This document shows, one piece after another, positions 1 to 64,000 of a DNA stretch of 64,000 nt. The stretch covers positions 1,922,001-1,986,000 of the forward strand of contig JARKIF010000009.1 in assembly GCA_029378245.1 (NCBI GenBank), read 5' to 3'. The translations under genes were made by a program, and so were the position numbers. The notes under the pieces were generated by a model. The model made no database searches. It saw only the letters and a list, made by a program, of their open reading frames with translations, and was not told the DNA's origin. The DNA comes from Roridomyces roridus. Lineage: Eukaryota > Basidiomycota > Agaricomycetes > Agaricales > Mycenaceae. Within the stretch, counting starts at the first letter, position 1; each line of letters starts with the position of its first letter.

Positions 1-1375
1 TGCTGGCAGATCAGGCCATTGCGGGTCTCGCACAAGCAGGGATATTTGGCACATATCTCGTCGTAGGTCTTCACCCTTGCACATATAACGGTCCGGACTC
101 AGCTTTACATCAGGATTACATGCCCTTCTTGAAGTATGCACCCTCCTGGTTCTCATTCAAAAGAAAGGCGCTCGCGTGGAGGAAACTTTCTCATGCGATG
201 CTCAATGTGCCTTTTGCTTCTGCTCAGCAGGAAATGGCGCAAGGCATTGCCTCGAAATGTTTAGTGTCTCAAGAATTAGAAGGTATCTCCGGCTTGGCCG
301 ATAAATCGACGGCCGAAAACATCATAAAAAATGTTGCGGGCACACTATATGTGGCCGGAGCGGACACCGTCGTAATCTACTCGATCCTATGTTCAACAAC
401 TCCACTGACTTCTCGATAGGTATCCACCCTAGCCGCATTCTTCCTCGCGATGAGCATTCACCCGGAAATCCAGCAGAGGGCTCAGGCCGAAATCGACCGA
501 GTCACCGGACACGGACAACGACTTCCTCTCTTCACGGATCGACCACAACTCGCGTTCATCGTAAGTTGCATCCCGCCCACGAACCTACAGCTCATATTCC
601 CAGGATTATGTCTGTTACGAGCTACTCAGATGGAACCCAGTAACGTTCGCTTTGCTTCATCTGTTCAACTCGCATAGTTTTGATTGATTGACGTAGGCCG
701 TTGGGCCTTGCTCACTACGTGACTGGTTCGCACTTTGATTGATTTCATACGCTTTCGCTCACTCTTTTCTGAAGAGGAGGACGAATATCGTGGATTCCGA
801 ATTCCCAAAGTGCGTGACCATATCACATCTATCTCTCGTTAAACCATCCTAGGGCACGACCGTGCTTCCGAACGTCTGGGCAATCCTCCACGAGCCAGAA
901 ACATACCCAGACCCCTTGGCTTTCAACCCAAACCGGTTCGCCCCGGAGAACCGCACAGAAGGCAAGAACCCACTCCCCGATCCTGCCTTTGGTTTTGGTC
1001 GAAGGTCAGTCCGGCATGATTGCCAAGTATCTCTTCTGACAGTTGTTAGGTTCTGTCCTGGGCGGATCCTAGCCTTTGATACCATCTGGTATTCACGATG
1101 ATACCGATGCTGCACACACTGATTTCAAACTCCCAGGATCGCGGTAGCATCCATTCTCGTAGTCTATGACATCTCGAAGTCGAGAGATGAGACCGGTGCT
1201 TTGAAGGAGCCCGCCGTCGAGTTTACGCCACATATGTTAAGGTGTGTTTGTGTCTTTGAATTGGACGATTCTCTTCTCATCGTGTCGTAGTCATCCTGTA
1301 CCTTTTGCCTGCGCTATCACCCCGCGTTCAGCAGCTGCGGCACAACTAGTGCAAGATATAGACATGGGCTTGTAA
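1..1375 (+). CDS. cytochrome P450 monooxygenase, 5' end cut by window edge
   Basis: The C-terminal two thirds of a microsomal P450 of the kind often annotated as O-methylsterigmatocystin oxidoreductase-like. After splicing about eight short introns I read the I-helix AGADTV, the K-helix ELLR (ExxR), NPVTPLGLAHYV, the FNPNRFAPE region and the haem loop FGFGRRFCPGR with its cysteine ligand. Example splices are the intron at about 371-418, joining ADTV to VSTLAAFFLAMSIHPE, and the one after GFGRR at about 1006-1050. The frame stays open throughout, so the gene looks functional. Its N-terminal anchor lies outside the window. The substrate cannot be told from sequence, and there is no neighbouring secondary-metabolite gene here. 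The stop codon lies one base from the stop of the convergent MED5 gene. Confidence 0.9.
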
Positions 1376-1376
1376 A

Positions 1377-4300
1377 TTATGTCATTTTAAATACAGGGAA
1401 ATTCGCTACAAAGGAGTGAGACCCTCCAAGTCTCTGCAGTATCAGCCTTGCCGCATTACTCTGCTTCTTGGCTCTGGATCTCAGCTCAGCAGCCACCCTC
1501 CTCGCCATCGCAAGACTTGGCTGACCAAGTATCGGCCGGCTCACTTCCGAAAACGCCAAATCCAAATGGAACGACGCCATCAGAACCGACGCGATGATGG
1601 ACCCCAAAACATCGATAGCAACCGGCTGCTCTCCAACCGGCTTCGCGTCAGTAGTCGATACAAGCCCAGGCAGAAGCACGTTCAAAAAGATTGCCAACAA
1701 GGGCGGGGAGGTGAGAGGCCGAGGGATGGTCAGTGCGAATGTCGCAATCCGCGTACAGACATCAGTATCTGCGAGACTCGCCGGATTGAGCAATTCGCTC
1801 CAGAGGATGGAAATGAACTTTTCGCATCCACAGACTTTGACAAGGCGCTCGACGTCTAGGGCGGGGGCTTTGGAGCTTCGGGCTTTGGATATCGCGTCGC
1901 GGATCGTTTGCCGAGGTTGAGTTGGTCCAAGGAAGGGAGAGTCAAGGGATGCTTGTGATGTTGCTGCACTCTGGTTGAGTCTCGTTATATGAGCCAAGAT
2001 GACACATACCGCCATTGGGAATCCCCATGGCATCTGCTACGATACGATGCATCGTAAGAGCATCGAAACCGATGGACGGAGCCATGCCCTGCACCCTCTT
2101 GTCTGCAAGCAATAATATAATCTTCGGCCCGCACAGCCGGTGGACCGGGATCGGACACTGCGACGACAGCAACAGTGTTTGTAGGACGCTGAAATGTCTC
2201 GGAGCAGAGTATCTGATTGAGGCCTCAGAAATTTGAAGCAAGGAGAGAAAGAAATGAACCCACCCCTGGAGCTGGATTTCCCTACTCAGTGCAAGGACCA
2301 CCCCGACCAATGTCCATCTGAGCAGCGGTCCCGTAAAATAAGCAATCCCATTGTTCAGAACGTCCTCATCGATACCAGTGTCCTTGATCGCGTGCGAGAA
2401 CAACGAGGCAGATATGCGCAACAAGGTTCTTGGCGGGGTTGACCTGAGTACAATGAGGGAAGAGACCGAACAAAATAAGGATCAAGAGCAACCAACCTCA
2501 GAATCGTATCCTCAATCCCCTCACTCCCACTATCGAATAAAACCTTGTACCACATGTTAAAAGCGATCCTATCCTGCGGCAAAAGCTGGTTCAGCCGATG
2601 GACAGTCGCAGTGGTGCGCAAAAAGCTGGACGATAATGAGCGGCCTCCAAACGTGAACATGTCAGTCTCGAGCTACGGATTATGAGCACCGGAGGCTGGC
2701 ATAGATTTTGAACCTACGTGGAACCGCGTCAGAGTCGATTGCACAAAAAGCACCACATCCCCGAGATGACCGACAGCAGTCTGCGGGTCGCCAATGATCT
2801 CAAAGTCGCAGTCTTGCAAGAAAACAAGCGCCTCGAATATAAGCTCCGCCACCCTTGAATGCATTGCAATCATATCCAGGGCGGCGTCGCACAGATAAAA
2901 GATGCGGCACATGTGGCTGAGGGACTCGGTGTCGAGGGTGGCTGCTGATGTTTTGAAGAGCTGCTCGAATTACGTGAGAATACTTTGGGGTATAGAGGGA
3001 GAGCGTACGCGGATTGCAACGTCAACAAAAGTCTTGTGCGCACTGGCATCATTCCATATCTTTTGTACCCAAACCCGGACGTTGTCGAACTCTAACTCGG
3101 ACGACAGCTTTGAGGACAAGTAAGTCTCTAAATCAAACCCGGCATCCTGAGCTTCATTGTGCAGGTACATCGTCGTATCATTCGAAAACGCAGGGTCTAC
3201 CGCCAACACGAAATTCTGATCCAGCAATCCAGAAAGGAAGAGCTGACGCAGAAAGTCGCGAGCCAGGGTTCGAGACAGGGCCATGTCCTCTGGATAGATC
3301 GCTTGCGCTCTGGCGGATTGATTGAGCAACCGGTCACATCGTTCGAGCAGCTCCGAGCGTCGCAATAACGAGCTCACGGCTACTTGCAGTGCGGCTCGCT
3401 GCATCAAAGTAAGAATCACACAAAGGAGATGAAGGGATGCACATGCCCAATTTTCCGGAGTTGCATTGTCAAAGCTCAGGATCTTCTCAAAGGAATGCAA
3501 GATGAAAGGCAACTAGAGGGATATTGGATTTAGCGGAAACTCTGTGGAGAATACGACTGACGCGTCCGACAACAAATGCACGCCATATGAGCGGAGACAC
3601 AGCCGCGCTTTCAGATAAACATGCAAAGGCGGACAGGAGCAGCTGAGTATAGAATACCGGCGGAGCCCACGAAGTCCATCTGAACATGCTCACGAGCAGT
3701 GCGCTGGGATGGTTCCCGCTGCCCGCTCCGAATTCGTCCGCTCTGTGAGCCACCTGGAAGACTGATGAGCTAAACGAATCAATGAGAAAAGAAGGGAATA
3801 CCAGATAACTCAGAGTGAGGCTGAAACTGATGATATCGGTATTAGAATTGGGGCCCAGCATGTCGCTTTTCCCGAGAGCAAGCTGGAAACTGTGCACCAA
3901 ATGAGCTTCCGGCGCAACCTTGGCGTCGTCGCCCATAAGGAAGCTCAAAGGTAACGCAAAAGATTCCAAAGCTTGACGGACATCTTGAGAGATCGAATTG
4001 TGGTTAATCATGGACGTCAAATCGCTTAAAAGAACTGTGGCCTGGGAAGTAGGCACCTGTGGACGTTAGACCGTCTCTGAACAATGATCGCCTGGGAAGA
4101 AGGTACCTGTGCCATATCCGCAGCAGAGAATAGGAGAATGACTAGCTCCGAAACAGATGTACCCAGCTGATGGAAATGGCTAATGGGGAGGTCATATGCA
4201 ACACGCAGAAGCGCCAGTGCATCTTGTAATGTGTTTGAGACAGCCATAGGGCCGTCTGAGAGAAGTGCTGCCTCGGGCAACAGTCCGGAGGAGTAATGAG

Positions 4301-4719
4301 CGTCCAAAGCCACTCTACAGAGCATATCAAGCGTGGCCGGTGCATGCAGCTCTGTAGACCGGGCGGCCTGGAGAAAAGTCGACACAAAGACAGGAATTGA
4401 CACTAGCCCAGACTGAATCGCGATTTTGACGTATTCCTGGAGGTCTGGGTCTCCTGGGAAAGAACGGTAGAGTACAAGGACAGAATCTTGGCGGGATGAT
4501 TTAGCATTGTAATTGATTAGTGCAAGCCCACTGACTGCTCAGCGCGCGTTCTGTTGCATGTGGGCTGTCAAATGGATTTTGCTTGGCAAGAAACATTTTG
4601 CAGAGGGACATCCACTATCCGAGATTCAGAATAGAGCAGGCGACCGCCGTGTAAAGGACCTTGGGCGCACTGAGGCCACCTTGGAAGCTATTTCGTGTGA
4701 GGTCATCCACCAGTGACAT
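1377..4719 (-). CDS. MED5: Mediator complex subunit 5 (Med5/Nut1 family)
   Basis: A long, mostly helical nuclear protein of roughly 950 residues split by many short introns. The start is ATG at 4719, reading MSLVDDLTRNSFQGG. A phase-2 intron then joins NLGY to the exon containing LVLYRSFPGDPDLQEYVK. Diagnostic stretches include IPVFVSTFLQAARS followed by TLDMLCRVALDAHYSSG. The C-terminus is SFVANFPVF. These resemble fungal Med5, a tail-module subunit that contacts gene-specific activators of RNA polymerase II. The family call rests on remembered similarity of the N- and C-terminal stretches, since Med5 has no catalytic motif. Exon joins in the middle were not all traced. Its stop codon sits one base from the P450 stop. 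Confidence 0.72.
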
Positions 4720-4910
4720 TCTCTGGACGATTGAGGAATGTAAAGTCGGAAAACAGCAGTCTAGCAGGTGAAGGCAGTCGTTTACACGCAGGTAAAGGCG
4801 GCGAGAGAGACGCCATGATCACGTGGTGCTAACCCAGATTTGGCAATTGATGGCGACGCGTCTCGAACGAAAAATCTCCCGTATTGCAATGTAAAATAGA
4901 TTAATGTATC

Positions 4911-7526
4911 CTAGACTTTGGCTATTAACCTCCTCGTCTCCTGCGGTGTAAAGTGCAGGATGATGGACAAAACCTTGACCAGGTTTGGCTGAGGGAATAT
5001 CAATACACATTCTTGACATATAAGCAAAACACTCACCCTCATCTCCTTATGTTCCAAGAACTGCAGAATCACGTTCCGTAGATACTCCAAGTTGACTTCC
5101 TCCTCGTTCTTCGGCGAGGTCGGTGCAGGTGACGCAACTCGCGAGTCGGACGACGCTGACGATACTGATCGAGCCTCCGGGGCAACAGGCTCCTTCCAGT
5201 ACCCCACTCCAGGATTTCGTTGACGTTCCAACAAGGCCGCAGATGACTGGACCTTTCGCAATTCCTCCCGGAGAGTCTTGTTGCTCGTCCTCAATTGCGC
5301 CTCTCGAGACTTGGCCTCCTCCACCATTTGTTCCAAAGCATGGATCTTGGCAGCCGTCTCGGTTTCCTGAACCTTTGTGGAAGACTGATCGAGGGCTCAG
5401 AACTAACAAACTTCGAAAGAGTAGATAATACCTCAGCGTCCTGCAGCATCGCGGATTGAGCTTTGAGGTCAGCAACCTCAACTTGCCTCAGTCTCGCCTC
5501 ATCTTCCAACACCTTGATCTGTTCCTTCAGCTTGTCCACCAACCCCTCATCCATTTCTCGGGTTTTCGTCACCGATCCGACGAGCTGCTGCAGCTCGTCA
5601 TTCTCGCGCACCTTTTCGCGCAACTTGCGACTCCACTGCGCCTCACTATCACTCCTCTCCTTCTCCATAACACTGATCTGCTTTCGAAGGTCCCCGAGTT
5701 TGACCTCGGCTTTTGCCTCTGCCGCTGAAAGCAAACGAGCTACATCCTCCGCCGAACTGCCGCTCTCTCGAGATCGATTGTCTTGCTCCCGGCGAGCTTC
5801 GGTGATGTCCTCGTTCAGCAGTGCAAAACGCTCCTCTGATTCACGCAGCTGGTACTTGCAACTCCGTATTCTGGCTCTGCAGTGAATCCAAGTGGGACTG
5901 CACCGACTCCAGCTCCGCCTGTCGCATTTGCAGCTGATCAAAGAAGGCGTTCTTGTCATTTGTGAGGCTCGTAAGCGTCGACTCCAAGGAAGAGATCCGC
6001 GAGTTGAACGTCGCGACTTCTTTCGAATGAGTGCTCTGAAAAGTTGGTCAGATGATTTTGTCTCGACTCTGATCCGACTACCTTTGCGGTGAGTGTTTCG
6101 AGCTCAAACTGCCCGCGAAGTGCAGCAGCTTCTTTGTCGCTATTTGTCTCGGAAGGCGTGAGATTCCCTATCGAACTGCGCCTTCAGAGCAGCAACAACC
6201 TTTTCGCGCTCGGTGTTAACAGTCTCGATTTCGGCACGCAGTCGTGCCTTTTCCAGCTGGTCGCTATCTCTCTCGGCCTTCTCCTTGTCTTTGGCGGCTC
6301 CCGCGTCCCGTTGTAAATCGTCCCGTTCCTTCTCCGCCTTGACCAACTTCTGCCTGACGGTTTTTAACAGGCTGATCGCTTTGACGCGCTTCTCCTCCTC
6401 TTCTTTGGCAACCTGTTTGGAGCGCTCGACTTCTCCCTTGAGACGGTCGATTTCTGCCTTGGAACTTTGAGAAGCGGCGAGCAGGGTCTCCGACTCTCCC
6501 AACTGCTTCTTGAGTTTCTCAATTTGAGCCGACTGTGAACTCGATTCGAGGCGGTGGGTGTCACGAAGTTCTCCAATACGGTCTTCCTGAGCTAACGACG
6601 CATTCAAAATGGGTCCCAGTATGGATTATGCAACTCACTGCCCAAGTTTTCCGTTCAGACGCGCAATCTCTTCGAGAGACATCTATATGCCTCATTCATC
6701 CAAGGGAACAGCTTTCAAATGAATAGGCGCACCTCCGACTTGAGAAGTACGTTCTGCACAAAATCCCGCAGGGACTGAGAGTCGCTGATCGTTTCCAGCG
6801 GCGTGAGCTCACGGAGGACTGCATCTGCCGAGGCCTTTTCTGCTTGGAGTCTCTTGAACGACGTAGACACATCTGAAAGCGCGTTAATTGTGTATTCCTA
6901 AAATATTGTATGCGTGGCGCACCAGAAAAACGCTTCTCGACCAGCTTTAGGCGTTCCTGCAATGCATCCACGTCGGTTGGAGGGGGCTTTTCGTGCTTGG
7001 TCGTCTCAATTTGAGCTTCAGCCTCCAGTACGGAAACTTGATCGGTAAACTGAGGCGACTGCGGTTTCGGTGACGCCGGCAGCAGTGGTGCAGGCGAAAG
7101 AAGAGGAGAGGGAGGCGGCGACTCTGGGAGCGGTATAGTCAAAGGGTCTGGTGGAGCCGCGACAGGCTTCTCTGCCTCCACCGGTGGAGTCGCAGGGGTT
7201 GGCGAAACCCGAGTCGAAATAGCAGGTGTGCTGTCGTTCGAGGTATCACCAATGGTGAACGTTGCACGCAGTCGATCCTCTAGTGTCGACTTGTGGGCCC
7301 TCGCGGGAGGTGGGCTCTTCGTGCCTGCACCAGGACTAGCAGGGCGCTGGGACAGAGATTTCCGAAGGTTGGACAGGGCGGACTCTGCCAAGTGGCCCGT
7401 TGACGCGTGGCCGTCGATTGAGCGAGAACGCGCGGGAGACCCAGGACGCGCATCCGGCGTAGTAGAGTCCGAGGACGACTGGCGGGCGTGAGGTGCCGCC
7501 AGGCCCTGGACGAATGAGGAGAACAT
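4911..7526 (-). CDS. GRIP-domain golgin (coiled-coil Golgi protein)
   Basis: A Golgi tethering protein. The N-terminal 200 residues are Ser/Pro-rich and start MFSSFVQGLAAPHARQ. Long heptad coiled coils with many Glu, Lys and Arg follow, along with the block DVSTSFKRLQAEK. The C-terminus is a GRIP domain, NLEYLRNVILQFLEHKEMR then PNLVKVLSIILHFTPQETRR. GRIP domains bind Arl1-GTP on trans-Golgi membranes; the key Tyr is present. The last intron (4989-5036) is exactly 48 nt with no in-frame stop. An extra base at about 6140 breaks an otherwise clear frame: RESHAFRDK should continue into YDKEAAALRGQFELE. The exon join near 6640 also does not close in frame with GT-AG in my reading. I treat these as probable sequence errors rather than decay. 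Confidence 0.85.
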
Positions 7527-7576
7527 GAGAGTTGACGTGAATTATTTGCGCTAAACTACTGATACACGGGACTATC

Positions 7577-8613
7577 TCAAGATTCACTGGCCTCTGGAGC
7601 CACTTCGACCTCCTTCCCTTTACCATTGGGAACCGGGGTGCTTTCTGCAGCAACTGGCGGAGCACTCGCAAGTTGCCATGAGGGGATGGACGGTCGGCCG
7701 ATAGCTGGAAGCGGTGTCGACGGCAAGCTGCTGCTGCTGGGTAATGTCGGTGCCCGGCTGAGAAGCAACGTCTTGAGCGACTTGAGCTCGTGTTGGAGCT
7801 CGGCCATCGACTGCGTCTGACTCTCCTTGTTCCGCTCAATCATCTGGCACAAGTTCAGTAAACCAATGTCTCGATGAAGTGCAACATACCTTTGGCAGCA
7901 TTTCTCGGATAGAATTTATTTCATCCCGAATTTCACGCATCTCATCCCGCGTTTTGGCCTCTCCGTCGTGCACTTCGCGCACCATGGCTTCGACATGCAG
8001 CGTCGTCTGGTCAATCTGCTCCTTTTGTGCATCCACTGCTGCACGAACAGCTGCGGATTCAGCCTGTATTTCTTTCAACAAGGCTTCGGCGGCGTCAAAC
8101 TGGGCGGTCAAAGCATTCCGATCCTCTTCGTACGCGGTCGAGGTCGGCGGTTGCAGATGCGGTAACAGATATTTCTACAGTATCGTTAGTGAAGGAATAG
8201 GACAGAACAGGCGATGGCACTTTGAAGAGGGCGACCGCGCCGTACGTGACAGCGCCAGAGACTACAGCAGTAATCTGGGCGGAGTTAACATGTGTTTGCA
8301 CACCGGGAGAGTGCGTACAAAGTAGTCTCTCCAGTCCCATCTATATGGCGGCGGGGGCAGCAGAGCGTAAGGTGCTGGTCCATATGCCGTTGCATTCGAC
8401 GGGCCTTGTGAAGCCTGGCGGATGGCAAGGTCAATCTCGGCCGGTGTTAGACCCTTTGCTTCTAGAAATTGAATGCGCTGGGCAAGAGGAGAAGCCTGAC
8501 TCTAGTGGCTTTGAGCAAGGAGGTGCGTGGTCAGTAAAAAGATGAGCTACCGAGGGATCGTTGAGGAAGGCGACTGCGTTGCGGATGAGTTCATTCCGGT
8601 CGCCTGAAGACAT
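7577..8613 (-). CDS. PEX14: peroxisomal membrane protein Pex14
   Basis: Docking-complex component of peroxisomal matrix import, which receives cargo-loaded Pex5. The conserved N-terminal Pex5-binding domain is visible: DRNELIRNAVAFLNDPS, then after an intron LAQRIQFLEAKGLTPAEID. Next come a Pro-rich linker, the WDWRDYF motif and a hydrophobic segment ITAVVSGAVTYGAVALFKYL at about residues 90-115. A long coiled coil follows, then an acidic, Ser/Pro-rich tail ending EVAPEASES. I chose the ATG at 8613 (MSSGDRNEL); an in-frame ATG at 8634 would add seven residues. The gene is head-to-head with mitochondrial EF-Tu, with only 48 bp between start codons. Confidence 0.93.
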
Positions 8614-8661
8614 GATGGTCGGGATCAAAACCAAAATATTTCCTTCTTGCTACTGGACTGC

Positions 8662-10564
8662 ATGGCTCTCTGCAGAGCAGCAGTGGGCTCGCTAGCCCGA
8701 GGTACACTTCTTGCTGCATTCACCATTCGTTTCTCATCCCTCTTCAGTCTCTTTCACTCCCGCATGCCGCCGGACATGGCTGGCCCCGGTCAACTTGGGT
8801 TGGTCCTACGCGTTGCTCCCTCTGCTACTCATTTACGAGCCCTCCCCAGTGTCTAGGAGAGGTTATGCCGAGGTTTACTCTCGTTCCAAGCCCCACATGA
8901 ACATTGGAACCATTGGTGTGTTCTATATGAAATTTTTTCCCGCACGAGACGGCCCATACAACGAGCAGGCCACGTCGACCACGGCAAGACCACCCTCACT
9001 GCCGCCATCACCAAAATCCTTTCCACCCGTGGAGGCGCTCAGTTCACCGATTACGCTCAAATCGACAGGGCCCCGGAGGAGAAGGCTCGTGGTATCACCA
9101 TCAACTCGTCTCACGTCGAGTACGAGACTGCAACGCGCCATTACGGTCACATTGACTGCCCCGGACACGCTGACTGTTAGTACTCGTCTGCTTTCCGCTG
9201 CCCCTCATTCACCTTCCCTATTAGACATCAAAAACATGATTACTGGTGCGGCTCAGATGGACGGTGCTATTATCGTGGTTTCTGCGACGGACGGTCAAAT
9301 GCCCCAGACGCGTGAACATTTGCTGTTGGCCCGTCAAGTCGGAATCAAGAGACTGGTCGTTTTCATCAACAAGGTTGACCAGATTTCGGACCCCGAAATG
9401 CTCGAGCTTGTCGATATGGAAATTCGCGATCTGTTGACGACCTACAACTTTGACGGTGAAAACACCCCTATCGTCATGGGATCCGCTCTTGCGGCTTTGG
9501 ACGGTCGGGACGACGATATTGGTGCTAGCAAGATTTCGGATTTGATCGACGCTTGCGACAGCTGGTTGGAACTTCCTGCTCGTGAGTTCTTGTTCTTCAT
9601 TGTGGGATTTCCTCTCAAAAGACACTTTTAGGTGACCTGGAGAAGCCCTTCTGCTTGCCAGTTGAAGGTAAATGGCAATCCTCACCTACCGTTCAGTTCT
9701 AACTTGACGCAGATGTCTTCTCCATCTCTGGACGTGGTACCGTCGCGACTGGCCGAGTGCGTTCAAGTTTTCCTATAATTCGTCCTCTCACATCTCGTTA
9801 AGGTTGAGCGCGGTATCGCAACCAAGGGTACTGAAGTTGAAATTATTGGCCATGGCGACAAGATCAAGACGACCCTCACCGGTATCGGTCAGTAGTGCAA
9901 TTCATTGACTTGGGATACGTTCTCAACTTGAATTGCAGAGATGTTCCACAAGGAGCTTGAACGGGTATGGAACTATCTGCAGAACGTTGGAAACAATGAC
10001 CCATACTTCTGCAGGCCGAAGCTGGCGACAACCTCGGTGTTCTCCTCCGTGGCCTCAAGCGCGAGCAGCTGTCGCGTGGCCACCTTATCATTGCTCCTGG
10101 CTCCATGAAATCGGTCAAAAAGTTCCAGGCTCAAGTCTATGTACGTAGTTATACTTTGGCTGGCCTGCACATTTTGACGTTCTTTGTAGATCCTCACTAA
10201 GGATGAAGGTCTGCATCATCTGTGTGCAATACCTTCTCGACACTGATTTTATTCAGGTGGTCGGTACACGCCATTCATGGCCAACTATCGCCCGCAACTT
10301 TTCATGCGGACTGCGGACGTGACGACCGCGTTGTCTTTCCCTCCTGGCACGCCGAATCCCGAGGAGAAGATGGTCATGCCCGGAGACAACGTCGAGTTGA
10401 TCTGTGAGCTCACCAGCGATCTCGGATGTGAGACCGGCACACGGTTCACGCTGAGAGAGGGTGGCCGGACGAGTGAGTACTGTTTGGGCTCTCGAATACT
10501 TTCCACTGACATTCATGCAGTCGGCACTGGTATTGTCACCAAAATCCTGGAGACGGTTGCTTAA
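8662..10564 (+). CDS. TUF1: mitochondrial translation elongation factor Tu
   Basis: GTPase that delivers aminoacyl-tRNA to the mitochondrial ribosome. The start ATG at 8662 gives [17 protein letters not shown], an Arg-rich presequence assembled from three small exons joined in phase 1 (introns at about 8701-8746 and 8798-8848). It leads into [21 protein letters not shown]. The P-loop GHVDHGKT, the DCPGH (G3) motif, split by an intron just after GHAD, and NKVD (G4) are all present. Domains 2 and 3 are complete, ending [20 protein letters not shown]. About nine introns; no frame breaks seen. It shares a 48-bp head-to-head promoter region with PEX14. Confidence 0.96.
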
Positions 10565-10741
10565 ACCGACCTAGCTTAAATAAATGTAGTATATGCACCC
10601 CCCAACTCCTCATCTAAAGGCGTCGCAGTGGGGTAGAATAATGTTAGATGCACCGCCAATTTTTTTTTCCGCATCATCTACTTAAGAGGCACGGAGTCCC
10701 GTTACGGCATCTTTGATCCCCGCCCTCCTTTATCGCCCAAA

Positions 10742-11457
10742 ATGCAGTCGATTCTACGCGGCGCGCGCCCCGCCTCTGTTCTTCGCGCCCAAATCGCCCG
10801 GCCACGCGTGCCCCGTGCTGTTCTGCTCTCCCGCACCCTCGTCAGTGCGTGGGTTCACTGTGCTCCTGCGAACCCTCTCGCTTAAACAACATCTTCCTCA
10901 GCGAAGCGGTACACTGTCGAGCACGAGGCCGTAGAATACGACGATGCGACTGGACTCGGGATGGTTTGCATTACTGACCATGCTCAATCGTCCCTTGGGG
11001 ACGTGGTCTTTGTCGAGCTCCCTGCCGTCGGAACAACAGTTGAAAAAGGTGGTAAGTACATTCGACTCATTTATCGGCCCAGGCCAAATTATCTTTCAAG
11101 ACCAAATTGGGGCTGTCGAGAGTGTGAAGGCGGCGTCGGACATTGTGAGTCGTCTCACAAACTCATGGGAGCGCAAATCAACTCGTTCAGTACGCGCCTG
11201 TCTCTGGAACGATCGAGGCGGTCAATGAAGAACTGTCTGGGCAGCCCGGACTTCTCAACAAGTCCCCAGAAGAAAAGGGCATGTATCCTGTTGCGCCATC
11301 TTGGCCTTGCTCAACGTTTCCTAGGTTGGTTGTGCAAAATTAAAATGTCCAAGCCGGAGGAGGTTTGTCGTCTTGATTCCACATGTCTCAGCTCACACCG
11401 CGTCTTCAGATGGAGGAGCTCATGACCGAAGAGGCGTACCAGGACAGCTGGGCATGA
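10742..11457 (+). CDS. GCV3: glycine cleavage system H protein, mitochondrial
   Basis: Lipoylated carrier of the glycine decarboxylase complex. It shuttles the methylamine intermediate from the P protein to the T protein. The start ATG at 10742 gives an Arg-rich presequence (MQSILRGARPASVLRAQ). The first intron uses the donor GTGCGT, leading into KRYTVEHEAVEYDD. The lipoyl site is the Lys in ESVKAASDI. The C-terminus reads WLCKIKMSKPEEMEELMTEE and ends AYQDSWA, as in the family. The intron at 11279-11324 appears to have a non-canonical GC donor (GCATGT) with a normal AG acceptor; this is the only join that keeps EEKGWLCKI in frame. It is convergent with the complex I subunit, 42 bp apart. Confidence 0.94.
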
Positions 11458-11499
11458 GGATAGAGACCGTCTTTAGAGATTTTATACACAAAGTTATCT

Positions 11500-11946
11500 T
11501 CATCGACTTGAAGCTGCGATGGCTGTCGCTGACGGTTCGTACTTGTAAACCTCGCCGCGCGCTTCCATCCTTTGCTTCGCCTCCTTCAGCGCCCAAGTTT
11601 GGATGCTGCGAATTAGATGAGATGCTAGTTATGAGCAGAAGTATGACAACACACCTGGTATCCGGTTTGAAATAAAGTAATACGGCGCCAACAGCCATCG
11701 AGCCATACATCCCATAGTACCAGAGAGACTCCCAAGGTTGCCTTATTCTGCGTTGCCCGGGCGGAGGAGGCTGGGTAATATCGGAGTGAGGGGGGAGCGA
11801 AGTGATTCGGTGAAACAACCGACCTTTTCGCCGAAAAGCAGGCCAGTGGGCTCGTTGTAATGAGGCGCGTCGTGCGATGCCGAGCGAATGGCACCGAGAC
11901 GAGTCAGCCGACCGGCGGGGAGAGCGGCGCGTAGTGGTGGAAGCAT
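11500..11946 (-). CDS. NADH:ubiquinone oxidoreductase ESSS subunit (NDUFB11-like)
   Basis: Small single-pass accessory subunit of the complex I membrane arm. The start ATG at 11946 reads MLPPLRAALPAGRLTRLG, a plausible mitochondrial presequence. Next come HDAPHYNEPTGLLFGEK, an intron, a Pro/Gly-rich linker and the signature WESLWYYGMYGSMAVGAVLL, containing the transmembrane helix. A second intron follows, then SIQTWALKEAKQRMEARG, and the protein ends IAASSR. About 110 residues, normal for fungal ESSS. The HYNEPTG and TWAL.EA.QRMEARGE blocks make the call. Confidence 0.88.
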
Positions 11947-12060
11947 CTAAGATTGTTTGCCTCAATCTTCTCAACCAAACATTGATAGAACGGCTTCTCT
12001 CAGATTCACGCAACGTTACTAGAATCGAGCCTAGGATGTACTCATTATTTTACTATAGGC

Positions 12061-12959
12061 TTAGACCTGCTTAGACAATAGCTTGTAGTCCTCCTCATCG
12101 TCATCGTCCGGCGAGTCGGGATCAAGCTCGAACCCAATCTTGCTATAAAACTTGAGAGCCCGGCTATTGCCTGCGTTTATATCAGCAAAAGAGTATGCCA
12201 GTCTGGTCAGAGGCACCTTTGAAGACAGTTAACATGAGCTTGTCCATTGTAAAATCGACCGCAATCTTCTCTAGACAGTTCATCAATGTGCGACCAAGTC
12301 CGTGGCGCTGGGAGGATTTGGACACTTGGATATCGTAGCTGCAGAAAACCTAAGCCAGACACGAAAGACCGGAGGCGGTATAGAGACCAATATAACATGT
12401 TTTCGTCGTCTTCGAATTCAAAGCGGAACGAAGTGAACGCAGCAAGGGAGCGCTGACCGTCGTAAACCAAGATGAAGCGCGAAAGAGGGTCGAATAGCTC
12501 CGATTTCTTATGTGGTGGATCCCTGACTTGTTCAGACGCGAGTATATGCTTCCAAAGGGCTTACCATCCAAATGACGACGGGGTATACCTGAGTTGATTT
12601 GAGCGGAGGTAGGGACTGGGCCGACGGCTTACATCGCGCGCATGTTGGTCTCGAACATGGACCATACAGAGTCTCGCGCAGCCGAGTCCAAGTCTTCAGC
12701 AAGTAGCACCTCAAAGGTATGACTCGAAGCAGGTAAGAGCCAGCAGATGCAAGGAGAAAGGGGCATAGTACGTTGAATGCGAGGCGAGGTTTTGAGAGAT
12801 TTGGGAAGCAGAGGTCTTGCATTCATGAGCGGCTTGTAGAGGGTCCCGAGTGCTTTGGCTACCTGATTTGCGCGTCTGACCTCTTGCGAGCCAGTGGGCT
12901 AGTTGGTCGTTCATTGCCAAGTCTGTCTGATTGCCGATCACTTTTCGGATAATTTTCAT
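12061..12959 (-). CDS. NAA40: N-alpha-acetyltransferase 40 (NatD), histone H4/H2A N-terminal acetyltransferase
   Basis: GNAT-fold enzyme that acetylates the N-terminal serine of histones H4 and H2A. The start ATG at 12959 (MKIIRK) is joined by a 46-nt intron, phase 0, to PTGSQEVRRANQVAKALG. Later exons give FEVLLAEDLDSAARDSVWSM, then SSFGWDPPHKKSELFDPLSR and a region spanning FVVYD to DENMLY. The acetyl-CoA site region follows (SQRHGLGRTLMNCLEKIA, then MDKLMLTVFK), and the C-terminal part contains RALKFYSKIGFELDPDSPDD. The order and motifs match NatD rather than other Nat subunits. An in-frame ATG at 13013 is an alternative start; if used, only 20 bp separate it from the divergent RIO2 start. 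Confidence 0.85.
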
Positions 12960-13033
12960 CTCTCCCTCCACCAACACTCCGTATGTGATCCCGCTCTCCA
13001 GACGCGCACTCATGTAAAGGCGCCATCTAGAAA

Positions 13034-14748
<1,715 letters not shown>

Positions 14749-14847
14749 TATTTTTGTTTACTGTAGTTTGTCGTCACCTTCTCGCACCTACCTCCGACCA
14801 CCTCATTTGCATCACCTTCTCGCACCTACCAACGACCAACGACCACC

Positions 14848-15641
14848 ATGGACACGGCCGCCGACCTCGAAACGTATCAAGTTCAGTTATCACAGGTCGA
14901 CCTTGCGATTTCTTCAGACCCTGACAACGCGGCGGAACTAGTCTCACTGCGCTCCGAGCTCCTTGAGCTTATCGAGCTGACCAAAACCGCGCTCGCAGCC
15001 CAAAAAGAGGTCGCCGTCGCCTCCTCCTCCAAGGCCGAGTCATCCCGCAAGAACGCCAATTCGACGCCGACGCACACATGGTCCGCTGGCGATGAGTGTC
15101 TGGCAAAGTACTCGGGCGATGGCAGCTGGTACCCGGCACGCATCACATCCGTCGGCGGGTCTGCAGAGAACCGTGTGTACTATGTCATGTTCAAGGGGTA
15201 CAACACCACCGAACAAGTCAAGTCATCCGAGGTCAAGCCGATGCCCGCCAACTACGCCTTTGTCGTCCCCGCTTCGAACAAGCGAAAGCTGACCAAGGCT
15301 GAGGAGGAGGAGAGGGAGAAGAAGAAGAAGAAGAATGAGAAGAAGGTCGAGGCAAAGGCGGCCAAGGCGAAAGAGCAGACCGCCAAGCAGGCGACATGGC
15401 AAAAGTTCACCAAAAAGTCGGAAAAGAAGGGTGTTCACATTGCGGGTGTCGCGGGCACGAGTATATTCAAGACCCCGGATAATCCGCTGGGCAGAGGTGC
15501 GCGTCGTTCCAATGCTCTCATTTACCGTCTTCGCTGCTAACTTGTGCTGTAGTTGGCGTCACCGGAAGCGGCAAAGGCATGACTGAAGTCGCCTCGCAAA
15601 TCAAGCACAAGTTTTCATTCCAGGAAGATAACAATTTGTAG
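14848..15641 (+). CDS. SPF30: SMN-related Tudor-domain splicing factor (Spf30/SMNDC1)
   Basis: Spliceosome assembly factor. The N-terminal helical region (MDTAADLETYQVQLSQVD) is followed by a Tudor domain at about residues 72-128, from WSAGDECLAKYSGDG through YYVMFKGYN to SSEVKPM. It carries the aromatic residues that bind symmetric dimethylarginine on Sm proteins. A highly basic Lys/Glu helix follows, and then a conserved C-terminal motif starting TWQKFTKKSEKKG. One intron near the 3' end (phase 1, donor GTGCGC) joins NPLGR to VGVTGSGKGMTEV. Length of about 245 residues is normal. Confidence 0.9.
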
Positions 15642-15926
15642 AGTGAGTCTGTTCGCCTGCTTTCATCACTCGATGTGTTGACCGGGTGCCAGACACGATC
15701 TGGCTATCCTTCTCTGTATTTTGTAGTGACAATTTCGGCACATCCACACAAGACCAGGCCTCTGAAATGTGATGTGTCGTATTCTTTTAACGTCTTGTAC
15801 GTTGCCTCACCACGGCGCGTTCGTTGTTTTCAGAGCACCACTCGGTCATATGTGGAGGGCCCCGCGTTATACCTCGCAAGTGCCTAGACATGTACATCTC
15901 ATTCTGGTGCTAATATCATTTATTTT

Positions 15927-16453
15927 CTACATTTGTTTCTGTAAAGAAGCCTGCAACGCAGCTTCGAGCTGCCTATTCTACGAACGACATCAATGCCGGT
16001 TGATTATTGTGAGCGTGAATATTTACCTTTGCCTGCAATACAAGCAACTTTTTGTGCTCTGCGGCGACGTCGTGCTCGAGGCCAATAACCAGGTTCTATC
16101 AGTATGATGAGCTCAGCTTGTGGGAGGAGTCGTCGGACCTACTTTGCACGCCTTGACCTTGAGCCCTGTGAGGCTTTTGAATTCTTCCTTGTCGACTGGG
16201 AAGAAACCTGGCCCCAGGCTGTCGAGTTGCCTAGAGCTGGTTAATACTCGATTAGTCCGTTGAACTGGGATACTGACGCGTGCAGCCGATCGACGTGGGC
16301 CTCCAGACTTGCTTGGTACACGGGACGACGCTGGGAATTAGTAAGGGCCCATCTAATGAATGTCTCAGTCTGCAGGTGAAGGATGGATTTACTGAAAGGA
16401 CCTACAGCTCGGTCGGGGAGAACAGAAGACGCTCGAGGGTTCCATGGTTCCAC
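15927..16453 (-). CDS. uncharacterised fungal protein, shares a domain with the adjacent divergent gene
   Basis: Spliced from four exons. The first starts MEPWNPRASSVLPDR at 16453 and contains FIRWALTNSQRRPVYQ. The second segment reads SLEAHVDRLHA, then after a 44-nt intron RQLDSLGPGFFPVDKEEF and SLTGLKVKACK. After further introns comes NLVIGLEHDVAAEHKKLL, and the protein ends LQASLQKQM. The predicted protein is about 130 residues, helical, with a C-terminal coiled coil. The pattern 'YxxSLExxVxxLH...P...GL...K...L..HD' resembles an uncharacterised Agaricomycete family and also the neighbouring plus-strand gene. Upstream codons starting MADRASSKPRHH (start near 16540) may form a 5' exon, but I could not join them in frame with GT-AG. 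Function unknown. Confidence 0.6.
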
Positions 16454-16722
16454 TGTTTCCGATCCGACTTTCTTTTCTGGTATGGATGGTGTCTTGGCTT
16501 GCTGGAGGCACGGTCAGCCATGGTGAAGGTCAAGGTCGACTGCGACGCGGAAGCGAAATGCAGCGGCATTTGAGCGCCATCCGATAATGTCAACGGTGGC
16601 GTATATCAGCGGGAGTCTAATACCTAATAAGCTGGATGCTTCCTTGTTTCGGCAGCTGGCTTTCTTTCGCACCACCACCACCCCATGCGTTGCTGAAATC
16701 CTCTCCTCAGTTCGTTCTCATC

Positions 16723-18232
16723 ATGTCGGGTGAAGACCGTCGTCCCGTCTCGCAGGTTCCAGAGGACTCCGTCGATCCTGTACGTCTCGTGTCTTTTTTT
16801 TCCATCGCGTTCTGCACTCATTCTGCGCAGTGCATGTTGCATTTCTTTCATTCCGATCCTTCGCCATCCCACATCCATGATTCATCTACCCTACTTCCGC
16901 CATATAATTTCACAGACCAGTTCTCTTTCGATTCGTTTGCGTATAATCCAAGTACCCCAGCCGAGCCCTTGTGGGACGATCGGCACGATCCAATACTCCC
17001 CTCTGCCATCGAGTTTCCTCATCTCACAGCCATCATGCACGAGCCCCAGTTTCCTCCCGTTTCGTTCCCTGAGCCGTTCGCGATGCTCGATCAAACCCAG
17101 TATGCCACCAGTGAATGGGACGCGATGATGGCGTGTCCTGACCACTACTTTGCCAACACCGAGTATTGTATGTTCCCCGAAGCATTACCTGCAGTCGACG
17201 CACCGCCTGCTCGGGACGCGATGATGGCGTTTCCCGACCACTGCTTTGCCAACACCGAGTATTGTATTTTCCCCGAGGCATTGCCCGCAGTCGATGCATC
17301 CGCCTGCCGTCGAGACCGTCCAAGAGGCAACCGCAGTTGTGTCATACTCCCGAGTCGTTCAGGCGTCGCTACTCCGCCAGACACTCCCAAGAAGCAGCGT
17401 CAGAAGAAGAAAGCTCCGTACCCTCTCCCGCCCAGAGCCAGTGGATTTGTTCCGTCCAACCCGTGGGTTTACATCCATCACTCTTTAGAGTCATTCTCAC
17501 CTTCGATGATAGCGAGGAGCTCACTGCTCACGAGAGGTAGTATCACTATCGTTCATCCGTACAAGCATGCTCATTCGCTTCAAGAAAACGCCTATATTTG
17601 GATAGCCTTGAAAATTATGTCAACTGTGAGCGACAAAAACTATCAAACAACGAATCCCGACTGATCGTCTACAGACTTGCACTCACATTTTGCCACTTTG
17701 AATATTGCACCGCCCCCTCTCGAGCGCATTTCCAGTTATCGTGGCCTGCCTATGAATTCTTTGCGCGTGAGTGTATGGCTTCGCTGCTACTCGAAAGATG
17801 CTGATAGTTTTCAGTCCATGTACCTCACTCTCGGCACGATGGCCGACACTCTCCATGCCCGTATAGAAGAGGAAGAGAAGAGAGTGAGATCGCTTCCTAT
17901 ATTTCCCAGATATCGTTCGCTGACTATGCTTCTAGTCCATCCAATTACAAAACTTGTATGACCAGCTAGAGCGCGATGGGCTCCTCAGCACCCCAAGCGA
18001 CGAACCATCCTGCGAAGGTGTCGGCTCCCCTCCGAGCGACGAACCTTACAATGACGGCGTCGTCTACCCTTCGAGCGACGAGCCTTACGGCGGCGGCGGC
18101 GTCTCCCCCGCGAGCGACTCTGAAACCATCCACACCTCCAGTTCCGACACCTGTATTGACCAAACCGAACTTGCCATTGCGAAGGCCGACGATGCTTTCG
18201 AATTTATCCTAGTTCAATATAGTAGTCCCTAG
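16723..18232 (+). CDS. uncharacterised protein with low-complexity N-terminus and a conserved helical domain
   Basis: Start ATG at 16723 (MSGEDRRPVSQVPEDSVDP), then an optional 51-nt intron. The N-terminal half is Pro/Ser/Phe-rich and contains a 96-bp tandem duplication encoding two copies of a block built around FANTEYC.FPEALPAVDA. A basic stretch TPKKQRQKKKAPYPLPPR follows. The conserved part, spliced across five introns, reads GFVPSNPEELTAHERKRLY, DSLENYVNYLHSHFATLN, ERISSYRGLPMNSLRSMYL and LHARIEEEEKR. The tail has three imperfect PSDEPY-type repeats and an acidic end. The layout (disordered region, nuclear-signal-like basic patch, helical domain) suggests a nuclear regulator, but that is inference. 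It is divergent from the preceding gene, 269 bp apart. Confidence 0.65.
17119..17299 (+). repeat. 96-bp in-frame tandem duplication inside a coding exon
   Basis: The segment starting GACGCGATGATGGCG at 17119 recurs at 17215. The copies differ at a handful of bases, for example tgtcctgaccactac versus tttcccgaccactgc. The period is 96 nt, so the frame is kept and the protein gains 32 residues. The second copy is slightly shorter. Confidence 0.9.
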
Positions 18233-18315
18233 TCTTGATTGTCTCTGCTAACTACATACACAAGAATTCACAAGCGCATCTGCACACTACATTTACAAGG
18301 AAATAAATAAGCTAC

Positions 18316-19796
18316 TCACTCTTGATACGACGGCGGCAAATCGTCTGGTCCCGATCCACTGGGGCCTGCATCGAAAAGACGCTCCCGTTGCTCGCGCTCC
18401 AACCGTTTCTTCTCATCCTCGGCGCTTTCGCGGACAACAGGCGGTGGTGACTGCACCGCCTCCGAGTACTCTCGCAGTCGCCGCTTCTCCTCAGCCGCGC
18501 TCTCGTACTTGCCACTGGAGGAGCCGTAAGCGGGAGTGGTGGAATCATTCCCAGGAAGACCACCACTTCGTGGTCCCGCTGAACTCGACGCGGCGTGGAT
18601 ATCACGCAACGAGCCGCTTGCGGGACCAGGACCGTCTGCGCCTGCTGAGACGGGAACGCCCGTCTCTGCTACGGTGGGCAACTCAGGTGTACCCGTCGAA
18701 TCCGACGTGGCAGGTACGGATAAATTGGCACCAGGAATTGGCGCTGGGGAGAGGTTGAGGGTGGAAGGATCTAAAGGCGGAGGAGACTGGGAATGAGCGG
18801 GTAGCTCCTTGGCGTCGCCAGAAGGGGGCGTCACAGGTAGAGTAGACTCGTCAGTATGCGAGCTCTCGCTTGCGATGCTAGATAATTCTCGAGCGTGGCT
18901 CTCGCCAAAGCTGCGCGTCTCGGACCTGCTGAGATCGGCTCCCGTGCTCAGATGCGGCAGGTGAATGTGACCAGTCTTGTAGTTGTCCAGGGCACGCTGC
19001 AACGATGCACGTGCCGCACCCGTAGCCTTGTCCGCCCTCAGTACGGACTCTCTGCGGTCGGAGGGAACCTGGGCAACGCATCGATGATGGGTGTGGCCGC
19101 CTGGGAGAGTAACACGAGCTTTTCGCCGTACTGAGAGAAGATGAGTGGAAGCTCAACAGATGTAGAAAACGAAATACCTCGCGAATGGCCTCCCACTTGT
19201 GTTTCTCGCTTTCACGGAACGGCTTGCCGCTTCAGGAGCTTGACCTGATTCTCCGCAGGCTCATCTTCTGCCTCCGCTTTACGAAGTTGTTCCTTGAGTT
19301 CAATCAATCGCTTGTCCAGACCATGAGGTTTGTCTGTCTCGATCCGACTGATTTGAGTCTGATAGCCAGCGCGCAAGTTGCGACGGGGGATAAGCGCCGC
19401 CTCGGCGTCACGGAGGTTCTTTAACGAAGTACGAGCGGCATCGAGCTTGACGGCAAGAGAATTGGCTAGGGAGCCTTGGACGAAGTTGAGGTATGCCAGG
19501 CGATCTGTAACGTCCTTTATATCGGCATCTTCAGTTTGACCCCATGTGTAGATCTCCTTGCTCTGAGCCTTTGCGTCGCGTGCAAGGGCGTCCAGATCTA
19601 GTGCGACGCTCTAAAGGGTGATCAGAGGCTGTCGGTAAGGATGGGATTTCGCGTACCTTCTCGACAGTGATTATCTTCTGGACCGGGGTCGTCGATGTAT
19701 ACTGTTGGCCGATACTACGCAGCGAAGTGGTGAAAGGCCTCGACTCTCGAGTCGTGCTGGCAGGAATTTGTCGGTCAGGGAGGAGAGGAAGGACAT
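18316..19796 (-). CDS. PIL1: eisosome core component Pil1/Lsp1 (BAR-domain protein)
   Basis: Cytosolic BAR-like protein that assembles eisosomes under the plasma membrane. The start ATG at 19796 reads MSFLSSLTDKFLPARLESR, then SLRSIGQQYTS, matching the Pil1 N-terminal membrane-binding segment. The BAR core runs through SVALDLDALARDAKAQSKE, YTWGQTEDADIKDVTDRL, YLNFVQGSLANSLAVKLDA and SLKNLRDAEAALIPRR. After TPIIDALPRFPP a long disordered Ser/Pro tail leads to DDLPPSYQE. An extra base at 19216-19217 interrupts LLKRQAVRESEKHKWEAIRE and creates a premature stop; both flanks are well conserved, so I suspect a sequencing error. The PPSY near the C-terminus could bind WW domains. Confidence 0.88.
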
Positions 19797-19953
19797 GGTT
19801 GGTTGCTGGAGCGGGACAGAGCGGTTCGAGTTAAATAGAAATGGTTACATCATCGATTTACCGACACGCTGTGCCTGGCAGTGCTTGCCTGCTACGCAGA
19901 GTCAGCGTACTCAGCACACTGCTCTGCCTCATATTACAACCAAAATACGCAGC

Positions 19954-21051
19954 CTACACTATAATTTTCCGCGCCTTTCCTCCCTTCTTCTCGCTGTCCT
20001 TGTGCGACAGAAACTCGACCTCGGTCGCCAGAGGACCCGCCAGCTTCTGGCCCTCTGCAAAGCCCAGGACGCTCATTTTAAAGTGCCTGCCTACACCCTC
20101 GATGCGCTCCCGCAGCTTGTCTTCGTCACTCACTGGCGCGAGCCGCGTCCATATCGACAATCGGTAGAATTGCGGTCTTGTAGAGACAATGACGCCAGTG
20201 ATCAGCGAGTTGGGAGGTGAACCTGAAGGATCTGTCGCGGTGAGGGACGGGTCAAAAGTTTCCCCGATCGCGGCAAGCATCTGCAACACAGTCAGGTCAG
20301 TGCCCAAGGCGCGTAGCGAGCGGCGGGCCGTACCGTATACAGCCACATTTTATCAACATGGGCGCGGTTCTTGTCTTTGGGCAACTGGATACTCCATTTG
20401 CCGCCGTTCTTATTGGCCTCGTCCTCCCAAGCCGGGATGATTCCGTCCTAGAGATTGAATTAGCCAAAATCATGGCTGGCACCCGCGCGCACTCACTTTA
20501 AAGAGGTAGTAGTTTGCTTTCTGAGGCAGCTGGGATGGAGGTACAATGTTGTTGTATAGTCTGCACGGATGCATTCAGATGGCGCGATGAAAAATAAAAG
20601 GAGCCGACGCACCCCCAAATTCTTCAACACTGTCAAAGCTGATGACGCGTTTGATATCCTCCATCCAGCCCATAGCAGGCAGCGACGCCAGGCGTCTGCG
20701 GGCCGGGAGTCTGGGGGAAGGCCGGAAATGGGAGTCTGGGGCATATTGCGACCCTTGGTTTGGGGCGAATCGAACCACAGAGTCCAGGGTGAGTAGAGAG
20801 GATGCTGAGACGCCGATTCTAAGAGGGCGAAGCAGACGAGCAAGATGGCCGATACGTACCTTGACATTAAAGTTTGTTGGGTCGCTGAACACAGTTCTGA
20901 TACCCTCCGCCTGCGCTTGCATGTCGATCTCCTGGATTTCGCCAGGCTCGAGCGAGTCGTCTGTGGTGTTGACAGCCACAGCCTGGTCAGCTAGTGCGGC
21001 CGAGAGCGCGGCTCTCGACGCCGTGAGGGCAGGCCCAGACAGCATACTCAT
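19954..21051 (-). CDS. EIF4E: translation initiation factor eIF4E, with apparent frame breaks
   Basis: The mRNA cap-binding protein. The start ATG at 21051 gives a disordered N-terminus (MSMLSGPALTASRAALSAA). After an intron comes HPLYSPWTLWFDSPQTKGR. A PQTP-repeat insert follows, then GWMEDIKRVISFDSVEEF and LYNNIVPPSQLPQKANYYLF. Later exons give DGIIPAWEDEANKNGGKW, WLYTMLAAIGETFDP, FYRLSIWTRLAPVSD and a C-terminal SHKDSEKKGGKARKIIV. Within about 100 bp three homopolymers appear off by one: extra C at 20713-20717, extra C at 20678-20679, and a missing T at 20617-20619. The last removes the codon for the second cap-stacking Trp (EEFW). Either the assembly is wrong here or this copy is damaged. 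Confidence 0.88.
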
Positions 21052-21360
21052 GGATTTCGAGCTGTTTTCGTCGATGGGTTTCGCCGATGGGTTTCGGGGG
21101 TGAGCCAGTGAGAGGTTAGGGATGAGTGAGTTGCGATGAGGGTATGAGACAAAGTATATTATGGGTCACGAGATGCGAATGTAAATTTCTTCTTGCCCAT
21201 GCGAGTCCCCGCGTCAGTTACGCTCGGTGGTCTACTCCTGTGAACAAACGCGTCTTTTATGGCGGGAACCAGTCCCGTGTCCTTTTCCACCGCTTTCCCG
21301 GTCGGCCGAGTGGAATTTTTGAGACGGTGACATAAGCCAATTGGCTCTTTCTCCACGGCC

Positions 21361-22494
21361 ATGGACGAGCTACACGCAAAGTTCGTCGCCGCCTCGGCCG
21401 GCTCTGCCATGACCGCCTTGACCAGCAAGTCGTCTGCCCTTGTCTCATACTCTTCTAACCCGCACGTGCAGTGACTCCGTTCGATGTAGTCAAAACGCGA
21501 TTGCAGACTCAGCCAGTGCAAGTACGGTCCTCCCGGCCCTCACCCGCTGTCTGCTGCCAACCGCCCAACGTCCAGTGCATTCGTAACATGTCCTCACTCG
21601 CTCGTCCTGTCGCTGCCGAGCAGCTCGTCTGTGTCTGGGACCATGGCATGCTCCGGACAGAGCCAGTCAAGGGATTCTCAGACGCTGTCAGACACGTCCT
21701 GCGTGCCGAGGGCGTCCGTGGACTGTGGAAGGGCCTTGGGACCACCCTGTAGGTGTGTTTCTTTTTTATTCGCCCTTGCTCATCGCCCGGCAGGGTCATC
21801 GGTGTCCCTTCGGCAACCTCATACATGCTGACATACGACCACCTACTAAACGTTGTACTACCACCTTTACTACCCGCTGCTGTCGTTCCACTCAGCGCGG
21901 GAATCCTTGCCCGTTCAACCATCACCTCTATCGTCTCTCCCCTCGAATTGATCCGCACAAATCTACAGTCAACACCCGCGAGTCCTCTGAATCCCAACAC
22001 CCTCTCTTCCGTATTGACCGACATCCGTGCCCTTGTCCGCAAACAAGGTGCCCGCGTTCTATGGCGTGGTCTCGGTCCGACCCTCTGGCGAGATGTTCCC
22101 TTCTCGGGGCTCTATTGGGCTGGGTACGAGACCACCAAGAAATTCTTCGCTAGAAACGGCAAGAGTGGTGCATGGGTTGCATTCTTTTGCGGCGCCTTTA
22201 GCGGCACGTCGGCGGCCTTGGTGACGAATCCCTTCGACGTCCTCAAAACACGACGGCAGGCCATGATCATGTCCTCTTCATCGTCGACTACGACGTCCTC
22301 CTTGCCGGTCCTGCTCCGCATAGTGCGGACAGAAGGAGCATCATCTGTACTCTTCGCCGGGTTGCTACCTCGCGTCGTAAAAACTGCACCGGCGTGTGGT
22401 ATCATGATTGCCTGCTACGAGGTATGTACCCCAGTCAACTCTGTACTCGGTCTAATTCCTTTCAGGGCGTAGCCAGATTCCTCGTGAAAAAATA
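21361..22494 (+). CDS. MTM1: mitochondrial carrier Mtm1 / SLC25A39-40 type
   Basis: Inner-membrane carrier of the solute carrier 25 family. Yeast Mtm1 is needed for mitochondrial manganese and iron handling, and the animal orthologues import glutathione. The start ATG is at 21361 (MDELHAKFVAASAGSAMTAL). The three carrier signatures are VTPFDVVKTRLQTQ, VSPLELIRTNLQS and VTNPFDVLKTRRQA. The first is followed by an extended loop with CVWDHGMLRTEP, typical of this subfamily. Matching repeats RGLWKGLGTTL and RVLWRGLGPTLWRDVPFSGLY are also present. The last exon gives GVARFLVKK. No frame problems seen. The 3' end is close to the VAM7 3' end (70 bp). Confidence 0.88.
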
Positions 22495-22563
22495 ATTACT
22501 CTAACATACTAGATATTAGCATATAGACACCATTGTGTATCATTATCCACAACACGCTCTCCC

Positions 22564-23607
22564 TCACCTCAGCTTGCCCATCTGTCGGTTCGTGCTCGCA
22601 AGCTTGCCAGACGTTTCGTCGACACGATTTGCAAGGTCATCGAGCAATTCAATTTGCAAGACGAGCTCATTGTTGATCGCCTCGCCCAAATGCCGTTGCC
22701 GCTGCAGCACGGCGGTCAGCTGAGAAACCTCGACGTCCTGTTGCTTCATTTTGGCCTCCTGAAGCATGACCAGTCCGTGGTCGTCCAATGGCCGTGTCTC
22801 TTCCGTCTCTCGCGCCTTTGCAGCTGCGCCAAACACCCGCCCGGAGGGCTTGGCAGGCAAAAGAGCTTCACGGTCGGAATCGGAAGCGGGATTCATGGCA
22901 GCGGAAGAGCCCGCTCCCAACATCCGAGTCGTAGTAGCAACAGTGACGATCTTCGCAACGACGTCACAGTCATTACGCAGTCGTGCGATCATATCTGTGC
23001 GCCTCTGCAGCTCGCCCTCGGCCATACCGCCCATCGCGAGCTCCTGTAGCCCCGTAGCGAGCTTTCCGAGTCGCGAGATGACGCCGGCGAGCTTCTTCTT
23101 GGCAGAGACGTTGGACATGTGCGAGCCGTTGGTGTCACCGCGGTCAGCGAGGGCATCCCGCTTATTGACGTCGGCGCGAATGTCACGCATACATGCGAGG
23201 AGGTCCATGTGCTCGTCGAGCCATGAAGCAAGGGTGAATTGCACGCTGTCGGCCTGTTTCCCAATTGGGACACCGAGGAATTGTTTGAATGCGAATGTTT
23301 CGCGCCACTTGTCGTCCTTGGCACTGAGAATCGTGCGCAGATACGTCTCTAGGCCTGTTCGCCGCTCTTCCAGTAGCTTGGGGTCCGAATGAGAGCGGAA
23401 GATGGACAGCGAGTGCTTCGCAGGCAGGGGAGCAGGGGGTGCCTCGCCGACAGTCCGTGTCAGCTCGGCGTGGAGGTCGTCAAACTCGGAGTAGCGGCGC
23501 CACATCGACCAGTCTCGGACATTCGCCTTGATCCTCACCTCGTACACCGTGTGGGGCGACGGTTTGGACCGCTCTTCATAGCGGGGAATGAGTACAGATT
23601 GAAGCAT
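22564..23607 (-). CDS. VAM7: Vam7-type vacuolar SNARE with PX domain
   Basis: Intronless gene of 347 codons. The N-terminal PX domain (about residues 1-115) has the MWRRYSEFDDLHAEL motif, including the Arg-Tyr that contacts phosphatidylinositol 3-phosphate, and IFRSHSDPKLLEERRTGL. A variable helical middle follows. The C-terminal t-SNARE (Qc) heptads run from HGLVMLQEAKMKQQDVEV through VLQRQRHLGEAINNELVLQ, which supplies the layer-zero Gln, to NRQMGKLR. There is no transmembrane anchor, as expected for Vam7, which reaches the vacuole through its PX domain and drives homotypic fusion. Confidence 0.92.
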   Translation of the reverse strand: MLQSVLIPRYEERSKPSPHTVYEVRIKANVRDWSMWRRYSEFDDLHAELTRTVGEAPPAPLPAKHSLSIFRSHSDPKLLEERRTGLETYLRTILSAKDDKWRETFAFKQFLGVPIGKQADSVQFTLASWLDEHMDLLACMRDIRADVNKRDALADRGDTNGSHMSNVSAKKKLAGVISRLGKLATGLQELAMGGMAEGELQRRTDMIARLRNDCDVVAKIVTVATTTRMLGAGSSAAMNPASDSDREALLPAKPSGRVFGAAAKARETEETRPLDDHGLVMLQEAKMKQQDVEVSQLTAVLQRQRHLGEAINNELVLQIELLDDLANRVDETSGKLASTNRQMGKLR

Positions 23608-23829
23608 CGGTCGAAGCGAAGCACAGCGGCTCTAATATATTGCTGCCTACTAGAAAAAGCCAGGTGAGGGCGGGTGGGTGAGAGAAAGCTGGTCGGGATG
23701 TTGGTGTAGCAGGTGGTGGTCGAACGGAGAAATATCAGCCACCTGCACTGCCCCTTCACCTTTTTCGGGCCGGCCGGAGATGAGAGAGAGAGAGTTTATT
23801 AAGGCTGAGCGGTCTATATAGCATCGCGG

Positions 23830-24788
23830 TCACTTGCATCCCCTGACAATCACGAACCGCGCCCCGCAAATCGCCAGCAAACGCATCACCGACCCAAATA
23901 TTCTGAACACTACTCCTTGCTTTCCCAGAAAACTAATGAAGCCAGGAAACACGTGGGGAGTGATATCCTCCAGCCGGACATCCGTGTATCCTATGCGCTG
24001 CATATGGGCCAAGTATTCATCGGTAGAGACTAGATTCTCCCGCGGCATCACAGGAAGCAGAATAAACCGCGTCCACGTGGTCTCCCGTGCAAGGCAGATA
24101 TCAGCCAGGGCTACTGAACCCCCAGGCCTGAGCTGGTCGTGGACCTGGCGCAAGAACGTCCACCGTGTGTTAAAGTGGTACGCGCAGTCCAAGGCAAGTA
24201 CAGAGTCAAACTCAGCTTTAGAGGACGGATCCAATGGATGGCCGTCCTCGCACCCCGGACGGTAGATGGCGTCTCCAAGATACAAGTCAACGGGAATATG
24301 CTGATCAAGACACGCTACTCGGGCGAGCGAGCGCTTGTGGTGATTCGGGAGACTGGTTATTCCAGTAAGCTTTGAGGGACAGGGGCACGGAAGGATGTTG
24401 GAGTAGCATGATCAGCGACTCGCCGCTACCATGGCCAACATCTACACAGTTAATGTTATTCCACGAATGTACCAGCGTACTCACCAAGAATATTCGCCCC
24501 TGGTTTCAACTCGGCCGCTTCGACGAGCTTTAGAGCCAATGCTGCTGGCCGTTGATCAAACTGACAGGCTGCTTATTCATGCATACCTTCACAAGCCTTG
24601 GGAAACACATCCGTGTCCTTCCAATATCCCATGTTAAGCCATTCGGTACGAGGAACCTCCGAGCCCTCGACTTTGTTTAGTTCGAGATGAAATTCGCCGT
24701 ATGGATCCGAGGGCTGCATGCTGACGACCCAGACAACGACCGCACAGAGCACCAGGCCGGCGGCGATGAACAGGAACGTTACATTCAT
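23830..24788 (-). CDS. membrane-anchored SAM-dependent methyltransferase
   Basis: The N-terminal 22 residues (MNVTFLFIAAGLVLCAVVVW) form a hydrophobic anchor. The class I methyltransferase core has WLNMGYWKDTDVFPKACE, motif I spliced as DVGHGSGESLIMLLQH, FDSVLALDCAYHFNTRW and the post-motif LRPGGSVALADICLA. The C-terminal region is hydrophobic (FPGFISFLGKQGVVFRIFGS). It resembles fungal methyltransferase-11 proteins of the sterol/quinone methylase superfamily, but the substrate is not evident. Four or five exons. It lies 35 bp downstream of the SRPBCC-like gene on the same strand, tight enough for shared readthrough. Confidence 0.75.
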
Positions 24789-24823
24789 TTGACAAGTACA
24801 ACAGAATTACTCTTGAAGCAACC

Positions 24824-25350
24824 TCAGCAAGCGTGTCGAGGAAGAAACCAGACGCACCAAGTCCCCTGACCTTCCAGCCGCTCAGTGAGTCTGTCGAGCG
24901 TAGTGTTGTGTGCCTTGTCGATGACCCCGCGGATGAAGGGGATCAAGAAGAACAGCGTCTGGCGGATCAAAGCCTAAATAACCGGGCGGGGACTCTGCAA
25001 CTTACTTTGACATTGACCTCCTCGACGAGCTCGGTCTCGTGTTCCGAAATGGCTCTCGCTGTGTAATTCGTCGTCGTAAGCGTCCCTGACGCGTCGCTCT
25101 CCGCCCTCATTCCCTCGTCGTGGAGATTTATCTTGGCGCTGTAGGTGACTTTTGTGCGGAACCCGAATGGCGGCATCTCGATACCATCCACGATGGTGTA
25201 CACGCCAGTCGCTGGGTCGAGAGAGACGCTCTCGATGACCGGGCTCAATCGCATGATGCCCTCAGCGTCGTGGAGCAACGCCAAGACGTTCTTCAACGGC
25301 GCCTTGACCCGCCTGGTGTAGAATACGCGATGGTTGGCGTAGAGAGACAT
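24824..25350 (-). CDS. small SRPBCC/START-like protein (DUF7053-type)
   Basis: About 150 residues from two exons. Start MSLYANHRVFYTRRVKAP at 25350. The beta-rich core VLALLHDAEGIMRLSPVIE, YTIVDGIEMPPFGFRTKVTY and ARAISEHETELVEEVNVK is followed by a C-terminal amphipathic segment RQTLFFLIPFIRGVIDKAH. The pattern (N-terminal helix 'ALLHD...RLSPVI', a conserved 'VTYSAK' strand and a long C-terminal helix) is that of a START-like hydrophobic-cavity fold such as fungal DUF7053; this is a family-level guess. An upstream in-frame ATG at 25365 would add five residues. It sits between SNF4 and the methyltransferase on the same strand. Confidence 0.6.
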
Positions 25351-25437
25351 GAATGCATACGACAAAGCAAAAGCACAACAACAAAAATCTAGTGTACATG
25401 TTCCATCCTCCGTAAAAATACAGCGACCCCAGCGAGC

Positions 25438-26795
25438 TCATGAGGAAGGTTGTCGTGGCGGCTGCGGCTCCTCGACGCCCTCCCCAATGTCGGGTTCTCC
25501 TATCACGTATCTGAGAACGTCGGAGAGGGTGATGATGCCCAGCAATCGGCCTTTCTTGCCGCCCTGCTTTTCCTCCTCCTGTAAGCCCTTTAGTACGTAG
25601 CACGAAAGCAAAACTGAGGACAAACCTCGCCCTCGACGACGACCAACCGATGTACACGCCGCTTCTTGATCAGCTGTAGCAGCGTCCGCAGAGAATCGGA
25701 AGCCGTGCAGATGACAACGCCGAGAAAATCAGGGGAACGGGTCTTGAGAGCCTCGGAGACGGTGAGATCCAGATTCTGGTAGACACCCAGGCGAACAAGG
25801 GTCTGTATTGTGTGAACACAAAGTGGTCAACATGAACAGAACTCTTACCATGACATCGACGGTCTCGTACATGTCCACAACGATCCCGTCCTCGTCGATG
25901 ATGGGTACCGCCGATATTGAGCGCTCAGAGAACATGTGAACCACATCCGACACGGGCGTCTCGAGGGTGGCCGTCGCAAGTGGATGGAAGGGACTTATGC
26001 CAGAAGAACTGACATACGTGCCGATCTTCAATTTGCGGAGAGAGTGCTGCAGTTGCTGGATCTCCGAGGGACACTGTGCCGAAATGAGCTTGGGCTGAAC
26101 AAGGAAGGAACTGACCAACATTGAGAGCGATAAATTTGAGAAGCCGGTATTGGGTGAGGACGGAGACAATGACTTCATGACCAGTCTCGGTATCCTTGTC
26201 GAGCAACGGCAGTCTCCGGGCATGAGTTTGTATGAGCAGTTTCGCCGCGTCAAACATGGAGCTATTGGGGTGATCACTGAGGAGGGTAGGCTCAGGTACC
26301 CCGAGTTCTTTCTCAATGTCTGGTCCTACAGTCAGAACAAGTAGACGAGCATACAGCACAACGTGCCTCGCAAGGATTCAAGCCGGAATTTCTCGACATC
26401 GGTCTTGACATTATCGTATGTGACGGCGGACTTGTAGTAATATTGAATGAGGTGTATAATATCGAGAACGGTGAGCATGCCGGCGAACGCTGATTTTTCG
26501 CTGTTCCAGAGGGGCGCCGATACGACATCTTTGAGGAGGTAATGAACATGAAAAAGGCACGACGATAATGAAACAGACTGTTTGCCAGGAGACATTGGAG
26601 TGCTCTGGTTACGCTGAGCTTTGTATCGAGCACGATGAGACGGAACGAGACAGGGAAAGCGTCATAGCCGGTGCGGCCTCTGAGCATTTGACGGATACCA
26701 TAGAGGGCGGTCTCGTGGTTGTCGTGATGAGGGGGGAGATGAGAACCAGCACGGCGACGGGAGGGTTTGCGCCGAGGAGTAAGTGGGGAGGCCAT
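25438..26795 (-). CDS. SNF4: AMPK gamma subunit Snf4 (four CBS domains)
   Basis: Regulatory nucleotide-binding subunit of the SNF1/AMP-activated kinase. The start ATG at 26795 gives a basic leader, then ALYGIRQMLRGRTGYDAFPV and RLIVLDTKLSVTRALQCLL. CBS repeats follow: FAGMLTVLDIIHLIQYYY; SSMFDAAKLLIQTHARRLPL with VLTQYRLLKFIALN; HPLATATLETPVSDVVHMF with ISAVPIIDEDGIVVDMYE; and HRLVVVEG...GRLLGIITLSDVLRYVIG. The C-terminus ends EEPQPPRQPSS. About eight introns. It is head-to-head with SSH4, 82 bp between starts. Confidence 0.93.
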
Positions 26796-26877
26796 CGGTT
26801 AGGGCAGAGGAGGACTTGGCTGAATTGACAGCAATAATTTGTCACACGCCAACAACTGCTTTCTGTTTCCCTCTCTC

Positions 26878-28700
26878 ATGGAGGAGCCGCCAACGATACC
26901 AGCACTTTTTGTGCTCCTTCCCTTACTCATCGTGCTCTCTACCCTGCTTTTCATCCTATTCCTCGTTCTCGTATGCGCTATAATATTGCGTCGACGACGG
27001 GGCATCATGCTGCGAGACAGCGATGGGCCGGTCGATATGAGCCGGGAGGAGATCATTGAGAGCGACGGAGCCTTCGAGGGCCTCGAGACCCGCTGGCTCG
27101 AGAGCGTCAGCGAGCCCGTTCGGCAAGCTTATCTGCGTGCACGAGGTGAGCATTTAAACCCCCCGCTCCAAATTGCGTTGTCATTCACCGTCCCCCTCAG
27201 ATTACCAGCTGCAATACCGCCCCAACTCCCTCCCCACCGACATCACGCTCTCCCAGTTCCTGTCCATCCAGGAGAAGGGCGTCTCCGCCTGGTCGTTCGA
27301 GCCTGACTACGAGACTGTCAACTCTCTCATTGTCCATGCGCGCACCGAGATCACATTCCTGCCCGATCCGGCCTCCTCCTCGTCTGTGCAGTCGAACCTG
27401 CCCCTGCCGAAGCTGAACGAGGTCTACTATTGGGAAGTCAAGATGTTTGATCTCCCCGAGTCTACCACCGTAGCTGTGGGTCTGGCGACCAAACCGTACC
27501 CCGCATTCAGACTCCCCGGTCTCAATCGATACTCGGTCGCTTATCATTCCAATGGCGACAAGTCCCACAACTACCCCTTCACAGCCTCCCAGTTTGGTCC
27601 CATACTCAAGGAGGGCGATGTTCTGGGTGTCGGCTACCGGCCTCGCACTGGCACAGTGTTTTACACTCGCAATGGACGGAAGCTCGAGGACGCTTTTGTC
27701 GGTCTCAACCGATACAATTTGTTCCCCACTATTGGCGCAGATGGACCCTGTAGCGTGCATGTCAACCTTGGCCAAGCTGGCTTCGTGTTCATCGAGGCAA
27801 ACGTCAAGAAGTGGGGACTTGCACCCAGTGTTGGAACGCTTGCTCCTCCACCAGCCTACGGGAGCGAGCGCGGGAGCATCCTATTAGATGTCGGTGGCCG
27901 TGTTCGAACAAGAGGTGATGGTACGCCGCACAGCATTCCTGGCGCATTCCTCACCAATGTCGAGACGCTCCTCCCACCGGTCTCGCCGGCCGAAACCGCC
28001 TGAGCAGGTTTCTTCTCCACTACGAACATCGTCGCTGATGGGACCACCGACCACTCCGCCACCGCCAATAACCCCCATTGGAGAGGAGGCGCCGGACCTG
28101 GATGCTCCGGGCCCATCATCTCGGAGGTACATTTCACCTACGGACTCGCCATTCCACGCTCCACCAAACGCCAATTTGCCGAGCGATGCTGGCGAAGATG
28201 AATCGTCCGCTCCATCTTCCCCAGTTTCCTCTTCCCGCTCCCCCTCTCCAGACGCCGCAGGTGCGACAAATCCGTTCAGCACGCCTCGGCGTCACCGTCC
28301 GTCCCTCACTCATTTGGCCGCTTCATTGTCCGACTCAGGCTCGGAAATGACTATCCAGGTACATGGGCCTCCTCCCGAGACGCCAGTGACCCCAAATCCG
28401 CCGACGCCTAACATGCTTGATATCCATTTGCAGGCACTGGCTCCTTCCCACCGGCGCACGTCGAGTAGCGGAAGCCACCACTCGACTCGTGAACCCAACG
28501 ACCGACTACCGTCCGCGGATTCCCTCAGCAGGCGGGACCCGCCGGCTTATTCGCCGCTGGATGCCTTTACCTACCAGGATGGAGTGCACATCGACCTACC
28601 GGCCGAGGTGATCGCGGCTGCTTTAGAAGGGAACGCTATGCCGACGAGTGCTATTGGGGGCAGTGGTTCCGATAGGCGGCAGCGCACACGGAGGCATTGA
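26878..28700 (+). CDS. SSH4: SPRY-domain ubiquitin-ligase adaptor (Ssh4/Ear1 family)
   Basis: Endosomal/vacuolar adaptor that recruits the Rsp5 ubiquitin ligase to membrane cargo. The start ATG at 26878 leads to one transmembrane helix at about residues 8-38 (LPLLIVLSTLLFILFLVLV), followed by RRRRG. Then comes YQLQYRPNSLPTDITLSQ and a SPRY domain (about residues 130-290) with YYWEVKMFDLPESTTVAVGL, YSVAYHSNGDKSHNYPF and GRKLEDAF. The C-terminal half is a Ser/Pro-rich disordered tail. Two PPxY motifs able to bind Rsp5 WW domains are visible: APPPAYGSERG just after SPRY, and RRDPPAYSPLDAF near the end. Two introns. Confidence 0.9.
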
Positions 28701-28799
28701 CCTGGGAATCTGGGACCTCGCAATGGATGAATTGATTTTATTGAAATCTACCCACGAATATATGTTGTATTATCACTTCTGTGCATAATGAGAGTATAA

Positions 28800-30563
28800 C
28801 TACCAACTCCGCCGTGGTCCGTACAGTTTGTCCCACAACCGCTGCAACTCGTCACACGTCCCGTTGCAATAATGTTCCGGGTCACCCTGGAAGAAATCTA
28901 TCAAGCGCAAACCTTGCGGGCCGCGCACGACATGAGAAGGCTCGAGAGCGTGGTGGGCTACTCCGGCGGCATGAACTTGCTTCACTAGAGTGAACAGTGC
29001 GTCCCTGTGATACTCGTCAGGTTTATCATTGACATGGTTCGGATACATACTTGTCCGTGTCGTCCAAACCCGAGAACGACCACTGGTCTTCGAAAGCATC
29101 CCCACCATCGCCAAGGACGAGAGCGCATTCCTCGCCACGGTATACACCGTAATAACGTGGTGTAAGCTGTAGTCCACTCAGCCGTTCATAACACGCCTTT
29201 TCGGTTTCAAGTGCTTCTTGTGCAAGATCGTCCGAGTCGTAGAATTTAATCTTGACTGGTTCACCCATCAATTTCCCGGACCAGACAGTGGCCCTTTCTC
29301 CAATGGAAAGCATGGTCAACGCTGCCAAAGAAGGCAGAGTCGAGGTGCATGAGCCCGGAGAGCTCGAAGGAATTGAGCCGATTTGTACATGCAGTAGCAC
29401 CTCCTGCAAGTGATTCAAAAACAGTCAATTCAAGGGAGGGGCACGACATACCTCGGGGGGACTGAAAGCAGGATGGGCGTTGCTATTTTTCCGGTTCCCA
29501 GCACCGTCTTTGTCGCGTTTTTCAATGGTCGGTATCCTTCTTAAGAGCTCGGCGGGTGATATCGCTTTTGCCATGGCCTGCACAGAATCGGGCACTTGAA
29601 TTGCATGTAGTGGAGAATCTGGCAACAAGAGGAGGCACAGGAAGAGGCCGATGAGCGGGATGGGTTTGGAGTTTCCCTGCCATATCTGCGACTTCTGAGT
29701 GCTGGGGTGCGTCTGCTGTATAGTTGCGGGTCGACCTTTGGAGACTGCCAGGGCCCAATGACCGTTGGGTAGGTAAACTACACTTTTAGCCAAAAAAAAA
29801 ACATGATAGTCGATTTACAACTCACCCTTTTGGCAGATGGTGATAGTCCATCCGTCGAAAAGTAGGCCAATATTCGGCTCTTTGTTGAGAGCAGAAACAT
29901 GTAAGAAAAGCTGAATTTAATGAGCCGGTGGAACACAGAGGGTGAAATGAGATATACCTTGACCAACATGGATTTGCCATCGTGTTGGCCTTGATAGGTA
30001 GAGTGGTTGCATTGGTGGATTTCCCGTGCATGAGAGATAGATACGAGTGGCATCGTATTATCGGCCGAAAAGGCCCGGAGTGGTTCAGGATCAAAGGGAG
30101 CCAAGATTTGCGGGATGCGGACGACGTTGTAGCCTCCGCGCTGGCTCGGATATTTCGCATGCGCTTGACAAGGCTCATTGTCGCCTGCGGTGATCCACTG
30201 GATAAGAGGAGAGATGACAAAGCAAGTCAGAGCAGAGATGTGGAGGTCAATGTCTCGCTCCGAAGAAACAGGCGTGGATGAATACGAAGCCACGAATACG
30301 TCGATGATGCTGATAATTTCTGCTGGCAAAGCTCGGTTTAAAAACCCCCGCCGTAAAAGTTCGTCTCTGCCCCTTTGCATGATTTCGTCGTAGATTTGGT
30401 CGTCGATGGTCTCGGGGAACGAACAAGTCAAGAAGTCCTCCTCAGGGGGCATTCTTAGAGCAGACCAAGACGCGGTTGCCTGATTGCTGGAATTGGGAAA
30501 GGGCGGCGCGGTTGGCAGTATGAAAGACAGGAGGTCCGAGACCGTTGGATTGTCGCCCCGCAT
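28800..30563 (-). CDS. tandem kinase-like protein, copy 1 (predicted pseudokinase)
   Basis: First of four head-to-tail paralogues. The start ATG at 30563 (MRGDNPTVSDLLSFILPTAP) opens a roughly 210-residue N-terminal domain with DDQIYDEIMQRGRDELLRRG. Later come LSTDGLS-type sequence, NGHWALAVSKGRPAT and a hydrophobic segment IPLIGLFLCLLLLPDSPL. The kinase-like C-terminus has GERATVWSGKLMGEPVKIKF (possible ATP-site Lys), TEKACYERL, then HHALEPSHVV where an active kinase has HxDxxxxN, and IDFFQG where DFG is expected. It ends YGPRRSW. The catalytic Asp and Asn are both replaced, so I predict no phosphotransfer. Five to six introns. Its closest relatives are the next three genes. Confidence 0.78.
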
Positions 30564-30584
30564 GGTCGTAAAGAGACTGCAAAC

Positions 30585-30594
30585 CGGTCACGTG
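30585..30594. promoter_or_regulatory. CGGTCACGTG box upstream of kinase-like copy 1
   Basis: Contains the E-box CACGTG in the context GTCACGTG, the form favoured by Cbf1/bHLH factors. It lies 22-31 bp upstream of the copy 1 start codon. The same 10-mer occurs upstream of copies 3 and 4. Confidence 0.45.
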
Positions 30595-30675
30595 TGCATG
30601 GTCGCCCGCGCTGAATTCCACCAACGAGATAGTATATGTTGTATTATGACTTGAGATAACGAGAGAATATAACTC

Positions 30676-32460
30676 TCAACTTCTCCGTGGCCCATATAGT
30701 TCGTCCCATAACCACCGCAACTCGTAACACGTCCCTTTGCAATGATGTTCCAGATCACTTTGAGCAAAATCTATCAAGCGTAAACCTTGAGGTCCTTGCA
30801 CGACATTGCGGGGCTGGAGAGCGCGGTGTGCTACACCGGCAGCGTGAACTTGTTTCACTAGAGTAAACAGTGCGTCCCTGTGATACTCGTCAGATTCAAT
30901 GGGCATTGTCGAAAAGATACACACTTGTCCGGGTCGTCCAACCCCGACCACTGGTCTTCGAGGGCATTTCCACCATCGCCGAGGACAAGAGCGCACTCCT
31001 CACCACAGTATACACCGTAATAGGGTGGTGTAACTTGCAGTCCACTCAACCGTTCATAACAGGCCTTTTCGGTTTCAAGTGCTGCTTGTGCAAGATCGTC
31101 CGAGTCGTAGAATTTGATTTTGACCGGTTCACCCATGAATTTTCCGGACCAGACAGTGGCCCTTTGTCCAATGGACAGCATAGTCAATGCTTCCAAACGA
31201 GGCAGAGCCGGCGTTGCAGAGGTATCTAGAGAGGAGCTTGGGCCGATTTGTACATGCAGTAGCACCTCCTGCAGGTGATTTAAGAACGGTAGATATCAAG
31301 TAAATGGCCAAGGTGGCATACCTCAGGAATGAAAGCAGGATGAGCGTCGCCAGTTTTCCGGCTCCCAGCACCGTCTTTGTCGCGCTTTTCAAGAGTGGGT
31401 TTTCTTTGCAAAAGTTCGGTGGGTGAGCTTGCTTTTGCCTTGGCCAGAACAGAATCTGGGACTTGAGGTGTCTGTAATGGAGAACTTCCCGGTAGAAGAA
31501 GACAGAGAAAAAGCCCGATGAGTGCGATCGGATTTGGGTTTGATTGCCACATCGGGAAGCCAGGGATGAGCTGTGCGTGAGCAAGATGTCTCTGTGCCAA
31601 AGCCGTTGGTCGTCCCTTGGAGATTGCCATGGCCCAATGGCCATTGATAAGGCGAACTAGTTTTCGTCAGGGGGAAAGTGGTAAAATAGCAATTGCCGAC
31701 GCACTTTTTTGGCAGAGCCTGATCGTCCATCCGTCGAAGAGTACACCAATGTTCGGCTCCTTGTCGACGGCGGAGATATGGAGGAATAGCTGAGTTTAGT
31801 GAGTGGGTGCAAGAAGGAGGTTGGAATGGCATTCACATTTACGAGCATAGCTTTGGCGCCAGACTGTTTATCATATTTGAAATCGTTTTCCTGCTGTAAA
31901 TCTTGGGCATGGGCTATTGATGTCGTTGGCATCTCAATCTCCAGCGCAAAACCTCGGAGTGGGTCTGGATAAGAGTCTGGGGGGTCCGAAAAGGGGACAG
32001 AAACCAGGTTGAAATCTCGCCATGGGTTGGGACATTGCGCATCCACTCCACAAAGTTCGACATCGTTTGCTGTGATCCATTTCAACAACGGACAGAGTAC
32101 CCCGAACGTGAAATTGACAACGAGAGTGTCAATATCTCGTTCGCAATTCACCACGCGCCGAGCATATGATCCCCCAAAGTCGTCGAGGTTCTGGACAATG
32201 TGGGATGGCAATGTCCGGTTCAGAAAATTTCGCCTGGCAAGCTCCTCTGTGCCTCTCCGCATAATTTCGTCGTAGATGCTGTCGTCGTGGGTTTCCAGAA
32301 AAGAGAAGGAGGGAAAGTCGTCTTGGGGAGGTTGTCTGCTGCCTGACCAGCTAGTCGATGACGCGGACATGTCAGTTATGGTCGGGTCCTGAGGCAGGTG
32401 AGGTGCAAATGGGATCACGAATGAGAGGAGATCAGAGACGGTTGAAACGCTGCTCTGCAT
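30676..32460 (-). CDS. tandem kinase-like protein, copy 2 (predicted pseudokinase)
   Basis: Start ATG at 32460 (MQSSVSTVSDLLSFVIPFAP). The N-terminal domain has DDSIYDEIMRRGTEELARRN, FLNRTLPSHIVQNLDDF and LKWITANDVELCG. Then come the strand-rich EPNIGVLFDGW-type block, NGHWAMAISKGRPTALAQ and the hydrophobic segment IALIGLFLCLLLPGSSPL. The kinase-like tail has GQRATVWSGKFMGEPVKIKF, TEKACYERLSGL, HRALQPRNVVQG (catalytic Asp replaced by Ala, Asn kept) and IDFAQSDLEHHC (DFG changed to DFA). It ends ELYGPRRS. Very similar to copy 4, suggesting recent duplication. No CGGTCACGTG box was found in the 256 bp upstream. Confidence 0.8.
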
Positions 32461-32716
32461 AGTGGACGAGCAGGAGAGAGAGATTTACATAGGGGTTGTC
32501 TAGGTCGAGAGAACGAAGGCAGGAGTTTCGAGATGAAGTCCCGTGTCCATGCCGTCTGCCCAGGAGCGAGTTTTTAGTGGCCGTCGGCACATCGTCGCAT
32601 CGTCAGCGCCAGCGCTACCGCATCTTTTTTTGTTTGTTTGGTGGGACATTTCAGGAGGGTCGAAGTAAGGGCATGTATCGTATGCTTGAATTGGGAAGAT
32701 GGAAAGGGCGCTTATT

Positions 32717-34642
32717 TTATACATTGACTGTACGAAGAACTTGCTCCAAACGGCGGAGCTCACTACATGTTCCCTCGCAGGAATGTCCCACATGGCTTTC
32801 TCCGAAGTCGATCAAACGAACACCTTGGGGCCCGCGCACAACATTTGAGGGTGTAATGTCGTTGTGACACACCCCAGCATTATGCACTGCTCTAACCAGA
32901 GTGTAAAATGCCTGCCTGTGAAACTTGTCAGAGACATAGATCATGAGAGAGAGAGAGAGGTACTTCTCGTCATCATCCAACTCTGACCAGTTTGTCAGAC
33001 TTTTACCTCCGTGTTCGACTAGAAGCACACTGTCCACCTGCCCGCGGTAGACTCCAAGGAAACGTGGTGTGAGGCCCAAGGGACTCAGACGTTCGTAGCA
33101 TGCCGCTTCTGAAGCAAGGGATTGCTGGGCATGTTTGTTAAGTTCATATGCCTTTAGAATGACCTCTTTCCCTCGGAGCAGCCCTGACCAGACAGTCGAC
33201 TCCTTGCCTATCAATATAACAGTTGATGCTTCCAAACGAGGGGGAGCTGCAGGCAGTGGAACGGAAATGGGGTAGGATTTGGTGACATTAGAGTTGGGCT
33301 CCTCAAGGGGGGAGGTTGGTGGGGTTGAGACCGAGGACAGACTGTCATCGGTGGTAGCGGAATGCGAGGAGTTTGAAGGTGATATTGTAGGGCCGGTGTG
33401 GACATGTAATATAACCTCCTTGAAGTGATTTAAGAACAGTAAATTACAGGAAGAAGCTAAGCATACCATCGGTATATCCAAATCGATCGTTTGAGTTGAT
33501 GAGTCAATTTGTTTCTGGTTTTTGAGCGCAGCTGATCGTGTTACACGCTTCCTGATTCCATTGGAATCATGGATTTCTATGGAGTCGTTGAAAGGGCTCG
33601 ATCTGGCCTTCACCAGCAGTGATTCTGGAATCGTGGGTGCCGCAAGAGGTGATTCCAATAGCAAGAGGCAAAGGAATAATCCGATCAGTGGTATTGGATC
33701 GGTATTTTGTTGCCAATGATCGATTTGCTGAGGGGTGACTCGGACGTTGTCAGGATCCGGAAGGGTCTGATCCACAGTTGTCGGTCGGCCTTTGGAAATG
33801 ACCAAAGCCCATTGACCATTTGAAAGGCAAACTATCTTCTTTGTTAGTGAAAAACCTGGTGGGTCCATTCATAACGCACTTTTTTGACATAGAACAACCG
33901 TCCATCCGTCGAAAAAGACACCAACGTGGGGCTCCTTGTCAAGGGCGGATATGTGCAGGAAGATCTGAGTTGAATGAGCCACCTCAAAAAACGGTGAAAT
34001 GAGGCATACCTTTACAATCATCCCCCTTCCCCCAGACTCAGCTTCTGGCTGGAGATGACGGCGAGTGAAATGATGAGGCGAATGTAGTTCTTCAGCATGC
34101 ACCAGCGCGACCAATGGCAGCTTGTCTTCGATAGCAGAACCGCCAAGAATGGTGGGGTCTGCTGAAGGACGTGCCTCTTCCTGCACTGGAACCCTAACAA
34201 AATGGAAATCGCCTTGCTGCGAGAACCGAAGTCCAGGGTGCTGTGCCAGTGTGGTGTATTGCCCGTCCGTGAGCCATTCCATCATGGGTAGAAGGACCAG
34301 AGTATTCAGGTCGTTCATCATAGCGTCAATATCCGTCTCGGCAGAAACGATCTTCCTCGAGTGAGAGCGAATGTATTGGTTGAGAGTACTGAGGATGGAA
34401 GGCGGTAGTTGGGCATCTAGCCGATTGAGCTGGGCCAGTTTTTGTCTTCCTTGGCGCATAATCTCTTCGAATATCTCGCCGTCGTGGACCTCCGGCAATG
34501 AATATGATATCGATTCATCCCGTGGAGGGAATCTCAGAGCAGACCAGGCGGCGGTAGTCTGACTGGTGGACCGGGGAAAATTCGGTGACATGGGGAGGTT
34601 GAAGGCTATGAGGTCGGAGACCGTGGAAATGTTGTTCTGCAT
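32717..34642 (-). CDS. tandem kinase-like protein, copy 3 (catalytic residues intact)
   Basis: About 560 residues. The start ATG at 34642 (MQNNISTVSDLIAFNLPMSP) opens the N-terminal domain (about residues 1-210). FLHISALDKEPHVGVFFDGW is next, then NGQWALVISKGRPTT. The hydrophobic segment IPLIGLFLCLLLLESPL falls at about residues 286-302. A longer Ser/Thr/Pro linker than in the other copies separates it from the kinase-like domain. That domain has STVWSGLLRGKEVILKAYEL (ATP-site Lys), SEAACYERLSPLG, HNDITPSNVVRGPQG (HxDxxxxN intact) and RLIDFGESHVGHSC (DFG intact). It is the only copy of the four that retains the full catalytic set, so it is the best candidate for the ancestral, active form. 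Substrate unknown. Confidence 0.82.
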
Positions 34643-34725
34643 AGCTGGAGGTTGTGTCAAGGATGAGGAGAGACAGGAGCAAGACGGAGTAAGTAGTAGG
34701 GAGAACTGAAAGTCTGAAACCGGTC

Positions 34726-34735
34726 CGGTCACGTG
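34726..34735. promoter_or_regulatory. CGGTCACGTG box upstream of kinase-like copy 3
   Basis: The same 10-mer as upstream of copies 1 and 4, here 84-93 bp upstream of the copy 3 start codon, in the 139-bp gap between copies 3 and 4. Confidence 0.45.
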
Positions 34736-34781
34736 CCATTGTAGCCGCCACCCAGGAATACATGTTAGGAGAGTATAACTA

Positions 34782-36580
34782 TCAACTCCGCCGCGGTCCA
34801 TACAGTTCGGCCCACAGCCGCTGCAACTCGTCACACGTCCCGTCGCAATAATGTTCCAGAACACTCTGAGCAAAATCTATCAAGCGTAAACTTCCTTGCG
34901 GGCCGCGCACAACATGGTGCGGCTCGAGAGTCAAGTGTCTTACTCCGGCTGCATGGACTTGTTTCACTAGAGTGTACAGTGCGTCCCTGCGAATTGGTAC
35001 TCGTTAGATTCATCCTTGAAATTGTCACAGAGATACATACTTGTCCGTGTCGTCCAACTCCGAGAACGACCACTCTTCGAGAGCTTTTCCACCATCGCCA
35101 AGGACAAGAGCGCATTCTTCACCACGATATACACCGTAATACGGTGGTGTAAGTCCGAGTGCACTTAGTCGTTCATAACACGCCTTTTCAGTTGCCAGTG
35201 CTTCCTGTGCACCATCGTCCAAGTCGTAAAATTTAATCTTGACTGGTTCACCCATGAATTTCCCCGACCAGACAGTGGCCCTGCATCCAATGGACAGCAT
35301 AGTCAATGCTTCCAAACGAGGCAGAGCCGAGGTTGCAGAGTCAGAGGAACTCGAAAGAATGGGGCCACGTTGTATATGCAATACAACGTCCTCCAGGTGA
35401 TATAAGAATGATAAATAGAAGGTAGGGCACGACATACCTCGGGAATGAAAGCAAGATGGCCATGTTTCTGGCTTCCAGTACCGTCTTTGTCACGCTTTTC
35501 AATAGTGGGTTTTCTTTGCAAAAGATCGGTGGGTGAAATTGCTTTTGCTTTGGCCAGAACAGAATCCGGCACTTGAGGTGTCCGTAGTGGAGAACCCGGT
35601 AGAAGGAGACAAAGAAAAAGCCCAATGAGTGGGATCGGATTTGAGTGTGCTTTCCACATCGGGAATTCGGGGCTGCGCTGCGCGTGAGGAGGATGTGTCT
35701 GTTCCAGAGTCGTTGGTCGTCCCTCGGAGATCGCCATGGCCCAATGACCATTGATAAGACGAACTACTTTTCGTCAGGGAAAAAGAGTGATGGATAGCAA
35801 TTGCCGACTCACTTTTTTGGCAGATCCTGATCGTCCAACCGTCGAAGAGTACACCAATGTTCGGCTCCTTGTTAACGGCGGAGATATGGAGGAATAGCTG
35901 AGTTCAGTGAGAGAGTGCAAGAGGAAGGTTGGAATGACATGTACATTTGCCAGCATAGCTCTGCCGCCAGACTGTCTCTGATACGTGAAATCGTTTTCCT
36001 GGTGTAAATCTTTTGCATTGGATATCGGTACCGTTGGCATCTCACTCTCCAGCGCAAAACTTCGCAGTGGTTCTGGATGAGATTCCGGCCTGCCCGGCTT
36101 CCTTGAAACGGGGACAGCAACCATGTTGATACCTTGCCACGGGTCAGCCCAATGTCGGACCTGAACTCCACACAGTTCGACCTCGTCTGCTGTAATCCAT
36201 TTCAACAGCGGATAGAGTATCGCGCACGTTAAATGGCCGATGATAGCGTCGAGGTCTCGTTCGTTGTCCACATAATGCGACACATACGCCTCGACAAAGT
36301 TGTCGATCCCATACACCAAGTTGGATGGCAATGGTCGATTCAGAAAATTTCGCCTGGCAAGCTCCTCGGTGCCTCTCCGCATGATTTCTTCGTAGATGCT
36401 GTCGTCGCGCGCTTCCAGAAAAGAGAAGGAGAGAAAGTCATCTTGTGGAGGTCGTCTGCTGCCCGACCAACTGGTAGATGACAACCACGTCCTGCCCGTC
36501 TTGGTCGAGTCGGGAAAGAGAGGTGCCAATGGGATTACGAATGCCAGAAGATCAGAGAGGGTCGAAACGCCACCCTGCAT
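34782..36580 (-). CDS. tandem kinase-like protein, copy 4 (predicted pseudokinase)
   Basis: Start ATG at 36580 (MQGGVSTLSDLLAFVIPLAP); the frame is open further upstream but this start aligns with copies 2 and 3. N-terminal domain with DDSIYEEIMRRGTEELARRN. It is spliced to LFLHISAVNKEPNIGVLFDG, then VRLINGHWAMAISEGRPTT and IPLIGLFLCLLLPGSPL. Kinase-like tail: CRATVWSGKFMGEPVKIKFY, TEKACYERLSAL, then HLTLEPHHVVRG (Asp to Thr, Asn to His) and IDFAQSVLEHYC. It ends ELYGPRRS. Catalysis is not expected. It is head-to-head with the homeodomain gene, 110 bp apart, across a CGGTCACGTG box. Confidence 0.8.
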
Positions 36581-36644
36581 AGTGGTCGAGAGAAGGAGAG
36601 ATTTGCATAATAGGGGACTGAGGGAACTCCGAGTCGCCCCAACT

Positions 36645-36654
36645 CGGTCACGTG
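36645..36654. promoter_or_regulatory. CGGTCACGTG box between kinase-like copy 4 and the homeodomain gene
   Basis: Third instance of the 10-mer, 65 bp upstream of the copy 4 start and 37 bp upstream of the divergent homeodomain start, so it could serve either gene. Confidence 0.45.
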
Positions 36655-36690
36655 CGTCAACCGACGCGTGGTCTTGGTCTTGCCGCAACC

Positions 36691-37406
36691 ATGCCGCCTG
36701 CCCCGCTACGTCCATCCACCGCCGCCAATAGAGCCCCGACGACTGCCAAACATACCCAACTCAGCAAAGAACAGAAATCCAGCCTAGAGCAACTATACCG
36801 CCACACTGCCAAACCTTCGCGTCACGATCGCGAGACACTCGCTGGAGAGCTCAATCTGTGCGTTATCGAGCCTTCCGTCTCTGCCATTCACTTAGACCTC
36901 GCCCCAAAAGATCAACGCAGGTCGTTACGAGCTGGTTTAAGAGCAGACAGAAGACCAAGACTACCTCCAGAACTAGACCACCTAGCTCCCGTCGTCCATC
37001 GCTCGACGTGGTCGCGTCTCGCTCGGAACTACCTCTCCCGCCCAGGACTCCTCGCCACCACAAATTCAACCCTCACGCGCCGCTTTGGGCACACATGCTG
37101 TCCTCTCCGCCCGGCCCTGCCTCCAGCCCCCATGGTCATTCCACCAGTTATGGCAAGGGCAGTCTCGAATGGGCGTGCGCGCGTCGCAGACGAGTTCCAG
37201 GAAACGAGGATGAGGAGAATCTTCCGGGGCTGTTGGAGGATGTTGCTGGAGACACGGACGTGGATTCAGAAATTCAGACCCCTCCAAGCTCGAATTCGTC
37301 CCAGCGCTCGCGGAGTGCGGTCGGTGACAAGTCTGCCATGCTCCAGGAGCCAGACGAAGAGATGATGAAGGCCGCACTCGCGTTGTGTGGGCTCATGCAT
37401 GGATGA
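36691..37406 (+). CDS. homeodomain protein
   Basis: Start ATG at 36691 (MPPAPLRPSTAANRAPT). The homeodomain begins near residue 22: QLSKEQKSSLEQLYRHTAKP, then SRHDRETLAGELNL. A 54-nt intron joins it to STQVVTSWFKSRQKTKTTSR. The recognition helix has WFKSRQ in place of the usual WFQNRR but keeps W, F and R at the invariant positions. The rest (about 140 residues) is a disordered Ser/Pro/Arg region and an acidic end (PDEEMMKAALALCGLMHG). Likely a nuclear DNA-binding regulator. It is a lone homeodomain gene, without the HD1/HD2 pair of a mating-type locus. Confidence 0.82.
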
Positions 37407-37508
37407 ACGACGACGACGGACCAACACACATTCTAGTTCCTCGCATTATTTAAAGCAATCCTCCATGAATAAGTAACGAATGTATCATGTACAAGGGGTT
37501 GAAATGAA

Positions 37509-37851
37509 TCAGCGGACAAGTTCTACGATGCGACCTGAGTGGAGGCTGATTTCTCAAGACTTCCCACTCACCTTGGGGTATTTTGAGCTTGACATCTTTC
37601 GAAGGCGTGCCGATCTTCTTCACCTCCTCTGGAGTCACCCCGCACAACAGGGCTCTCAGTTTGCGCCTCGGCCACGCACCCAGCACTATCCATAGTAAAA
37701 CACCGAGTAGTAGCAAACTTGCTACAGAGGCGACACCGATAAATCTGTGTGCCCCGGACCATGTCGAGTTTCCACCGGTAGAATTATTGTTGTTCGCGGC
37801 AGGAGGATCCAGGTCGTTGCAATCGAGTTGATTTGGCTGGCACGCCGACAT
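37509..37851 (-). CDS. small single-pass membrane protein, unknown function
   Basis: Start ATG at 37851. The luminal-looking N-terminus (MSACQPNQLDCNDLDPPAAN) is Asn-rich with NNNNST, NST and similar N-glycosylation sequons. Next comes a transmembrane helix at about residues 38-60 (FIGVASVASLLLLGVLLWIV), then RRKLRALLCGVTPEEVKKIG. A short 37-nt GT-AG intron (donor GTGAGT) would give the ending KIPQGRIVELVR at 37509. Without splicing the frame runs to 37450. No family recognised. Confidence 0.5.
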
Positions 37852-38016
37852 GGGGTAGTGAAGTGGCTGCTGGCCTACTCGCTCGAGAGAAGAAATAGAT
37901 ACCTCGCCCTTGACACTATTCGCTCCGGTAAACTTGCATTAGACGCGCCCCAGCGGCAAGTGGCTCCAAAACTTCGGCATTATGGTACACGTGTACTTAC
38001 ATTGCATTTGTACAAT

Positions 38017-39931
38017 CTAGGGCTCCAACCTCTTCGGGTCGCGCGGGAACATGGACGCACGACGGATATTGTTCAGCTTGAGGAAAAGCATGAGCACACG
38101 TTCCAAGCCGATTCCCCCTCCTCCGTGCGGAGCACAGCCCATACGGAAGGCATCGAGGTAGCCTTTCATCGAGTCGGGGTCAACACCTTTGCCACGCATC
38201 TTCTCCGCGAGCACGTTCGGGTCGTGGATACGCTGGGCACCGGAGAGGATCTCTTCGCCACGCATGAAAAAGTCGTACGAGTTGGACACGGTCTGCACAA
38301 AAGAAGATTGGCTCATGCTATCAAACGCAGGGAGATGACTTACCGGGTCCTCGGCGTCGGGCATGGTGTAGAAGGGACGGAGCTCTATGGGGAATTTGTC
38401 GATGATGAAATAGTCGGTGTCGTATTTGGCTTTGACGAGGCGACCGAGTCTCTTCTCGTTCTCAGTGCTGCGATCCTTGAGCTTCGGAAGAAATGTCAAG
38501 ACGGGTGGAAACATACTTGATATCGTCCAAGTCCTCCCGCGGCACACCATCCTCAACGAGCATGTCAATCGCCTGACGGAACGTGAGCTTCAATGTTCCC
38601 TCGGGACCCTCCCTCCACTTGAATTCATCAGCGGGGAACTGCAAGCCAACGGTTGCGATCTCGGCGCTGTAATTAGCCTTGAGCCCACGGAAAATGCTCA
38701 GGAAAAGACCATCGAGAAGTTCCATGACTTCGTGGTAATGCTCCTCGATCGTCATCTCCAGATCAAGGCCCATGAATTCGGTCAGATGCCGGTGGGTGTT
38801 GGAGTCCTCCGCGCGGAAAACGGGACCGATTTCGTAGACCCTCTCAAAGTCCGCTGCAATGGCCATCTGCTTGGCGAGTTGCGGCGATTGCGCAAGGAAG
38901 GCACTCCCTTTGCTTGAATTAATGGGTGTACGACATGTCTGTGCGTAAGCCTACCTTTGAAATAACCAACTTTGAACACGGATGCTCCCGACTCTGTTGC
39001 AGCACCCTGAAGTTTGGGGCTGTGGATTTCGATGAAGCCGTTGCTACTCAGGTGCTGCCGGAACAGGTCGCCGATTACGGATTGCAGCTTGAAGACGGCT
39101 TGATTTGTTTGTGTCCGGAGATCAACGACGCGGTTATTGAGCCGTGTGTCGAGCAAGACACGGCTGAATTGCCTGTCGTCGTCGGCTGCCTCCTCGGTGT
39201 CGGGTCGAGAAGCGTCGTCCAACGAGAAAGGAAGCCGTCCATCAATGCCAGAAATTAGATGAATCTGGATTCGAGTTATTGGGCCAGTTCCTGTCGTAGA
39301 AGATTGAACGCACCTGTGCAACCTGGACCTCGACATCCTGAACAGTCGCACTCTTAATCGGCTCGGGAGACCTTTTGACGAGACCCTGAACGAGCACGAT
39401 ACTTTCGTCGGCCAGGGACCCAGCCCATTTGATCATTTGCTTGGATATTTTCTCGGGAGTCGCGATAACGAGTGCCTGTACCGAGTCACCGCGTTGACGG
39501 AGGTTCAAGAAGACCATTTTGTTGCCCTGAAGTCGGGAAGTTTGGACGCGTGCTCGGAACAGGACTGTCTGTCCATCGCGGGTCGAGAGGGAGAAAATTT
39601 GGATACGGGGCAGCCGGGGACGCGTCTGGGACTGATGCAAAGGCAGAGCGCCGTAGAACTCGGTTGCAAAATCCTGCATCGATCAGTACAGTGTTGCTCG
39701 GGTGAACCAACTCGGGACGGACAACTTCAGTGGCAGCTTGTTTGGCAGCTTGTTCTTCTTGCCGGGCAGCTTTCTCTGCCGCTTTCTTCTGTTTCTCGAG
39801 CTCCTTGGCGCGCTTTTTCAGCTCACTTTTGGATGGGCCAGTAGATTCTTCGGTGGGAGGGACTCTGGGAAACGTTGAGCTGTGGGTGGAAAGATTAGAT
39901 GGAGGACGTACTGCTCCTGAGGGTCAGCCAT
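38017..39931 (-). CDS. DPS1: aspartyl-tRNA synthetase, cytoplasmic
   Basis: Class IIb synthetase charging tRNA-Asp. The start ATG at 39931 (MADPQEH) is spliced to a Lys/Ala/Glu-rich helix, then to the OB-fold anticodon-binding domain ([38 protein letters not shown]). The catalytic core shows [13 protein letters not shown] (motif 1 region), [36 protein letters not shown] (motif 2) and [14 protein letters not shown] (motif 3), ending [10 protein letters not shown]. One acceptor near 38920 must be CAAAG to keep KGSAFLAQ in frame. It is divergent from the aspartate aminotransferase, 167 bp apart. Confidence 0.96.
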
Positions 39932-40098
39932 GGTTGAGGACAAGAGTCAAGTTACTTAGATCTGACTCGATTGCAGCTCGATCGCTAAATCGAGTCGGAG
40001 ATAGACCAGAACTGGACACGGAACTGGACACGGACCGCGCGACGCGCAAATATTTAGACGGAGCAAGTCGGTGGGGTAGCTGCTACTCTTCTCCCTTC

Positions 40099-41574
40099 AT
40101 GTTCTCCGCCCTCACTCGCCGCACCGCTGGTGCTGGTGCTGGCGCCCTTCGCACTCTCCACTTGTCCACCTGGAGCACCGTCCCTGCAGGCCCTCCAGAC
40201 CCCATTCTCGGCGTCACCGAGGCTTTCAAGGCCGACAAGGACCCCCGTAAAATCAACCTCGGTGTCGGCGCATACAGAGATGGCCAAGGAAAGCCCTACG
40301 TTCTCACCAGCGTTCAAAAGGTACACGCGTCGGTCACTCAGCTAACATTTTTGACACGTCAAAAAGGCTGAAGCTCTGGTCGATGGCTCTAAGCCCGACA
40401 AGGAGTATCTCCCTATCACTGGACACGCCGAGTTCACCAAGAACGCCATCAAGCTCGCATACGGCGCCGACAGTGCCCCGTTGAAGGCCGGCTCAGTATG
40501 TTGCCTCCTCCATTTTTTCACGTGCTAAAAGCTTGAACTACAGATTGCCGCCACCCAGTCCATCTCGGGAACCGGTGCTCTGCGTATTGGTGCTGCTTTC
40601 CTTGCTCGCCACTACCCTCACGCGAAAGTTGTGTACCTCCCCGACCCAACTTGGGGAAACCACATTCCCATCTTTCGCGACTCCGGGTTTGAAGTCCGCA
40701 AATATGCCTACTACAACCCCGCGACTATCGGTCTCAATTTTGAAGGCTTGAAGGCGGACTTGTTGGTCAGTGTTCCTGAACTCGGAATAGTATCAAGGCT
40801 GACAGTAACAGACAAATGCCCCGGAACACTCTGTTGTCCTTTTGCATGCGTGTGCCCACAACCCCACTGGCGTCGACCCTACGCCCGAACAGTGGAAAGA
40901 AATCTCGGACATTTGCAAGCAACGTAAACTCTTCCCATTCTTCGACATGGCCTACCAAGGTTTCGCCTCGGGCTCGACTTCCCGTGACGCGTTTGCAGTC
41001 CGCCACTTTGTTTCGGAAGGCCACCAGATCGCGCTTTGCCAATCTTTCGCCAAGAACATGGGTCTCTACGGCGAACGTGTCGGCGCTTTCTCCCTCGTCA
41101 CCGCCGACCCCGAGGAGAAGGCACGCGTTGACAGCCAGCTCAAGATTATCATCCGTCCCATGTACTCGAACCCTCCCGCACACGGTGCCCGTATCGCAAA
41201 CACCATTCTTTCTAGCCCCGAACTGTATGCCGAATGGGAGACCGAGGTCGAGGGCATGGCCAAGCGCATCATCGACATGCGCGAGAAGCTCTACAACGTG
41301 TTGACCAACGATTTGAAAACTCCTGGAGAATGGGGTCACATCAAGAGCCAGATTGGAATGTTCAGGTATGTGAATTACCTTGGATAAATGCGCGTCATCT
41401 TAACGCCATGGCTTTAGCTTCACTGGTTTGAAGAAGGAGCAGACTGTTGCGCTCGCGCAAAAGGCTCACGTTTACATGACCGCCGACGGAAGAATCTCGA
41501 TGGCTGGCTTGAACTCGAATAACATTAACTACTTTGCCGAGGCGGTATCTGGAGCCGTTAAGGGCACGCTTTAA
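40099..41574 (+). CDS. AAT1: aspartate aminotransferase, mitochondrial
   Basis: PLP enzyme interconverting aspartate plus 2-oxoglutarate with oxaloacetate plus glutamate, part of the malate-aspartate shuttle. The start ATG at 40099 opens an Arg/Ala-rich presequence ([20 protein letters not shown]). The fold-type I motifs include [50 protein letters not shown] and the PLP Lys in [16 protein letters not shown], followed by [14 protein letters not shown]. It ends [15 protein letters not shown]. Five short introns, frame intact. Confidence 0.96.
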
Positions 41575-41733
41575 AAGTACTGTCCTTCTGGCTGCACCGA
41601 GAATACCAGTAGATTAGCTTAGTACACATTTATTATGGAGCGTCGGGCGATCAACTTGACTTGTGATTCCCGAACCACTTGCTCTCAACGCGTCCATCAC
41701 ACCCATTTTTGAACTCGGTCACTGGACGCGTCT

Positions 41734-43999
41734 ATGAGCGCGAAAAGCCCCTCGCCACCGTCACCCGGTGCCTCTCAGATCCCTGGAGCGTGGCCTTCTT
41801 CTTCCCATAGACGTTCCACCACCTGTCCAACGCCGCGTCCAGTTATCGACTCTCTTCATCTCGTCCGTGACTTCCAACAGCGTCTAGTGAGCCAGATGGA
41901 CCAGTCCGTCATCCCATACTCTGGCTCTTCCAGCAGTGCCATCGGGCCAGTCGATTCTCTCGACTCTGATTTGACCAGGTTTCGCGTCAGTATCCCTTCC
42001 TGCGCGCCATCTTCTTGTACTCATTCACTTTCAGACGGATACCTCGACGTCTATGATCACCGTGAGCTCTTTCTGTTCAGCTCTCCAGCGCTATAACAGC
42101 ATCCAGGATACGTCCTTCTGCACAACCCCCGAACGCCCTGTTCTTCAATTTGCTTCCAAGACCAAGTATTCGGCGGTGGAGAACAGCTTTCCCACCCGCA
42201 TACCGCGCCCCACTCGCGTCCATTCCCCTCGAGACAGTTGCCAGAACGTTTTCGGCCCTGACTCTCCTCCGTCGCGTCACCCCGTCCCCGTCTTCGACAC
42301 TTCAGCATCATCCATCAGTCTTGATTGTAATTCCAACGGTTCTCCAGTGTCGCCGATAATCTTTTCGTCTCCCACATCGTCTACTTTTCCACGCTTTCCC
42401 TCGAAATTCCACCCTTCGCCAGCGACTCGTTCGCTTTCCTATAACAGCTCCCCGTCCTGGGAAACCTCGTACGGGAGCGAGTATAACGATCGGCATATGC
42501 TGGATCCTTCGCCCTCGCCAAGCCCTTCCCCCATAACCGGCCGTCCAAGCCTAGCTCCCAGGATGAGCACCACAAACAGGACGCCATCCATAGAAATTAA
42601 TGCTGCTGTTCCCATGCTCACCAGTTTGTCTCTGCCAGCCAGCCCAGAAAACAGCATGAGCCTTGAGCTCGATCTCGTTTCCAGAAGCCCTCGTCTTTCC
42701 CCCATAGATGGCAACACAAGCCCTTGGAGCCTATCTCTCTCGCCAGTTTCCCCCGTGTTGTCGGTCGTTCCGGACCTTTCTCTGTCTCCGCTCGCGGATG
42801 AACACGTCGTGTCTTTCCCATCTTCCTCGCCATTCGAGTCCCCCTTGCCTTCACCTGTCCTCGATGAGGTTGCGAACACCAGCGCAGCAGATTATGCCGC
42901 AGCCGTCATGTCTTCTGCTTGGGCTTCCGATGGACCATCCATGTCCCAAGTGATTCCACAAGGACTCGTGTTACCCGACATTGACTCGGAGGACGAAGTC
43001 TTGCCGAACCCAGAGGCGCCCATGGACGCAACAGCAGACGAGATCGAGCCCCCCGCGCCCCTCGCTTATCGGGAGAGCGTGGAGTACATTCCGGCGCGTA
43101 TACAGCAGGAAGGCAAACGTCAAGGTGTTATTGGGAAGATGAAAAAGTTCGGTGACAGGGTGAAACGGCTGTTGCGCGGAAAGCCCAAAGCTGCGGGTGG
43201 GGTCAATATTGACGTGGATGTGAGAGTTGGCAGTCTCACAGCGTCTCCGCTACCCGATGACCTGCCGGATGTGATTGATATCCAAAGCCCCCATGCCGCG
43301 ACAGCCCAAGCCCAAGCCTACAACAACCTTTTGCCCAACCACGATAACAGCAGTCATGTCCCGCTTCCTCTCCCGCCGCCTCCAGGGTTGCTTGTAAGAT
43401 GATCGTTTCTTGCTCAGGACACGTGGCTAAACCATCTACCACAGATTCGAAAGACCAAGACTCGGCCCATCCTCTCTTCGCATATGGAGCAATCTGGACA
43501 GACTGCGCCAGCAATCCGTATTTGTCCCCCAGGTGTCGCTTCCAAGGCACCGTCCCCTGATCTTGCCATACACTCGCGTCCAAAGACTCTTGCCGAGATC
43601 AAATCTAAACGTCGGCTTTCACTTTCTACCTTGACCTCTTTCACCCGATCTCCCTCTCCAATCAATGTGGTCACGTCGTCGAACAACCACAGAGCGAGAC
43701 CTGCGTCTGCTTTAGCCTTTTATTCCCGCCCTCATACCACTTCCAACCATAGAGGTGAAGGGAATGATGCCAACCCCAATCTTCTCGCAGTGCCAGCCTC
43801 GACTTCCAGGCAGACGGTACCAGACAGCGTAATCCCGAACACCACGCGCCCGATCTCCATGCGGCCTTCCACTTCCACCCTTCCGCGAGACAGCCAGGAT
43901 GCGACCAAGAAAAAGAACCGTCGTTTCTCTTTTTCCGCATTGTCCAGTTTTGCTGCTGGGACCTGGGAGGATAATTCTGCGTCCGGGCTGCGTTTTTAG
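41734..43999 (+). CDS. serine/proline-rich protein, unknown function
   Basis: About 690 residues from three exons, phase-0 introns at about 41987-42035 and 43394-43443. Start MSAKSPSPPSPGASQIPG. Nearly all of it is disordered, with many SPSP, SPVSP and PSSS stretches that look like proline-directed kinase sites. Two ordered patches stand out. One is a basic helix at the end of the long middle exon (GKMKKFGDRVKRLLRGK), which could bind acidic lipid. The other is near the C-terminus (RPKTLAEIKSKRRLSLSTL, then KKKNRRFSFSALSSFAAG), where RRLS and RRFS fit basophilic-kinase consensus sites. No known domain. It could be a signalling scaffold, but nothing proves this. Confidence 0.75.
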
Positions 44000-44080
44000 T
44001 GGGTTTGCATTGTTTCTTGTCATCCATGATCCTCTCGCATGACTCTTTGTCTTGTACTTTACAAAAATGTAATAATGGTG

Positions 44081-45272
44081 TTAGATGTCCAAATCTTCGT
44101 CGGGATCGTCGTCGTCTATGTCGTCCGCTGAATCAGGATCGTAGAAAATTGCGGCAGATGCTGTTGCCGGTTTGTCTGAGGGTTTTCCTGCGAGAGTGTG
44201 AGGGTCCGAGTCGAGACGGAAAAAAGAAACAAACCCTCGTGCGCATACGGAAGAGGTACTTGAGCTCGAGAGTTCTGCTGTGCCTCGGTCAAGTTGAGAT
44301 TGAACGAGACGTTCTGAGTGGGGTCCGCAACAGTCTTTGTGCCTGCTTCAGAAAGGATTCGAAGAAAAAAAAAGAGAACCCACAGGATCCGGAACGCTTC
44401 GAGCCCACAGCGGCTTCAACGCGTCGATATCCTCTAATGAGCACAGTCCTTTTGCCATCGACCACCCGTGCAACGTCCGGTCCACGCCTCGTCGCCGCAG
44501 ACCGTCCCCGTCTCCTCGTGCGATCACCTCGATAACGAACTGCTCGCTGTCCCCTGCACCCTCTCCTGCGGAGCCAAATACCAAGCGCTCACTCTCCTCC
44601 ATGCGTTCGCTCATTGGGAGGAAGATGGACCAGAATTTGGGTTCTGGGGAGAGGGGCGGGGGCGGGGTAAGGTATTCGGTGGCGAGGTGGAGGAGAAGGG
44701 CCGTCGGATGCGGGATGACGAGGGACAATGACGGGGAAAATGCGGGGAGAGATAATAGCGGTAGGAGCGGGCAAGTTGCTTGCACATGGAGGATGAAACG
44801 GGATGGACCTGGTATTGAATAAGTTGGTGTCATGCATCAAGCCCTGGCCATACTCGAGCGGCCTCGTATAATCAAGAGAACCTCCTGGAGGAACTTGTGA
44901 GTCTCGGAAAGGGAGCCAATGTCGGATAGCAGCGTGTCCACGGAGTCGATGACAAAATCAAGAGGTCCGGACGAAGCTGTGGGCGGTTTGAGACGCGTCT
45001 ATCTTGCAGTCGGGCAGAATACCATTTTCAATGGTTGATTTTATGTGCTGCCTGACGTCTACCTCGTTGTCGCAGTATCCAGGGACGCGATCGAGCAGAT
45101 TGTGCACCTCAACTTCGCTGGCAGAAAGTAGCGACGAATGCAACAAACAGAACAAGACCGTATTGCCATCGCTGAGAAGTTGGCGCATAATTCCCAAGCT
45201 GGACTGGGGGGCTGAAGATTGCAAAAGTACCAAAGCATGTTGGCGCCGACGCGGTTCGCGTAGAAAAGACAT
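44081..45272 (-). CDS. ELP5: Elongator complex protein 5
   Basis: RecA-like subunit of the Elp456 hexamer of Elongator, which modifies wobble uridines. The start ATG at 45272 reads MSFLREPRRRQHALVLLQ. An intron with acceptor CCACAG joins STIEN to ASSGPLDFVIDSVDTLL, then SDIGSLSETHKFLQEVL. The later core has LLPLLSLPAFSPSLSLVIP, ALLLHLATEYLTPPPPLS, EQFVIEVIARG, VDRTLHGWS and SLEDIDALKPLW. The last exons give FNLNLTEAQQNSRAQVPLP and the acidic tail DDIDDDDPDEDLDI typical of Elp5/Iki1. The start codon lies 14 bp after the stop of the upstream GNAT gene on the same strand. Confidence 0.86.
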
Positions 45273-45286
45273 GATTACATAACTAA

Positions 45287-46153
45287 TCAAGATCTCTTCT
45301 TCTCCCATACCGCCCTCTGCAATGAACTAGCCACCAATTTCCACCCAAAAACTCCTACCGTTTCTGTTGTCTTTTCCAAAACAAACCCTGCTTTTCTCAG
45401 GGCTTCTCGCGCATACGGCACGAGCGGCGACTCAATTGTGGTGATTTGCTGGACCTTGCTGGAACTGAAACAATGGTTGAGAGCATGTGAAAGCAAATCA
45501 TTTTGAATGTTGGAGGCAGGATACGGTTCTTGCACGTAGAAATGTCGGATTGTCGCGGTCCGAGACGAGGTTGACGCGTCAAGGGCAATGAGACCCACGA
45601 ATTTTTCACCGAATTCGAGGATCCAAAAGCCAGAGGCGGGTGACTTGGAATAATGGGAATGTATGTCTTGCATGTCTGGCGCACGCAAGCGCGTCCTGAG
45701 TGAGCTTTTCAAAGTATGGTCGGTTTATCCTGTGACAAGTTAATACTACGAGTGCGAGAGTTGTAAAGAAACAACCAGTCGGCTGCAAACAAGAGAGGTA
45801 GGAAGGTTGCAGCGACGCTAGCGGAGTTTCAGCACGTCGAACAAAAGTCGCAAGAAGACGCTAACATGGGCAGAGCGCGTAGCCAAGACAGATAGCCAAT
45901 TTGAGGGTTGGGCCAATAATCCATGTAGTGAATTAACGAGGCCGCAAATGCCATCCACGCGGCAATGAAAGCAAGATGGGATGCCGCTGCGCCAGACAGT
46001 CAGGCAGTTGTTCGACAAGACGATTTCGACCAACATCTTCGGTTTGCTGCAGCGAGCTGCTCCATGTTGGCTTTTCCAACCATAAAGCGCGCGAGCTTGT
46101 CGTCCTCATCCGAGTCTTTGATATAGAAGCGAATGACGGCGGTAGGGAGAGCC
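45287..46153 (-). CDS. membrane-associated GNAT-family N-acetyltransferase
   Basis: Start ATG at 46153 (MALPTAVIRFYIKDSDEDDK), then ARFMVGKANMEQLAAANRR. After an intron a hydrophobic stretch (HLAFIAAWMAFAASLIHYMD), then another hydrophobic exon and INRPYFEKLTQDAL. The acetyltransferase part is GFWILEFGEKFVGLIALDAS, ATIRHFYVQEPYPASNIQND (acetyl-CoA site region), ALRKAGFVLEKTTETVGVFG and WEKKRS. This order, a short N-terminal arm, membrane hairpin and C-terminal GNAT, matches a fungal NAT8-like family. The substrate is unknown. It ends 14 bp before the ELP5 start. Confidence 0.78.
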
Positions 46154-46239
46154 ATGGTGGCGTTGAAGGAAAGCTGTTGGCGGCATGAGAGTGATCGAGG
46201 CCCTCGATCACGGCCCGATTTAGCAACTTACACACAACC

Positions 46240-47533
46240 ATGCTCATCGAGAAGAAATACCACGATATCCCCTCCCCTCTTGACGGTGGAAAACCCATCC
46301 GTATATTTGTCATTTCGCCTGTATCTAATGCTTCAAATTACCGAAAGACGCCGCACTCACACCTTGCAGTCCGTTCCAGATTATCCTCAAGCGAAATTTC
46401 CCGGTAGGAGATCATCTTGGGTTCCACGCGTACAAATTTTGAGCATGTTTCAGGCGTCGTGGTCTTCAGTGAGATTTACCAAGTCACCGGCCCTGTAGAA
46501 AGGTAGAGTCGACGTTCCTGGGTGGGCCATATCTAATCTTACAGATTCGCGGGCTCCATCGCGAGCCAGGGATTTGTTGTGGGTGAGCAACGCCAACATC
46601 GTTCGACACAGGAATTAAACGATCTCCAGCTTGCCCTTCGACCTATCATGAATTCGAGGGCCCAGAGGCCATTCCTTACGATGTTGAAGGTAAGAGTAAA
46701 AACGCACAGGAAGCGTATCTCTCAATCTTCCAAGGCACGGACCGAGGCAACAAGTACAAGATAGAAAAGACCGTGGCAGCGTACGATGAAGACGCGACCC
46801 TTTCCGTCGATCTTCTGACGTCTTTGCCAAACTGCAACGGTCGCATTGCTGGTAACTAAACTCATCCGCTCCTTTAACGTCGACATATCAACCTACTAGC
46901 CACTGGGATGTGCCTTGGGGGACATCTGGCCTTCCGAGCAAGTCACGATTTCACTGATCAAGCTACATTTCTCATGGATCCCTTCAGGCTGCCTTTGACC
47001 CCCGCGTCCTGGCGACCGTATGTTTCTTTGCAACGGATATCCATGGCGCGAGCCTCGGCAAGGGAGGCGACGACTCTCTCGCCCGAGTTCGCAAAGGCGA
47101 TCTAACCAGCAAGGGCGAGCTAGTCGTAAGATCGTTGATCATTTTCGTCTCCACAGCTGACTTGACCACAGATGATCTTTGGGAAACAGGTACCTCACTA
47201 ACAAGTCCTTATTCTCTTCGGCACATAAACACTCCACAGGACACTCACGTCCCGCGCGCTGGGCGTGATCTCATCCGCACTACGCTCGAAGACGCCAAGG
47301 TTCCAGTCTCGGTAAACCCAGTCTCTCAAGACCTGCTGGCTACTTAACCGTTGCAGTTCCTCGAGGTGCAAGCACAACACGCATTCATTCGTGACGAACA
47401 ATCCAAAGGTCGCTGGGACGCGGCACTGACGCGGTCTTTGTTTTCGTTCATGATGGAGGTATTCGAGCGTACTGTGGGGCGGGACATGGGCCCTCGTGCG
47501 GGCTCGAACAGTGAACCGGAGCACGTCTGTTAA
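46240..47533 (+). CDS. dienelactone hydrolase family protein
   Basis: Alpha/beta-hydrolase of the carboxymethylenebutenolidase type. The start ATG at 46240 reads MLIEKKYHDIPSPLDGGKPI. After introns come PDYPQAKFPG, EIYQVTGPVERF, ACPSTYHEFEGPEAIPYDVE and TVAAYDEDATLSVDLL. The nucleophile elbow GMCLGGHLAF carries the catalytic Cys; the Asp is in FGKQDTHVPRAGRD and the His in QAQHAFIRDEQSKGR, so the C-D-H triad is complete. The intron at 46938-46987 uses a GC donor (GCAAGT), the only way to join LAFR to AAFDPRVLAT. It is divergent from the GNAT gene, 86 bp apart. Confidence 0.9.
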
Positions 47534-47968
47534 GAATATAAAGTGTTCCATTGTACAAATTAAATGGTTTCCACGGAATCGACAACGCCCACCGCAACTG
47601 TTTTCTGCATATCATCACGTATAGCGAACTGAGTCAACGGTGGACACGGCTCAACGGACTGTGCGTACGATAGTCACGCCGTCGAGCTCGAAAGACAGAA
47701 AACCAAAAGCTCAGAGGGACACCGACCAAGAAGATGAATTCGGTTCTTCATTCAAGGGAACAAGCAGAATAGATCGTAAAGCAGCGACAGGACTGCAATC
47801 GTCATTGTTTCGTGAGTACATTGTTGCGGTAGTGGTGGTGATATAACACAGGATAGGTAATAGTACGACAGCCACGGACCGACGAGGAGTGGAAAAGAGA
47901 CTGAGACAAGGAAAGTGAAAGGAAGGAGAGGGAGAAAATTATACAGAATTTTTCTACATCTAGTCCCC
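47534..47968. other. intergenic, dienelactone hydrolase to TEF1
   Basis: Both flanking genes end here (convergent). Apart from the EF-1-alpha relic at 47560-47643 I see only A/G-rich 3'-UTR-like sequence and no other coding signal. Confidence 0.6.
47560..47643 (-). pseudogene. C-terminal relic of an EF-1-alpha-like gene
   Basis: On the minus strand this reads PPLTQFAIRDDMQKTVAVGV then VDSVETI and a stop. It aligns with the end of TEF1 ([20 protein letters not shown]) through conservative changes. Upstream the similarity fades into VEPC, then shifts frame, and nothing else resembling EF-1-alpha lies between here and TEF1. It is same-strand, about 325 bp downstream of the TEF1 stop. Best read as the surviving tail of a diverged tandem copy, not a working gene. 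Confidence 0.55.
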
Positions 47969-49668
47969 TTACTTCTTCTTGGTAGCCTTCTCCGCAGACT
48001 TGGTGACCTTGCCACCAGCCTTGTCGGTCTTGTCAACGGACTTGATGATACCGACAGCGACCGTCTGCCTCATGTCACGGACGGCGAAACGACCGAGAGG
48101 AGGGTACTCAGAGTAGGCCTCGAACACACTGCACGACCGTGAGCAGAGAAAGAATAGGAAGACGGTAGGACATACCATGGGCTTCGAGGGAACGAGCTTG
48201 ACGATGCAAGAGTCACCGCTCTTGATGAACTTCGGGTTGTCCTCGATCGACTTGTTTGTCCGGCGGTCAATCTTCTCGAGGAGCTCGGCGAACTTGCAGG
48301 CAATGTGGGCGGTGTGGCAATCGAGCACCGGTGCGTAGCCAGCACCGATTTGACCGGGGTGGTTGAGAACGATGACCTGGGCGTTGAAAGAAGCGGCCTC
48401 CTTGGCGGGGTCGTTCTTCGAGTCCGAGGCGACGTTGCCACGACGAATGTCCTTGACCGACACGTTCCTGGTGGAGAGATAAGTTAAAACAAACAAGGCG
48501 AGAACGACGAAACGTACTTGACGTTGAAGCCGACGTTGTCACCGGGGTTGCCCTGCTCGAGCTGCTCGTGATGCATTTCGACGGACTTGACTTCAGTGGT
48601 GACGTTGGAGGGAGCGAAGTTTACGACCATGCCGGCCTTGATGATACCAGTCTCGACACGGCCGACGGGGACAGTGCCAATACCGCCAATCTTGTACACG
48701 TCCTGGAGGGGGAGACGGAGGGGCTTGTCGGAGGGGCGGACGGGGGGCTCGATGGCATCGATGGCGTCGAGGAGGGTCTTGCCCTTGACGACACCAGCCT
48801 TGGTCTCCTTGGTCCAACCCTTGTACCAGGGCATGCTGCACAGCCATGAGTAAATTGGCACATCAAAATGATCGAAGAAAAAAAGACGAACTTGACCGAC
48901 TCCTCCAACATGTTGTCACCGTGCCAGCCAGAGATGGGGACGAAGCAGATGGTTTTAGGGTTGTATCCGACCTTCTTGATGAAGCCGGAGGTCTCCTTGA
49001 TGATTTCGTTGAAACGGTCCTCGCTCCACTGTATCCGTCGTAAGTCGTCTGGGCAATCGTGTCAATGAATCAAACTGACCTTGGTGGTGTCCATCTTGTT
49101 GACCGCAACGATGAGCTGACGCACACCGAGGGTGAAGGCAAGGAGAGCGTGCTCGCGAGTCTGACCGTCCTTGGAGATACCAGCCTCGAACTCACCGGTA
49201 CCACCGGCGATGATGAGGATGGCGCAGTCAGCCTGGGAGGTACCAGTGATCATGTTCTTGATGAAGTCACGATGACCGGGGGCGTCAATGACGGTGACGA
49301 CGAACTTGGGCGTCTCGAACTTCCACAGGGCGATATCAATGGTGATACCACGCTCACGCTCAGCCTTGAGCTTGTCGAGCACCCACGCTGAGAAAAAACG
49401 ATCAGATAACTGTATAATCGATGAAAAAAAGGCAGAGGACTGACCATACTTGAAGGAACCCTTGCCGAGCTCAGCAGCCTCCTTCTCGAACTTCTCAATG
49501 GTACGCTTGTCGATACCACCGCACTTGTAGATCAAGTGACCAGTGGTGGTCGATTTGCCGGAATCGACGTGGCCGATGACTGGATGGGCGCTGTGAGCAC
49601 GATCAAGAGTAGGCGAGTCGATGGGGGCACTGACCGACGACGTTAACGTGAGTCTTGTCCTTTCCCAT
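47969..49668 (-). CDS. TEF1: translation elongation factor EF-1-alpha
   Basis: GTPase delivering aminoacyl-tRNA to cytosolic ribosomes. The start ATG at 49668 is [11 protein letters not shown], spliced to [20 protein letters not shown] (P-loop). [54 protein letters not shown] and [11 protein letters not shown] follow. Domains 2 and 3 include [12 protein letters not shown] and [20 protein letters not shown], ending [10 protein letters not shown]. About eight coding introns. A 5'-UTR intron is likely at 49680-49812 (donor GTGAGT, acceptor CTGCAG just before the start), as is common in fungal TEF1 genes. Confidence 0.97.
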
Positions 49669-50021
49669 TGCGAATGGTTCTGCAGGATGTTAGCAAGGGA
49701 GATCGGCAAGATCGATGAGAAATGGGAATCCAGCAGCGGGAAAAAGCACAGAAGAGCGCAGAGCATGATCGGAGACGAGAGCGGGCGCGATATTGGAAGA
49801 GATATGACTCACTTTTGAGAGTAAGAAGGAAGAGATGAGGTGGTGGTGGAGGGAAGGAAGGAAGAGAGGTGAAAATTTGTTCACGCTTGGTCTTGAAAAC
49901 TTATCCAGTCGATCAACAGATGCAAACGCAAATTTCATCGATAAAACAAGGCAGCGGTTGCGGCCTCGTGTGACTCGTATTCGGTGCCTACTATACAGTA
50001 CTAACATTTGCGATACATATT
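49669..50021. other. TEF1 upstream region and 3' end of the PAS-kinase-like gene
   Basis: Holds the predicted TEF1 5'-UTR intron (49680-49812) and, beyond it, a purine-rich stretch on the + strand (pyrimidine-rich in the TEF1 sense) around 49820-49870, as expected near a highly expressed fungal promoter. No further coding signal seen. Confidence 0.5.
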
Positions 50022-51961
50022 TTATTTACGCGCCCCATGCGCCTTCCTTCGCCCCCGCCAAAAACCGGCATTCCAATATTTTTTGGAACTGTCGGGCCGC
50101 GCAGCCACTGAAACCTGCAGACACGCTCGGACCATGGCCGCCGCGTCCTCGAGCGCCCCACCACCATCTTCCTCTGCTCCTTCCTGCTCCTTGCCCTCCC
50201 CACAGCGCTCGTCCAGCGCGATCGACGCATTAGCAAAAGGTGAGTCAAGTCCGTCTTGTGCCTCGTCCGGCGTCATGAACGGGCACTCGCCGACGAGGAG
50301 CACATAGGCAACGACGCCAAAGCCCACACGTCTTGCTCTTTGCCCTCATAGCGCTCGCCGCGTAGAATCTCCGGGCCCGCATAATCGAGGCTACATCCCC
50401 ATTGAGATACAATATTCGATTAGGCACAGATAGTAGACTTACGTTCCGCTGAATGTATCCCATCCACCTCGCTTGACGAGCCCTGAGCTGCCAAAGTCTA
50501 TCAAGATGCACTTTCCGTTCGGTCCCAGAATGACGTTTTCGTCCTTGACGTCGCGATGCACTGTTATTTCACATTAGCTTATTCACGAATGTAAAGTCTC
50601 GGCAAATACCAATTCCACGACTGTGCAGGAAACAGAGAGCATCTGCGAGCTGGCCAAGGTAGCTCCTTACGGAGAATGGCGGAAGCCCGTGTGGGAAATC
50701 CTCGACGAGATCGAACAGGTCGGATGGTGGGGCCGGACCGGTTGTGTGCTGCTCTGGCAGCGTGGATGGGAGGACGAGGTAATAATAGTGGTTATCCTCG
50801 AAAAAGTCGAGGAGAGGACAGATGTTGGGGTGACCATTGACGACGCTGCCTTCGATCCACTCGGGGTTCTCTAGCGGACGATTAGGGTCCCATGGTCGAC
50901 GAGGGGGCAAGACGTAGGTGCTCTGGGAGATGGATGACATGACGTATATCTCTATTGGAATGGTGCCGTGCTTTGGGTGTTTTTTCCAACAGTCGGCGAG
51001 AATACGGGACTTGATTATTTGCTTGATAATCACGGGAGGCTGGAGACAGTCAATGACGCAGGAGATGGAGCGATGCACAACCCACGGCGTCTGGACGCTT
51101 TTCCCTGGCCCGTTTGACGAGCCCATATGCACCGCGACCAATCTCCGCCTCAATCACAAACTCGTTGATATTACGCTCGCCCAGATAGTTTTGTGGGTGT
51201 TCGAGCGTGACGGGAGATGGAGCACGGGTGCTCGTAGCGAGGCTGAGCAGACTGCTCGCGCTACCTGCCCGGAGGAGTGCCTGGGGCAAGACTGGAGACG
51301 AGGGTTCAATGGTGGCGATGGAGACGCGTCCAGCGATGAGGGAAACGCGGGCCTGAGACGACCTCCGTCGGGGCCGGGGCGGCATGGTGGGTGAACGAGT
51401 GGGTGGAGTTTTGAGGGCGGGGGTAAGAAGAGGCGAAACGGGCCGAGAGTGAGCGGGCGACAAGGTAAAGGGCTCAGCGGTCAGGACATTGTGGGGTCGG
51501 AGAGGTGGTAAATCGAGATCAAATGCTAGTGGAGAGTCGAGCTTGTCCTTGTACAACCTCGGCTGGGGATCCGCGGAGGGGCTCTCGTCCCAGTCGAAAC
51601 CACGACCAATCGAGGTGACGCCCCAGCTGTTTCCTACAGAGGCGCCACGGTAAAGACGCGGCTGGGGTATCCACTCGTCATCCGCAAAGGTGAGATCGAC
51701 AGGCGGGGGCGCAGAGCTGAGCATATACTGGATGCGAGTAAACACGCGACGGTCTCTGCCAGCTCCTTGAGCAACAAAGGAGGAATAGAGAGAAGGCCGG
51801 GCTGTGGGAGGTGCAGAACGAGAACGGGGGAAATTATATTCAGGCACGTGCGAAAGCAGAGTGGGGTTAGATTTCTCTCGTTGCCGACCCCGGTCTGGCA
51901 CACACAGGTTACCCAGTTTCGTTGCAGCTGCTACAGCCGCGCCGATGTCTACAGCCTTCAT
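50022..51961 (-). CDS. PAS-kinase-like serine/threonine kinase
   Basis: Start ATG at 51961 (MKAVDIGAAVAAATKLGNL). The N-terminal 290 residues are disordered and Ser/Pro-rich. Kinase domain: INEFVIEAEIGRGAYGLVKR (Gly loop), PPVIIKQIIKSRILADCWKK (ATP-site Lys), GTIPIEIYVMSSIS, HPNICPLLDFFEDNHYYYL. After an intron come HSRGIVHRDVKDENVILG, ILIDFGSSGLVKRGGW and DYAGPEILRGERYEGKEQDV, then WAFGVVAYVLLVGECPF. The K-x-R-I-L-x-D-x-W and GTIP.EI motifs match PAS kinase (Psk1/PASK), but I see no PAS domain upstream. All catalytic residues are intact, so it should be active. Confidence 0.85.
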
Positions 51962-52605
51962 GGAAGGAGAAAAGAGTTGAGCTCGTTATCGCGATCGCAC
52001 ACATGTGATCAAGCACTATCGACTCCTGGTACACGCACACTCATCGGAATCCACAAGGAAAATCCAACGACAATCGTCCAAAGTCCGACGAGATGAAAAT
52101 GAGACCAAAACTGGGTGATTCTGATACATTCATATGGGAGATTATGTAGGGAAGTAGGAGGAGCGTGCAAATGCGAGAGCCATCGAGCGTGAACAGGGTA
52201 GCACCTCCCACTCCGGAGGTACTCGTGCAGAGAGACGAATTATGCATAGTTGAGAAAGGCAAGGGATTTGATGGAGTTTTCACACGCTCAAGACAGGCAT
52301 CATTCCATCATTCCGTCCCCGGTGAGGATATCGGCTTCACTCCAGTAAGTATGGCATGAACAAGAAATACACCAGTTTTTGAGCATAGCCGAGTCTTTGG
52401 AACATTATTATTCTCTGCCAAAAGAGGTGAACGCTGAAGAAAAGTGGCTGCCATATCAGGATGCCGAGTCCGGCCGAACCATCTGATTGCGCCTGCATAG
52501 TTTCTACTTTTCACCCACTCTCCCTCTTCAAAAGTCCTGTGAGTGCTGCATCTCGTCTCCCAACTCTTCAAATCTTGGCGCTGGAAGCTGACTCTCTTGG
52601 ATAGC
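51962..52605. other. intergenic between divergent kinase and RPL32
   Basis: 644 bp between head-to-head starts. I found no conserved coding segment. The last 100 bp before RPL32 are pyrimidine-rich (ctcccaactcttcaaatctt, actctcttgg), consistent with a ribosomal protein gene leader. Confidence 0.5.
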
Positions 52606-53088
52606 ATGGCCGTCAAAATCCCCATCGTCAAGAAGCGGACGAACAAGTTCAAGCGGCACCAGTCTGACCGGTACCACGGCGTCAAGGAGGCATGGCGCAA
52701 GCCCAAGGGTATCGACAACAGAGTCCGCCGCCGCTTCAAGGGCCAGACGCCGATGCCCAAGATTGGTTACGGTAGCAATGCCAAGGTGCGTGCAGCCAGT
52801 TACTTTTTTCTGTATTGCGTCTAACCCTCGATAGACGAGGCATCTGCTCCCTAACGGTCTCAAAAAATTCCTGGTCTCCAACGTACGGGAAGTCGACCTT
52901 TTGCTCATGCACAACAAGACGTTTGCCGCCGAGATTGCCCACAATGTCAGCAGTCGCAACCGCACAGTTATCTTGGAGCGGTGCGTTATAAAATACACTA
53001 CTACTTCTCTTGTTCATTCTCCCCCAGCGCCAAGGTCCTCGGGATCAAGGTGACGAACGCATCGGCGCGTCTGCGGTCGGAGGAGTAG
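52606..53088 (+). CDS. RPL32: 60S ribosomal protein eL32
   Basis: Start ATG at 52606 ([20 protein letters not shown]), then [20 protein letters not shown] and [20 protein letters not shown] phase-0 intron is followed by [20 protein letters not shown] and [21 protein letters not shown] second intron leads to [19 protein letters not shown]. About 130 residues with the full eL32 pattern. Only 38 bp separate its stop from the MEMO1 start on the same strand. Confidence 0.97.
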
Positions 53089-53126
53089 ACGTTTTTTTCC
53101 TGTACTATGCCCATGTGACATGCACA

Positions 53127-54087
53127 ATGTTATCGAGATCCGCCTCCCATGCGAACGACTGGTATTCCTCAGATGCCTCCACTCTCGACGCTGAACTCCA
53201 AGGCTGGCTCGATGCAGTAGCCGAGCCATCTCATCCGTGCAAAGCGATTGTCGCTCCGTGAGCATGCCCAGGCTGACTGTCCTTGCCTAACATCCCCCAG
53301 CCACGCTGGATACTCCTACTCTGGCCCTGCAGCTGCCTACGCCTACAAAGCTGTGGAAACTGCCCATATTAAACGCGTCTTTATCCTCGGTCCCTCTCAC
53401 CATATCTACCTCAACGGCTGCGCACTCTCCCAATGCACCCATTACGCCACCCCCCTCGGCTCACTGCCCCTCGATACAGACACGATATCCCAGCTCCGTG
53501 CCACAGGCAAATTCCAGTCCTTGAGCCTCAAAGCAGACGAGGACGAACACTCGCTCGAGATGCATCTGCCTTACATCCGCAAGATCTTTGCAGGCAGGGA
53601 CGACGTGTCTATTGTGCCCATCATGGTTGGAGCCATCGACAAGGCTGCCGAGGCTCAATACGGCCAGTTGTTGGCCCCGTATCTCGCCCGAGAAGACACT
53701 CTATGCGTTGTGTCGTCTGATTTCTGCCATTGGGGAACACGGTTTTCCTACACTTACTACTACCCCGCCCCGGATGCTCCCGGGGTGCGCCTCTCGCGTG
53801 GCCAGAATCCCGAGCTGCCCATCCACAAGAGCATTTCGCAGCTCGATCACGAGGGAATGGACATTCTCACTCGTCCGCCCAGCGAGGCACACGAGGCCTT
53901 CGCAGACTATCTCGGCCGCACCAAGAATACTATATGCGGCCGGCATCCAATAGGCGTACTCCTCGGCGCTTTGAGCGCTCTAGAGAAGGAATCCGAGCTC
54001 AAGTGGGTTCGTTACGAGCAGAGCAGTGCGTGCCTCACTATTCGCGATTCGAGCGTCAGCTACGCGAGTGCTTGGGTCAAATTCTAG
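53127..54087 (+). CDS. MHO1: MEMO1 / Mho1 family protein
   Basis: Start ATG at 53127 (MLSRSASHANDWYSSDASTL). One intron (donor GTGAGC) joins AIVAP to HAGYSYSGPAAAYAYKAVE. Then FILGPSHHIYLNGCALS, EDEHSLEMHLPYIRKIF, VPIMVGAIDKAAEAQYGQLL, VVSSDFCHWGTRFSYTYY, ISQLDHEGMDIL, GRHPIGVLLGAL and a C-terminal SVSYASAWVKF. The two His, Asp and Cys that line the MEMO cleft (HAGY, GPSHH, SSDFCHWG) are all present. Human MEMO1 binds copper or iron and acts in redox and cell-motility signalling. The fold is related to extradiol dioxygenases. Confidence 0.93.
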
Positions 54088-54104
54088 TAGTCTTGTATCT
54101 ATCT

Positions 54105-55024
54105 CTATAAATTGCTCGCAAGAGCCACCTGCGCACCGACCAAATCGTCCACCTCGTCTTCAGTCCCAGGCACACCGGGGTCCGGCACCACCTGCCCGTT
54201 GGCAATCTCGATATGTTCAAACCCCCACTCGCGCGCAGCCCCTTCTTTGAGATGTGCCCCGTCTGCGAGTCTCTTGGCTTCCCATCCCGACGACTCGGAG
54301 GAGCGTACGACCTCGGTAAGCGAGCAACATCCCACTCTAAGCGGCATCTCCGGGTTCTTGAGCAGCGCACGGGCGAGCGCGATCGTCGTTGCTGCGTGGC
54401 TCACAAGGAGCACCCTCTTGTGTTTCTCTGGAACTGCCGGGACGAATAGATCTAGGAAATCGCGGGCCCTCTTGAGTACTTCTTCTACATCCTCACCCTT
54501 TCGAGGAGGGTAGTAGATCGAGGACCAGCTCGAGTCTATCGAAGAGAAATATTGCTCGAGAGAAGCCGCGGAGGAAGGACGAGGGTGTAGCCCCGTTCCC
54601 GGCGTGACGGGTGAATACCATTCAGAAAGCCCGTGCTCCACGTAGAGCGGGAGGGAGAGAGCGACAGCAGTGGGGTGTGCAGTTTGTAGGCAGCGGTCTG
54701 TGCTGGTTAAATTACGAGTTGCAGGAGATCGAGGCAACACACAGTAAGGCGAGGAGAATATGGCAGTCGGTCTCTGGTCTTCTGGCAAGCTGAGAAAGTA
54801 ATCGGCGAGTTCTTGCGCCTGAGTCTCGCCAAAAGCTGCTAGGGGCGGATCGCGAGGCAACCCAGTTACACTCTTCCTATGGCCGGTTACATTCGTCTTA
54901 TCGGATGGTCCGCCTACCAGTTGCTGTTGACCCAGTTCATCCGGAAGCCTACATACGTTCCAGTGCTTGCCGTGCCAAAGAGCAGCTACGCACCGTGCCG
55001 CGCGATGTAGATTGTCTCGATCAT
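54105..55024 (-). CDS. histidine phosphatase (phosphoglycerate mutase-like), YNL108C/Tfc7-type
   Basis: Start ATG at 55024: MIETIYIARHG, the RHG phosphohistidine motif. Two very small exons follow, giving FRMNWVNSNW and KSVTGLPRDPPLAAFGETQA. The core then has ELADYFLSLPEDQRPTAIFS, SPYYRCLQTAHPTAVALSLP, VEHGLSEWYSPVTPGTGLHP and LLVSHAATTIALARALL with the second catalytic His. The protein ends ALASNL. It resembles the yeast YNL108C/Tfc7 (TFIIIC tau55) phosphatase family. Whether it works in TFIIIC or as a free phosphatase is not decidable here. Confidence 0.85.
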
Positions 55025-55178
55025 GGTCAGAACGAAAGAGAGATGTTTTACACAACAAATATTAAACTAGAATTCAAGTTTTTTTCATTTCATTTCATAC
55101 GACGTAGCATAGCATGAGCATGCGGCGGGAGGGGCAGGGAAAAAACTGAAAGCAAGAGATGGATGATATGTTGATTTT

Positions 55179-56384
55179 TCAGGAGAGGGAGGGGAAGGCC
55201 TTCTCGTCATCCACGTTGACGGCAGGCGCATTGTTGGCCGAACGAGCAGCACCGCCGCGGGGTCCACCACGGTCACCACGACCGCCACGAGGGCCACCCC
55301 GTCCACCACCACGTGCACCTCTGTCGTCGCCTCCACGTGCACCACCGCGACCACCACGCGAGGGGCGCTCAAAGCGAGCATCAATCTCGAGGAACACCTT
55401 TTCTTCCTTCTTGGCACGGGCCTTGGGAGCAGCCTTGCTCTTGCCGACAAAGTAGGCGTCCTCCTCGGCACCCTTTTCGAGCGCAACGGCACCCTTCCAG
55501 ATATCCCCGTCCGCACCCTCGTTGGCCTTGCGGACACCCTCGAGCTTGGGAACAACGGTCGATTCCTTCTCCTTTTGCTGAGCGAGGTATTGCTCGAGCG
55601 TGAGCGTGTTGTCCTCTTCCTCGGGCTCGCGTTCACGGCGAGGACGGCCACCTTGGGCACCACCTTCGGCAGCGGCGGCGGGAGCAGCAGCATCGCCCTC
55701 GGTGGCGGCAGGAGCACTCCAGTCAGCGTCGCCGCCAGCAGGGGCACCCCATTCGGCAGCATCGGTACCAGGAGCAGCCTCAACAGACGCGTCGACGATG
55801 GCAGCCTCTTCGGCCTTGAGCTCGGCGTTGCCTTCCTCTGCACCCCAGCCTTGATTCACTCGTTTTTCGGTGTCGCTATAGAAAGAGTGAGACAGACAAC
55901 AAGAGAGACTAGAGAAACGTACACTTTGCCGGTTTGGCTGTGTCTGTCGAACTGGCGACCTCCTCGGCCACCGCGAGAGCCACCACGAGCACCGCCTCGG
56001 CCACCGCGTCCGCGACCCTCGACTAAGGCGATGTTCACATCTGATGCAAGATGGAGACGAGGGCTACGTACACTTTCTTTCCTGAGCAGGCGCGTCCTCG
56101 ATACCGTTCTGGTTCAGGTTGCCAGTGTCACCCGACTTGGCAGCAGCGCCTCCACGGGCGTAGTATTTGCCGCCACGGGAAGCGGGGCCACCACGAGCTC
56201 TTTGGTTGCCACGAGTCGCAGCAGGGGCAGGGGGAGCAGGGGCAGAGGGGGCGGGGGCGGAGACTGGGCTCGAGGGCCGGGAAGAGTCTTCTGCAAAGAA
56301 AAATAATCAGAGAGAGATGGAAAGTAGATGGAAACAAAGCCAACCTTCGAGCAAGGCAAAGGGATTTTTGGTAGCGACGGACAT
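55179..56384 (-). CDS. STM1: Stm1/SERBP1-like RNA- and ribosome-binding protein
   Basis: Start ATG at 56384 (MSVATKNPFALLE), the conserved Stm1 N-terminus. An Ala/Pro-rich exon contains TRNQRARGGPASRGGKYYAR. Then an RGG exon (ALVEGRGRGGRGGARGGSRG, RQFDRHSQTGK) leads to VNQGWGAEEGNAELKAEEAA and an acidic Ala-rich stretch. The HABP4/PAI-RBP1 motif follows (EEDNTLTLEQYLAQQKEKES). The C-terminus has a second RGG block and ends VNVDDEKAFPSLS. Stm1-family proteins occupy the mRNA channel of idle 80S ribosomes. Arg methylation of the RGG tracts is likely from family knowledge. Confidence 0.9.
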
Positions 56385-56991
56385 CCCTTTCCGTCCGTTT
56401 AGGTGATTATCTGCAGTCGACTGGGACGGTGGGTAGAAGCGCTTTTGGTTGACGACGGCGGACGGAGCAAAAGCGTGAGACTGAGAGGCAGTTGCACGTG
56501 CAGTTACGCCCGAAAAGGGATAAACATGTACAACCAAGGCGAAGGTATAAGAGGCCCGAAAAGGCGCTCGTCTCTTTAACGCAAACTTAACTTGTACGTC
56601 GTCTTCACCGCTCCCTGCTCATCTTCTCACTTTGCCCACAGCTCTTCAAAAGCATCTCTCCGATGACTCGCCCGCCTTTCGGGGACTGGCGCGGGTCGAG
56701 GACCTAGAGACCGTCATACTGAGATGGAGAACGACGCCGATGGGACTTGGGTGCGGTGAACTCGATGGCTGGCCCTTCGTGGCCACCGCGTGGGCTTCGT
56801 CGCAATGTCTCGTTGTATATCTTTTTTTTTTTCCCACTTTTCTCCTCGTTACCGTCAGCTGCTGCTTCTCATTGGTGGTCCCTGAAAGTATGTATAGATG
56901 TCCCTTTGTAATTGCAGAATGGAGTTACCTCGTGCTTTGCTCTGATCTTCCTCCGTTCCTCCGTCCGTCTTCTCTTCGCTATACCACTACC
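56385..56991. other. divergent promoter region between STM1 and SPP1
   Basis: 607 bp between head-to-head starts. The plus-strand frame of SPP1 is open back to 56632 and would add about 120 residues (start MPTALQKHLSDD), including a hydrophobic pyrimidine-tract translation. I judge this untranslated leader, because it lacks conserved features and contains a T-run near 56820. Confidence 0.45.
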
Positions 56992-59916
56992 ATGTCCCGT
57001 CGCCTCGATATCTCGTCGCTGTTGTGCGACGAGCCTCCACCGAAAGAGCGTGTCCGCGAGGAGATTGTTCCGGAGCCCGTCCTTCTTGCTCCCCACCTTC
57101 GCAGAAATGCTGCACCGGAACAGTCTCTCGATACCCTCGTTCGTGCTGCAGCCATGGCAGAGAAGCAGCAACGCGACCCGTCGTTTGCCAACATACTCCG
57201 GAGCCCCGTCGAGGACCTCCATCGACCAACGTTCCAACGACCTCGTTACGAGCAACAGCAGCAGCAGCAACAACTGCTCCTTCTTCAGCAACAGCAGCGC
57301 CAGCAGGAGGCCCGCCAGCGCGAGCATCACGAGCAGATGATGCATCAGGAGCGTCTCCAGGCCCAACGTCTCTGGGAACAGGAACGGGACGCGATTGCTG
57401 CTGCCCGTAAACCCGATGCAGGTCAGCTGCTCCCTACCCCGCCTTCTGCCTCGCACTCTTTCCCGCCGCGCATGCACAACATCCCCAACTTGGAACCCCC
57501 CAGCAAGAAACGGCGCTACTCCGAGGAGGTAGCACCTTTTGACACGCCTAGCCGCATGGCGCTCAGCCGCAGTGGTGGCGAGCGCTAGCATTCCTCAACC
57601 CCGACCCACCACCAGCCATCCGTCGTCCGTCATCGTCATCGTCGAGCTCCGGACATGAAACACATCCGTTTAGCTTTGGCCCCCGCCCGATATTGGACAA
57701 CCACGGGATCCAAACCCCGCCTTTTCCCCCTGCGAAAAGATCGCCTCCGGGAAGTAGTTCTGGACGTGCTAAAGCGGCGAGGAAGCCCGAGACGGAAGTG
57801 CCTGATGTGACTCCGTATGTTGCGGAGCGAAGGGATTACACGGTCATCCATCTGCCCGAACGTCAAATAGAGGACTATCTTCCAGATGACAGGAAGCATA
57901 AAAGAGCGTCATCCTACCGCCCTCCATCTCAGCAGCAGCAACGGCCTGCACCACCGCCTCAACAACGTCGACCGTCTTCCGCTTCCCATCCCAAGGAAGA
58001 AGATCCGCACGAATGGCTCTTGGAACATTACGCTGATGCGTCGCCTCATGAGCGGCCCAGACATAAACCCGAGCCTCCTCCATCACCCCAGCACGTGTTC
58101 GCGAGCCAAAAGGCAGTTGACACTCCGCCCTCTGCCCCCATGCCGATTCCATCCTCGAAGAGCAAGGTCGAGGATGTCGAGATGGGTGTGTCGAACCTCC
58201 TTGTTTCCGATCCTGGCAAGACGGAAAACATGGATGTGGATGTGGAGGACGAGCTGCTCAGTTTGGTGGACGACCGACCACGGTCGCGGTCCATCACTCA
58301 ACCGCCGAGCATGAGCCGCGTGTCTTCCGGGAGCAAGAGGCTTCCAAACGCCACAGAGCCAAATTCGCCCCATGCATCCCCCACTCCATCTGCTCTCCCG
58401 TCCTCTGCACTCCCCGAGTCTGAATCGATGCCCCCTCCCGCATCGACGGCTAGCGGACAAAGCAAGAAGAAGAAGGAGGCCACAAAGGTGCGTTGTAATG
58501 CCTTTGTACTTTGTCCACGACGCTCATCTCTTTTGCAGCCTCCTCCCAAGCCCAAGGCGACGACGGCAGCCAAACCACGCGCCAAACCCGCGCCCAAAGC
58601 CAAAGCCAAAGTCGACGCCACAGTGGCAAAAGCCAAACCGTCTGCCATTTCCCGCAAAAGTGGCTCTGCCGCCGCCTCTGCGTCCCGCTCTCGCTCCACT
58701 TCCGCCATGCCCGGGGGCTCTGTTGGTCCAGATGGCTCGGAGAAACCCGAGGATGAGGAAGAAGAGGTCGTTGCCGAGGACGACAAGCTGTATTGTGTCT
58801 GCAAGACAAAGTACGACGAGGACCGGTTCATGATTGCTTGCGACAAGTGTGATGAGTGGTACCACACACAATGTGTCGAGATGCCGGACCTCGTCGTTGA
58901 TTTGGTTGATCAGTTTTTTTGCCCGCTTTGTATCGAAAGTGCGTCCATCTAATCCCGGCTTATTACTTGTTCTAACTGGACGCAGAAAACCCGAATCTCT
59001 CACTCAAGACCACGTACAAACCTCGCTGTCGTTACGGCCTGGACCATCCCGAACCCGACTCGCCCACTGCATGCCACAAACCCGCACAAGGGGCTTTTTC
59101 AAAGTACTGTTCACCAGAGTGCGGGATGAACAATATCAAGAAACGCATCGACAAGTACACAAAGAATGGGGGCAAGAAGGAGATGCTTTGGGATAGCGTC
59201 AAGGATGCGCAGAGGCGCGAAGGCCGTTGTTATCGTTCACTGAGGTCTTTCCGCCCGAGGTGGACGCGGATGGGTGTTTGCAGGAGGCGAGGGTGGTATC
59301 TGCCAGGGTGAAGCCGTCGATGGGCAAGGTGGAGCGAGGAGGTTGCCAACCTGAATGCGGTGCTCGAGGAAGTTGTCACGCAGCGCGAGACGGTCAAGGA
59401 GGGGATGGATATTGTGCTGTGGCGGGAGCGGCTGCTTGAGCTTGCGAGCGAACGTGCGGAGCGGGTTGGGCAGTGTGGGTGGGATCAGCGGCTTTGTTTT
59501 GGCGAGGAGGAGTGGGCTGAGTTTGGCGGCGGTGTTTTGGACAGCTACGAGGAGAAGCCGGGCGCGAATGCAGGTCGACTGGCGAAGACTGGTGGTGTCT
59601 TGGGAGTGAACGGTGCGAACGCCATTCTGGGTATGTCGATCTTGTCCGCCTGTCGCTTTACTTACATTCTCCTAGCTGGCAGACGATCCGAGCCAAGGAC
59701 GTTTCAAAAGAGCGGGAAAAGAAGGAGGAGGCCCTCTTTAGGCTGACGACACGAGAACGCGAGCTTCGCAAACGCATCGAAGACATCGTCGAGCCGTACA
59801 ATCGATCTTGCATCAACCCGACACCCTTCAAAGCATCCAAGCTCGTCAATGGCAACGCCAAAGGCAAAGCCAACGGGGACAACAAGAAGGGCAAGAAGAG
59901 AAAGAACCCGTCTTGA
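56992..59916 (+). CDS. SPP1: PHD-finger COMPASS subunit Spp1 (CXXC1-like), with apparent frame breaks
   Basis: H3K4me3-reading subunit of the Set1/COMPASS histone methyltransferase. Start ATG at 56992 (MSRRLDISSLLCDEPPPKE). A Gln-rich helix and the nuclear-signal-like PPSKKRRYSEE follow, then a long disordered region and an Ala/Lys-rich spacer. The PHD finger is LYCVCKTKYDEDRFMIACDK, CDEWYHTQCVEM and QFFCPLC. The C-terminal zf-CpG-binding-like domain has YKPRCRYGLDHPEPDSPTAC, FSKYCSPECGMNNIKKRIDK and later TQRETVKEGMDIVLWRERLL. Three one-base shifts are needed to keep the frame: near 57583 (after RSGGER), near 59225-59235, and at about 59338 (VERE^VANLNAVLEE). Either the assembly is wrong there or the gene is damaged. 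Confidence 0.85.
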
Positions 59917-60061
59917 ATTTGTGTATTTTTATTCTGCTGTGTATTGCATAAAATATCTTGTCGTGTAGCATTCACCTTCACAATAAAGCATCTAACACCC
60001 CGATATTCTCAGTGTTACAAAATACAAGGATACTGGAAGGCGTAATGAATCTGCCTTGTGC

Positions 60062-60667
60062 CTAGTACCCGTCACCTTCACCGCCCTCCTTGCAAATCCC
60101 TTCTTCTCGTAGAGGAATCTGCGCTTTTATTTCATCTCGTTGCTTCTTCATCTCAACGTCGTTCTTGTGGTACGGTTCCAGAGTGGCATAGTCGACCTGT
60201 CGGCGTTGGGGTATCTCATCCTCGAGATCGAGGTCCTAGAGTGGCTTCAGTGGATGCTTCCAGATAGAATAGAAGGCGCGACGACGCACAATTTCACCCA
60301 GCAATACTACATTCTCCCCGCGAATGAGAAACAAGCCATGCCAATTCTCCGCAAACGCGTTGCCGTGGTAGATCCGTTCCACGGTGTCCTCGAGCACGAG
60401 GTTGGCTTGGAATGATTTAGGATGGACGCGGAGCAAGGAGAAGGGCGTGTAATACCAAACTGGTCGTAGGACCGCAAGACGCCGTGGAGTTTTCTTCCGT
60501 CGCGCAAGACCACCAGCATCTTCCCTATTAACCGAGAAGAAGGAGGAGGGCGGGAGGAGGTGCCGGGAAAGCTCAGGCAAGACTCGGACAGTTGACGCGG
60601 TAGTTGACGTACTGTCCACGCAATCGACCAGCGACCCAGAGGTCGTGAAGGGTATTAAGGAATCCAT
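60062..60667 (-). CDS. LSM1: U6 snRNA-associated Sm-like protein LSm1
   Basis: Subunit of the cytoplasmic Lsm1-7 ring that activates decapping and mRNA decay. The start ATG at 60667 is [18 protein letters not shown]. After an intron comes [20 protein letters not shown] (Sm1 motif), then QF^[18 protein letters not shown], followed by [12 protein letters not shown] (Sm2 motif with RGENVV). The C-terminal extension ([20 protein letters not shown], then [20 protein letters not shown]) is characteristic of Lsm1 and distinguishes it from Lsm8. Confidence 0.92.
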
Positions 60668-60706
60668 GATTGTGGAGGAAGAAAATCCGAATCCGGTAGT
60701 GTTGAG

Positions 60707-60975
60707 TGATCGGGGACTGGACGTCAACAAAGTTCAACCACAAGTTGAACCAATACTTGCTTTGGAAAGGTCCCGACTCAAATCGCTCATTCAGACCTCT
60801 CCCGCTTCGACTCTTCCCGTCATTTTAAACACCAAGGACTCGGACGCCCTGGCCAAGTGATCGGGGACTGAACGTCACCCAAAAGTTCAACCACCTGGAA
60901 ACTAGTACTGTGCCTTCAAGAGGTCCCGACCCAAACCTCTCTCTCGGACGTCTCCCGCCTCGACTCTTCCCGGCA
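60707..60975 (+). repeat. degenerate direct repeat, unit about 150 bp
   Basis: GATCGGGGACTGGACGTCA at 60707 recurs as GATCGGGGACTGAACGTCA at about 60858. Later shared blocks are AGTTCAACCAC, AGGTCCCGAC(T/C)CAAA and TCTCCCGC(T/C)TCGACTCTTCCC. The second unit has small indels. No open frame spans both with conserved meaning. The first unit begins within 40 bp of the LSM1 start codon. Confidence 0.7.
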
Positions 60976-61926
60976 TCTCAGAATCAGCCACTACGGACAC
61001 TGGCATCACTTCAGCGCGACCTATGTCCACGTCCAACCTACCGCCACCATTCGAGATTATGACCGTCGACTCCGACTGGAAGCTCGCGAGAGCCGCCAGC
61101 TCCGCAAGAAGATGAGAGACGTTTGCTGTAGGACATCTGCATGCATTACGGCTCTATTCTATTATCCGGCATATTGGCCCTTGGAAACTGCATGTTCGCT
61201 CCCATTCCCATTGCCTGGAGCTATGCCTCTGAGTTCAAGAGTCTCCAAATCAGGTGTCCACCCTCCAGGCCTCTCCGCTCAATCCCGCAGCCGTGTCCTT
61301 GAAGCTTCTGCTCCGAGTCTGAGATACAAAGACACTAGTCACCTACTGCAAGACGAATGCTATCAATACTGGCCCTGATTCGCCCGTGGGCTGTCTGAAT
61401 CAGATACTACTATCTAGTATGTGTCTCCGCCTCTACTCTGGATGGCCTTCACAGGGCAAACCTTCCGACTGAGTATCCAAAGTGAAATTGCCAATGAGCG
61501 CTATTTCATGGTTTGGTATCGCCGGCTCAAGTCGGCCTACTGACTAGTACTGCCGTAGCTATGTCACGATGCTGCCACTACATACCCATACTTACTTCCA
61601 TTTTTGTAATTCAGCGCAACAGGGATCACTACAGCTCAAGTACCCACACCGGTGCTTCACTACTCACTGCGCTTGCTTCATCCAAGACTGGTACTACTTA
61701 TTGCTCTGTGAGTCTATTGGCCATGTATTCTCATGACCTGAAGAGCTACTCAGGTAAATGTTCCCATCCTAGGAGGCCAGTATTGTAAAGCTAGAACCCC
61801 GCCGTTCTGCAGCGTCCAAGATGTCCTTCATGGCATTCTTGCTCCTCCGTGGATCAGCTTGCAATGGTTCTAATCGTGGCAAACGGATACGGGGTACCAG
61901 AACCTACATTTTGAAGGTCTTTTATC
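60976..61926. other. gene-poor stretch between repeat and tRNA
   Basis: Several stops in every frame and no recognisable protein segment. Short phrases such as RLRLEARESRQLRKKMRDV (plus strand near 61065-61120) look coding-like but have no convincing continuation. Confidence 0.4.
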
Positions 61927-62035
61927 GGCGCTATGACCGAGTGGTTAAGGTGACAGATTTGAATTTGAAGCTCTTTGAGGCATCAGTCATTATCTGTTGG
62001 GATCTCCCGCACAGGTTCGAACCCTGTTGGCGTCG
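61927..62035 (+). tRNA. tRNA-Ser(UGA) with a 28-nt intron
   Basis: Acceptor stem GGCGCTA (61927-61933) pairs with TGGCGTC (62028-62034) through five Watson-Crick and two G-U pairs; the discriminator is G at 62035. The D region is GACCGAGTGGTTAAGGT. The anticodon stem ACAGA (61953-61957) pairs with TCTGT (61993-61997). The loop begins TTTGAA, with anticodon TGA at 61960-61962. The intron runs 61964-61991, one base 3' of the anticodon, the standard nuclear tRNA intron position. A serine-type long variable arm (TGGGATCTCCCGC) and the T arm ACAGG-TTCGAAC-CCTGT complete it. CCA is not encoded. Confidence 0.93.
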
Positions 62036-63445
62036 TAACTTTTGCATTTTGAAGCTCTGAAGCTTCTACACACAGATTCCCACTTCGTTGATGTCCTTGC
62101 GAACTCGCAAACTTTTTTTTAACTGATGAAATTCTCATTGTCGCTGTATTTGACCAGTACAGCAGGGCCCTCTGTTCCCAATCGGAGGCGGACTCTCCAC
62201 AAACACACCAAGAGTCCAACTATTGGGTGTACTGTGTACATTCTATAGTGGCTCGAAAGAAAAGTCTCCGACGGTGCACGTACGTGATAATCAAAGTTGA
62301 AACTAACATGATTTTTTGTTGTGTTATGAACATTAGTACTAATCTGAGCCTCACTCAACGGCTCGAGCCAGAGGTGAGTATGCGACCGCAGACCACTACT
62401 GGTGCTCACAAATCCCGTTCAGACGTACCTTCCACCGAGGCCAATCATCACAATACTTGTGGAGAACACCAAGGAATTTAACCTTCGTCGACTGGTCATT
62501 TTTCAATCTCACTATGCCGAACAGCCTCCCATTAGGCTTCTGAATCTGATACTCAAACCAAGACGCCCCAGGTATTGTCAAGCCGTCGGCGAAACATCTT
62601 CAAGTAAACCTTCAGTGACGCCCCAGTCTTTTCTAGTGCGACTCAGCTCAAAGCCGGTTCGTGCGCATGAGACCGAGGGTTGAAGAGCATCGGAATACTC
62701 TGTGACCTCGACCATTATATCTTGGATCGGAAAATGGTGTGACGTTCTTGTATTCCACGGAGTACAGGCTCCATCTCGACTGTGTGGAACGATGTAGCTA
62801 TAGGACCAGAGAATAATTTCGCCTGGGGTGGTAACTGGAATACAGCAGCTTGTCATTGGATAAACAAGGTCACCTGGAAGCCGGAGCAAAGCAGGAGATA
62901 TACGATCAAAGAGAGAACGATCACCTGAGGCAAAGAAAAGCAAACACCGCGCATCCTATTTAAGCAATGGCTGGGTGGCTGACAACACCAACGCCTCTCT
63001 CTCTCCTACCACCATCTTCCCTCTTCCCCCATTTCACTCAAGACCTTCAAGCAATCCTCATCAGGTGGGTTGGCTCTCTTCTTCTTCTTCACTTGGGCCG
63101 AGGCAGCGAGAACGAGTCGAGTGGTGCACGCCGGGTCTGCACCAAGACGGTGGGGGCTCGCCAACGTGTATGCACCTATAAATCCGACCCCAGCCTATGC
63201 CCACACGTCCGGCGCTTTGGATGGCTCCCATCGCTGCATACGGCGTGCTCGAACTCTTCTCGCGCCAGCCCACTCAGTAATCGATTCGTCGTTGCTGATG
63301 CCTCGCCTTGCAGGTCGTTTTGTGTCAGTGTGGCTTTGTTGAAACTTGAGATTGTACAGTGTATAGCAATGAATTCAATGACTTTGCTGTGAACTTTGAC
63401 CGTGCCCGATGCTGAGAGGACAAGGGAATGAATCAATTACGAAGC
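62036..63445. other. gene-poor stretch between tRNA and dCMP deaminase
   Basis: 1.4 kb without a supportable gene. A T-run just after the tRNA (62108-62119) could terminate RNA polymerase III. The tract at 62990-63100 is CT-rich (ctctctctcctaccacc, tcttcttcttcttcac). Open frames up to about 140 codons exist but show no conserved motif. Confidence 0.4.
62108..62119 (+). terminator. T-run downstream of tRNA-Ser, possible pol III terminator
   Basis: A run of T residues about 75 bp after the tRNA 3' end. It is further away than usual, so a shorter T cluster nearer the gene may act instead. Confidence 0.3.
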
Positions 63446-64000
63446 TCAGTAACGTCCTTGAACAGGCTGAAAGCGCCTCAACTCAACCCCCGCCTCACTC
63501 AAAAGTCGCGCCGACGCGTCGTCTCTGCAAACATCGTGATAATTTTTCGAAAGCGAGGAAAAAACACGCACACTTTATAGCTCAGATTATACACAACTGT
63601 CTTTACCCCCGTCTGGATGATCTTGATTGTGCACTTCAAGCACGGGCACGTATTGCAGTACAATACCGCGCCGGACCCCGGGCCTCCTATACGTTCCGTG
63701 CAATGCAGGAGCGCGTTTTCCTCGGCGTGGAGGCAGACACATTCGTTTGCTGCGGCATCCTTGGGTGATGATGACCCACCGTTGCACTGTACGCAGCCGC
63801 CCTCGTTGCAGTTCTTCAGTCCTCGTGGAGTGCCGTTGTAACTGAGAAAAGCATGAGTATATTTAAGAGAACTGTGGGAAGACTGACCCGGTCGCAAGGA
63901 TGCGGTTCTCGCGCACAAGAACCGCACCGACGCGTCGTTTCATGCAATTGGAGCGTTTGGAAGCCAGGGACGCGAGTGTCTGTAAACCGTGGGGTCGGGA
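63446..64000 (-). CDS. DCD1: deoxycytidylate (dCMP) deaminase, 5' end beyond window
   Basis: Zinc enzyme converting dCMP to dUMP for thymidylate synthesis. Reading inward from the edge: LASLASKRSNCMKRRVGAVL, VRENRILATG, then after an intron YNGTPRGLKNCNEGGCVQCN. The zinc ligands are HAEEN (His and catalytic Glu) and CNTCPCLKC (PCxxC). IKIIQTGVKTVVYNLSYK follows. The last intron (donor GTGCGT) joins to VDDASARLLSEAGVELRRF and the end QPVQGRY. The frame is intact. The N-terminus lies outside the window. Confidence 0.93.

Follow-up and report, generated by a model that had tools for sequence, protein, structure and literature searches.

Why does a fungal locus carry one apparently active kinase and, directly beside it, three copies from which a catalytic residue is missing, and are the latter remnants or proteins still in use? 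The question is raised by a 64,000-nucleotide stretch of DNA from Roridomyces roridus (Mycenaceae, Agaricales), which we refer to in its entirety as the window. On its minus strand, between positions 28800 and 36580, lie four paralogues in head-to-tail tandem, designated here c1 to c4. This arrangement, proposed in an initial annotation of the DNA, was borne out by splice models and by intron positions that are common to the copies. All four genes have five exons and four GT-AG introns of 45-54 nt at those positions, and the frames and splice sites of all four models are intact.

The splice model for c4 (34782..36580, minus strand; exons 36580-35945, 35897-35813, 35763-35438, 35390-35041 and 34986-34782) encodes a pseudokinase of 533 aa and is identical, letter for letter, to the deposited protein FB45DRAFT_917246. 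The predicted active small kinase, c3, has 578 aa (32717..34642, minus strand; exons 34642-34010, 33964-33880, 33831-33467, 33418-32964 and 32915-32717) and was recognized from its splice model, motifs and profile matches. The splice model and motifs of c2 (30676..32460, minus strand; exons 32460-31837, 31789-31705, 31656-31322, 31268-30925 and 30877-30676) specify a second pseudokinase, of 529 aa. The third, c1, of 524 aa (28800..30563, minus strand; exons 30563-29958, 29910-29826, 29777-29452, 29403-29051 and 29004-28800), is in addition a mosaic gene, as described below; the deposited protein FB45DRAFT_1058921 equals its model over residues 1-517, after which the ends differ (9 versus 7 residues). 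For c2 and c3, protein searches brought up no identical deposited entry, which leaves both models without confirmation. The R. roridus assembly, 90.8 Mb in 501 contigs, showed no further copy or second allele of the array.

Comparison of the predicted proteins at catalytic positions separated c3 from the other three. The motifs that had been quoted in the initial annotation were present as stated: the HxD...N region reads HHALEPSH in c1, HRALQPRN in c2, HNDITPSN in c3 and HLTLEPHH in c4, DFG appears as IDFF, IDFA, IDFG and IDFA, respectively, and the beta-3 (ATP-site) Lys and helix-C Glu occur in all four copies. HxD, Asn and DFG are found together only in c3, whose exons 4 and 5 (32717..33418, minus strand), by splice model, profiles and motifs, encode a linker and a short kinase domain with Lys450, Glu465, HND at 530-532, Asn537 and DFG at 549-551. 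The HxD Asp was lost from three copies (Ala in c1 and c2, Thr in c4) and the catalytic-loop Asn from two (His in c1 and c4, Asn being kept in c2), and the DFG Asp was lost from none. The DFG Gly is not diagnostic, because similar kinases in this genome with DFE or DFD keep HxD. If a pseudokinase is taken to be a protein with kinase homology and at least one catalytic residue lost, then c1, c2 and c4 are pseudokinases, which agrees with the earlier claim for three of the copies, the HxD Asp being the residue that is missing from each. An exon structure other than the one modeled might in principle restore HxD; however, we saw no HxD in the remaining two frames across the final exon in any of c1, c2 and c4, and so no simple alternative splice does this. 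The kinase parts of these three copies are 81-84% identical to each other in amino acid sequence and 50-54% identical to that of c3.

Judged from these motifs, c3 is probably an active ATP-dependent phosphotransferase. Retention of the ATP-site Lys, the helix-C Glu and the DFG Asp in c1, c2 and c4 makes it probable that the three dead copies bind nucleotide without transfer of phosphate. HER3 and the JAK JH2 domain are pseudokinases that have the Lys and the DFG Asp and are devoid of the HxD Asp. The pattern of loss and retention in c1, c2 and c4 is like theirs, although no homology to them was shown outside the kinase domain. Possibly, the three copies carry out some other chemistry through the kept Lys, Glu and DFG Asp, such as group transfer or ATP hydrolysis that dispenses with the HxD Asp. 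SelO and SidJ are kinase folds with other chemistry, and the presence of the three residues in 4 of 4 copies, together with the low dN/dS ratios given below, would be in keeping with such a function. Yet c1, c2 and c4 have Ala, Ala and Thr, respectively, in place of the Asp, and the corresponding residues at the Asn position are His, Asn and His; because no new residue is shared among the three, loss fits better than acquisition of a new active site, and we regard other chemistry as quite unlikely.

Profile searches placed c3 among short kinases of the APH/Kdo/Bud32-like kind. In Pfam, c3 passed the cut-off for APH (E 1.2e-5, 25.7 bits against 23.2), by which it belongs to this broad group, and fell below that for Pkinase (22.3 bits against 31.7); c1, c2 and c4 had no Pfam match below 0.09. 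The NCBIfam query for c3 was a frame of the window in which two introns are translated as coding sequence, and its best match was to the kinase part of the class IV lanthionine synthetase LanL (E 1.3e-11, 43.6 bits, profile positions 232-347 of 851), which is far from membership in LanL, for which the equivalog cut-off is 650 bits over the whole protein. Bud32 profiles came next, and the best of these (TIGR03724; E 5.9e-7, 29.2 bits) reached within two residues of the end, and here also the score was well short of the equivalog cut-off of 125 bits for Bud32 proper, the KEOPS kinase. Among the dead copies, c4 matched LanL at 7.4e-4 and c1 at 0.037. The array is thus like the Bud32, Kdo (WaaP) and APH-like kinases and LanL in the kinase-profile matches of c3, and differs from Bud32 and LanL in scoring far under the NCBIfam cut-offs, in having a long N-terminal part unlike theirs and in the absence of the HxD Asp from 3 of 4 copies.

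The same genome contains other kinases of this form. A relative elsewhere in the assembly matched Kdo at 4.1e-8 and APH at 2.6e-6, and a search with the catalytic loop found 21 places, 4 in the array and 17 outside it. We read 11 of the 17 outside places: 10 retain the HxD Asp, the exception having HGN, and 10 likewise retain the loop Asn, the exception, at another place, having His. Since only one of the 11 related kinases read lacks the HxD Asp, the dead state is probably derived. Several are small stand-alone kinases (L009, L010, L011 and others) in which H-x-D...N and DF-x are followed by H-x-C...C-x-E-L, as in the array; the N-terminal domain described below was found only in the array. 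The C terminus of the four copies had been called truncated, a description that has to be withdrawn: the short end after DFG is common to other kinases of this genome and to Bud32-like profiles, and is therefore the normal form of the group. FunK1 kinases also resemble the array, in being fungal, expanded and built of an N-terminal region followed by a kinase. They are described in PMC3203195. The FunK1 profile (Pkinase_fungal, PF17667), which has 101 exon-level matches in the R. roridus genome and scores 223 bits with a FunK1 frame of that genome, gave no match to the four spliced copies up to E 10.

We estimated pairwise dN/dS among the four paralogues by the method of Nei and Gojobori. In the kinase part, the ratios were 0.19 (0.11-0.33) for c1-c2, 0.27 (0.17-0.49) for c1-c4 and 0.24 (0.13-0.43) for c2-c4; ratios between these paralogues are rough, because dN and dS both fall under gene conversion and the numbers are small. 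Neutral simulation of the kinase part to comparable divergence gave a mean of 5.4 stops, with zero stops in 4 of 1000 runs. The low ratios and the lack of stops make the dead kinase domains look as though they have been kept by selection, in line with the expectation that such copies would be retained. The dS to c3 was saturated in most comparisons, so that selection on c3 is not measurable. The N-terminal part changed faster: between c2 and c4 its dN/dS was 0.58 (0.41-0.87), and nonsynonymous and synonymous changes numbered 101 and 47 there and, for the kinase part, 39 and 40 (p 0.0065), although a ratio of 0.58 is also compatible with mere relaxation. All sliding windows along c2-c4 but one, in the linker, were below 1; we do not take the exception, with a dN/dS of 3.2, as a sign of positive selection, since that window holds only 19 codons and three changes.

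These figures bear on the explanation that a kinase was duplicated within one lineage and that the array is slowly decaying, the dead copies being remnants that no longer do anything. Such decay would account for the detection of the family in one species only, for the relaxed N-terminal change (the 0.58 of c2-c4) and for the replacement of the lost Asp and Asn by different residues among the copies. It accords poorly, however, with frames and splice sites that are intact in all four models, with kinase-part ratios of 0.19-0.27 and with the stops that the neutral simulation leads one to expect, and we consider it unlikely.

Loss of the catalytic residue appears to have had a simpler history than three dead copies might suggest. 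We compared synonymous identity, restricted to codons that specify the same amino acid, between the N- and C-terminal halves of each pair. For c1-c2 it was 61/137 in the N-half and 125/178 in the C-half (Fisher 5.9e-6), and for c1-c4 65/144 and 131/175 (Fisher 8.1e-8). The control pair c2-c4 was flat (148/188 versus 131/177, p 0.32), as were the three control pairs with c3 (p 0.78, 1 and 1). The breakpoint in c1 falls after c3 residue 326-327, and in neither c1-c2 nor c1-c4 did any of 2000 permutations give one as good. A weaker excess of identity, reached by 35 of 2000 permutations, was seen for c1-c3 over the first 35 residues. By these statistics c1 is a mosaic, with a C-terminal half that goes with the c2/c4 lineage. 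As to direction, we infer that the dead half passed from c2/c4 to c1 and not the reverse. Because c1 is a mosaic with a C-half of the c2/c4 type, one loss event is enough for the three dead copies; most simply, the HxD Asp would have been lost once, before the c2/c4 split, and would have reached c1 by gene conversion. The proposal that catalysis was lost after duplication thus holds as regards tandem duplication and loss in three copies, with the qualification that three losses reduce to one.

The N-terminal domain resembles nothing that we could find. In c3 it is encoded by exon 1 (34010..34642, minus strand), with counterparts, from the splice models and likewise on the minus strand, at 35945-36580 in c4, 31837-32460 in c2 and 29958-30563 in c1. 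Its reported M-Q start is present in c2, c3 and c4, whereas c1 begins M-R. Neither residues 1-211 of c3 nor the equivalent parts of the other three copies gave a Pfam match up to E 10, and there was no PDB match up to the same value, which upholds the view that this domain belongs to no recognized family. Searches of the 90.8 Mb genome with exon 1 of c3 or of c4 detected, at E up to 1, the four array copies and nothing else. The domain is an orphan, and may have a new fold. The conserved FDGW block, which lies in exons 2-3 of c3 together with an 11-residue hydrophobic stretch, LIGLFLCLLLL (33467..33964, minus strand; splice model, genome search and hydrophobicity), was found in the four copies and weakly on contigs C124 (E 0.056) and C273 (E 0.067). 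A distant copy of the block was rejected as an explanation of these: the C124 place, the one of the two inspected, is by eye of the glycoside hydrolase 3 type and was judged a chance match. Nor was there support for a FunK1-like or nuclease-like N terminus, suggested by eye from the FDGW block and hydrophobic helix; comparison of a profile of the four copies with one of five FunK1 pieces, both shallow (Neff below 2), gave a probability of 0.1%. Structure prediction, which the initial annotation had proposed, yielded models, but with mean pLDDT of only 36 and 49; models this poor leave sequence similarity as the basis for assigning a fold to the dead copies. The model with mean pLDDT 36 has three helices close to the N terminus.

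RIPK3 and MLKL form a kinase-pseudokinase switch, and the array could be a cell-death or self/non-self pair of that type, in which c3 switches c1, c2 and c4 and helical N termini act. Active and dead paralogues do adjoin each other here, the three predicted helices are near the N terminus, and a converted C-half is joined to a faster N terminus. Against this, the helices come from a low-confidence model (mean pLDDT 36), and the N terminus, which in an MLKL-like death effector would be a four-helix (HeLo/HELL/4HB) domain, has no Pfam match up to E 10. Nor was an NLR domain seen among ten nearby frames, 8 of which had a Pfam match: a SPRY domain lies on one side of the array (27158-28000) and a class II tRNA synthetase on the other (38020-38589), while the frame adjoining c4 (36732-37403) had none. 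A death pair is, by our estimate, highly improbable.

In the same surroundings, the sequence GGTCACGTG occurs on the plus strand upstream of c1 (30586..30594), c3 (34727..34735) and c4 (36646..36654). These are its 3 occurrences in the window, a number reached in 2 of 100 shuffles, and the genome contains 456. The three sites are accounted for by common descent no less well than by function.

The copies had also been described as transmembrane, and a membrane-anchored kinase with decoys, in which the stretch spans the membrane and the N-terminal domain is the receptor, would follow from that description. The stretch is nearly identical among the four copies, and its 19-residue Kyte-Doolittle maxima of 1.86, 1.87 and 2.13 in c1, c2 and c3 favor a span; that of c4 is only 1.55. 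However, the apolar run has 10-12 residues, short for a span, and is flanked by Pro and polar residues. On a membrane-insertion scale, the best windows anywhere were positive in 4 of 4 copies (1.26 to 3.51), and the best window of c1 fell outside the stretch. The Kyte-Doolittle values are borderline, and the transmembrane description was not supported: the stretch might span a membrane but probably does not, a soluble location would be likelier, and an anchored kinase with decoys seems very unlikely.

The array amounts to duplicated kinases turned pseudokinases with an orphan domain attached, and within the reach of the searches it is known from one species. Only R. roridus proteins were returned by the protein searches, whose reach was weak, as two scored only the ~8000 candidates with the most words in common and a third missed c4 itself; a search of a phage collection, of little informative value, gave no match. 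In the open-licence literature, judged mostly by titles and abstract openings and including PMC8893723 and PMC12881547, we found no account of such a fungal array.

We favor, at about even chances, an interpretation of the locus as one active small kinase with three maintained pseudokinases that act as its non-catalytic partners, regulators or competitors. In the ancestral gene, the orphan N-terminal domain would have been joined to a short Bud32/Kdo-like kinase, and this gene would then have been duplicated in tandem. The c3 protein, which keeps every catalytic residue, would phosphorylate some substrate. After a single loss of the HxD Asp before c2 and c4 separated, gene conversion would have carried the dead kinase half into c1. 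The c1, c2 and c4 proteins would transfer no phosphate but would bind nucleotide or a partner, and could regulate c3 or compete with it or its ligand, the faster-changing N-terminal domain setting the binding specificity of each copy. The initial annotation had suggested a binding or decoy role for these copies, which may hold. A bolder proposal, which we hold to be very doubtful, is that of a species-specific kinase-pseudokinase recognition locus, with the orphan N-terminal domain as a recognition domain common to all four copies and an active/dead switch, operating in self/non-self or stress signalling; gene conversion would keep its pseudokinase module uniform even as the N-terminal modules grow apart.

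Under the favored interpretation of maintained partners, the tandem pseudokinases kept beside an active paralogue allow what one fold does with and without catalysis to be compared in a natural setting. The dead module has apparently moved between genes by conversion, and loss of catalysis would therefore have spread as a unit.

Among the four array copies, the full catalytic set was observed only in c3, the predicted active kinase (minus strand, 32717-34642), and this copy was not returned by a protein search among the deposited R. roridus proteins. The 4 introns of c3 are 45, 48, 48 and 48 nt in length, all divisible by three, and gene prediction may have been misled at this locus by introns of such lengths.

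A short motif, GGTCACGTG, precedes the start codon by 23 to 85 bp in c1 (30586-30594), c3 (34727-34735) and the pseudokinase c4 (36646-36654). These are its only 3 occurrences in the window, across which it was sought and found to be absent upstream of c2; the genome-wide count is 456. Separately, an intergenic stretch of ~61 bp between c2 and c3 (32625-32685) was seen at 5 further genomic places with 84-90% identity, and is perhaps a short dispersed repeat.

In the R. roridus assembly, FunK1/Pkinase_fungal gave 101 exon-level matches. Several contigs pair with equal scores (C1/C190, C11/C112 and C156/C442), which suggests that haplotypes are partly separate in this assembly. Related short kinases were also observed outside the array. 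One locus (L009, C469:1494500-1504000) carries 3 consecutive exons of such kinases, one of which has His at the catalytic-loop Asn position with HxD retained. At another (L017, C477:46500-53500), HGN stands in place of HxD in a related kinase-like exon, which, judged from sequence, is possibly another pseudokinase.
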